Source: Streptomyces celluloflavus
GTDB taxonomy: Bacteria > Actinomycetota > Actinomycetes > Streptomycetales > Streptomycetaceae
Length of the DNA: 39,901 nt
Assembly (NCBI GenBank): GCA_000720995.1
Contig: JOEL01000058.1
Span: forward strand, 1 to 39,901
Direction of reading: 5' to 3'
Numbering within the stretch: position 1 is the stretch's first letter; each line of letters opens with the position of its first letter. The notes under the pieces were generated by a model. That model saw only the letters and a list, made by a program, of their open reading frames with translations, did not search any database and was not told where the DNA came from. Positions 1 through 39,901 of the stretch are shown here, in pieces. A program made the position numbers and the translations under genes.

Positions 1-35
1 CCCCACTCACCCCCCACCACCGCCACCACCCCCCA

Positions 36-617
36 TCAAGGCCCCACGCGAACAGCCCGCCCCCCGACCCGGCGGCGCGTAATGAAGGCCACCGCCTGCT
101 GCGCCGCCGCCGCCAGGGTCGCGCCGAGGATGGTGCCGGCCGCCGCGCAGAGGATGTCGCCGGTGTCGGCGATCCGGCCGGCGCGCATCAGGAGTTGTGT
201 CGCCTCGATGGCCGTGCAGAGTCCCACGCCCAGCAGGAATGCCGCGGCGGCGGACCAGTGCGGGGCGGCGAAACGCAGCAGCAGTGGCAGTGGCAGATAG
301 AGCGCGGTGTTCGCGATCTGCTCCCTGACCAGCATCGACAGTTCACCGGGCAGCAGCTGGGCGCCGGGGTCGAACAGTTCGCGGCCGGGCAGCCACCAGA
401 CCGTGGCGTCGCCGGAGCCGATGGGCTGGGTGGGGGTGAGCGTCGCCACCAGGAGCAGCAGCAGCCAGCCGGCCAGCAGGAGCCGGGCGGTGATCCGGGG
501 CGCGCCGCGGTCCGGGGCGAGTGCCGACCACAGGGCCAGGGTCAGGGCCAGCGCCAGCGCCGCGGTGAGGAAGAGCGCCACCGCCGGCGGAGAGATGATC
601 AGTACGACCTGCCACAC
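36..617 (-). CDS. VanZ-like membrane protein
   Basis: The 193-residue product has an N-terminal hydrophobic helix (about residues 8-30), a second near 45-62, and two or three more from about 115 to 180. The central ELSMLVREQIANTALYLPL stretch and the later ATQLLMRAGRIADTGDIL stretch match the VanZ-like family (PF04892), whose founding member gives low-level teicoplanin resistance; the biochemical role is unknown. The start is GTG at 615-617, with GAGAGG eight bases upstream. It is the last gene of a probable operon with the LCP gene and the small secreted protein upstream, which suggests an envelope role. The 115-bp gap before it contains an imperfect repeat around GCCGGCCRC and AGTCAGCCGCAG. 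Family assignment is good; function is inferred only from context. Confidence 0.85.
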   Translation of the reverse strand: MWQVVLIISPPAVALFLTAALALALTLALWSALAPDRGAPRITARLLLAGWLLLLLVATLTPTQPIGSGDATVWWLPGRELFDPGAQLLPGELSMLVREQIANTALYLPLPLLLRFAAPHWSAAAAFLLGVGLCTAIEATQLLMRAGRIADTGDILCAAAGTILGATLAAAAQQAVAFITRRRVGGRAVRVGP

Positions 618-732
618 GATGCCCGCCTCTCAGGAGATCCCGGACGTGGAGATCGTGGAGATCAGCCACCGGGAGACCGGCCACGGAAGCCGGCCACAGG
701 GAAATCAGCCGCAGGGAGCCGGCCGCGAGGAG

Positions 733-1233
733 TCAGCCGCAGCTCCAGGTGGTGACGGAGACCTCGGCCCCGTGCTCCATGACGCCCCGGATGCATTCGT
801 CCGGCCGCATCTCCACCCGGCCGCTCAGCTCGGCGGCGCCGCGCACCGTCCGCCGGGTGCCGAACCAGCCGGGGAACGCGGTGATCCGGTCGTTCCGGCG
901 CTGGTAGCCCAGCCGTACGGAGAACTCGTCGCGGGTGCCGGGCGGGCCCGGGGCCCCGCCCGTGGTACGCGGGCCGTGCGGGGCGGGCGCCCCGTGCCTG
1001 CGGTACGTCGCGGTGTACGTCCCCGCCGATCCGGCCGGGCCGCGCAGACACAGCTGGCCGCGGACCAGTTCGCCGCAGCCGGTCGGCGTGGCGGGGGCCG
1101 GCGGGGCCGCGGCGGCGGTGGCCGCGGCCAGGCACAGGGCGACGGCGGCGCCGGCCCGCCGCACGTGTCCGCGCGCGGCCGGGCGGGCCACGGGCGGGCG
1201 GGGGGCCGTACGGCGGGGCGTCGGGACGGTCAT
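733..1233 (-). CDS. Small secreted protein with four cysteines, unknown function
   Basis: The 166-residue product begins with an arginine-rich segment followed by a hydrophobic core rich in Ala (about residues 27-45) and an AAAAP-type cleavage region, so export by a Sec or Tat-like signal peptide is likely. The mature part has four cysteines, in TGCGEL, QLCLRG, DECIRG and the C-terminal WSCG, enough for two disulfides. I do not recognise the family. The ATG at 1231-1233 overlaps the stop of the upstream LCP gene as ATGA, which indicates translational coupling and supports this start over longer in-frame extensions. VanZ follows on the same strand. Inference: an extracytoplasmic partner in wall glycopolymer attachment or inhibitor sensing. 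That it is a real gene is likely; the role is unknown. Confidence 0.75.
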   Translation of the reverse strand: MTVPTPRRTAPRPPVARPAARGHVRRAGAAVALCLAAATAAAAPPAPATPTGCGELVRGQLCLRGPAGSAGTYTATYRRHGAPAPHGPRTTGGAPGPPGTRDEFSVRLGYQRRNDRITAFPGWFGTRRTVRGAAELSGRVEMRPDECIRGVMEHGAEVSVTTWSCG

Positions 1234-2684
1234 GGGCACCCGGCCTCGTCGCCGGTCATCGCCGCGAAGGAGTCCGCGCCCCGCGATGCGGGATCCGCCG
1301 TCCGCACCGGGTGCACCGTCTGGTGCTCGCGGCCGACCGTCACCTGCATCACCGCCCCCTGCCGCGGCACCTGGCGCAGCTCCGCGCCGGGCAGCGCCGC
1401 CGCCAGCGACTGGACCGAGTGGTCCCAGCGCGGGTCGTAGGAGATCACCGTGCGGCCGGGGATGCCGCCCGGGGCGTGCCGTGGGACGCCGGTGGTCCGG
1501 AAGCCGGTGCCGTGCAGCGCGCGGGCGACCGCGCCGGCGAGGCCGGGCCGCGTGGTGCCGTTGTCGACATGCACCCGGACCTTGGCCGGCGGCACCTCCA
1601 CGACCGTGGCGGGCGGTTTGTCGGTGTGGTGCGCGGCCAGCGGCCGGTCGTCGCGGATCGCCTGGAAGAGCTCCCTGGACCGCGTCAGGTCCCACCGCAC
1701 CGTCGAGCCGAGGCCCGGCGCCCGGTAGTCCGCGTCGCTCAGCGGTACGGAGACGAACTCCGAGGACGACGGCGTCAGGCCGCGCATCGCCTGCCCGAGA
1801 TCCACCAGGTCGTGCGCGCCGAAGCCCGAGTCGGCCCGTACGGACGTCAGCATCGTGTCCGCGACCTCCTTGAAGCGGACCGGGTCCATCAGCACCCCGG
1901 AGGAGGTGACCCGCTGGATGAGGGCGGCCAGGAAACGCTGCTGGCGCTGCATCCTGGCGAGGTCGGCGGCGCCGTCGATATGCCGCGAGCGCACGTACTG
2001 GAGCGCCTGGCCGCCGTCGAGCTTCGACTTGCCGGCCGGCAGATCCAGGCCCGTATAGCTGTCCTTGAGCGGCCGCGGGGTGCAGATCTCCACGCCGCCG
2101 ACCGCATCCACGCTCCGCATGAAGCTGGTGAAGTCGACCTCCAGATAGTGGTCGATGTGCACGCCCGTCATGTGCTCGACGGTCTGCACGGTGAGGCCGG
2201 GGCCGCCTTCCGCGTACGCCGCGTTCAGTTTGACGGGGTGCGCGGGGCGCCGCTTGCCGGTGGTGGCGTCCTGGTGGGCGGGGACCTCGGCGTAGGAGTC
2301 GCGCGGCAGGCTGATGACGCTGGCGCGGTCCCGGGCGGCGGAGAGGTGCACCAGCATCACGGTGTCCGTGCAGTGACAGGCTTCGCCGCCCAGGTGGTAC
2401 CTGCGCTTCTGCTCCTTGGTGATGTGGTCGCGGCTGTCCGTGCCGACGAGCAGGAAGTTCAGGCCCGCGGCGCGGACCGGGCGGTTGGTCATGCCCTTGA
2501 AGGCGTCCACCCGGCCGATCCCGCGCTCGACACCGGTGACCACCGCGTGCCCGGCGCCGCTCGCGGCCAGCAGCACGACCGACGCGGCGGTGCAGATCCG
2601 CAGTCCCCAGCGCCGCCGCATCGGGTGCGGCTCCTCGTCGGACCGGTCGGGGGCGGGGTGGGGCGGACGGGACGGCGCGGTCAC
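1230..2684 (-). CDS. LCP family protein (LytR-CpsA-Psr) with C-terminal LytR_C domain
   Basis: LCP enzymes transfer undecaprenyl-phosphate-linked glycopolymers to peptidoglycan outside the membrane. The 484-residue product has a short cytoplasmic N-terminus, one membrane helix (about residues 27-48) and an LCP domain starting at LNFLLVGTDSRD (D83, R85 pocket residues). It continues through SLPRDSYAEVP, VKLNAAYAEGGP, HIDHYLEVDF and QYVRSRHIDGAADLARMQRQQ. A LytR_C-type domain (VRVHVDNGTTRPGL and onward) closes it. I chose the GTG at 2682-2684 because GGAGGA lies six bases upstream; an internal ATG at 2619-2621 (MRRRWG) is the alternative. It is first in an operon with the small secreted protein (ATGA overlap) and VanZ. 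It is divergent from the glycosyltransferase at 2941, which could supply its polymer. Confidence 0.93.
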   Translation of the reverse strand: MTAPSRPPHPAPDRSDEEPHPMRRRWGLRICTAASVVLLAASGAGHAVVTGVERGIGRVDAFKGMTNRPVRAAGLNFLLVGTDSRDHITKEQKRRYHLGGEACHCTDTVMLVHLSAARDRASVISLPRDSYAEVPAHQDATTGKRRPAHPVKLNAAYAEGGPGLTVQTVEHMTGVHIDHYLEVDFTSFMRSVDAVGGVEICTPRPLKDSYTGLDLPAGKSKLDGGQALQYVRSRHIDGAADLARMQRQQRFLAALIQRVTSSGVLMDPVRFKEVADTMLTSVRADSGFGAHDLVDLGQAMRGLTPSSSEFVSVPLSDADYRAPGLGSTVRWDLTRSRELFQAIRDDRPLAAHHTDKPPATVVEVPPAKVRVHVDNGTTRPGLAGAVARALHGTGFRTTGVPRHAPGGIPGRTVISYDPRWDHSVQSLAAALPGAELRQVPRQGAVMQVTVGREHQTVHPVRTADPASRGADSFAAMTGDEAGCP

Positions 2685-2762
2685 GGGGACTCCTCCGCGG
2701 CGGTACGGGTGCGAGCGGCAGCCGGCGGGGTACGGCGGGGGCGGGGCGGCGCCGGCGGGGTC

Positions 2763-2790
2763 AACGTAGGCCAATATGATCGGCTGTAAA
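2763..2790 (-). promoter_or_regulatory. Probable promoter of the LCP-VanZ operon
   Basis: Read on the minus strand, TTTACA (2785-2790) and TACGTT (2763-2768) are separated by 16 bp and face the LCP gene, giving a leader of about 70 nt. This is a sequence match to the -35/-10 pattern only. Confidence 0.5.
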
Positions 2791-2846
2791 GCGCCACACG
2801 CCGGGCGCCGGCCGCCCGGCCACCCGGCTGCCGTCCGTCGGCGTCC

Positions 2847-2870
2847 CCCGTTCGCGGTAACGTGAACGGG
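2847..2870. promoter_or_regulatory. Palindrome over the glycosyltransferase promoter
   Basis: CCCGTTC (2847-2853) and GAACGGG (2864-2870) form a perfect 7-bp inverted repeat with a 10-bp spacer. The spacer includes TAACGT (2858-2863), a plausible -10 element for the gene at 2941. The layout fits a repressor operator; the regulator is unknown. Confidence 0.4.
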
Positions 2871-2940
2871 ATACCGCAGTCTCCCGGCGAGCACTGCCGC
2901 CGCCCGCGGCCGAGCCGCGCGGGCCGACCCCCGAGGAACC

Positions 2941-3978
2941 ATGCCCCAGCAGCAGCTCCCGGCCGTCTCCGTGATCATGCCGGTGCTCAATGAGGAACGT
3001 CATCTGCGCGATGCGGTCCGGCACATCCTGGAGCAGGAGTACGCCGGCGAGATGGAGGTGGTGATCGCCCTCGGCCCGTCCACGGACCGGACGGACGAGA
3101 TCGCCGCCGAACTCGTCGCGGAAACCGCGTCCGACGCGCGCGCCAAGGTCCAGACCGTCCCGAACCCGACCGGGCGCACCCCCGCCGCGCTGAACGCCGC
3201 GATCAAGGCGTCCCGGCACCCGGTCGTGGTCCGCGTCGACGGCCACGGCATGCTGTCGCCGAACTACATCGCCACCGCCGTCCGCCTCCTGGAGGAGACC
3301 GGTGCGCAGAACGTCGGCGGCATCATGCACGCCGAGGGGGAGAACGCCTGGGAGGACGCGGTCGCCGCCGCGATGACCTCCAAGATCGGCGTGGGCAACG
3401 CCGCCTTCCACACCGGCGGCCAGGCGGGCCAGGCCGAGACCGTCTACCTCGGGGTCTTCCGGCGCGAGGCGCTGGAGCGGCAGGGCGGCTACAACGAGGA
3501 GTTCATCCGCGCCCAGGACTGGGAGCTGAACTACCGCATCCGCGAGGCCGGCGGGCAGATCTGGTTCTCGCCGGAGCTGAAGGTGCGCTACCGGCCGCGC
3601 CCCAGCGTCCGGGCGCTGGCCAAGCAGTACAAGGACTACGGCAAGTGGCGGCACGTCGTCGCCCGCTACCACGCCGGTTCGATCAATCTGCGCTATCTCG
3701 CACCGCCGACCGCGGTGTGCGCGATCGCCGCCGGTCTCGTCGTCGGCGCGGCCGTCACGCCCTGGGGCCTCGTGGTCCCGGCCGGCTATCTCGCGGCCAT
3801 CGCGGCGGGCTCGGTGCCGGCCGGCAAGGGGCTGTCGCCGGCGGCCCGCGCCCAGATCCCGGTCGCGCTGGCAACCATGCACATGGCGTGGGGAGTGGGC
3901 TTCCTGACCAGCCCGCGGGCGCTCGCCAAGAAGGTCATCGCCAGCCGCCGCCCGGCGGTCCCGGCCCCGGCCGAATAG
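2941..3978 (+). CDS. Family 2 glycosyltransferase with C-terminal membrane segments
   Basis: The 345-residue product opens with the GT-A fold signature VSVIMPVLNEERHLRDAVRHI (abridged; residues 9-29). It has a D100-G-H version of the metal-binding acidic motif in VVVRVDGHG, and the acceptor and catalytic-base region RAQDWELNYRI (about residues 190-200). Two or three hydrophobic stretches (about 235-285 and near 305-320) anchor it to the membrane, as in enzymes that extend lipid-linked or polymer chains. The start has a GAGGA-type site just upstream. It is divergent from the LCP operon and ends at a strong hairpin 24 bp after the stop. Family assignment is firm. Donor and acceptor are unknown, but the neighbouring LCP genes suggest a wall glycopolymer. 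Confidence 0.9.
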   Translation: MPQQQLPAVSVIMPVLNEERHLRDAVRHILEQEYAGEMEVVIALGPSTDRTDEIAAELVAETASDARAKVQTVPNPTGRTPAALNAAIKASRHPVVVRVDGHGMLSPNYIATAVRLLEETGAQNVGGIMHAEGENAWEDAVAAAMTSKIGVGNAAFHTGGQAGQAETVYLGVFRREALERQGGYNEEFIRAQDWELNYRIREAGGQIWFSPELKVRYRPRPSVRALAKQYKDYGKWRHVVARYHAGSINLRYLAPPTAVCAIAAGLVVGAAVTPWGLVVPAGYLAAIAAGSVPAGKGLSPAARAQIPVALATMHMAWGVGFLTSPRALAKKVIASRRPAVPAPAE

Positions 3979-4001
3979 CCGTACGGCCCGGCCGGACCGG
4001 G

Positions 4002-4216
4002 TACGGAGAGCCGCGAGGGGCGGGCCACACCGGCCCGCCCCTCCTGCGCGTGCTCCCGGCTCCCCCGGGCCGCCCCCCCCCCCCCGCCCGGGGGGGCCCG
4101 GCTGCGGGGGCCCGGGCCGCCCCTCCCCGGCCCGGGGTGGGGGGCCCGGCCCGGGGAGCCGGGAGCACGCGCAGGAGGGGCGGGCCGGTGTGGCCCGCCC
4201 CTCGCGGCTCTCCGTA
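4002..4216. repeat. 64-bp perfect inverted repeat with a low-complexity GC spacer
   Basis: Positions 4002-4065 and 4153-4216 are exact reverse complements. Each arm contains a complete terminator hairpin (GAGGGGCGGGCC, ACACC loop, GGCCCGCCCCTC). The 87-bp spacer (4066-4152) has no A, only three T, a 13-nt C run at 4073-4085 and a G7 run at 4090-4096. The left arm starts 24 bp after the glycosyltransferase stop. The right arm ends exactly where homology of the convergent hydrolase gene stops. This is either a genuine fold-back duplication or an assembly or library artefact at a hairpin. Confidence 0.9.
4015..4043 (+). terminator. Terminator of the glycosyltransferase gene
   Basis: A perfect 12-bp GC stem with a 5-nt ACACC loop (4015-4026 with 4032-4043) lies 36 bp after the stop at 3978. 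The same hairpin occurs again in the right arm of the inverted duplication at about 4175-4203. Confidence 0.8.
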
Positions 4217-4776
4217 GTGATCCGCTTCGCCGCCTCGACCAGGGCATCGGGCCACATCAGGCCGAAGACCGCGGCCGTGATCCGGGGTTCGGCCGCCACC
4301 AGCGGCACCCCGATCGCGGTGCCCAGGGCGATGCCGAAGTAGCCCACCGGCCCCTCGGCGCCGATCTCCGGAAGTTCCTGAAGGGCGTCCAGGGCCGCCT
4401 GCCACTCGGGCACGGCGAGCTCCGCCAGGCGGGCGTTGTAACGGACGACGACCGGCCCTTCCGGCTCGTGCGCCGCCTGCGCCTGGCGCAGCTCGGCGAC
4501 ATCCTGCTCGTCGTGCGCGGTGCGCGGCCGGTCGCCGTGACCGGGTGCGTCGATGACGGCGACATGGAAGCCGCAGCCGGTCACGAGGCGCTGTGCCCGG
4601 CCCGCCATCGCCGGATGCTTCTTGTGGGCGCCGCCGCCGTGGCCCATCAGGACCAGGGGCGCGCGATCGGCGCCGGAGGCCGGCGACCAGAGAACGCCGG
4701 GGACCTCGCCCACGGTGAAGTCGCGTTCGACCATGCCGTTCGACGACGACTCGGCGGTGAACTGCAGAGATTGCAT
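4217..4776 (-). pseudogene. Dienelactone-hydrolase-like alpha/beta hydrolase, 3' end lost
   Basis: The first 187 codons encode a recognisable alpha/beta hydrolase: LVLMGHGGG (oxyanion-hole region), VAVIDAPGHGDRP, then GPVGYFGIALGTAIG where the nucleophile elbow should be, and AAEPRITAAVFGL. Homology ends at about EAAKRIT (4217). The reading frame then runs into the 64-bp inverted repeat and simple-sequence spacer, where it encodes only low-complexity Gly/Pro/Arg. The last strand carrying the catalytic His, and probably the Asp, is therefore missing (about 50-60 residues short of the usual 240-250). The elbow reads GIALG, with Ala where a Ser or Cys nucleophile is expected. The ATG at 4774-4776 has GAAAGG upstream. 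It is convergent with the glycosyltransferase. Almost certainly non-functional as sequenced, unless the junction is an assembly error. Confidence 0.8.
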
Positions 4777-4831
4777 GGGTGTTGCCTTTCGGGAGTGCCT
4801 TGTTGTCGAGGCGCTCCCGGCGACACCTGCG

Positions 4832-4885
4832 TCAATCGCCGGCCGTGACGGGAAGGGGGAGCACCCACGTCGATACAGCGTTCAT
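4832..4885 (-). CDS. Possible 17-codon leader ORF upstream of the hydrolase
   Basis: An ATG at 4883-4885 follows a near-perfect ribosome site (GAGGAGGTGA, 5-nt spacing), far better than the hydrolase's own site. It encodes MNAVSTWVLPLPVTAGD and then stops. Between its stop and the hydrolase start is a stem (CGGGAG ... CTCCCG, with inner GCC/GGC) ending at the hydrolase's GAAAGG. The arrangement resembles translational attenuation. There is no family evidence for the peptide. Confidence 0.4.
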   Translation of the reverse strand: MNAVSTWVLPLPVTAGD

Positions 4886-4991
4886 GGGTCTCACCTCCTC
4901 GGGCGGCGTCACGGTCCACCGCAAGCTACAAGTCCGGGCGGCGTCCCGTCCAACCCTTTTCCCCACCGCTGACCACCGCTCCGGACAGGCC

Positions 4992-6707
4992 CTACGGGAA
5001 GCTGTACTGCGGATTCACCGTCATGCACGCCTTGGTGTCCTCGCCGTTGAGCGCGTCCGCGCTCTCGGGGGCCTTCTTCGGCGCGCTGTCGGCCGTATCG
5101 GTCCGGTCGCCGCCCGCGGCCTTCGGGTACGCGGACCCCGTACGCCAGTCGTTGCCCACCACCAGCCGCAGTCCGGAGACCGTACCGGACTCCTTGACCG
5201 CGTCCTTGGGCAGACCGAGCGCCTTGGCCAGCGCGAGGGCGTCGCCGCGCTGCGCCGCGTCCCGGTAGGCGAGGGTGGTGTCGGCCTGGGCGATGAGGGT
5301 GGAGTCGGTGCCCGCGGCGGTGTAGCCGAGACCGGCCAGGTGCTGCTGGACGACGGCCGCCCGGCCGGAGACCGGTCCCGAGACGGCGCTGCTGGTGCCG
5401 TTCTGTACGACAACTTTCAGCTGGTCCAGGGGAGTTGACGGCTTCGGTTCGGGCGCCGGGGTCTTCTTGACGTTCTTGGTGTCCTTGCCGTCCAGTGCCG
5501 AGTCGTTGCGCAGCAGCGCGAAGGTCGCCTCGGCGTCGCCCGGTTTGGGCATGACGTACTCACCGCCGGGGCCGTACTGCCAGGGCATCGTGATCATCGT
5601 GATGCGCCCGGTCGGCACCCGCTGGAGGTCACCGCCCAGGTCGTAGAGCTTCTTGACGGTGCCCAGGCCCTCGTCGACGGTCAGCGACTTCGTCGCGGCC
5701 TCGGCCAGATCGCGCAGCTGGGCGGGGTTGGTGAGCTTGGTACCCGCCTTCAGCTGGCGGACCATGGAATTCATGTACATGTGCTGGGCCTTGGCCCGGC
5801 CGATGTCGCTGTTGTCCTCGAAGCCGTAGCGGGTGCGCAGCCACTGGAGGGCCTGTACGCCCTTGACCGCGTGGGTGCCCGCGGTCAGCTTCAGCCCGCT
5901 GCCGTGGCCCTTGCGGTCGTGCGAGTAGACGTTCTTGTCGACGCAGACCGGGACCCCGCCGATGGCGTCCGCCATGCTCACCACACCGGAGAAGTCGACC
6001 ATCATGAAGTGGTCGATGTAGATGCCGGTCAGCTCCTTCCAGGTGGCGACCGTGCAGCCGGGACCGCCGCGCTGGAGCGACTCGTTGATGGCGCCGGTGC
6101 TCTGCCGGTAGACCGTGCCGTCCTTCGGGTCGGTGCACCGGGGGATGGGCACGCGGGTGTCGCGCGGGATCGACATCACCGACATGCTGCTGCGGTCCGC
6201 GGAGACGTGCAGCAGCATCTGCACATCGGCCAGCGGTTTGCGGTCCGCGTCCTGCCGGGCGCCGCCGAGTTCGATGTTCTGCTCGCTGTTCCGGCCGTCC
6301 GAGCCCAGCAGCAGGATGTTCAGCGGGGTCTGCCCGAAGGCGTTCGGCTCGGGCTTCTGGAGCCCGCCCGCGCCCAGATCCAGCGCGTCCTTGCGGAGGT
6401 TGGCGTTCAGGTGCTCGTAGTAGAGGTACCCGGCGCCGGCGCCGCCCAGCACCAGGACGGCGAGGGTGACGGCGGTCCAGCGCAGCACCTTGCGGCCGGT
6501 GCGGCGGGGCGGCTTTCCGGGGCCGGGGCCGCTGCCGTCCGGCAGGCCGCCGTCGGTGCCGGTGCCGTCCTTGCCGTCGCCGGGGGCCGACGGATCCGGG
6601 CCGGCCGCCGGCCGGCCGCCCTCGTACAGGCTGTCGTCCCAGCCCAGCTCCCGTGCGTCGGGGCGGCCCCGACGGAATCTGTCACCGCGCACACTGCTCT
6701 GCCGCAT
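4992..6707 (-). CDS. LCP family protein with LytR_C domain
   Basis: The 571-residue product has a Gly/Pro/Asp-rich cytoplasmic N-terminus (1-73) and a membrane helix (about 75-97). The LCP domain begins at LNILLLGSDGRN (about 129), followed by SIPRDTRVPIP, GAINESLQRGGPGC, YIDHFMMVDF, GGVPVCVD and QWLRTRYGFEDNSDIGRAKAQ. A Pro-rich linker then leads to a LytR_C-like domain (LKVVVQNGTSSAV, about 435-530). The expected reaction is transfer of glycopolymer from a lipid carrier to peptidoglycan. ATG start at 6705-6707 with GAGAGG upstream. It lies 78 bp downstream of the next LCP gene on the same strand, so co-transcription is likely. Two internal cysteine pairs in the LCP domain could form disulfides. 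Confidence 0.93.
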   Translation of the reverse strand: MRQSSVRGDRFRRGRPDARELGWDDSLYEGGRPAAGPDPSAPGDGKDGTGTDGGLPDGSGPGPGKPPRRTGRKVLRWTAVTLAVLVLGGAGAGYLYYEHLNANLRKDALDLGAGGLQKPEPNAFGQTPLNILLLGSDGRNSEQNIELGGARQDADRKPLADVQMLLHVSADRSSMSVMSIPRDTRVPIPRCTDPKDGTVYRQSTGAINESLQRGGPGCTVATWKELTGIYIDHFMMVDFSGVVSMADAIGGVPVCVDKNVYSHDRKGHGSGLKLTAGTHAVKGVQALQWLRTRYGFEDNSDIGRAKAQHMYMNSMVRQLKAGTKLTNPAQLRDLAEAATKSLTVDEGLGTVKKLYDLGGDLQRVPTGRITMITMPWQYGPGGEYVMPKPGDAEATFALLRNDSALDGKDTKNVKKTPAPEPKPSTPLDQLKVVVQNGTSSAVSGPVSGRAAVVQQHLAGLGYTAAGTDSTLIAQADTTLAYRDAAQRGDALALAKALGLPKDAVKESGTVSGLRLVVGNDWRTGSAYPKAAGGDRTDTADSAPKKAPESADALNGEDTKACMTVNPQYSFP

Positions 6708-6785
6708 TGGGCCCTCTCCCCGTTGTCCGTTCGGTGGTGCCCGGCGGCTTCGGCAGGAGTGCCGGAGCCGCCGGATCGCGTCAGT

Positions 6786-8576
6786 TCACTTGGCGCAGAC
6801 GTTCTTGTCGTCCGCGGTGACGTTCTGCACCCCGTCCGGGGTCGTGCTCGGGGCCTCGATCGGGGTGCCGGGAGCCTTGAAGTCCTTGCCGAGGATGAGC
6901 TTCATCGGCACCCGGGAGCCGGCGTCGGCCGTCGCCTTCTTCAGCGCGCTCTTGGGCAGGCCCATCCAGTCGGCCAGGGTGGCGGCCTGGTCGGCCTGGT
7001 TGGGGGCGTATTCGAGGCGGGTGGTGGCCAGCTTGGGCAGGGTGTTGCCGATGTTGCTGGAGAGCTTGGCGCCCTTGCTGTTCTGGAGCCAGTCCACCGT
7101 CACCTGCGCGGAGCCGAGCGGCCCGCCGCCGTTGGTGACATCCACCCGGACGAGCTGCGGCGGGGCCTTCTTGACCGCGCCGGAATCCTTGCCGCCCTTG
7201 TCCTTCGCGCTCTTCTTTTCCTTGGTCAGGGAGTGGTCCGCCTGCACCATCTGGAACAGCGGAGCGGCCTTGGCCTTGTCCAGGATGACGGTGTTCTTGT
7301 CCCGGGGGTTGTCCAGCACCGGCACCGTCGCGAAGGTGATCTTGCCGATGTCGACCTGCTTCAGGTCCGTACCGAGATCCATCAGCTTCTTCGCGCTGCC
7401 GATGCCGGTGTCGACGGTGAGCGCCTTGGTCGCGGCCTGGCTGATGGCGTAGAGCTTGGTGGGGCTGGTGAGGGTGTCGTCGGACTTCATCTTGCGGATC
7501 ATCGAGCTGAGGAACTGCTGCTGGAGCTCGATCCGGCTCAGATCGCTGCCGAAGCCGACGGTGTGCCGGGTACGGACGAACGCCAGCGCCTGCTCGCCCT
7601 TGACGGTATGGCGGCCGGCCTTCAGCTTCAGATGCGACTTCGGGTCGTCGATGTCCTTGGCGGCGCACACCTCGACACCGTCCACCGCCTCGGACAGCTC
7701 CTTGACCGCGTTGAAGTCGGCCATCATGAAGTGGTCGACCTTCAGCCCGGTCAGCTTCTCGACGGTGCGCCAGGTGCAGCCGGGGTCGCGGCCCTCCTGG
7801 CCCAGGCTCGTGTTGAACCGCACCCCCTGCTGACCGGGGATGTTCTTCGTCGAACCGTCCGGCTGCTTGGTCGGGCAGTCCGGGATGTCGGTGATCAGGT
7901 CGCGGGGGATGCTCAGCGCCGTCGCGTTCGACCGGTCCTTGGAGACATGCATCAGGATCGTGGTGTCCGAGTGCCCGACGCTGTCGTTGTCGCCGTACCC
8001 CGAGTTGCCCTTACCGGTCCGGGCGTCCGTGCCGATGATGAGGATGTTGACCGGGCCGTCGGAGACCGCGGCGTTGTCGATACCGACGTCGACCTTGGAG
8101 ATGTTGCCGTTCAGCTGCTGGTAGAGGAAGTACGCGCCACCGCAGCCCGCGATGAGGACGAACCCCACCACCCCGGCCGTCCAGTGCAGCGCCTTCTTCT
8201 TCCCGGTCTTCTTCGGCTTGGGCTTGCGCCGGCTCGCCGGGCCGGCGACCGCCGCCGAACGGCTGCCGGCGGCCCGCCGGGCGGCCCGGCCACCGGTGGG
8301 GCTCTCCTCCGCCGGAGCGTCCGGCGCGGCGTCGCCCGCGGCGCGCTCACCGCGGCGGGCGGCCGGAATCGGACGGGTGCCGGTGTCGCCACCGCCCGCG
8401 CCCTTGGGGTTCCCTCCGGGGCCTCCGGGGTCGGGCGCCGTCGGCGGCGAGGGCTGAGCGGCGGCCTGACCGGCGGGGTCAAGTCGCAGCTCGTACGTGC
8501 CGGTGTCCGGATTGAACACCCACTGATCGGCGGGATCGACGTTGCCGCCGTCCCGCCCACGCCCTTGCGCGTCCAC
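6786..8576 (-). CDS. LCP family protein with LytR_C domain
   Basis: The 596-residue product starts MDAQGRGRDGGNVDPADQWV, an N-terminus I recall from streptomycete LCP proteins. A long Ala/Pro/Arg-rich cytoplasmic region ends in a lysine cluster (119-128) just before the membrane helix (about 131-153). LCP motifs follow: VNILIIGTDARTGKGN, SIPRDLITDIP, KVDHFMMADFNAV, VEVCAAKDI and AFVRTRHTVGFGSDLSRIELQ. A LytR_C-like region closes it (LVRVDVTNGGGPLGSAQV and onward). I chose the GTG at 8574-8576 rather than an ATG 27 codons upstream, because GGAGGA precedes it by 11 bases and the family N-terminus begins here. It stops 78 bp before the next LCP gene. Confidence 0.92.
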   Translation of the reverse strand: MDAQGRGRDGGNVDPADQWVFNPDTGTYELRLDPAGQAAAQPSPPTAPDPGGPGGNPKGAGGGDTGTRPIPAARRGERAAGDAAPDAPAEESPTGGRAARRAAGSRSAAVAGPASRRKPKPKKTGKKKALHWTAGVVGFVLIAGCGGAYFLYQQLNGNISKVDVGIDNAAVSDGPVNILIIGTDARTGKGNSGYGDNDSVGHSDTTILMHVSKDRSNATALSIPRDLITDIPDCPTKQPDGSTKNIPGQQGVRFNTSLGQEGRDPGCTWRTVEKLTGLKVDHFMMADFNAVKELSEAVDGVEVCAAKDIDDPKSHLKLKAGRHTVKGEQALAFVRTRHTVGFGSDLSRIELQQQFLSSMIRKMKSDDTLTSPTKLYAISQAATKALTVDTGIGSAKKLMDLGTDLKQVDIGKITFATVPVLDNPRDKNTVILDKAKAAPLFQMVQADHSLTKEKKSAKDKGGKDSGAVKKAPPQLVRVDVTNGGGPLGSAQVTVDWLQNSKGAKLSSNIGNTLPKLATTRLEYAPNQADQAATLADWMGLPKSALKKATADAGSRVPMKLILGKDFKAPGTPIEAPSTTPDGVQNVTADDKNVCAK

Positions 8577-8647
8577 GGTGCCTTGAGTCCTCCGTCGGTG
8601 CCACGCGGCGCCTCCCCCCAAGGCGCTCGGTCGGTCGATTGTGCAAT

Positions 8648-8676
8648 ATCCGGCCAACTGGTCGTACTGGCCGGAT
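8648..8676. promoter_or_regulatory. Inverted repeat upstream of an LCP gene
   Basis: ATCCGGCCA (8648-8656) and TGGCCGGAT (8668-8676) are perfect 9-bp arms with an 11-bp spacer, about 70 bp upstream of the LCP start at 8576. The spacing suits a dimeric regulator's operator; no known regulator matches with certainty. Confidence 0.45.
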
Positions 8677-8793
8677 CGCTCACACTATCGGCCCGGTTCG
8701 GCGCCGGGCGACGCCCGTGACAGATTCCACTTCCCTACAACTGGGCATTCCGCCCAATCCATTAGGGATTCCGCGGCTGTCTTTATGGCTTTC

Positions 8794-10083
8794 TCATCCG
8801 CAGACCCCGTGGTCCGCGGTGGTGCCGGGAAAGGCGGGGCCCGCATCGGCCGGAGACGGCGGATTGCTCTCACCCGGGCCGTCCGAAGCACCGTCACCGG
8901 GGGTGCCCGCGGTGGCCTTCCGGTCGGGTGCGGTGGTCTTCCCGGCACCCGTCGGCACGCCGTCCGCGGTGCTCTCCGGGGGCTGCACCGTCACCGGGCG
9001 GTCCGTGCGCAGCCGTGCGAAAAGCTTGTCCGCGTCCGGCTGCACCAGCTCGTCGCGATTGTGGTCGTAGCGGTACTGCTGACGGGGCACGGTCAGAAAC
9101 TGGATCCGGTCGGCGGGAATGCCGCGCATACTGTGCACCAATTCGTAGAGCCCGGAGAGCGATGCCAGACCCTTGTCGGTGGTCAGCGAACCCGTCGCGG
9201 CATCCAGCAGCGGATACAACCGCGCCGGATTGAGCAGCACACCATTGCTCTGCACTTTCTTCACCAGAGCGCCGAGGAAACCCTGCTGGCGTCCCATCCG
9301 CTCGGTGTCGCTGCCGTCGCCCAGGCTCTTGCGGGCCCGGACGTAGCCGAGCGCGTCCTCCCCGCGCAGCGTCTGGCGGCCGGCGGGCAGTACGAGATGC
9401 GCCGCGTGGTCGTTGACGGGCTTCGTCAGACACACCTCGACACCGTCCACCGCGTCCACCATCTTCTTGAACCCCACGAAGTCGAGGACGATGTGGTGGT
9501 CGATGCGGACACCGGTCATCTCCTCGACCGTCCGGATCGTGCAGGCGGCGCCACCGAACTGGAACGACCAGTTGAATTGCGCCAGTTGGGCCTTGGTGGA
9601 CGAGCCGTCCGGGCGGGTGCAGGACGGGATCTGCGCCATCAGATCGCGCGGAATGCTGACCGCGGTGGCGCTGCGCCGGTCCGCCGCCAGGTGCAGCAGG
9701 ATCGCGGTGTCCGAGCGCTGCGTGCCGCTGTCCTCGCCGTACTCCCCGTTGTCGCCGCCGCGGTCGTCGGAGCCGATCAGCAGGATGTCCTGGGCGTCCT
9801 GCGGACCCTCGGTGGGCCGCTCGGACTCGTGCCGCGCCAGCTCGTGCTGGGTGACGTTGTCGGTACGGATATTGCCGTTCAGCTTCTTGTAGAAGGCCCA
9901 GCCGGTGCCCGTCGCGACGAGCACGGTGACGGCGGCGGCGAGGGCGGCCCAGCGCAGCCGGTGACGGCGGTGCGGCGGGGTGCGCGGGGGCCCCGGCCCG
10001 TCGGACGAAGCGGCGCGGGTTCCCCCTGCGGGGTCCTGGAGGTCGGCAGGGGAATCCGGGCTCTCTGTCACGTGTGCGTCCAT
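8794..10083 (-). CDS. LCP family protein without LytR_C domain
   Basis: The 429-residue product has a basic cytoplasmic N-terminus, a membrane helix (about 43-64), and the LCP domain from DILLIGSDDRGGDNGEYG. Further motifs are SIPRDLMAQIP, TKAQLAQFNWSFQFGGAAC, RIDHHIVLDFVGF, VEVCLTKPVND and GYVRARKSLGDGSDTERMGRQQ. Unlike the other three LCP proteins here it ends in a Pro/Gly/Thr-rich disordered tail with a terminal VCG, and has no LytR_C module. The start is uncertain: the ATG at 10081-10083 has AAGGG directly against it, and a GTG four codons in is possible. It is separated by 217 bp from the next LCP gene, so it may have its own transcript; the AT-richer 10.15-10.26 kb stretch is the likely promoter region. 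Confidence 0.9.
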   Translation of the reverse strand: MDAHVTESPDSPADLQDPAGGTRAASSDGPGPPRTPPHRRHRLRWAALAAAVTVLVATGTGWAFYKKLNGNIRTDNVTQHELARHESERPTEGPQDAQDILLIGSDDRGGDNGEYGEDSGTQRSDTAILLHLAADRRSATAVSIPRDLMAQIPSCTRPDGSSTKAQLAQFNWSFQFGGAACTIRTVEEMTGVRIDHHIVLDFVGFKKMVDAVDGVEVCLTKPVNDHAAHLVLPAGRQTLRGEDALGYVRARKSLGDGSDTERMGRQQGFLGALVKKVQSNGVLLNPARLYPLLDAATGSLTTDKGLASLSGLYELVHSMRGIPADRIQFLTVPRQQYRYDHNRDELVQPDADKLFARLRTDRPVTVQPPESTADGVPTGAGKTTAPDRKATAGTPGDGASDGPGESNPPSPADAGPAFPGTTADHGVCG

Positions 10084-10149
10084 CCCTTACGGAGTCGGCG
10101 TCGTGCCCGCACTCGGGGTCCGGGTCGAACGGAAGACGGCCGAATCTCG

Positions 10150-10260
10150 CGCTCGGTTGTGCATTTATCAAGATCTTTGCGCGTTCGCGATCGATCTGTG
10201 CTCAGGATCTGACAGTTCATACTCAAGATCCGTGCGATTCGGTGCGCGATGCGTAGGAAA
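10150..10260 (-). promoter_or_regulatory. AT-richer promoter region of the LCP gene
   Basis: This stretch is much less GC-rich than its surroundings. It holds two direct copies of TCAAGATC (10168-10175 and 10223-10230) plus a related CAGGATC. It faces the LCP gene ending at 8794. I could not fix a single -35/-10 pair. Confidence 0.35.
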
Positions 10261-10336
10261 TCCGTACGCATTCGGGGGATCCGCGCTTATTCCGGGACTT
10301 GGGCCGGAAACGGCGGACCGGCCGGTGCCGGCCGGA

Positions 10337-10361
10337 GCCCGGCCCGCCGGACGGGCCGGGC
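10337..10361 (-). terminator. Terminator after the TIGR03089 gene
   Basis: GCCCGGCCCG and CGGGCCGGGC form a perfect 10-bp stem around a 5-nt loop, beginning 16 bp after the stop of the gene at 10378. Like many streptomycete terminators it has no clear T-tract. Confidence 0.6.
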
Positions 10362-10377
10362 CGGCCGGGGCGCCGCG

Positions 10378-11142
10378 TCAGGAGACGGCCGACGGCGCCT
10401 TCACGGTGACCTGCTCACTGGTCTCGCGGGCGGCCGCCCCGTCCGCACCCAGCTGGTCGAGGTGGCGGCAGAGCACCACCGAACCGCCGGTGGCGAGCGG
10501 CGCGTACAGCCCGTAGGAGAGGCCCTGCCAGGTGGCGTACGGCAGCCCGGACAGCACCCGCGGGGCCTCGGGCATTCCGGCGGCACGGGCGTCGGCCAGC
10601 GCGCGGGCCCCGATCCCGGCCCCGGTCAGCCGCTCGCCGCCGACGACCAGCGCCACCGCCTCCGGGTCCACCGGCGCGAACGGCGCGAACCGGTCGCCCT
10701 GCCCCGGCACCTCGACGGCGTAGTCCGCGAAACCCGCCGGCGGCTGCGGGAAACGGCCGCCCATCGGACGCAGCGCCAGCGCCACCCGCTCCCCGGAGCA
10801 GCCGCGCGCCGCGTCGAGCGTGTCGGGACCGCTGACGACCAGGTCGGCCGCGGCCGGATCGCCGCCCACCTCCGCGACCACGCCCACCGCCGAACAGGCC
10901 AGCAGCCAGACGGCGCTCTGCCAGTGGGCGGGCAGCAGCAGCGCGAGCCGGTCGCCGGGCTCGGCGGCCAGATCGCCCTGGAGGTAGTTGGCGGTCTTCG
11001 CCACCCAGTTGGCGAACGTGGCGACGGACAGCTCGACGCGCTCACCGGTGGCGTCGTCGTAGAAGGTCACGAGCGGGCGGGCCGGGTCCGCGACGAGCGC
11101 GGCGGACAGCAGGTCGGCGGGGGTGCGTTCGGTGGCGTTCAT
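10378..11142 (-). CDS. TIGR03089 family protein (AMP-ligase-like)
   Basis: The 254-residue product resembles the first part of acyl-CoA/AMP ligases: RPLVTFYDDATGERVELSVATFANWVAK, then GDRLALLLPAHWQSAVWLLAC. The family is an actinobacterial group of unknown function, and the P-loop-like and adenylate-forming signature motifs are absent, so ligase activity is doubtful. I chose the ATG at 11140-11142 rather than one eight codons upstream. TAATCT (11150-11155, minus strand) is a -10-like hexamer placed so that transcription would begin at the A of this ATG, which predicts a leaderless mRNA. It is divergent from the nucleotidyltransferase at 11573 and ends before the LCP cluster. In mycobacteria the homologue also sits beside an LCP gene. 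Confidence 0.85.
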   Translation of the reverse strand: MNATERTPADLLSAALVADPARPLVTFYDDATGERVELSVATFANWVAKTANYLQGDLAAEPGDRLALLLPAHWQSAVWLLACSAVGVVAEVGGDPAAADLVVSGPDTLDAARGCSGERVALALRPMGGRFPQPPAGFADYAVEVPGQGDRFAPFAPVDPEAVALVVGGERLTGAGIGARALADARAAGMPEAPRVLSGLPYATWQGLSYGLYAPLATGGSVVLCRHLDQLGADGAAARETSEQVTVKAPSAVS

Positions 11143-11149
11143 CGCCGTC

Positions 11150-11155
11150 AGATTA
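11150..11155 (-). promoter_or_regulatory. -10 hexamer for a leaderless TIGR03089 transcript
   Basis: TAATCT on the minus strand lies seven bases before the ATG at 11142, and there is no Shine-Dalgarno sequence. The geometry is typical of actinobacterial leaderless genes. Confidence 0.5.
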
Positions 11156-11343
11156 CGCGCGGCCACCGCCGGCGGTCAGCGCTGAGCCCCCGTCCGCCCC
11201 GCCCCGGTCCCAGCTGCCGCGTCCGGCACGGGGATTACCCGACCACATCGAGGGGATCACTGAACCGACCGGCGGAATGATCGACTGACCGGCTTACCGG
11301 CTGACCGACCGTCCGCGCGCAACGCACCGACCCGACCGACCCT

Positions 11344-11406
11344 CCGACTTCCGGCTTCCGACTTCCGGCCTCCGGCCTCCGCTCTCCGGCCTCCGGCCGC
11401 CGAACC
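11344..11406. repeat. Nine degenerate 7-bp tandem repeats
   Basis: The units read CCGACTT, CCGGCTT, CCGACTT, CCGGCCT, CCGGCCT, CCGCTCT, CCGGCCT, CCGGCCG, CCGAACC. They fill the middle of the 430-bp divergent intergenic region between the TIGR03089 gene and the nucleotidyltransferase. The rest of that region shows no gene; further ACCGGCT/ACCGACC repeats lie at about 11288-11340. Confidence 0.75.
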
Positions 11407-11522
11407 GACCCCCGTCCCGGCGCACTCAACCGATCTCCGCCACGACACGTCCTACGGAGCACGACCATCGCCGCTCGTCGCTCGTGTCCGTCCCGCAGGG
11501 CAGGGGGGAAAAACCGTCTGCC

Positions 11523-11528
11523 TACACT
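11523..11528 (+). promoter_or_regulatory. Candidate -10 element of the nucleotidyltransferase gene
   Basis: TACACT lies 44 bp upstream of the GTG at 11573, after an A5 run. There is no convincing -35 box. Confidence 0.35.
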
Positions 11529-11572
11529 GGTCCGCCGACCGGCCGACCCCAGCAGGAAGCAGTGAAGACAAG

Positions 11573-12655
11573 GTGACCGAAGCGATCCTCCTGGTCGGCG
11601 GCAAGGGCACGAGGCTGCGCCCGCTGACGGTGCATACGCCCAAGCCCATGGTGCCGGCGGCCGGTGTGCCGTTCCTCACCCACCAGCTGGCGCGCGCCCG
11701 CGCCGCCGGTGTCGAGCACATAGTCCTCGCCACCTCCTATCTCGCCGAGGTCTTCGAGCCGTACTTCGGCGACGGGTCGGCGCTCGGCCTGCACCTGGAG
11801 TACGTCACCGAGGAGGAGCCGCTCGGCACCGGCGGCGCCATCCGCAACGTCGCCTCGCGGCTCCACTCGGCGCCCGGCGACCCGGTACTGATCTTCAACG
11901 GCGACATCCTCACCGGTCTGGACATCGAGGCGCTGGTGGACACCCACCGCACCACCGGCGCCGATGTATCGCTGCACCTCACCCGGGTCGCGGACCCGCG
12001 CGCCTTCGGCCTGGTGCCCACCGACGACACCGGCCGGGTCACCGCCTTCCTGGAGAAGCCGCAGACCCCGGAGGAGATCGTCACCGACCAGATCAACGCG
12101 GGTGCCTATGTCTTCAACCGCTCGGTCATCGACACCATCCCGGCGGGCCGGCCGGTCTCCGTCGAGCGGGAGACCTTCCCCGGGCTGCTGGCCGACGGCG
12201 CCCACCTCCAGGGCATGGTCGACTCCACGTACTGGCTCGACCTGGGCACCCCGCAGGCGTTCGTGCGCGGCTCCGCCGACCTCGTCCTGGGCCGCGCCCC
12301 GTCCCCGGCCGTCCCCGGCCGGTGCGGTGACCGGCTGATCCTGGAGACCGCCGATGTGGCCCCGGACGCCAAGCTCACCGGCGGTACGGTCGCGGGGGAG
12401 CGCTGCACCATCGGCGCCGGTGCCGAGATCGACGGCAGCGTCGTCCTCGACGGCGCGGTGGTCGAACCGGGCGCCCGCGTCCACGATTCGCTGATCGGCG
12501 CCGGCGCGCACATCGGGGCCCGTACGGTCCTGGACGGCGCGGTGATCGGCGACGGCGCCCGGATCGGCGCCGACAACGAACTGCGCGGCGGCATCCGCAT
12601 CTGGTGCGGCGCCGACCTCCCGGCGGGCTCGGTGCGCTTCTCCTCCGACCAGTAG
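11573..12655 (+). CDS. Mannose-1-phosphate guanylyltransferase-like nucleotidyltransferase
   Basis: The 360-residue product has the sugar-nucleotide pyrophosphorylase signature GGKGTRLRPLT (about residues 9-19), PKPMVP, EEPLGTGGAI and the metal-site FNGDIL. A C-terminal left-handed beta-helix of hexapeptide repeats follows (AGERCTIGAGAEIDGSVV, AGAHIGARTV, GDGARIGADN). It would convert mannose-1-phosphate plus GTP to GDP-mannose in the cytosol. A glucose-1-phosphate or dTDP-type specificity cannot be excluded from sequence alone. GTG start. The orthologous position in M. tuberculosis holds the mannose-1-phosphate guanylyltransferase, and manA and manB lie in this same window, which together favour GDP-mannose. 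The DNA glycosylase follows after 126 bp. Confidence 0.85.
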   Translation: MTEAILLVGGKGTRLRPLTVHTPKPMVPAAGVPFLTHQLARARAAGVEHIVLATSYLAEVFEPYFGDGSALGLHLEYVTEEEPLGTGGAIRNVASRLHSAPGDPVLIFNGDILTGLDIEALVDTHRTTGADVSLHLTRVADPRAFGLVPTDDTGRVTAFLEKPQTPEEIVTDQINAGAYVFNRSVIDTIPAGRPVSVERETFPGLLADGAHLQGMVDSTYWLDLGTPQAFVRGSADLVLGRAPSPAVPGRCGDRLILETADVAPDAKLTGGTVAGERCTIGAGAEIDGSVVLDGAVVEPGARVHDSLIGAGAHIGARTVLDGAVIGDGARIGADNELRGGIRIWCGADLPAGSVRFSSDQ

Positions 12656-12769
12656 GCGGGGCGGCCGGCCGGAGCGGTCGTCAGGCGGCCCGGCTGCCGC
12701 TCCCCGGCCGTCATTCCCCGGCCTCCGGCCGTCGGCCGCCGACCCCGGAGCCGTGTCACCCCCATCGCC

Positions 12770-12775
12770 TAACCT
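12770..12775 (+). promoter_or_regulatory. -10 hexamer for a leaderless glycosylase transcript
   Basis: TAACCT ends six bases before the ATG at 12782 with no ribosome site between, so the transcript probably starts at the ATG. Confidence 0.45.
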
Positions 12776-12781
12776 GGCAGC

Positions 12782-13687
12782 ATGCCCGTCCGTACCTGGG
12801 TTCCGCCCGGCCCCTACGACCTGCACCGCACGCTGTGCGTGCTGCGGCGCGGGCCGGGCGACCCCGCGTTCGCGGTGCGCGGCGCGGAAGTATGGCGGGC
12901 CTGCCGCACCCCCGAGGGCCCCGGCACCCTGCGCCTGGTGGCCCGCCCGGCGGACGGCGCCGTCGAGGCAGAATCCTGGGGACCGGGCGCCGACTGGCTG
13001 CTGGAACGGCTGCCCGACCTGCTGGGGGAGCCGGACGACCCGGCGGAGCTGACCGCCCGGCACCGCATCGTGCACGCGGCGCACCGCCGCCACCCCGGCC
13101 TCCGGCTCACCAGGACCGGCCTGGTCCTGGAGTCGCTGATCCCCTCGGTCCTGGAGCAGAAGGTCACCAGCGACGAGGCGTACCGCGCCTGGCGGCTGCT
13201 GCTCCAGCGGCACGGCGAGCAGGCCCCCGGACCGTGGGAGCGGCTGCGGGTGATGCCCGAGCCGCGCGGCTGGGCACTGATCCCGTCCTGGGAGTGGCAC
13301 CGCGCGGGCGTCGACACCAAACGGTCGGACACGATCCTGCGCGCCGTACGCCTCGCCCACCGTATGGAGGAGGCCGCGCGGATGGACCTCGCCGACGCCA
13401 CCCGGCGGCTGACCGCCGTCCCGGGCATCGGCCCGTGGACCGCCGCCGAGACACTCCAGCGCGTCCTCGGCGCACCGGACGCGATCACCGTCGGCGATCT
13501 GCACCTGCCCGGCATCATCGGCTACGCCCTCACCGGCCGCCGCGGCACCACCGACGCGCAGATGCTCGAACTGCTCGCCCCCTACGAGGGCCAGCGGCAC
13601 CGCGCGGCCCGGCTGATCCTGCTCGCCGGCCCCGTCCCGCCGCGCCGCGCACCCCGCTTCCCGGTGGGGGATATCGCTCGGCTGTGA
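12782..13687 (+). CDS. DNA-3-methyladenine glycosylase 2 (AlkA/HhH-GPD family)
   Basis: This enzyme cleaves the N-glycosidic bond of alkylated purines to start base excision repair. The 301-residue product has an N-terminal beta domain (PYDLHRTLCVLRRG and onward), then the HhH-GPD fold. That fold shows SLIPSVLEQKVTSDEAYRAW, the helix-hairpin-helix LTAVPGIGPWTAAETLQ (about 208-224) and the catalytic aspartate D239 in TVGDLHLPG. Length fits the family. ATG start, apparently leaderless. It is convergent with fbiB; a shared hairpin lies between them. It has no functional link to its neighbours that I can see. Confidence 0.92.
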   Translation: MPVRTWVPPGPYDLHRTLCVLRRGPGDPAFAVRGAEVWRACRTPEGPGTLRLVARPADGAVEAESWGPGADWLLERLPDLLGEPDDPAELTARHRIVHAAHRRHPGLRLTRTGLVLESLIPSVLEQKVTSDEAYRAWRLLLQRHGEQAPGPWERLRVMPEPRGWALIPSWEWHRAGVDTKRSDTILRAVRLAHRMEEAARMDLADATRRLTAVPGIGPWTAAETLQRVLGAPDAITVGDLHLPGIIGYALTGRRGTTDAQMLELLAPYEGQRHRAARLILLAGPVPPRRAPRFPVGDIARL

Positions 13688-13692
13688 CGGAC

Positions 13693-13724
13693 GCGGGGCG
13701 CGGACCGTCCGGTCCGCGCCCCGC
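13693..13724. terminator. Bidirectional terminator between glycosylase and fbiB
   Basis: GCGGGGCGCGGACC and its exact complement GGTCCGCGCCCCGC enclose a GTCC tetraloop: a 14-bp perfect stem in the 54-bp gap between convergent genes. Confidence 0.85.
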
Positions 13725-13741
13725 GCCGTTCCGTGCTCCGC

Positions 13742-15073
13742 TCAGCGCACCACGATGTGGTCCGCACCGTCCCGGGCCGGCCGCTCCTTCGGCGGTGCGG
13801 CCGGGTGCCCCACGGCCACCGCGCCCATCGGCTCCCAGTCCGCGGGCAGGTCGAGGACGTCCCGTACGACCTCCCGGCAGAACATCGTCGAGGACACCCA
13901 CGCCGAGCCCAGCCGCTCACCGGCCAGCGCGACCAGGAAGTTCTGGATGCCCGCGCCGCCCGCGACGACGAACATCTCGCGCTCCGCGGCGCTGCGCCGC
14001 GCGTCCGGATAGGTGTGCGCACCGTCCAGGACCAGACAGGGCACCACCAGGTAGGGCGCGTTGCGCAGCACATCGCCGCGCCGTACCCGCCTGGCGACGG
14101 CCTCCTCGCCGAGGCCGTCCGCGCGCAGATCCGCGGTCCACGCGTCCCGCATCGCGTCCAGCAGCCGCAGTCGGGTCCCGGCGGACTCCAGCAGCACGAA
14201 CCGCCAGGGCGTGGTGTGGTGCGGGGCCGGTGCGGTCACCGCCGCGGCGACCGCCCGGCGCACCGCGCCGCCGTCCACCGCGCCGTCGGTGAACTCGCGG
14301 ACCGTCCGGCGCAGCGTCACCGCTTCCCGTACCGCCTCCGAGGTCCCCAGCCGGAACATGTCGCCCGAGGCGTTCCGCACCAGGGCGTGCGCCCCGTCGT
14401 CCTCGGTCGCGCCCGCGACGGTGTGCGGCAGTCCGCGCACCACCGCGACCGGCAGCGCGCCCGCCTTGCCCTTCACCAGGTCGCCGGCGGCGGCCAGTTC
14501 GTCCGCGGTGGCGACCACCGTCGCGCTGAGCGAGTTGCCGTACGCGTCCACACCGCCGCGCAGATCGTCCAGCACCCGCACCCCGGCCGCCCCGATGGCG
14601 ACATCGGTGAGCCCGCTGCGCCACGGCCGCCCGAAGGTGTCGCTGACGACGATGCCGACGTCGACGCCGAGCGCCGCGCGCAGCCCGGCCCGCAGGGCGC
14701 GGGCCGAGGCGTCCGGGTCCTCGGGCAGCAACAGCACCGTCCCGGTGGGGGTGTTGGAGGCGTCGACGCCGGCCGCGGCCATCACCAGTCCCTGCCGGTT
14801 CTGCACGATCCGCAGCGTGCCGCGGCGCGCCACGACCCGTACGGTCTCCTGGTCGATCGCCGCCTCCCGGTCGGTGGCCTGTATCACCCGGCCCTCGGCC
14901 TTGCTGACGATCTTCGAGGTCACCACCAGCACATCGCCGTCCGCGAGTCCGGGCAGCCCGGCACCGGTCGCCGCGTCGGCGATCAGCTTGACCAGGTCGT
15001 CGCCGGGCCGCACCTCGGGGATCCCCGGCAGCGCCCACACCCGGTACGCGGGCACCTCGGCCGCCGCGGTCAT
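13742..15073 (-). CDS. fbiB: FbiB, coenzyme F420-0:L-glutamate ligase with nitroreductase-like domain
   Basis: FbiB adds gamma-linked glutamates to F420-0, using GTP. Its C-terminal flavin domain reduces dehydro-F420-0 in actinobacteria. The 443-residue product has the ligase domain (about 1-245): [57 protein letters not shown] and [30 protein letters not shown] nitroreductase-type domain follows ([57 protein letters not shown]). The ATG at 15071-15073 overlaps the stop of fbiA as ATGA, so the two are translationally coupled. Full-length two-domain form; ends at the shared terminator. Confidence 0.95.
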
Positions 15074-16077
15074 GCCCGCACCTCCTCGGCCAGCGCCAGC
15101 GCCGCACGCGCCATCGCGGCCGTGGCGTCCAGGTCCGTCATCATCAGCGGTACGGCCCGGCAGCGGATACCGGCCGCCTCGACCTCGTCCACCGCGCCGG
15201 CGTCGACGGAGTCGACCAGCCAGCCGTCCAGCAGCCCCGGACCGCCCTCGCGCCGCCCGCCGCCCTCCGCCACGGGACCTCGTTCGGCCCCGCCGTAATG
15301 CAGGGCGACCGCGGCGGCGGTGGACTCGACGCCGACGGCGGCCAGCACCTTGTCGGCCATCCCGCGCACCGGGGTGTCCCCGACGATCGGCGAGAGCCCG
15401 ATCACCGGCACCTCGGTGTCCGCGATGGCCTCGCGGATACCCGGCACGGCCAGGATCGTGCCGATGCTCACCACGGGGTTGGACGGCGGGAAGAGCACCA
15501 GGTCCGCCTCGGCGATGGCCTCCAGCACACCGGGCGCGGGCTTGGCCTGGTCGGCGCCGACCGGCACCACCGCGTGCGCGGGGAGCGAGGCGCGCAGCCG
15601 GACCCAGTACTCCTGGAAGTGGATCGCCTTGCGCTCGCCGTCCTGGTCGACGGCGACATGGGTCTCGACCCGGTCGTCGGACATCGGCAGCAGCCGCACG
15701 CCCGGCTGCCAGCGCGCGCACAGCGCCTCGGTGACGGCGCTCAGCGGATAGCCGGCGCCGAGCATCTGGGTCCGCACGATATGGGTGGCGAAGTCCCGGT
15801 CGCCGAGCCCGAACCACTCGGGCCCGACGCCGTAGGCCGCCAACTCCTCCTTCACGCGGAAGGTTTCGTCGGTACGGCCCCAGCCCTGCTCCTCGTTGAT
15901 GCCGCCGCCGAGCGTGTACATCACGGTGTCGAGGTCGGGACAGACCTTGAGTCCGAACAGATGGATGTCGTCGCCGGTGTTGCCGATGACGGTGATGTCC
16001 GCCTCCGGCGCCGCTGCCTTCAGTCCCCGCAGAAAGCGGGCGCCGCCGATACCGCCGGCCAGAACCACAATGCGCAT
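15070..16077 (-). CDS. fbiA: FbiA, 2-phospho-L-lactate/phosphoenolpyruvate transferase of F420 synthesis
   Basis: FbiA (CofD family) transfers the phospho-lactyl or phosphoenolpyruvyl group from its guanylylated form to the deazaflavin Fo, giving (dehydro-)F420-0. The 335-residue product begins [19 protein letters not shown], the family's nucleotide-binding start, followed by [27 protein letters not shown] and [16 protein letters not shown]. Later come [17 protein letters not shown] and [21 protein letters not shown]. Length is normal. The ATG at 16075-16077 lies just downstream of a repeated 40-bp element. The cysteine dioxygenase gene lies 116 bp upstream on the same strand, so read-through transcription is possible. 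Confidence 0.95.
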
Positions 16078-16082
16078 AAGGA

Positions 16083-16179
16083 CAGTGTGTCAGCCGAAGG
16101 CTGACTCCTTGAGGGGCGGTGGCCGGGCGACGGGAGGGCCAGTGTGTCAGCCGAAGGCTGGCTCCTTGAGGGGCGGTGG
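16083..16179 (-). repeat. Two 40-bp direct repeats between cysteine dioxygenase and fbiA
   Basis: Positions 16083-16122 and 16140-16179 match at 39 of 40 bases, separated by 17 bp. On the coding (minus) strand each copy has CAAGGAG followed by a small stem-loop (CAGCC, TTC, GGCTG). Neither copy is at a start-codon distance for a ribosome site. The repeat fills almost the whole gap, so the second copy is the fbiA leader. Confidence 0.8.
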
Positions 16180-16193
16180 CGGACAGGTACGCG

Positions 16194-16700
16194 TCAGGGC
16201 GCGGCGGTCTCTCTGGTGTCCGCAGCCCGCTGGGAGCTGTGCATCGGCATCTCGGTCAGGCCGGGGAAGTAGATGTGCAGGCTGACGGCGGGCGCCAGGG
16301 CGTCGTTGACGACGTCGTGGACGTAACCGGGGGCGAAGACCCGCTGGGTGCCGGCCCGCAGGGTGTGGTGTGCGGTGCGGGTGCCGGCCGTGACATGTTC
16401 GGTCAACTCGCCTTCCAGGACGGTCAGTACACCGGACGACCGTCCGTGGTCGTGCCGGCCGCTGCCCTGGCCCGGGACCCAGCTGAGCAGCCAGACCTCG
16501 TAGCCGGGGCCGGTGCGCAGCCGGTGGTACCAGCGGGTGGTGGTGTCGTAGCGGACGAGCGGGACCCAGGCGGCGCGGTCGGCGGCGATCGAACGGGCCA
16601 GGCCCGCGAAGCCGGCGACGGTGGCCGGGTGGGCGGGGACGGGCGGCAGCAGGTGCGGGATGGCGAGCGGGTCGCCGGCGATCTGGACGTCGCTGTTCAT
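16194..16700 (-). CDS. Cysteine dioxygenase family protein
   Basis: The enzyme would oxidise cysteine to cysteine sulfinate using a mononuclear Fe(II) cupin. The 168-residue product carries cupin motif 1 [20 protein letters not shown] (the HxH pair plus a later Glu-rich strand) and motif 2 [12 protein letters not shown] with the third histidine; length suits bacterial CDO-type proteins. Thiol specificity (cysteine or 3-mercaptopropionate) cannot be read from sequence. I chose the ATG at 16698-16700, which has GAGGAA about 12 bases upstream; longer in-frame extensions have no family similarity. A Cys-rich micro-ORF with its own promoter lies 149 bp upstream, suggesting cysteine-dependent control. 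fbiA follows on the same strand. Confidence 0.88.
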
Positions 16701-16849
16701 GTGCTTCGAGTTCCTCGGCGGAAGTGCTGGGGTGACGCGAACGGGGTGCGGCACGGCGCGGGGCTGTCCCGGTGGGGAGCGCGGCGCGATGGCGCGGAGC
16801 AGGAGTGCTGCGGGGGTGGTGCGAGCGGAACGGCTGGAGCTCGGTGGCT

Positions 16850-16936
16850 TCAACAGCTGGAACAGCGACAGCGAGCCTGCGCGGCGCAGAGCGACCCGTA
16901 AGCACGGGTCAGTCGGGGCGCGGGAGTCGCTGGCAT
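16850..16936 (-). CDS. Cysteine-rich 28-codon leader peptide (candidate attenuator)
   Basis: The ATG at 16934-16936 opens a 28-codon frame whose last 12 codons include four cysteines (SLCAAQARCRCSSC) just before TGA. It has no Shine-Dalgarno site, but a promoter is placed so that transcription would start at or one base before the ATG, making it leaderless. It lies upstream of the cysteine dioxygenase gene on the same strand. Leaderless polycysteine sORFs are known cysteine-responsive attenuators in mycobacteria; the analogy is by layout, not homology. GTTCCgcTCG (16822-16831, minus strand) just after the stop could pair with CGAGGAAC (16710-16717) at the dioxygenase ribosome site. Confidence 0.6.
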   Translation of the reverse strand: MPATPAPRLTRAYGSLCAAQARCRCSSC

Positions 16937-16943
16937 GCGGTCA

Positions 16944-16972
16944 AGCAGACCGGGTCCATGGCGCAATGTCAA
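16944..16972 (-). promoter_or_regulatory. Promoter of the Cys-leader and cysteine dioxygenase
   Basis: TTGACA (16967-16972) and TCTGCT (16944-16949) on the minus strand are exactly 17 bp apart. The -10 ends seven bases before the leader ATG. The -35 is consensus; the -10 is weak at its second base. Confidence 0.55.
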
Positions 16973-17185
16973 CCGGATGTCGCGTTTGCGGCAAATGATT
17001 CACCTCATCCGGTTACTGTCATAGGCGAAAGGTTTGTGCAGTCGTTGACCAGGAGAAGTCGCCCAGCATCGGCGTTCCCAAACGCCGTTGCGGACCTGTG
17101 ACCCGTCTGTGATCTTCCCCGCTTCGGCGGGCGGGGTGCAACGGGTGGGGCGCGTGGTCGCGTCTCGGTGAGTGAGAAGCGAGTG

Positions 17186-17220
17186 CCGGGTGATGCACCC
17201 GGGGAAGTGTCCGGGTTTTT
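17186..17220 (+). promoter_or_regulatory. Mutually exclusive hairpins with a T-tract upstream of whiB
   Basis: CCGGGTG (17186-17192) can pair with CACCCGG (17196-17202). Alternatively ACCCGG (17197-17202) can pair with CCGGGT (17211-17216), which is followed by TTTT. The second is a Rho-independent terminator shape with a T-tract, unusual in such GC-rich DNA. The first would prevent it. Upstream, CCCGC-TTCG-GCGGG (17118-17131) is another short hairpin. This could be an attenuator or simply the end of an unannotated upstream transcript. Confidence 0.45.
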
Positions 17221-17248
17221 GGTGATTTGAACACTTTCCGCATAGGCT
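17219..17248 (+). promoter_or_regulatory. Candidate distal whiB promoter
   Basis: TTGGTG (17219-17224) and TAGGCT (17243-17248) are 18 bp apart, giving a leader of about 160 nt before whiB. Confidence 0.4.
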
Positions 17249-17291
17249 TGGTTCCGCAGAGTGAATAAGAGGCTCAATAGCAGATCTCGGC

Positions 17292-17321
17292 TTGACTGGC
17301 CCGGATCGGCACACTTGTAAT
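17292..17321 (+). promoter_or_regulatory. Candidate proximal whiB promoter
   Basis: TTGACT (17292-17297) and TGTAAT (17316-17321) are 18 bp apart, predicting a leader of about 85 nt that includes the 20-bp tandem duplication. S. coelicolor whiB is known to have more than one promoter. Confidence 0.5.
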
Positions 17322-17361
17322 TTCACTCGTGTCGTTCAGCCGTTATCGATCACGGCGAGAT

Positions 17362-17401
17362 CACGGGGACGTCAAGACAGACACGGGGACGTCAAGACAG
17401 A
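17362..17401 (+). repeat. Perfect 20-bp tandem duplication in the whiB leader
   Basis: CACGGGGACGTCAAGACAGA occurs twice head to tail, ending one base before the GAGGGG ribosome site of whiB. It should be transcribed in the 5' UTR. Confidence 0.9.
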
Positions 17402-17413
17402 CGAGGGGCGCAC

Positions 17414-17677
17414 ATGACCGAGCTGTTCGAGGAATTGCTGGTCGAAGAGGCGGACGAGGAGCTCGGCTGGCAGGAGCGCGCACTGTGCGCCCAGACCGAT
17501 CCCGAATCCTTCTTCCCGGAGAAGGGCGGCTCCACCCGCGAGGCGAAGAAGGTCTGCCTCGCCTGTGAGGTCCGCTCCGAGTGCCTGGAATACGCCCTCG
17601 CCAACGACGAGCGCTTCGGTATCTGGGGCGGCCTGTCCGAGCGCGAGCGGCGCCGGCTGAAGAAGGCCGCCGTCTGA
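17414..17677 (+). CDS. whiB: WhiB, iron-sulfur sporulation transcription regulator
   Basis: WhiB works with WhiA to stop aerial growth and start sporulation septation in Streptomyces; it binds a redox- and NO-sensitive [4Fe-4S] cluster and associates with the primary sigma factor. The 87-residue product has the four ligand cysteines C25, C48, C51 and C57 (CLAC and SEC context), the FGIWGGLSERERRRLKK turn and basic C-terminus. From ELGWQERALC onward it matches my memory of S. coelicolor WhiB, while the first residues differ. ATG at 17414 with GAGGGG five bases upstream. It is monocistronic, with a strong terminator about 86 bp downstream. Orthologue of mycobacterial whiB2, which also lies next to fbiA. 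Confidence 0.96.
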   Translation: MTELFEELLVEEADEELGWQERALCAQTDPESFFPEKGGSTREAKKVCLACEVRSECLEYALANDERFGIWGGLSERERRRLKKAAV

Positions 17678-17763
17678 ACACCGCACGGCAGCCCGCGCGA
17701 GAGGCGGCACGCGGCCCCGCCGCGGTGTCACGCCAACTCCCCATATCCCCCTATAGCGAACGC

Positions 17764-17796
17764 TCCGCCTCCGGCGTACTGCCCGCCGGAGGCGGA
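17764..17796 (+). terminator. whiB terminator
   Basis: TCCGCCTCCGGCG and CGCCGGAGGCGGA form a perfect 13-bp stem with a 7-nt loop, 86 bp after the whiB stop. The remaining stretch to the next start at 17987 holds only a possible -10 (TAGTGT, 17838-17843). Confidence 0.8.
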
Positions 17797-17986
17797 CTGC
17801 TGTGTACGGAGCCGGTCGGCGCCCCGGCGCGAACCATTAGTGTGGGGCCCCGTCCGAGACGTGCCGACGCCCCCACGGGGCGCGCGCGTCCCTCGTAGTC
17901 CGTCGCAGTGTGTCTGCCGGGGGCGGGGGCCTGGAGCGGCTTCGCCGCGGGCCCCGGACTCCCGGGTCCGGAGGGCCCGTACCTCG

Positions 17987-20900
17987 ATGTCCGTGCACAG
18001 CCAGTCGGCGGCCCAGGCCGCCTCATACGCAGCCGCCCCCCCAGAGTTCCCCCGGCATGTCGTCACCGCCGTGCTCGTCTCCCATGACGGCGCCCGCTGG
18101 CTGCCCGACGCGCTCGCCGGGCTGCTCGGCCAGGAACGCCCGGTGCAGTACGCCGTCGGCGCCGACACCGGCAGCGCGGACGACTCCGCCCGGCTGCTCG
18201 GCGAGGCCCTCGGGGACGAGCGGGTGCTCCACCTCGCCCGCCGCTCCGGCTTCGGCACCGCCGTCGACGAGGCGGTCCGTACGGCCCCCGTCCTGGCCGC
18301 CGACGACCTGCCCTATCTGCAGCGCCCCAGCGGCTGGGACCCGGTCAGCCGCACCTGGCAGGACGACGCCTACGACCAGCCGGAGCACCCGCACGGCGAA
18401 CCGGTCCAGTGGCTCTGGCTGCTGCACGACGACTGCGCGCCCGAACCGGCCGCCCTCGCCGAACTGCTGCGGGTCGCCGACTCCAGCCCCGCCACCGCCA
18501 TCGTCGGCGCCAAGCTGCGCAGCTGGTACGACCGCCGCCAGTTGCTCGAAGTGGGCGTCAGCATCGCGCGCAGCGGCCGCCGTTGGACCGGTCTGGACCG
18601 CCGCGAACAGGACCAGGGCCAGCACGACCAGGTGCGTCCCGTCCTTGCCGTCTCCACCGCCGGCATGCTCATCCGCCGCGACGTCTACGAGCAGTTGGGC
18701 GGCTTCGACCGCGGGCTGCCGCTGATGCGCGACGACATCGACCTCTGCTGGCGCGCCCAGGCCGCCGGCCACCAGGTCCTCGTCGCACCGGACGCGGTGC
18801 TGCGGCACGCCGAGGCGTCCGCCCGGGAACGCCGGCCGATCGACTGCGTCGGCCGCTCGGCCCGCCCCTCGGGCGACCGCGCCCCCGCCGCGCCGGCCAA
18901 GCGCTTCGCGCTGCGCGGCGCCACCCCGCACCGCGTCGACAAGGCCGGGGCCGTCTACACCCTGCTCGCCAACACCCGCGGCGCGCTGCTCCCGTACGTC
19001 CTGCTGCGGCTGCTGCTCAGCACCGTCCTGCGGGTCGTCGCCTACCTCCTCGGCAAGGCCCCCGGCCAGGCGCTGGACGAGTTCGCCGGGCTCCTCGGCA
19101 CCCTGCTGCGGCCCGGCAAGATCCTCGCCGCCCGGCGCGGCCGCGGCCGTCCCGCGGTCGACGCGAGCGAACTGCGGCCGCTCTTCCCGCCGCCCGGCGC
19201 GACCGTGCGCGCCTCCGTCGAACAGGTCGTCAGCAACCTCGGCGGGCGGGAGGCGCCGGATGCCGCGTCGGCCGGCCGGCACGGCGCCGTGGAGTCCGGA
19301 CCCGGTGGCGACGACGCCGACTTCCTGGAGATCGAGCAGTTCGCGCGGCTCAAGCGGATCGCCCGCAAGCCCGGCCCGGTGCTCTTCCTGCTGCTGCTCG
19401 TGGTGTCGCTGGTCGCCGGCCGGGATCTGCTCGGCTCCGGCGCGCTGTCCGGCGGCGCCCTGCTGCCCGCGCCCGCCCATGTGTCCGAGCTGTGGTCGTC
19501 CTATCTCGACAACTGGCATGCGGTCGGCACCGGCGACACCGCCGCCGCGCCGCCGTACCTGGCGCTCCTCGCCCTGGTGGCCACGGCCTGCTTCGGCAGC
19601 ACCGGCTTCGCCGTCACGCTGCTGCTGGTCTGCTCCGTCCCGCTGGCCGGCCTGACCGCCTACTTCGCTTCCCGCCCGCTGGTCGCCTCCCGGCTGCTGC
19701 GGGCCTGGGGGAGCGTCGCGTACGCGTTCCTGCCCGCGGTCGCCGGCGCACTGGCCGGCGGCCGGCTGGGCACCGCCGTGCTCGCCGTCCTGCTGCCGCT
19801 GATGGCGCGCGCCGCGGTCGCCGCCGGCGGGCTGCGGCTCGCGCCCGGTACCCGGCCCGGCTGGCGCGCCACCTGGGCGTACGCCCTGCTGGTCACCGTG
19901 ACCACGGCCTTCACCCCGGTCGTCTGGCCGCTGGCGGTCGCCCTCGGTATCGCCCTGCTGGTGCTGCGCGCCCTGGACGGCAGCCGGGCGGCGCTGCTCG
20001 GGTACGGGCTGCGCTTCCTGGCCGTCGCCCTCACCCCGCTCGTCGTGCTCGCGCCCTGGTCGCTCTCGCTGCTCACCCACCCCGCGCGGTTCTTCCAGGA
20101 GGCCGGTCTCGACTACGGCGCCGGCTCCGCCACCGCGCTCGGCCTGCTCGGGCTCAGCCCCGGCGGGCCCAAGGCGGCCGGCGGGGTGCTGCTGTTCGGC
20201 ATCGTGCTGGCCGCCCTCGCGGCGACGCTGCGCGACGCCCGGCAGACGGCGATCCGTACCGCCTGGGTGGTGGCCTCGGCCGGGCTGCTCTGCGCGGCGC
20301 TGGGCAACGGCTCCGGCTGGACGGGGCCCGCCCTGCTGGTCTACGGCCTGGCGCTGCTCTGCGCCGCCGCGGTCGGCGCCGAGGGCATCCGCACCCGGAT
20401 GACCGCCCTCGGCTTCGGCTGGAAGCAGCCGGTCGCCGTGCTGATCGCGCTGGCCTGCGCCCTCGCCCCGCTCTACGCCGCGGTCAGCTGGATGATCACC
20501 GGCGCGGCCGGGCCGGTGCAGCGGCGCGACGCGGTCCAGGTCCCGGCGTTCGTCGCCGAGGAGTCCGGCACCGCCGACCGGCCCCGCACCCTGATCCTGG
20601 ACGGCCGGCCCGGCGAGGTCGGCTACACCCTCGTCCGCGGCTCCGGCGCCCGGCTGGGCGATGCCGACGTGGCCGCGGCGGCGGGTGAGGACAAGCGGCT
20701 GGGCGGCATCGTCGCCCACCTCGTGGCGGGCTCCGGCGCCGACCAGACCAGCCAGCTCGGCGGGTATGCGGTGCGCTACGTCCTGGTCCGCAAGGGCGCG
20801 CCACGGGAGACCGGCCGGGTGCTGGACGCGACCCCGGGGCTGACCCGGCTCAGCCAGGACGACGGCAGCGCCCTGTGGCGGGTGGACCAGCGGGTCTCGC

Positions 20901-21901
20901 GGGTCTCGATCGTGGCGGGCGCCGGGCGGGACGGGACCAGGACGGGCGAGGCGGTGGCGCCCATCGCGGTACCGGCCGGGCCCGTCGAGGCCCACACGCA
21001 GGTGCCCGACGGCGCCGACGGCCGGGTGCTGCGGATCGCGGACGCGGCCGACGCGGGCTGGCAGGCCACCCTCGACGGCAAGCCGCTCAAGCCCGTGACG
21101 CTGGACGGCTGGGCGCAGGGCTTCGAGCTCCCGGCCGGCGGCGGGCAGCTGGACCTCACCCACGACGGCCCGCTCGGCCACTCCCTCTGGCTGGCGGCGC
21201 AGGGCCTGCTCGCGGTCGTCCTGGTGGTGCTCGCCCTGCCGGGCCGCCGCCGGGAGATCGACGACGACCTGCCGGAGGAGACCGTGGCCCCGGCCCCCGC
21301 GCCGGCCGCCGACGCGGCCACCGGTGCGGTCACCGGCGAGGGCCGCCGGGCGCGGCGGCTGCGGGCCGCGGCGCAGGCCGCCGCCCCCGAGGCCGAGCCG
21401 GGCGCCATCCCGGGTCCGCGCACGGACGAGACGGCACCGGCCGGCCCGCCGGGAGAGCCGGCGCCCGCTCCGGTGACCGCCGCGATCCCCGCCCAGGACC
21501 CGGCCCCGGCCGCCGACCCGTACGCGGCGGTGCCGCACCAGTACCCGTACGAGGACTGGCAGACCGCCCAGCCGGCCCAGCCCGGCTACGACCCCGCGCA
21601 GCAGCCGTACCCGCCCGCCGATCCCTACCAGGCCCCGTACGGGCAGCAGCCGTACCCGTCGGCCGACCCGTACCAGACCGCCGGGTATCCGGCGGACCCC
21701 TACCAGGCGGGCGTCTACGACCCCTACGGCTACGGACAGCAGTCCTACGAGGGGGCGCCGCACCCCGGCTACGACCCCGCGCAGCAGCAGCCCTACGCCG
21801 ACGGACCGCAGCAGCCCCCCCAGCACCTGCCCTACGACGACGGCACGACGTACCACGGCTCCTACCCCGAGCCGCGCCGTGACGGGAGCGACCAGCAGTG
21901 A
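17987..21901 (+). CDS. Large membrane family 2 glycosyltransferase with Pro/Gln/Tyr-rich tail
   Basis: The 1304-residue product has an N-terminal GT2 domain (about 20-310): FPRHVVTAVLVSHDGARWLPDAL, the acidic WLWLLHDDCAPEP (D148, D149), STAGMLIRRDVYEQLGGFD and RDDIDLCWRAQAAGH. Multiple membrane helices follow (about 370-395 and roughly a dozen between 460 and 850), then an extracytoplasmic beta-rich region. One further helix lies near 1075-1095. A cytoplasmic low-complexity tail of YDPAQQPYPPADPYQ-like repeats runs from about 1165. The architecture recalls actinobacterial GT-C/GT2 fusions that build cell-wall glycans. I chose the ATG at 17987 (GGAGGG 11 bases upstream) over an ATG 49 codons earlier that adds no conserved sequence. 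GTGA overlap couples it to the DUF5719 gene. Substrate unknown. Confidence 0.9.
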   Translation: MSVHSQSAAQAASYAAAPPEFPRHVVTAVLVSHDGARWLPDALAGLLGQERPVQYAVGADTGSADDSARLLGEALGDERVLHLARRSGFGTAVDEAVRTAPVLAADDLPYLQRPSGWDPVSRTWQDDAYDQPEHPHGEPVQWLWLLHDDCAPEPAALAELLRVADSSPATAIVGAKLRSWYDRRQLLEVGVSIARSGRRWTGLDRREQDQGQHDQVRPVLAVSTAGMLIRRDVYEQLGGFDRGLPLMRDDIDLCWRAQAAGHQVLVAPDAVLRHAEASARERRPIDCVGRSARPSGDRAPAAPAKRFALRGATPHRVDKAGAVYTLLANTRGALLPYVLLRLLLSTVLRVVAYLLGKAPGQALDEFAGLLGTLLRPGKILAARRGRGRPAVDASELRPLFPPPGATVRASVEQVVSNLGGREAPDAASAGRHGAVESGPGGDDADFLEIEQFARLKRIARKPGPVLFLLLLVVSLVAGRDLLGSGALSGGALLPAPAHVSELWSSYLDNWHAVGTGDTAAAPPYLALLALVATACFGSTGFAVTLLLVCSVPLAGLTAYFASRPLVASRLLRAWGSVAYAFLPAVAGALAGGRLGTAVLAVLLPLMARAAVAAGGLRLAPGTRPGWRATWAYALLVTVTTAFTPVVWPLAVALGIALLVLRALDGSRAALLGYGLRFLAVALTPLVVLAPWSLSLLTHPARFFQEAGLDYGAGSATALGLLGLSPGGPKAAGGVLLFGIVLAALAATLRDARQTAIRTAWVVASAGLLCAALGNGSGWTGPALLVYGLALLCAAAVGAEGIRTRMTALGFGWKQPVAVLIALACALAPLYAAVSWMITGAAGPVQRRDAVQVPAFVAEESGTADRPRTLILDGRPGEVGYTLVRGSGARLGDADVAAAAGEDKRLGGIVAHLVAGSGADQTSQLGGYAVRYVLVRKGAPRETGRVLDATPGLTRLSQDDGSALWRVDQRVSRVSIVAGAGRDGTRTGEAVAPIAVPAGPVEAHTQVPDGADGRVLRIADAADAGWQATLDGKPLKPVTLDGWAQGFELPAGGGQLDLTHDGPLGHSLWLAAQGLLAVVLVVLALPGRRREIDDDLPEETVAPAPAPAADAATGAVTGEGRRARRLRAAAQAAAPEAEPGAIPGPRTDETAPAGPPGEPAPAPVTAAIPAQDPAPAADPYAAVPHQYPYEDWQTAQPAQPGYDPAQQPYPPADPYQAPYGQQPYPSADPYQTAGYPADPYQAGVYDPYGYGQQSYEGAPHPGYDPAQQQPYADGPQQPPQHLPYDDGTTYHGSYPEPRRDGSDQQ

Positions 21902-23454
21902 AGCGCACCTTGATGTCCCTGATCGGCGCGGCCGTCGCGCTCGCCGCCGTCACCGGTGTCGCCACCGTCGCGGCCCCGGCCCCCGGCGGCGCCGCGCAGA
22001 CCGCGGCGCCGGGCGGCTCCCGGCTGCCCGTCCAGCGCTCCGCGCTGCTGTGCCCGCCGCCGACCTCCTCGGCGGTCGGCGAGACCACGTACACCGCCTT
22101 CGTCCCCCCGGGCGCCGGCGCGGCCGGCAAGAAGGGCACCGCGCAGCTGGTGCCCGCCGGGTCGGTCAAGGAGAGCGGCGGCAAGGACGGGAAGGGCAAG
22201 GGAGGCGGCGCGGGGGACGGCCAGCAGGCGGTCGCGCCGGGTGACACCAAACCGGTCGCGCCGCTGGCGGAGGCCGGGAAGCCGGTCACCGCGACCACCG
22301 AAAGCGGCGGTGCCCCCGCTCTGGTGGGGGCCGCCGACGGCGCGTTCGCGCCCGGCTGGACGGTCCAGCAGACCACGTCCGTCGCGGCCGGCGCGGGCCG
22401 CGGGCTGCTCGGGCTGAGCTGTGTCGCGCCCGATACGACGTTCTGGTTCCCGGGTGTGAGCACCGACAAGGACCGCCAGGACTACGTCCATCTGACCAAC
22501 CCCGACTCGACCCCGGCTGTCGTCGACCTCGAACTGCACGGCAAGGACGGTGCGTTGCGGGCCGCGGCCGGCGAGAACATCTCCGTACCGCCGCACGCCA
22601 CGGTCCCGGTGCTGCTCTCCACCCTGACCGGCGCCCCGGTCACCGACGCCACGCTGAACGTCATCGCCCGTGAGGGCCGGGTCGGCGCCGCAGTCCAGGC
22701 CGTCGACGTCAAGCTCGGCGGCGACTGGCTGCCGGCCGCCGCCGACCCGGCGCCGAGTGCGGTGCTGCCGGGCATCCCGGCCGACGCCACGTCCGTCCGG
22801 CTGGTGGCCCTCGCGCCCGGTGACGCGGACGCCGACCTGAAGGTGCAGCTGGCCACCCCGACCGGTCTGATCGCCCCGGCCGGGGTGGAGACGCTGCACG
22901 TCAAGAGCGGTATGACGACGGCGATGGACCTCAAGGACATCACCAAGGGCGAGGCCGCGTCGCTGGTGCTGACGCCCACCGACAGCGGCTCCAAGGCGCC
23001 GGTCGTGGCGGCGCTGCGGGTGACCCGGGGCACCGGCGACAAGCAGGAGACGGCGTTCATCCCGGCCACCCGGCCGGTCGGCGAGCGGGCCACCGCCGCC
23101 GACAACCGCGACAAGGGCAGCACCCTGACGCTCGTCGCACCGGAGAAGGGCAAGGACGCGAAGGTCAAGGTCACCGCGTCCGCCGGGAGCGGCGGCGGTA
23201 CACCGGTCAGCAAGACGTACACGGTCAAGGGCGGTGCCACGCTCGCCGTCGAACCGCCGCGCCCGCAGGGCCTCAAGGGCTCCTACGCGCTGACGGTGGA
23301 GCCGGAGCCGGGCGGCGGACCGGTCTACGCGGCGCGCATGCTGGCGCAACCGCAGGGCGGGATCCCCGCCTTCACCATCCAGACCCTGCCGGACGACCGG
23401 GGCTCGGTCACCGTCCCGACGGCCCGCCAGGACCTGTCGCTGCTGACGGACTGA
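21898..23454 (+). CDS. Secreted DUF5719 family protein
   Basis: The 518-residue product has a signal peptide (MKRTLMSLIGAAVALAAVTG and a following Ala-rich cleavage region). Its mature domain is rich in Thr, Val and Gly, consistent with beta sandwiches: FWFPGVSTDKDRQDYVHLTN, VVDLELHGKDGAL and VPPHATVPVLLSTL. Two cysteines (LLCPPP and LSCVAPD) may pair. DUF5719 has no assigned function. The start GTG (21898-21900) overlaps the TGA of the glycosyltransferase, so the two are translationally coupled and probably act together, the secreted protein perhaps binding or modifying the exported glycan. It is convergent with the metallopeptidase-like gene. Confidence 0.85.
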   Translation: MKRTLMSLIGAAVALAAVTGVATVAAPAPGGAAQTAAPGGSRLPVQRSALLCPPPTSSAVGETTYTAFVPPGAGAAGKKGTAQLVPAGSVKESGGKDGKGKGGGAGDGQQAVAPGDTKPVAPLAEAGKPVTATTESGGAPALVGAADGAFAPGWTVQQTTSVAAGAGRGLLGLSCVAPDTTFWFPGVSTDKDRQDYVHLTNPDSTPAVVDLELHGKDGALRAAAGENISVPPHATVPVLLSTLTGAPVTDATLNVIAREGRVGAAVQAVDVKLGGDWLPAAADPAPSAVLPGIPADATSVRLVALAPGDADADLKVQLATPTGLIAPAGVETLHVKSGMTTAMDLKDITKGEAASLVLTPTDSGSKAPVVAALRVTRGTGDKQETAFIPATRPVGERATAADNRDKGSTLTLVAPEKGKDAKVKVTASAGSGGGTPVSKTYTVKGGATLAVEPPRPQGLKGSYALTVEPEPGGGPVYAARMLAQPQGGIPAFTIQTLPDDRGSVTVPTARQDLSLLTD

Positions 23455-23521
23455 CCGCACGGCGTGAGCGCATAGCGGGCATACGGGAGTGAACCGGGCG
23501 GAGTTGACCGACCGGAGCGCC

Positions 23522-23563
23522 GGACCCGCGGTACGGCCTCAGTCCTGGCCGTACCGCGGGTCC
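23522..23563. terminator. Bidirectional terminator overlapping the zincin-like gene's stop
   Basis: GGACCCGCGGTACGGCC (23522-23538) pairs perfectly with GGCCGTACCGCGGGTCC (23547-23563); 17 bp with an 8-nt loop. The stop codon of the minus-strand gene (23539-23541) lies in the loop, so its last codons form one arm. Confidence 0.85.
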
Positions 23564-23997
23564 ACCGACTCCGGCGACAGACCGAGGAGTTCGGCGACCT
23601 GCTCGACGACCACCTCATGGACCAGCAGCGCGCGTTCGTCGCGGCTCTTGGTGCGGATCTCGACCGGCCGGCGGTAGATCACGATCCGGTCGCGATATCC
23701 GCCGGCGGCCGGCACCGCCCGGCCCAGCGGCACGGTCTCGCCGTCCGCATCGGTGTCCGGCACCTCGTCCGTACCGAAACCGGGCACCTCCAGGACGATG
23801 AAGTCGACGTTCTGGAGCTGCGGCCAGCGCCGCTCCAGCCGGTCCCGGGAGTCGTACACGAGGTCCACGAAGGCATCGGCGCGGGTCACCGACAGCGGCA
23901 CCTGCGGCGGCGCGATCGGGCCGCGCATGCCACGGCCGTGGCGGTCGCGGCGGCGCGGGCGCGGCTCCGACTGACGGGGCGGTACGGGGGTGTCCAT
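23539..23997 (-). CDS. Metallopeptidase-like (zincin_1, DUF1025) family protein
   Basis: The 152-residue product has a basic N-terminus, then the family core: DAFVDLVYDSRDRLERRWPQLQNVDFIVLEVP, a YRDRIVIYRRPVE strand and RALLVHEVVVEQVAELLGLSPESVDPRYG at the end. The family is annotated as a minimal zinc peptidase. Here the motif reads HEVVV rather than HExxH, so the second histidine ligand is missing and hydrolytic activity is uncertain. I recall the same variant in other actinobacterial members. ATG at 23995-23997; TACGCT (24006-24011, minus strand) sits eight bases away, so the mRNA is nearly leaderless. Divergent from DUF3499. Function unknown. Confidence 0.82.
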   Translation of the reverse strand: MDTPVPPRQSEPRPRRRDRHGRGMRGPIAPPQVPLSVTRADAFVDLVYDSRDRLERRWPQLQNVDFIVLEVPGFGTDEVPDTDADGETVPLGRAVPAAGGYRDRIVIYRRPVEIRTKSRDERALLVHEVVVEQVAELLGLSPESVDPRYGQD

Positions 23998-24099
23998 CAC
24001 CGTCGAGCGTAGCCGCCGCGGGGCGGCGGGGGCCGCAGTGCGCGACAACACACACCATGTCGCCGATTGACCGCTACGGTCCGCGTTGCGTTCGTTTGC

Positions 24100-24163
24100 A
24101 TCCCGTCATGAGATCGCGGAACCCCTGTGGAATGACATGAATTGCAGCGAATAATGACGGGAT
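24100..24163. repeat. 10-bp inverted repeat in the DUF3499 upstream region
   Basis: ATCCCGTCAT (24100-24109) and ATGACGGGAT (24154-24163) are exact complements 44 bp apart in an AT-richer part of the 320-bp divergent intergenic region (23998-24316). It could be a paired operator or a large stem; otherwise that region shows no gene. Confidence 0.5.
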
Positions 24164-24316
24164 TCGTCGCCCCGCACCGTCCGTCCCGGCCCGCCCGGGG
24201 CAGGTCAGGTCGAGCGGGTGCAGGTCAGACGCATCGGACGAAGTGGGACGACACGGTTGGGTGAGCCGGGGGTGAGTCGTCGCGGCCCGCTCAAGAGTGC
24301 GGTAGCGTCCAACGTC

Positions 24317-24706
24317 GTGAGCCCTGTACGTCGCTGTTCGCGCACTGCGTGCGGCCGCCCCGCCGTCGCAACGCTGACGTACGTCTATGCGGATTCGACC
24401 GCCGTGCTCGGACCGCTCGCCACCTACGCCGAACCACACTGCTACGACCTGTGCGCCGAGCACTCCGAGCGCCTGACCGCCCCCCGTGGCTGGGAAGTCG
24501 TCCGTCTCGCCATCGACTCCGGACCCTCCCGCCCCAGCGGCGACGACCTCGAAGCGCTCGCCAACGCCGTGCGCGAGGCCGCCCGGCCGCAGGAGCGCGC
24601 CGCGGGCGAGGGGCCGCAGGCCGCCGGGCCCGGCGGCCGGGACGGCCAGCCCACGGAGGTCGGCCGCCGCGGCCATCTGCGGGTGCTGCGCTCGCCCGAC
24701 TCCTGA
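24317..24706 (+). CDS. DUF3499 family protein, zinc-ribbon-like
   Basis: The 129-residue product starts MSPVRRCSRTACGRPAVATLTYVYADSTAVLG (abridged as the family signature) and has two cysteine pairs, CSRTAC and CYDLC, in the layout of a small zinc-binding fold. The C-terminal half is Gly/Pro/Glu-rich and ends in a conserved RRGHLRVLRSPDS. Function unknown; it is conserved next to phosphomannomutase in actinobacteria, including mycobacteria. I chose the GTG at 24317 rather than an ATG 33 codons upstream, because conservation begins here and TAGCGT (24303-24308) lies eight bases before it, as in near-leaderless genes. Confidence 0.85.
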   Translation: MSPVRRCSRTACGRPAVATLTYVYADSTAVLGPLATYAEPHCYDLCAEHSERLTAPRGWEVVRLAIDSGPSRPSGDDLEALANAVREAARPQERAAGEGPQAAGPGGRDGQPTEVGRRGHLRVLRSPDS

Positions 24707-24910
24707 GCGACCGGCCGCCGTTGCGCGCGACCGGACAGGGACTTGTGTGGCGGTACGTGAAGTGTCCATCACTTTCCGTGAGTTGTGTCAAGCCTCCCCG
24801 GTCATCGCCCTGACGCCGGTGCCGGTACACGCCCGCAGCCGTGCCCGGCGCCTGCCGCGCGCGGTGGCGCGTACCCGGCGGTCGTTTCGCCCCGCCTCGG
24901 GACGGACGGG

Positions 24911-24916
24911 TAGGTT
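24911..24916 (+). promoter_or_regulatory. -10 element of the manB promoter
   Basis: TAGGTT lies 33 bp upstream of the manB GTG and its ribosome site. Further upstream, AAGTG-TCCAT-CACTT (24760-24774) is a short palindrome of unknown meaning. Confidence 0.45.
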
Positions 24917-24949
24917 TGGGGCTCCGTAGAGACCCCAGGAGGGCTGGCT

Positions 24950-26308
24950 GTGACTGATCTGTCGCAGATCGTCAAGGCGTACGACGTGCGTGGTGTGGTC
25001 CCCGACCAGTGGGACGAGGCGCTGGCCGGGCTGTTCGGCGCGGCCTTCGCGGAGGTCACCGGCGCGGACGCGATCGTGATCGGGCACGACATGCGGCCCT
25101 CCTCGCCGGGGCTGGCCGGCGCCTTCGCGCGCGGCGCCGCGGCGCGCGGGGTGGACGTCACCGAGATCGGCCTGTGCTCCACCGACGAGCTGTACTACGC
25201 CAGCGGCGCGCTGGGGCTGCCCGGCGCGATGTTCACGGCCTCGCACAACCCGGCTCGGTACAACGGCATCAAGATGTGCCGGGCGGGCGCGGCCCCGGTA
25301 GGCCAGGACACCGGTCTCGCGGACATCCGCGCACTGGTCGAGCGGTGGTCCGAGGAGGGCGCCCCGGAACCGGCCGCGACGCCGGGGACGATCGGCCGCC
25401 GCGATGTACTGGCGGACTATGCGGCGCATCTGCGGTCCCTGGTGGACCTGTCCGGCAGCCGGCCGCTGAAGGTCGTGGTGGACGCGGGCAACGGCATGGG
25501 CGGGCACACCGTACCCACCGTCTTCGCCGGACTGCCGCTCGAACTGGACGCCCTCTACTTCGAGTTGGACGGCTCCTTCCCGAATCACGAGGCCAACCCG
25601 CTGGACCCGAAGAACATCGTGGACCTCCAGGCGCGGGTGCGCGAGGTCGGCGCCGACCTCGGCCTCGCCTTCGACGGCGACGCGGACCGCTGCTTCGTGG
25701 TGGACGAGAAGGGCGACCCGGTCTCCCCGTCCGCGATCACCGCACTGGTCGCCGCCCGCGAGCTGGCCAAGCACCCCGGCGGCACGGTCATCCACAACCT
25801 GATCACCTCCTGGTCGGTGCCGGAGGTCGTGGCGGAACTGGGCGGCGAGGCGGTCCGTACCCGGGTCGGCCACTCCTTCATCAAGGAGGAGATGGCCCAG
25901 GCCGGCGCGATCTTCGGCGGCGAGCACTCCGCGCACTACTACTTCCGCGACTTCTGGAACGCCGACACCGGCATGCTCGCCGCCCTGCACGTCCTGGCGG
26001 CGCTCGGCGGCCAGCAGGGCACGCTCTCGGAGCTCGTCGCGCAGTACGACAGGTACGCGTCCTCCGGCGAGATCAACAGCACCGTCGACGACCAGGCCGG
26101 CCGGCTCGCCGCGATCCGGGCCGCCCACGCCGGCCGCCCCGGCGTCACCCTCGACGAACTGGACGGACTGACGGTCACCACCGCCGACTGGTGGTTCAAC
26201 GTGCGCGCCTCCAACACCGAGCCGCTGCTGCGGCTGAACGTCGAGGCCCGGGACGCGGCGACCGTCGAGCGCGTCCGCGACGAGGCACTGGCGATCATCC
26301 GCGGCTGA
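24950..26308 (+). CDS. manB: Phosphomannomutase/phosphoglucomutase
   Basis: This enzyme interconverts mannose-6-phosphate and mannose-1-phosphate, feeding the guanylyltransferase. The 452-residue product shows every alpha-D-phosphohexomutase signature. These are the phosphoserine loop TASHNPARYNGIK (S98), the metal loop DGDADR (D242, D244, D246), the sugar loop GGEHSAHYYF, and the phosphate-binding RASNTEPLLRLN near the end. GTG start with AGGAGGG six bases upstream. Trm112-like, the SIS isomerase and manA follow on the same strand, an arrangement shared with mycobacteria, where the gene is manB/pmmA. Some glucose-1-phosphate activity is usual in the family. Confidence 0.93.
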   Translation: MTDLSQIVKAYDVRGVVPDQWDEALAGLFGAAFAEVTGADAIVIGHDMRPSSPGLAGAFARGAAARGVDVTEIGLCSTDELYYASGALGLPGAMFTASHNPARYNGIKMCRAGAAPVGQDTGLADIRALVERWSEEGAPEPAATPGTIGRRDVLADYAAHLRSLVDLSGSRPLKVVVDAGNGMGGHTVPTVFAGLPLELDALYFELDGSFPNHEANPLDPKNIVDLQARVREVGADLGLAFDGDADRCFVVDEKGDPVSPSAITALVAARELAKHPGGTVIHNLITSWSVPEVVAELGGEAVRTRVGHSFIKEEMAQAGAIFGGEHSAHYYFRDFWNADTGMLAALHVLAALGGQQGTLSELVAQYDRYASSGEINSTVDDQAGRLAAIRAAHAGRPGVTLDELDGLTVTTADWWFNVRASNTEPLLRLNVEARDAATVERVRDEALAIIRG

Positions 26309-26435
26309 CACCGGAGCGGCCGGGGCCGGCCCGGCGGCGGGGGACCGGACCGGCCCCGTACCGCCGGCCGGCGCCCCGGCCCCGCCCGGCCACCCCGAAC
26401 CCACGCCGCGCAGGCCCGCGCACCCCTTACGGCGG

Positions 26436-26441
26436 TAGGCT
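26436..26441 (+). promoter_or_regulatory. -10 element upstream of the Trm112-like gene
   Basis: TAGGCT lies 34 bp upstream of the ATG at 26476. It suggests the Trm112-SIS-manA genes can be transcribed separately from manB. Confidence 0.4.
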
Positions 26442-26475
26442 GGCCGAGCCGCAACCACCCGAAGGAGCAGCACCC

Positions 26476-26700
26476 ATGCCGGTCGAAGCCAGCCTGATCG
26501 AGATCCTCGCCTGCCCGGCGTGCCACGCCCCGCTCGCGGACCGCCCGGCACCCGCCACCCCGGCCGCCGACGCCCCGGCCGACGGCGTCGCGGGCCCCGA
26601 GTCCGAGCTGGTCTGCACCTCCGGTGACTGCGGCCTCGCCTACCCCGTCCGGGACGGCATCCCCGTACTCCTCGTCGACGAGGCCCGCCGCCCCGCCTGA
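26476..26700 (+). CDS. Trm112 family zinc-binding protein
   Basis: The 74-residue product has the Trm112/YcaR fold: LIEILACPACHAPL, a short Ala/Pro-rich insertion, LVCTSGDCGLAYPVRDGIPVLLVDEA. Cysteines in CPAC and CTSGDC could bind zinc. The classical Trm112 activates tRNA and protein methyltransferases; bacterial versions are mostly uncharacterised, and no methyltransferase is adjacent here. ATG at 26476 with AAGGAG eight bases upstream. It sits between phosphomannomutase and the SIS isomerase, a conserved actinobacterial placement. Confidence 0.88.
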   Translation: MPVEASLIEILACPACHAPLADRPAPATPAADAPADGVAGPESELVCTSGDCGLAYPVRDGIPVLLVDEARRPA

Positions 26701-26772
26701 CCCACCGCCGGGCCCCGACCCGGCACCGCCCGGAGTTCACCGCCCGTTTCGGCGACCGGAGGCCGCGCCACC

Positions 26773-27909
26773 ATGCTCGACGAGTCACTCCTCGACACCC
26801 CCGAGGCGCTGTCGGGCGCCGACCGCTTCGGGCTGCTGCGCGGTGTCGCCGAATCCGGCGCCCGGGTCCGCACCGCCGCCCGCAGCGCCGCCGAGTCCGG
26901 CATCCCCGACCTGACCCCCGACGGACGGCCGCGTGCCGTCCTCGTCGCCGGCCCCGGCCCGGCCGCCGCCTGCGTCGCCGACCTCGTCGCCGCACTCGGC
27001 GGCGGCAGCTGCCCGGCCACCCTCCTCCCGCCCACCGGCGTCGCCCCGCTGCCCGGCGCACTGCGCTGGACCCTGCCCGGCTGGACCGGCCCGCTGGACC
27101 TGCTGCTGCTCGCCGGGCCCGACGCCGCCGACCCGGGCCTGGCCGAGCTCGTCGAACAGGCGTACCGCCGCGGCTGCGCCGTCGTCGCCGTCACCCCCGC
27201 CGGCGGCCCCCTCGCGGACGCCGTCATCCAGGCCCGCGGCCTCGCCGTCCCCCTGGCCACCACCCCGTACGACGCCGAGTTCGACGTCGAGGGGGCGCCC
27301 CCGGCCGCCCCCGGCACCCTCTGGTCGCTGCTCATCCCGCTGCTCTCGCTCGCCGACCGGATCGGCCTGCTCGACGCGCCGCCCGAGGCACTGGCCCGCC
27401 TCGCCGACCGCCTCGACCAGCTCGCCGAACGCTGCGGCCCGGCCATCGCCACGTACAGCAACCCCGCCAAGACGCTGGCCGCCGAGCTCGCCGACGCGCT
27501 GCCGCTGATCTGGACCGAAGGCACCGTCGCCGGAGCCGTCGGCCGGCACTTCGCGGCCGTGCTGACCGGTCTCGCGGGCCGCCCCGCGCTCACCGCCGAG
27601 CTGCCCGAAGCGCTCGCCACGCACCGCGCGCTGCTCGCCGGCGCGCTCGCCGCCGGCGCCGACCCCGACGACTTCTTCCGCGACCGCGTCGACCAGCCCG
27701 CCACCCTGCACGCCCGGATCGTGCTGCTGCGCGACCAGGCCCCCGGCCCGCACTCCGCCACCCGCGCCGCGCATGCGCTCGCCGAGGAGCGCGACACCGC
27801 CGTCAGCGAGCTCGAACCGGAGGCCGGCAGCGCCCTGGAGAGCGCCGCGGAACTGCTCGCCGTCACGGATTTCGCCGCCGTCTATCTGGCACTCGCCGGC
27901 ACCGGCTGA
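26773..27909 (+). CDS. SIS-domain protein, phosphoglucose/phosphomannose isomerase-like
   Basis: The 378-residue product resembles the bifunctional PGI/PMI family. An N-terminal SIS-like half carries AVLVAGPGPAAACVADLVAAL and DLLLLAGPDAADPGLAELVEQAYRRGC. A C-terminal half carries AKTLAAELADALPLIWTEGTVAGAVGRHFAAVL and later the HARIVLLRDQ region. The usual SIS phosphate-binding GxGxS is degraded to GPGPA, so catalytic competence is uncertain, and a structural or regulatory role is possible. ATG with CGGAGG about 11 bases upstream. Adjacent manA already encodes a classical mannose-6-phosphate isomerase. The pairing is conserved in mycobacteria. Confidence 0.83.
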   Translation: MLDESLLDTPEALSGADRFGLLRGVAESGARVRTAARSAAESGIPDLTPDGRPRAVLVAGPGPAAACVADLVAALGGGSCPATLLPPTGVAPLPGALRWTLPGWTGPLDLLLLAGPDAADPGLAELVEQAYRRGCAVVAVTPAGGPLADAVIQARGLAVPLATTPYDAEFDVEGAPPAAPGTLWSLLIPLLSLADRIGLLDAPPEALARLADRLDQLAERCGPAIATYSNPAKTLAAELADALPLIWTEGTVAGAVGRHFAAVLTGLAGRPALTAELPEALATHRALLAGALAAGADPDDFFRDRVDQPATLHARIVLLRDQAPGPHSATRAAHALAEERDTAVSELEPEAGSALESAAELLAVTDFAAVYLALAGTG

Positions 27910-27996
27910 CGCGGGACGGTCCGCTCCGCACCCCGGCCCGGACCGCCCCGCCGCACCACCGTTTTCCCGCACGACCGAACGTCAGGAAGCACCCCC

Positions 27997-29199
27997 ATGG
28001 ACCGCCTCGCCAACACTGTGCGCCCCTATGCCTGGGGCTCCGTCACCGCCATCCCCGAGCTGCTCGGCGTCGAGCCGACCGGCGCGCCGCAGGCCGAGAT
28101 GTGGATGGGCGCGCACCTCGGCGCCCCCTCCCGCATCGACCGCGGCGCGGGGCCCGTCTCGCTGGCCGAGGTGATCGACGCCGCACCGGAAGCCGAACTG
28201 GGCGCCGACGCCGTCCGCGCCTTCGGCCCCCGGCTGCCGTTCCTGCTCAAGCTGCTCGCGGCCGGCTCGCCGCTCTCCCTCCAGGTCCACCCCGACCTCG
28301 CACAGGCGCGGGCGGGCTTCGCCGACGAAGAGCGGCGCGGCGTCCCGATCGACGCCGGGCACCGCAACTACAAGGACGCCAACCACAAGCCCGAGCTGGT
28401 CTGCGCGCTCACCCCGTTCGACGGGCTCTGCGGCTTCCGGCACCCGGCGCAGGCCGCGGACCTCCTGGACGGCCTGGCCGTCGACGCCCTCAAGCCCTAC
28501 GCGGACATCCTGCGCGCCGGCCCCGAACAGGACGCGCTGCGCGAGGTCCTGACCGCCGTCCTGACCGCCGAGCACGACGCGATGGCCGAGACCGTCGAAC
28601 AGGCCGCCGCCGCGGCGGCCGAACTGGGCGCCGGGGACGGCCCGCACGCCGCCTCCTACGCCGCCTACGCCGCCATCGCGCACCACTACCCCGGCGACCC
28701 CGGCGTGATCGCCGCGATGCTGCTCAACTACGTCCAACTCCAGCCCGGCGAGGCCCTGTTCCTCGGCGCCGGCATACCGCACGCCTACCTCAACGGCCTC
28801 GGCGTCGAGCTGATGGCCAACTCCGACAACGTGCTGCGCTGCGGTCTGACCCCCAAGCACGTCGACGTCCCCGAACTGCTCCGCATCGTCCGCTTCGAGT
28901 CCCGCGACCCGGGCGTCCTGCGCCCGGAGGCGGTCGACGGCGAGGAGGTCTACGAGACCCCGATCGACGAATTCCGGCTCTCCCGCTTCGTCCTGGCGCC
29001 CGGTGCCGCGCCCCGCCCGCTCGACGCCCGTACACCGCAGGTCCTGCTGTGCACGGCGGGGACGGTCGTGCTGCGCGGCGAGGCGGCGGCGGACGGTGAA
29101 CTGGTGCTCGCGCCCGGCGAGTCGGCGTTCGTCCGGGCCGGCGAGCGGGTCGCCCTCACCGGTGAGGGCACGCTCTTCCGCGCGACGGTGGTCGCCTAG
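27997..29199 (+). CDS. manA: Mannose-6-phosphate isomerase, class I
   Basis: This zinc enzyme interconverts fructose-6-phosphate and mannose-6-phosphate. The 400-residue product begins MDRLANTVRPYAWGS and has the zinc ligands in LQVHPDLAQA (Gln, His), NHKPELVCAL (Glu) and GAGIPHAYLNGLGVELMANSD (His); the last segment is the family signature including the catalytic arginine region LRCGLTPKHVD. Length is normal for type I PMI. ATG at 27997 with AGGAAG about 10 bases upstream. It is downstream of the SIS protein and probably in the same transcript; together with manB and the guanylyltransferase it supplies GDP-mannose. Confidence 0.94.
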   Translation: MDRLANTVRPYAWGSVTAIPELLGVEPTGAPQAEMWMGAHLGAPSRIDRGAGPVSLAEVIDAAPEAELGADAVRAFGPRLPFLLKLLAAGSPLSLQVHPDLAQARAGFADEERRGVPIDAGHRNYKDANHKPELVCALTPFDGLCGFRHPAQAADLLDGLAVDALKPYADILRAGPEQDALREVLTAVLTAEHDAMAETVEQAAAAAAELGAGDGPHAASYAAYAAIAHHYPGDPGVIAAMLLNYVQLQPGEALFLGAGIPHAYLNGLGVELMANSDNVLRCGLTPKHVDVPELLRIVRFESRDPGVLRPEAVDGEEVYETPIDEFRLSRFVLAPGAAPRPLDARTPQVLLCTAGTVVLRGEAAADGELVLAPGESAFVRAGERVALTGEGTLFRATVVA

Positions 29200-29213
29200 G
29201 AACCTGTGAGGCA

Positions 29214-29278
29214 CGTCGGCCGGGCTGCGACAATGACCGCCGCAGCAGCGTTAAAGGGGCGGTAAAGCCCGGCCGACG
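29214..29278 (+). promoter_or_regulatory. Long structured hairpin between manA and the CDF gene
   Basis: CGTCGGCCGGGCT (29214-29226) and AGCCCGGCCGACG (29266-29278) are a perfect 13-bp pair. Inside, ACCGCC (29236-29241) pairs with GGCGGT (29258-29263). The outer stem ends directly at the GGAAGGA ribosome site of the transporter. It could be the manA-operon terminator or a regulatory 5' leader. GACAAT (29229-29234) could also be a -10 element, in which case the full hairpin would not be in the transporter mRNA. Confidence 0.55.
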
Positions 29279-29297
29279 GAAGGAACACAACGGCCTC

Positions 29298-30257
29298 ATG
29301 AGTGCATCAGGCGGAACAAAGGCGATCGTCGCGGCGCTGAGCGCCAATCTGGCGATCGCCGTGGCGAAGTTCGTGGCTTTCGCCTTCAGCGGCTCGTCCT
29401 CGATGCTGGCGGAAGGCGTGCACTCCCTCGCGGACTCCGGCAACCAGGGCCTGCTGCTGCTCGGCGGCAAGAAGGCCAAGCGCGCGGCGACCGAGGAACA
29501 CCCCTTCGGCTACGGCCGCGAGCGGTACATCTACGGCTTCCTGGTCTCCATCGTCCTGTTCACCCTCGGCGGCGTCTTCGCGCTCTACGAGGGCTACGAG
29601 AAGATCCAGAACCCGCACAAACTCGACAACTGGATCTGGCCGGTGGCCGTCCTGCTCTTCGCGATCGTCGCCGAGGGACTCTCCTTCCGGACGGCCGTCA
29701 AGGAGTCCAACGAACTGCGCGGCAAGCAGAGCTGGGCCCAGTTCATCCGGCGCGCCAAGGCCCCCGAGCTGCCGGTCGTGCTGCTGGAGGACTTCGGCGC
29801 GCTGATCGGCCTGGTCCTCGCGCTCTGCGGCGTCGGCCTCACCGTCGCCACCGGTGACGCCCTCTGGGACGGCATCGGCACCATGTGCATCGGCACGCTG
29901 CTCGTACTGATCGCGCTGGTCCTCGCCGCCGAGACCAAGTCACTGCTGCTGGGCGAGGCCGCGGGCGCCGACCAGGTCGCCAAGATCCGCGCCGCGGCGG
30001 TCGACGGCGATGTCGTCACCGGCGTCATCCATATGCGCACCCTGCACCTCGGCCCCGAGGAACTGCTGGTCGCCGCCAAGATCGCGGTACAGCACGACGA
30101 CACGGCCACCCAGGTCGCGGACGCCATCAACGCCGCCGAGGCCCGCATCCGCGCGGCGGTGCCGATCGCCCGCGTCATCTACCTGGAGCCCGACATCTAC
30201 AGCGAGGCCGCGGCCGCCGCGGGGAACAACCCGGGGAAGGCACCGGGCGGCCGCTGA
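29298..30257 (+). CDS. Cation diffusion facilitator transporter (SLC30A9/ZnT9-like)
   Basis: The 319-residue product has six membrane helices and a short cytoplasmic C-terminal domain, as in CDF exporters that exchange divalent metal for protons. Helix 2 carries SSSMLAEGVHSLADSGNQ, with His and Asp where the transport-site ligands lie. Helix 5 carries LLEDFGALIG, with an ED pair instead of the usual HxxxD, a pattern of the ZnT9-like subgroup. HPFGYGRERYIYGF is the conserved loop between helices 2 and 3. Metal specificity is unknown. ATG at 29298 with GGAAGGA upstream, immediately after a strong hairpin. It is convergent with the PTS gene. Confidence 0.9.
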   Translation: MSASGGTKAIVAALSANLAIAVAKFVAFAFSGSSSMLAEGVHSLADSGNQGLLLLGGKKAKRAATEEHPFGYGRERYIYGFLVSIVLFTLGGVFALYEGYEKIQNPHKLDNWIWPVAVLLFAIVAEGLSFRTAVKESNELRGKQSWAQFIRRAKAPELPVVLLEDFGALIGLVLALCGVGLTVATGDALWDGIGTMCIGTLLVLIALVLAAETKSLLLGEAAGADQVAKIRAAAVDGDVVTGVIHMRTLHLGPEELLVAAKIAVQHDDTATQVADAINAAEARIRAAVPIARVIYLEPDIYSEAAAAAGNNPGKAPGGR

Positions 30258-30357
30258 CCGACGGCGGCGCGTAGCGCCGTGGACTGAGTCACGTATACGG
30301 CTACGGGTACCGCCACAGGTACGGACAGCAGCGGCACCGGGACGGCCACGGATATGG

Positions 30358-30394
30358 CGAAGGCCCCCGCACCGATCGCGTGCGGGGGCCTTCG
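30358..30394. terminator. Bidirectional terminator between CDF and PTS genes
   Basis: CGAAGGCCCCCGCAC and GTGCGGGGGCCTTCG form a perfect 15-bp stem around a 7-nt loop in the gap between convergent genes. Confidence 0.88.
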
Positions 30395-30428
30395 TACGGG
30401 AATGCGCGGTGACCGTGTGCGCGGCTGG

Positions 30429-32576
30429 TTACCGGATCTCGCCCAGTACCCGCAGGATCGCCGCGCTGTCCGGCGCGCTCTGCAACCGGGCCCGGAAGCC
30501 GGGATCCATCAGCTTCCGCGACAGCAGCGCCAGGATGCGCAGATGCTCGTCACCGGCCGCCGCCTGCGGTACCGAGATCAGGAAGACCAGCCTGGCCGGT
30601 GTGCCGTCCAGCGAACCCCAGTCGATGCCCTCGGCGGACCGTGCGAACCCGACGACCGGCGCGGTCACCGCGTCCGTCTTGGCGTGCGGAATCGCGATCT
30701 CCTCGCCGAGCCCGGTGGTGCCCTGCGCCTCACGGGCCAGCGCCACCCGCACCAGCTCGTCCACGTCCGCCACCTTGCCGGTACCGGCCACGAGCTCGGC
30801 CATCTCGCGAATGGCCGCCTCCTTCTCACGGGAGACGAGCTGCGTCTTGAGGGTCTGCTCGGTCAGATAGCCGGACAGCACCTCGTCGACGGGGCCGTTC
30901 GCCGCTGTGTCCGCTGCCGTCGCGGTGGCCGTCGCCTCCGTCGCCGTCGGCTTCTCCGGGGACCCGGCCGTACGGGACGCCGGTACCGCGGCGTCGGCCG
31001 TGGCGGCGGGTGCGGCCGCGCGGTCCGCCGCGCCGGCTCCGGCCCCCGCACCGGCCATCGCCAACGCGGGCTCCGGCACCAGCGACTTCGCCGCGGCGCC
31101 GGCCGGCACCTTGCCCTTCTTACGGTCGGCGATGTCCACCAGCGTCACCGTGGCGAGCGCCGTGACCACCGAACCGATGGCGACGGCGATGAAGAACGTC
31201 GGCACCCCGCCGACCGCACCGAGCACGGCCACGATCGGACCACCGTGCGGCACCGCGTCCGTGACCCCGGCCATGCCCGCGATGGCACCGGCCACCGCGC
31301 CACCGAGCATGTTCGCCGGAATGACCTGTGCGGGCCGCGCCGCCGCGAACGGAATCGCGCCCTCGGAGATCCCGAAGAGCCCCATGAACAGGGCCGCCAT
31401 ACCGGTCTCCCGCTCCTGGTCGGAGTAGAGCCGCTTACGGATCAGCGTGGCCAGCCCCTGGCCCAGCGGCATGACCGGAATCGCCGCGGCGCACATCCCC
31501 ATGACGGTCAGGTTGCCGGTGGCGATCAGACCGGTGCCGAAGAGGAAGGCCGTCTTGTTGACCGGTCCGCCCATGTCGAACGCGATCATCAGCCCGAGGA
31601 GCGCGCCGAGCAGGATCGCGCTCGACCCGGTCATCCCGCCGAGGAAGTCGGTGAGGTGCGTGAACACCCACGAGATGGGCTTGCCGATGACGTAGATGAA
31701 GAAGAGGCCCAGCGCCGCCGTCGCCACGATCGGGATCACGATGATCGGCATGATCGGCTGGATGAACTTCGGGACCTTGACCTTCTTGATCCCGAGCACC
31801 AGATAGCCGGCCAGGAAGCCGGTGACGATCGCGCCGATGAACCCCGCGCCCGCCTTGGAGCCGTACAGATCACCGGTGTTGGCGATCCAGCCGCCGATCA
31901 TGCCCGGCACCAGCGCCGGCCGGTCCCCGATCGCGTACGCGATATAGCCGGACAGAATCGGCACCATCAGCGCGAAGCCGATGACCCCGATGTCGTTGAC
32001 GTGCTTCCAGAACGATCCGTCGGGGATGACCAGGCCGCCCTCGGGGTTGGCGTGCCCGCCGATCGCCAGCGATATCGCGATCAGCAGACCGCCGACCACG
32101 ACGAACGGGATCATGTAGCTGACCCCGTTCATCAGCGCCTTGTACGCGAGGCTGCGCTCCTTGCCGCCACCGCCGGCACTCTCGCCGCCCTTGGCGGAGC
32201 CGCCCTCCTCCCCGTCGTACACGGGCGCGTGCTGCACCCGCTCGATCAGCTGAGCGGGATGGTGGATGCCCTCGGCGACGCCGACCGCCACCAGCCGCTT
32301 CCCGGTGAACCGGCTGCGGTCGACATCCTTGTCCGCGGCGATGATGACGCCGTCCGCGCTCTCGACATCGTTGTCGGTCAAGGCGTTCTCGACCCCGATC
32401 GAGCCCTGGGTCTCCACCTTGATCTCGTGGCCGAGCGCCTCCGCGGCCTGCGCCAGCTTCTCGGCGGCCATATACGTGTGCGCGATACCGGTCGGGCAGG
32501 CGGTCACTGCGAGCAGCTTCAACCCTCGCCCGCTCTTCCCCGCGTCCCTGGGGGGATCGGCTGGACTGGTGGTCAC
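30429..32576 (-). CDS. Fructose-type PTS permease, fused IIB-IIC-IIA
   Basis: This membrane protein would import and phosphorylate fructose (or a related sugar) at the expense of phospho-HPr. The 715-residue product begins with a IIB(Fru) domain: LLAVTACPTGIAHTYMAAEKL, phospho-accepting C27. An eight- to ten-helix IIC domain follows (about 155-490; PIIVIPIVAT, FDMGGPVNKTAFLFG). After an Ala-rich linker, a IIA(Fru) domain carries EEIAIPHAKTDAV with active His about 631. The order B-C-A differs from the A-B-C order I recall for characterised streptomycete FruA. GTG at 32574-32576 with GAGGAG six bases upstream. No fruK or fruR-type gene is adjacent, so phosphofructokinase must come from elsewhere. 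Confidence 0.9.
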   Translation of the reverse strand: MTTSPADPPRDAGKSGRGLKLLAVTACPTGIAHTYMAAEKLAQAAEALGHEIKVETQGSIGVENALTDNDVESADGVIIAADKDVDRSRFTGKRLVAVGVAEGIHHPAQLIERVQHAPVYDGEEGGSAKGGESAGGGGKERSLAYKALMNGVSYMIPFVVVGGLLIAISLAIGGHANPEGGLVIPDGSFWKHVNDIGVIGFALMVPILSGYIAYAIGDRPALVPGMIGGWIANTGDLYGSKAGAGFIGAIVTGFLAGYLVLGIKKVKVPKFIQPIMPIIVIPIVATAALGLFFIYVIGKPISWVFTHLTDFLGGMTGSSAILLGALLGLMIAFDMGGPVNKTAFLFGTGLIATGNLTVMGMCAAAIPVMPLGQGLATLIRKRLYSDQERETGMAALFMGLFGISEGAIPFAAARPAQVIPANMLGGAVAGAIAGMAGVTDAVPHGGPIVAVLGAVGGVPTFFIAVAIGSVVTALATVTLVDIADRKKGKVPAGAAAKSLVPEPALAMAGAGAGAGAADRAAAPAATADAAVPASRTAGSPEKPTATEATATATAADTAANGPVDEVLSGYLTEQTLKTQLVSREKEAAIREMAELVAGTGKVADVDELVRVALAREAQGTTGLGEEIAIPHAKTDAVTAPVVGFARSAEGIDWGSLDGTPARLVFLISVPQAAAGDEHLRILALLSRKLMDPGFRARLQSAPDSAAILRVLGEIR

Positions 32577-32631
32577 GTGGTTCTCCTCAAGACGAACGTG
32601 CGCACGGGGCGTACGACAGCTCCCGCGCACT

Positions 32632-32644
32632 TTGCATACTGCAA
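32632..32644. promoter_or_regulatory. Palindrome upstream of the PTS gene
   Basis: TTGCA-TAC-TGCAA, 56 bp before the start codon, in an AT-richer island that should hold the promoter. It has the form of a repressor operator and is not a match to the DasR consensus. Confidence 0.4.
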
Positions 32645-32659
32645 CATGCGGCCACACAA

Positions 32660-33430
32660 GCAAAGGTGCGCAAGACCCGGACACCAGGGACCATCGGCCT
32701 GAACATGGCGGCGCTTTGGTTGGGCCTGTGGTGGCACGGCCCTGCCTGGCGGCCCGTCGCGGGATGCGGGCGATGCCCGGCCTGGCGGTCCGACGGGATG
32801 CGGCGGTCCGGGCTGACGGATACGGCGGTGTGGGGCCTGTGGCGTTGAGCCCTGGGTCCGGGACGCGGCCGTACGAGGGGGCTGCGCGCCGGTCCCGGCT
32901 CGTAGCCGTACGAGGGCCGCGCACCGGAGAGCGACATCCTCCGAGAGGTCCCGGCTACGCAGCAGCGGGAGGCCCGGCCTCGGGTACCCGGCCCGGGGCG
33001 TCCGGCCCCGGGCCCAGCTGTCGGTACGGGCCCCGCCGCCCCCGAGCTCGTCCTGGCTCCGCTCCCGAGCTCGCCCCGGGCCTCGGCACGCAGTTGCACG
33101 AGGGGGCTCGACGCCGGGGGCGACACCCGGGAGGTCCCGGCAGGTGGCCGTGGGAGGGCTCGGCCCCGGACGCCTGGTCCTGGCGATCCGGCCCCGGGGG
33201 CTGCCATCCGTCCGTAGGGGCTCCGCCCGCTCGCCCCGGCCTTCCGACGGTCCGTTCGCCGCCGCACACCTGCCCCGGGCCGCGGCTGGACCTCGCGCCG
33301 GACCTCGGGCCGGTCCTTGTACCGGATCCCGCGCCGGACCCGTCCCGGATCCGTGGCAGACCCGTCCCCGGCCGAACCGGAGCGGCCGGATCCCCCCGGA
33401 ATCCGCCGACTGGGGTTCATTGGGCCGAGC
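32660..33430. other. Gene-free, GC-rich degenerate repeat region
   Basis: No credible gene is visible in this roughly 770-bp gap between divergent genes. Three degenerate copies of a unit of about 60-70 bp can be aligned. The unit runs roughly from TACGAGGG, through GCGCGCCGG and GCGACA, to GAGGTCCCGGC. Copies are near 32868, 32906 and 33095, with further CCGGACC-rich imperfect repeats at 33280-33400. Open frames here have no recognisable domains. Confidence 0.55.
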
Positions 33431-33434
33431 GGTG

Positions 33435-33440
33435 TAGATT
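33435..33440 (+). promoter_or_regulatory. -10 element of the sahH promoter
   Basis: TAGATT about 190 bp upstream of sahH marks an abrupt change from repeat-rich DNA. It predicts an unusually long 5' UTR (about 33447-33631) with several GC hairpins. Confidence 0.45.
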
Positions 33441-33631
33441 CGTCCGCAGTACCAGGCGTCGCTGCTGATGGCGGTCGGTCGGCCCGCACCGCGGACCGGC
33501 CGAGGGAGAGAGGGCCTCCGACGGACTGCGCTGCGGCCGGGGGAGAGGTGTGTTCGCTTCTGCGACGCCCCTGCCTGCCCGTGTCGCAGACCTTCCAGCC
33601 CTAAACACCGACCGTTCAGGAGCAGTCAGCC

Positions 33632-35089
<1,458 letters not shown>

Positions 35090-35109
35090 TCACGCAGCAG
35101 GCGGTGTAT

Positions 35110-35141
35110 CCAGGCCCTCGCCGCTCGCGGCGGGGGCCTGG
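35110..35141 (+). terminator. sahH terminator
   Basis: CCAGGCCC and GGGCCTGG, extended by CGCCG/CGGCG across a T-G pair, enclose a CTCG loop; the stem begins 21 bp after the stop. Confidence 0.82.
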
Positions 35142-35181
35142 CCCGTGAAGGCCCCCGCACCGGCCCGCCGGAAGGACGCCC

Positions 35182-35796
35182 ATGCCCCGCGGTCACTACT
35201 CCCTGCACGACCCGCACGATCACACCCCCCTCGGTGAAGAGCACTTCCACTGCGCCACCGGCCCCACCGGCTGGCGCTACGTCTCCCAGATCACCACCCC
35301 CTCCGGGGAGCACGCAGGCTCCGTCGACCTCACCCTCGACGAACTCGGCCGCCCCATCCGCCTCGAACTCCACGCCTCCGCCTGGCAGGTCCGTGGCGCC
35401 GCCCTCGACGGCGTCACCTGGGTACGTACCGACCCGACCGGCGAACACGCCACCGAAGGAAACGTCCGCGCCCACGCCTTCACCGGCGCGTCCCCCGCGT
35501 TCCTCATCGCCACCGCCCGTCTGCTGCGCCCCGCCCCGGGCGCCGGAGCCGTCCGCACCCGCCTGCTGGCCCTCACACCCCCCGTCCTCGCCCCCCGCAC
35601 CCTCGACCAGTCCTGGGCCTTGCTGAAAAGCACACCACACGCCACTGACAACGCCCCCCTCATCGCCGACGAATACCAGGTCAACGACCTCGAAACCGGC
35701 GAGCAGCACACCGTCCACCTCGCCGGCGACGTCGTCCTGGCCGCCCCCGGCATCGAACTCGAATCCCTCGAATCCCCACCGTCCACGTTCTCCTGA
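35182..35796 (+). CDS. Conserved hypothetical protein
   Basis: I do not recognise a domain. The 204-residue product has no signal peptide or membrane segment and alternates short hydrophobic strands with charged turns. GWRYVSQITTPSGEHAGSVDLTLDELGRPIRLELHA (abridged) and QVRGAALDGVTWVR suggest a beta-barrel or lipocalin-like fold. A His-rich start (HYSLHDPHDHTPLGEEHFHC) could bind metal. The ATG at 35182 follows a GGAAGGAC site by about seven bases and the sahH terminator by 40 bp, so it may depend on read-through. C-rich codon use throughout, like neighbouring genes. Confidence 0.7.
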   Translation: MPRGHYSLHDPHDHTPLGEEHFHCATGPTGWRYVSQITTPSGEHAGSVDLTLDELGRPIRLELHASAWQVRGAALDGVTWVRTDPTGEHATEGNVRAHAFTGASPAFLIATARLLRPAPGAGAVRTRLLALTPPVLAPRTLDQSWALLKSTPHATDNAPLIADEYQVNDLETGEQHTVHLAGDVVLAAPGIELESLESPPSTFS

Positions 35797-35868
35797 CCCG
35801 CCCCGACGCCCCCACCTGCCACCCTCACCACCCAGCACGGCACCCAAAACGACGGCCAGGCACGCCAT

Positions 35869-35907
35869 ACGGACATGTCACGCACGCGAACGGACATGTC
35901 ACGCACG
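35869..35907. repeat. Two 18-bp direct repeats spaced 21 bp
   Basis: ACGGACATGTCACGCACG occurs at 35869-35886 and 35890-35907. Each copy includes the palindrome GACATGTC. The 21-bp period puts both on the same DNA face, so they may be paired operators; alternatively they are ends of a vanished mobile element. Confidence 0.75.
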
Positions 35908-36087
35908 TAAGGCGTGCGCGCACGAAGTGTGCGGACGGCGTATGGCTATAAACCTGCGAACCTGCCGGCCCTGCACCTCCGGCCCTTCCGGCTCTGCTGC
36001 CCCCGGACACTTCCAGCCCCTCCGGAGCGCGCCGCGAAGCACCCGGGCGCTACGTGGGTCCCCGCCGGAACACCGAGACCATTGAGC

Positions 36088-36950
36088 ATGTCCCACGCCA
36101 CATCTGGGTTCGGGCCCTGGCCGACCGTCTATGGGCGCTTCCGGGGCTGGCGGAACGCCGGTGTCTTCACCGCTCTGTTGGAAGGTCTGATCGCTGAGGC
36201 CGTCCGCCAGGGCAAGACGGCCTTGTCCCTGGTGAGAGTGGACTCCAGGACGGCTCGCGCTCACCATGACGCTGCCGGGATGCTCGTCGGCACGGACGTC
36301 ATGAAGGCGCTGGAGGAGGCCACCCGAACAGGAACAGGCCCGGCAAAAAAGGGCGACGAGGGGGAACGGAACGGGCAGGACGGCGCGAACGAGCCCGAGC
36401 GGGAAGAGCGCCGACGCGTTCGCCGCCGAGGCAGACTCCGTCTGAAGGAAGCCTTGTTCGGCAGGTCCCGCGGCGGGCTGACCAGCAAGATTCAGCTCGC
36501 CGCCGATCGCAAGCGCCGGCCGTTGTCGTTCGTCCTGACTGCCGGGCAGGCCGCGGACGGTTCCCAGTTCATCCCCGTGCTGAAGAAGATCCGCGTCCGC
36601 CTGCCGGTCGGCCCACCTCGCGCCCGGCCGGGCGCGGTCGCCGCGGACAAGGCGCACTCAGCCCGCGCCAACCGCAGCTACCTGCGTAAACGTCACATCA
36701 GGGCGGTCACACCGGAGAAGAAGGACCAGGCCGCCAACCGGAAGAAAAAGGCAGCCAGGGCGGGCGGCCTGTCAGCCACGACACCGACCTCTACAAGGAA
36801 CGGAACACCGTCGAGTGCCCGATCAACCGGCTGAAGGACTGGCGCGGCATCGCCACACGCTTCGACAAGACACCCGAGAGCTACCTCGCCGGCCTCGAAC
36901 TCCGCGCCTCGATGTTCTGGCTCGGAGATCTCTTACAAGCAGCTGATTGA
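36088..36950 (+). pseudogene. IS5-family transposase remnant, N-truncated and frameshifted
   Basis: Homology to DDE transposases of IS5-like elements begins at FGPWPTVYGRFRGW, so the N-terminal 60-100 residues are gone. The first catalytic Asp is in VRVDSRTARAHHDAAG. RSRGGLTSKIQLAADRKRRPLSFVLTAGQ and the second Asp (AADKAHSARANRSYLRKR) follow. After about 36757 a -1 shift is needed to continue with GRPVSHDTDLYKERNTVEC (catalytic Glu) to the stop at 36948-36950. A Lys/Glu-rich segment (ATRTGTGPAKKGDEGERNG) is unusually long. Just after the stop, GATCACGACATCACACGGGC resembles the end of such elements, but no matching left end is visible. Inactive relic. Confidence 0.85.
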
Positions 36951-37260
36951 TCACGACATCACACGGGCCCTAAGCGCGCCCCGCCGCACACTCATCTCCG
37001 ACGGCTTCGCGACGACCACTGGAACCCAAGGTCGCCGGGACGGGCTATACCCCTCTACGCGGCGCTCCCGACGGCCACCCGCCTCTGATACCCGAGCCGC
37101 CACCGAACCGAGCCGAAGTCGCCGGGCCCCGTCCGTACCCCGAGAGCCCCGGGCCCAGGACAAGCACGTGCCCCGCGCCCAGAACGAGCAACCGCCCACG
37201 TAGCCGCGCCGTAGCCCCCGCGCCCGTCAGCGCCCGCCAGCACCTGTGCCGCCGTCCGCT
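36951..37260. other. Intergenic remnant without a recognisable gene
   Basis: The region between the transposase relic and the minisatellite shows no domain-bearing reading frame in either direction. Apart from the possible IS right end at 36951-36973, I see nothing functional in it. Confidence 0.5.
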
Positions 37261-37320
37261 CACCCACACCCCCACAGGCTCACCCACACCCCCACAGGCT
37301 CACCCACACCCCCACAGGCT
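37261..37320. repeat. Three perfect 20-bp tandem repeats (minisatellite)
   Basis: CACCCACACCCCCACAGGCT is repeated three times without mismatch, then decays into a related fourth unit (about 37321-37341). It lies 49 bp downstream of the RDD gene's stop and is a likely site of copy-number variation between strains. Confidence 0.95.
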
Positions 37321-37368
37321 CACGCCCACCCTCCACCGGCTCACCCTCACCACCCCCACCGCCATCAC

Positions 37369-38433
37369 TCACCCCGGCGGCGCGAACCCCTTACCCAGTG
37401 CTCCACCATGGCCGGCACTGGCACACCCGCCGCGTCCGTACGCATCTCCGTCCCCGTCCCTGTCCCCGTCCCTGGCCTTGGCCCCGTCCTCGTGATCCCG
37501 TACGGCCCCGACACCTGCCGCCCCGCCACCGACCACCGGTACCCCCGCAGGCGGCGACCACGTCCCGGCCACCCCGGGCACCCCACCGCCAACCCGCGGC
37601 CCACCAGTCGCCGGCCCCTCGATCGCGCCCTCACCCCCAGGAGCGGCCCCCACCCTCTCCGGAGCCCCCATCGGCGCTCCGAAAGCCCGCCGCGCCTCCC
37701 GCGCCTGCCGCTCGCCCACCACCGCGGCCAGATACGCCGCGGGATGCGCCCCTATCGGCCCGGCCACTCCGGTGAACCTCCGCAGGTCACCCGCCAACCG
37801 CCCGGCCATCGTCAAACCGACCTGCGGATCCAGCTGCCGCATCCGCGCCAGGTACTGCCGTACGGTCAGCCACCAGCTGTCCGGCACCCGCGACAGATCC
37901 AGCGCCGCGAGCTGCGCCGTCAGCCACGGAGGCGGAGGCGGCAGCGCCACCCCGGGGCGCCCCGGATCCGCCGCGGGTATCCGCTCCCGTATGACCACCG
38001 TCCCCGCGAAAACATCCCCCAGCCGCCGGCCCCGCGCCGACACCAGCGAGGCGATCGACGCCACGACCCCCATCGTCAGCACGATCTCGACGGCCCCCAT
38101 CGCCCCCCGCACCAACGCGTGCCGGAACCGGATCGGCCCGCCGTCCTCCCGCACCACCCGCAGCCCGCACATCAGCTTGCCCAGCGAACGGCCGTGGCTC
38201 AGCGTCTCGACCACGATCGGTATCCCGACCTGCACCAGGAGGAACAGCGCGACGGACAGGGCCGCCATCGCGGCGGCGTCCATCGACGACGCCGCGCTCA
38301 TCAGCAACAGCGCCACCACGAGGTACGTCCCCCAGGCCACGGCCAGATCGACCAGCACCGCAAGCGCCCGGCTCGGCAGCCTGGCCGGCCGCAGCCCCAG
38401 CACCACCGCCTCACCTGTTATGAGCTCACTCAC
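37369..38433 (-). CDS. RDD family membrane protein
   Basis: The 354-residue product has the RDD domain in its first half. Arg and Asp lie in LPSRALAVLVDLAVAW (helix 1, about 20-45); a second helix runs about 50-80, with PIVVETLSHGRSLGKLMCGLRVVRE as the family signature. A third helix runs about 125-150, with RGRRLGDVFAGTVVI closing the domain. The C-terminal third is Gly/Pro/Asp-rich and low in complexity. RDD proteins are thought to be ion exchangers or membrane accessory proteins. I chose the GTG at 38431-38433, which has GAGAGGGAG about eight bases upstream. It is divergent from the SpoIIM-type gene across 111 bp, a common pairing in actinobacteria. Confidence 0.88.
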   Translation of the reverse strand: MSELITGEAVVLGLRPARLPSRALAVLVDLAVAWGTYLVVALLLMSAASSMDAAAMAALSVALFLLVQVGIPIVVETLSHGRSLGKLMCGLRVVREDGGPIRFRHALVRGAMGAVEIVLTMGVVASIASLVSARGRRLGDVFAGTVVIRERIPAADPGRPGVALPPPPPWLTAQLAALDLSRVPDSWWLTVRQYLARMRQLDPQVGLTMAGRLAGDLRRFTGVAGPIGAHPAAYLAAVVGERQAREARRAFGAPMGAPERVGAAPGGEGAIEGPATGGPRVGGGVPGVAGTWSPPAGVPVVGGGAAGVGAVRDHEDGAKARDGDRDGDGDAYGRGGCASAGHGGALGKGFAPPG

Positions 38434-38544
38434 GCGCCCACTCCCTCTCCGTTCCCCGATGCCCCGCCCGCCCCATGCCGGCCCCGGCCAGTCTGCCAAG
38501 CTGACCTGGCACTCACCTCACGGCGCTGCGAGGAGCGACACCGC

Positions 38545-39552
38545 ATGGACCTCGATGTCTTCGTCATGGCCCACCGTGCCGAGTGGGACCGCCTGGAAGC
38601 GCTGCTGCGCCGCAAGCGCCGCCTCACCGGCGCCGAGGCCGACGAACTGGTCACCCTCTACCAACGCACCACCACCCATCTCTCCCTCCTCCTCTCCAGC
38701 GCCCCCGACCCCGCGCTGACCGGCCGCCTCACGTCGCTCGTGGCCCGCGCCCGCAGCACGGTCACCGGCGCCCGCAAGGCATCCTGGCGCGACGCGGCCC
38801 GCTTCTTCACGACGGCCTTCCCGGCAGCGGTCTACCGCCTGCGCCACTGGTGGATGCCCACCGCGGTCCTCTCCGTAGTGGTCGCCGCCCTCATCGGCTG
38901 GTGGATAGCCACCCACCCGGAGGTCCAGTCGGCCATCGGCGCCCCGCAGGACCTCCGCGACATGACCCGCCCCGGTGGCAAGTACGAGACGTACTACTCC
39001 AGCCACCCCGCCGCGTCCTTCGCCGCCCAGGTATGGACGAACAACGCCCAGGCCACCGCCCTCTGCCTGGTCCTCGGCGCCTTCGCCGGGCTGCCCGTCC
39101 TGTGGATCCTCTTCGAGAACATGCTCAACCTGGGCGTCGGCCTCGGCTTGATGACCTCGGCGGGCCGCCTCGACACCTTCCTCGGCCTGATCCTTCCGCA
39201 CGGCCTCCTCGAACTGACCGCCGTCTTCGTCGCGGCGGGCATCGGCCTGCGCCTGGGCTGGACCCTCATCGACCCGGGCCCACGCAGCCGCCGTACGGCC
39301 CTGGCCGAGGAGGGCCGCACCGCCCTCGGCGTCGCCGTCGGACTCGCCGCGGTCCTCTTCGTGGCCGGCACCATAGAAGGCTTTGTCACCCCTTCTGGCC
39401 TGCCCACCTGGGCCCGCATCGGCACAGGCATCGCCGCCGAGCTGGCCTTCCTCCTGTACGTCTACGTCCTGGGCGGACGAGCCGTACGCGCCGGCGAGAC
39501 GGGCGACGTGGCCACCGCCGACCGCACCGCACTCCTGCCGACCGCCGCCTGA
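38545..39552 (+). CDS. Stage II sporulation protein M (SpoIIM) family membrane protein
   Basis: The 335-residue product has an N-terminal helical cytoplasmic part (MDLDVFVMAHRAEWDRLEAL and onward) and a helix at about 104-121. A conserved extracellular loop follows, then the SpoIIM core ASFAAQVWTNNAQATALCLVLGAFAGLPVLW, with GLILPHGLLELTAVFVAAGIGLRLGW and two more helices. In Bacillus SpoIIM belongs to the engulfment peptidoglycan machinery. Streptomycetes do not engulf, so a general membrane or envelope role is more likely here. ATG at 38545 with AGGAG nine bases upstream. Followed by the rRNA-type promoter array. Confidence 0.9.
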   Translation: MDLDVFVMAHRAEWDRLEALLRRKRRLTGAEADELVTLYQRTTTHLSLLLSSAPDPALTGRLTSLVARARSTVTGARKASWRDAARFFTTAFPAAVYRLRHWWMPTAVLSVVVAALIGWWIATHPEVQSAIGAPQDLRDMTRPGGKYETYYSSHPAASFAAQVWTNNAQATALCLVLGAFAGLPVLWILFENMLNLGVGLGLMTSAGRLDTFLGLILPHGLLELTAVFVAAGIGLRLGWTLIDPGPRSRRTALAEEGRTALGVAVGLAAVLFVAGTIEGFVTPSGLPTWARIGTGIAAELAFLLYVYVLGGRAVRAGETGDVATADRTALLPTAA

Positions 39553-39604
39553 TGTGCGTCGGACCCCGCTGACCTGCTAATCTCCTCTTCGCCCCAGGTA
39601 CCCG

Positions 39605-39633
39605 TTGACACGGGAGTCAGGGGGAGGTAGATT
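39605..39633 (+). promoter_or_regulatory. rRNA-type promoter 1
   Basis: TTGACA (39605-39610), 17-bp spacer, TAGATT (39628-39633): near-consensus, about 50 bp after the SpoIIM gene. Confidence 0.75.
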
Positions 39634-39652
39634 CGAACGGTTGCAACGGAAC

Positions 39653-39681
39653 TGGACATAGTCCGGTCGCAACGGTAGTGT
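39653..39681 (+). promoter_or_regulatory. rRNA-type promoter 2
   Basis: TGGACA (39653-39658), 17-bp spacer, TAGTGT (39676-39681). Confidence 0.65.
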
Positions 39682-39747
39682 CCATCTCCGCTTCGGCCGG
39701 AAGTTCAATTCGGCGAGGCGCATCCGATCACTTACCGGAAGAACCGG

Positions 39748-39901
39748 TCGATTAAATCGACCAAATCACTTCTGATAATGTCGGATCAGCCGAAAGGCGA
39801 AGCCCCTCCGACGGGTAATCGGAACCGAATTCGAACCGGAAACGGAACGGACCGGGTCTGATAGAGTCGGAAAGGCCGGAAAGCGAAAGCGGGAAGGCCG
39901 A
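39748..39901 (+). promoter_or_regulatory. rRNA-type promoters 3 and 4, leading out of the window
   Basis: TGATAAT (39773-39779) and, further on, TCTGATAGAGTCGGAAA (39857-39873, -10 TAGAGT) are two more -10 elements. The latter string is one I recall from streptomycete rrn promoters. Downstream the GGAAAGCGAAAGCGGGAAGG run resembles the start of a pre-rRNA leader, so a 16S rRNA gene probably begins beyond 39901. Confidence 0.65.

Follow-up and report, generated by a model that had tools for sequence, protein, structure and literature searches.

The window, a 39,901-nucleotide stretch of Streptomyces celluloflavus DNA (contig JOEL01000058.1), carries a gene of the cysteine-dioxygenase type preceded by a short, cysteine-rich open reading frame, here termed the micro-ORF. 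The features in and upstream of this gene are listed below in window coordinates.

16194..16700, minus strand: cysteine-dioxygenase-type gene (PF05995), 168 codons plus stop, Pfam score 68.4 bits against a cut-off of 23; its ATG begins at 16700
16710..16717, minus strand: CGAGGAAC, ribosome-binding site of the dioxygenase gene, assigned from sequence
16850..16936, minus strand: micro-ORF, 28 codons plus TGA, with a Cys-rich carboxyl terminus, probably leaderless (open reading frame, alignment, and profile)
16944..16949, minus strand: TCTGCT, a weak −10-like hexamer
16967..16972, minus strand: TTGACA, the −35 hexamer
16995..17014, minus strand: conserved block AACCGGATGAGGTGAATCAT (locus alignment)
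17024..17038, minus strand: conserved block CACAAACCTTTCGCC (locus alignment)
17414-17677, plus strand: WhiB-family gene (PF02467), divergent, upstream of the dioxygenase gene

The gene following the dioxygenase on the minus strand is cofD (PF01933). Between the two, at 16100-16179, lie two copies of a near-identical repeat, CCACCGCCCCTCAAGGAG(C/T)CAGC.

The comparison drew on 110 loci with 107 distinct sequences. Thirty, among them the locus of the window, come from the same genus; the other 80 are the best-ranked of a set of 393. Excluded were L001-L003, which are other dioxygenases of the window genome or a duplicate of L004. Pairing tests used 106 loci, leaving out L073, which has no recognisable start; the alignment has 104 rows, leaving out also the two loci with micro-ORFs of 49-50 codons (L085 and L099). 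All of these loci are related, so locus counts are not counts of independent events. Gene order is kept throughout: cofD lies downstream at 110/110 loci, and the divergent whiB gene lies upstream at 109/110, the sole locus outside the whiB count (L035) being on a contig that ends first.

By sequence, the dioxygenase gene product is a member of PF05995 with conserved thiol-dioxygenase residues. Eight positions (Y58, R60, H83, H85, H128, S140, H142, and Y144) are each retained in 105 or more of the 106 orthologues; these we take, with their roles, to be the residues expected of a thiol dioxygenase. The Ser-His-Tyr triad of such enzymes is treated in passages of PMC10966181. The protein is distant by sequence from all PDB chains, the nearest being 8qfr (E 1.8e-9). 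Two other PF05995 matches occur in the window genome (8.68 Mb assembly). We treat it as a putative cysteine dioxygenase, with free L-cysteine as a possible substrate.

The micro-ORF, MPATPAPRLTRAYGSLCAAQARCRCSSC, runs on the minus strand from an ATG at 16936 to a TGA that ends at 16850, leaving 149 nt between its stop and the dioxygenase ATG. Cys accounts for four of its final 12 codons. Upstream, 17 nt separate TTGACA from TCTGCT, and 7 nt separate TCTGCT from the ATG. The preliminary description had listed the −35 hexamer, the 17-nt spacer, the 28-codon frame, the four Cys codons, and the distance to the gene, all of which were confirmed. Such a combination is rare in the window, which has 597 ATG or GTG starts with frames 12-60 codons long. 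A single one carries four or more Cys in its final 12 codons, and a single one follows TTGACA placed at −38 to −30; in both cases this is the micro-ORF. Rfam returned nothing up to E 1 for 16000-17420; the peptide matched nothing in NCBIfam or Pfam; and the window micro-ORF plus five homologues were without a match to the leader-peptide profiles NF042933 and NF042934 at E up to 10.

Conservation of the frame and its Cys codons among streptomycetes, proposed in the preliminary description as a check, holds at every locus compared. At 110/110 loci the distance from TTGACA to an ATG is exactly 36 or 37 nt, and the frame begun by that ATG has a Cys-rich tail (at least two Cys in the final 14 residues). 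Each micro-ORF has three to seven Cys, and all 107 distinct ones have at least three in the final 14 residues and end in TGA. Around these fixed points much else varies: 13 lengths are found, from 28 to 50 codons; the amino-terminal half is variable while the carboxyl terminus is conserved; and the spacer between stop and gene ranges from 51 to 278 nt, with little conserved sequence. These comparisons confirm the micro-ORF as a genuine feature whose reading frame is conserved.

Of 37 same-genus genomes, the window's own among them, 35 yield the micro-ORF at E<1e-4 with a profile built from 40 micro-ORF peptides (A1); several of the 37 had supplied rows of the profile. In G006 it appears at the correct position with E 0.16, and in G010 the stretch upstream of the dioxygenase is masked. 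Across 24 genomes outside the genus, nothing fell below E 6.5e-4. One genome (G012, locus L153, G012:C1:4954500-4957500) keeps the micro-ORF although the dioxygenase beside it can no longer be recognised; a further dioxygenase copy, L154, lies 3.65 Mb off, with no TTGACA/ATG micro-ORF in the flank examined. The G008 contig stops within the dioxygenase.

Conservation in frame bears on an alternative in which the locus holds an untranslated RNA or DNA element and the open frame is incidental. Strong nucleotide-level conservation, together with the structures described below, would suit such an element; 13 ORF lengths, all of which hold one frame through the invariant ATG, the Cys run, and the TGA, would not, and we regard the idea as very improbable.

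How is the micro-ORF read? A Shine-Dalgarno-like 4-mer precedes the dioxygenase start at 103/104 loci and the micro-ORF at 1/104, and the latter count favours leaderless initiation. The alternation of spacing between 36 and 37 nt shifts any upstream frame, so the start is taken to be the ATG and not an upstream TTG. Spacing and the missing Shine-Dalgarno sequence thus make a leaderless micro-ORF likely. The preliminary description had gone further, using the promoter to place the transcript start at the ATG. The TTGACA half of that argument stands at 110/110 loci; the −10 half is weak. TCTGCT is without the A of the streptomycete TAnnnT motif and is absent from the output of a consensus promoter scan. 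Among the 107 distinct loci the −13 to −8 hexamer is TCTCCT in 37, TGTCCT in 29, CACCTT in 24, and TAnnnT in none, although T at −8 and C at −1 are invariant. In Streptomyces lividans the A of TAnnnT is present in 94.5% of leaderless promoters (PMC8079986, in part). The micro-ORF promoter is thus unusual, and perhaps activator-dependent. (A promoter that the scan did list, ATGACA-16-AATCAT at 17022-16995 on the minus strand, is kept in 1/107 loci and was rejected.)

Upstream of the −35 hexamer, in the interval between the micro-ORF and whiB, window positions 16995-17038 hold two strongly conserved blocks (AACCGGATGAGGTGAA and CACAAACCTTTC). These are possible regulator sites for the dioxygenase-side gene or for whiB; the block at 16995..17014 could be an operator or a piece of the divergent whiB promoter.

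The Cys codons are themselves antisense to the dioxygenase translation start. The window leader fold pairs the Cys run with the start region, and two further hairpins flank the run.

16688..16698, minus strand: GAACAGCGACG, the start-codon region, partner of the Cys run (leader fold, helix and pair counts)
16832..16858, minus strand: predicted hairpin around the micro-ORF stop, using GCUCCAGC downstream of the UGA (consensus fold, pair counts)
16860..16870, minus strand: UGUCGCUGUUC, the Cys-codon run, or anti-start (folds, helix counts)
16894..16909, minus strand: predicted hairpin ACCCGU-GCUU-ACGGGU, inside the micro-ORF and ahead of the Cys run (pair counts, consensus fold)

This complementarity extends across the compared loci. 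The longest unbroken helix between run and start measures 7-16 bp at the 106 loci, and 1933 of 112,822 control windows, taken elsewhere in these loci, are as good; the helix falls in the top 5% for its own locus at 98/106 and in the top 1% at 70/106. Minimum-energy folds of whole leaders contain the pairing at 96/106 loci. When the tail was recoded synonymously, the pairing was present in 95/530 cases; after shuffling of codon order, in 275/530. RNAalifold consensus structures for a random 40 loci and for three clades each include the start helix along with both hairpins, in alignments from which the unconserved middle of the leader had been cut, which eases formation of a long-range helix; the locus folds used whole leaders. 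Two measures gave no signal. By duplex energy the start region is not singled out among GC-rich windows (15685/47015 were as good), and micro-ORFs and starts from matched clades pair no better than those from mismatched ones.

Codon choice supplies an independent view. Micro-ORF Cys codons are TGT in 403 cases and TGC in 124 (527 in all), whereas TGT is rare in the dioxygenase bodies (2 TGT against 86 TGC). The preference depends on position. By codon-alignment column, in counts made without reference to pairing, TGT:TGC is 101:2 at column 57, 30:0 at column 59, and 101:2 at column 65, but 1:17 and 5:37 at the intervening columns 58 and 64. This alternation is what pairing with GAC-AGC-GAC/AAC needs: U opposite A, and C opposite G. 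(An earlier tally of TGT and TGC against the partner base inside the helix was dropped in favour of the column counts, being partly circular, since the helix cannot hold C opposite A.) TGT also prevails, 101:5, at the last Cys, which lies outside the helix; slow decoding may therefore matter too.

Covariation at this helix is real but thin, as far as the aligned sequences go. One locus, L087, shows a clear double change, with start AACAACGAC and TGT replacing TGC. Among the MNMDSD loci, an A-U pair has become G-C in 10 of 12, those 10 being related. At 10 other loci the run has changed and the start has not, breaking that pair. The sparseness follows from the dioxygenase side, which hardly varies. 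Pair counts were made in the best register for each locus, a choice that favours pairing.

The inner hairpin, counted at 103 loci (56 distinct segments), has up to 6 bp. In the 56 distinct segments the fifth pair is always intact, as G-C 41 times and as A-U 15 times; overall pairing is 87%, against a maximum of 83% in 500 shuffles. The hairpin around the stop, for which pairs were counted at 76 loci, uses an element, GCTCC[AGC]GC, found near the stop at 88/104 loci (9 nt past it in 61) and in 42/2080 control windows.

This degree of constraint on codons bears on the notion that the function resides in the peptide, either a small protein that binds metals or thiols or an arrest peptide sensing something other than Cys-tRNA. 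The Cys-rich conserved carboxyl terminus would be in keeping with such a role, as would the invariant Ala and nearly invariant Gly of the 40 peptides; the variable amino-terminal half and a codon choice constrained beyond the peptide argue against it and leave it quite improbable.

What would a stalled ribosome do to this leader? Masking the Cys run in the folds, as a mimic of a stalled ribosome, lowered mean pairing of the start region from 0.77 to 0.50 over the 106 loci, with a drop exceeding 0.2 at 69 of them and a rise at 2. The effect is partial: the start region is still 0.50 paired, and the Shine-Dalgarno stretch is not freed (0.46 before, 0.49 after).

These features suggest a cysteine-responsive translational attenuator that turns the dioxygenase ON when cysteine is scarce, a reading to which we assign a probability of about 70%. 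Transcription would start at or beside the micro-ORF ATG, and ribosomes would read the micro-ORF as a leaderless frame, as its spacing implies. With plentiful Cys-tRNA, ribosomes would pass the Cys codons and depart; UGUCGCUGUUC would then pair with GAACAGCGACG, the stop hairpin sitting inside the loop of the predicted structure, and the paired start would be poorly translated. When Cys-tRNA is short, a ribosome would stall on the Cys codons and cover the run, presumably freeing the start so that dioxygenase is made. Sensor codons and antisense strand would thus be identical nucleotides. With the antisense strand occupied by the stalled ribosome and the start released, expression should rise at low cysteine.

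The preliminary description had likewise proposed control through access to the dioxygenase translation start, and the conserved pairing of Cys codons with the start, as predicted, backs that part. It had placed the critical pairing elsewhere, between GTTCCgcTCG, after the micro-ORF stop, and CGAGGAAC. That segment occurs at 1/106 loci, the one in this genome, and the idea was abandoned; in the window, GTTCCGCTCG (16822-16831) fits CGAGGAAC only with a 2-nt bulge. With this pairing came the opposite sign: stalling at low cysteine would turn the dioxygenase OFF, through the anti-Shine-Dalgarno segment or through loss of transcription, and cysteine would be oxidised only when plentiful. For a catabolic enzyme behind a Cys-rich leader ORF this has metabolic logic. 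It is nonetheless unlikely, given the restriction of the anti-Shine-Dalgarno segment to a single locus, a conserved anti-start within the very codons that a stalled ribosome would open, and the expression data that follow, which, with the anti-start, point to the reverse sign.

In Streptomyces coelicolor, SCO3035 adjoins whiB (SCO3034), and since whiB and cofD flank the dioxygenase at 109 and 110 of 110 loci, respectively, SCO3035 is the positional orthologue. Passages of PMC4991794 place SCO3035 among 28 genes induced by H2O2 (6.54-fold, by RNA-seq), in a table that also holds cysNDC, cysH, cysI, cysM, cysA, ssuABC, and methionine transport genes. Co-induction with cysteine-biosynthesis genes fits the proposal that the dioxygenase is ON at low cysteine and speaks against its being OFF. 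The induction was seen at the RNA level, after H2O2, and needs HbpS-SenS-SenR (PMC4991794, same passages), so it is no proof of attenuation.

A further alternative is transcription attenuation, in which translation of the micro-ORF would govern termination, whether Rho-dependent or intrinsic, within the 51-278 nt that separate its stop from the gene. A spacer of variable length and little conserved sequence would suit this, and Rho has been suggested for mycobacterial cys leaders (passages of PMC1262725). Yet the conserved helix reaches the start codon and not a terminator, and in 16100-17420 of the window the coding strand has no terminator-like site, the single one found being on the plus strand at 17197, with no arrangement of the trp type. 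We consider termination control unlikely too, a shade more so than control with the OFF sign.

Translational attenuation with the gene ON at low cysteine remains the preferred account, and it raises a question about the enzyme. A cysteine dioxygenase switched on by cysteine shortage is metabolically odd unless its substrate or role lies in sulfur salvage; the predicted control thus speaks against plain cysteine disposal. Under the preferred account, the dioxygenase would be one member of a set of sulfur genes controlled by cysteine and ON in cysteine shortage.

Other leaders in the same genome are consistent with such a set. Seven places match NF042934 at E 0.0054 or better, four of them over the profile cut-off.

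L132-L138, contigs C56, C19, C13, C1, C10, C2, and C11: Cys-bearing leader ORFs of the NF042934 type (profile search)

The same profile was run on 14 control genomes: 10 of these had matches with E values of 10 or less, and no match exceeded the cut-off. The genes that follow NF042934-type leaders are mostly sulfur genes; they encode a cysteine-synthase-like pyridoxal-phosphate enzyme, a PF01077 reductase, a rhodanese, a second dioxygenase, a flavin reductase, a symporter, and a protein read as a permease (its first 90 residues have no Pfam match). Several of these gene types are also co-induced with SCO3035. L132-L138 are therefore offered as a candidate ribosome-read cysteine regulon of this streptomycete.

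The start-pairing rule gave no clear signal at the genome's other Cys leaders: eight loci yielded helices of 5-10 pairs, 4-7 of them Watson-Crick, with gene starts chosen automatically and, at least for L132, wrongly. For the second dioxygenase type, two leaders score above the NF042934 cut-off; in this type, pairing with the ribosome-binding site (7-8 bp) is not above chance, 42/227 and 33/229 windows being as good.

Among dioxygenases outside the streptomycete orthologue group, 3 of 18 stretches (L114, L125, and L129) have a small upstream frame whose last 15 residues include at least three Cys; L130 is masked. The clearest is L114 (G037:C18, coding-strand positions 633-860), from another family, where the related dioxygenase shares 48% identity. 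Its leader encodes a different polycysteine peptide, ending SALCCCLCCRPSL; TTGACA lies 37 nt ahead of the ATG, with a TGTCCT hexamer as in streptomycete loci. Over 9 bp its tail GTCCTTCGC complements the dioxygenase ribosome-binding site GCGAAGGAC perfectly, a fit equalled by 0/232 control windows. To judge from these sequences, L114 is the same design in other letters.

How does the micro-ORF relate to known leaders? Polycysteine leaderless sORFs that act as attenuators in mycobacteria were reportedly described by Canestrari et al. in 2020. That body of work is cited in PMC9031893, PMC9094748, and PMC13236596, and an earlier observation of such sORFs appears in PMC4633059 (all four as seen in passages). 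The common features are a short ORF with spacing of the leaderless type, Cys codons clustered before the stop, a sulfur-metabolism gene downstream, a predicted fold in which the Cys tract takes part and by which the downstream start is concealed, and a stalled ribosome expected to uncover that start. By description, which is the level of this comparison, the micro-ORF differs in its peptide, its genus, its cysteine-dioxygenase-type target, its Cys codons that pair with the start and first codons, and its extra hairpins ahead of the run and around the stop. NF042933 (the Ms5788A family Cys-rich leader peptide) and NF042934 (cis_reg_atten, putative leader peptide) are likewise short Cys-bearing leaders, from which the micro-ORF is set apart by the lack of any profile match noted above.

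The LEU element, upstream of leuA in Actinobacteria, offers a precedent for a run of leader-ORF sensor codons that pairs with the site where translation of the next gene begins; its own features are leucine, leuA, pairing with the Shine-Dalgarno box, and a pseudoknot. The same work predicts Cys-run leaders before the cys operons of mycobacteria and P. acnes and before cbs of B. longum. Like the micro-ORF, these have Cys codons near the stop and no intrinsic terminator; in the relevant passages their targets are biosynthetic, no conserved hairpins were found, and Streptomyces is not among the cysteine cases (all from passages of PMC1262725). Among the matches listed from open-licence literature, none dealt with a cysteine leader at this dioxygenase gene. 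Passages of a reannotation of S. lividans report eight leader peptides, none for cysteine (PMC8079986). One of that organism's leaders, before metN and reported there as methionine-dependent, ends GARCMCRRMCAF. It also carries three Cys codons, and may sense cysteine.

A broader proposal is that Streptomyces has a ribosome-read cysteine regulon with a branch of distinct design, in which a thiol dioxygenase is turned ON as cysteine runs out, the sensor Cys codons double as antisense to its start codon, and TGT and TGC are chosen to match the start. The enzyme would then serve sulfur salvage, oxidising another thiol with release of sulfite, and not the disposal of cysteine. This is offered tentatively, its odds being a little short of even.

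If the attenuator is as proposed, Streptomyces would join the organisms that use cysteine-controlled translational attenuation, with a switch whose layout is unusually easy to read. Cysteine starvation would induce a gene whose annotation is cysteine degradation, a prediction that provides a sharp test of the purpose of the enzyme. Moreover, a choice of Cys codons matched to the start sequence would be a way to find switches of this kind where NF042933 and NF042934 do not match.
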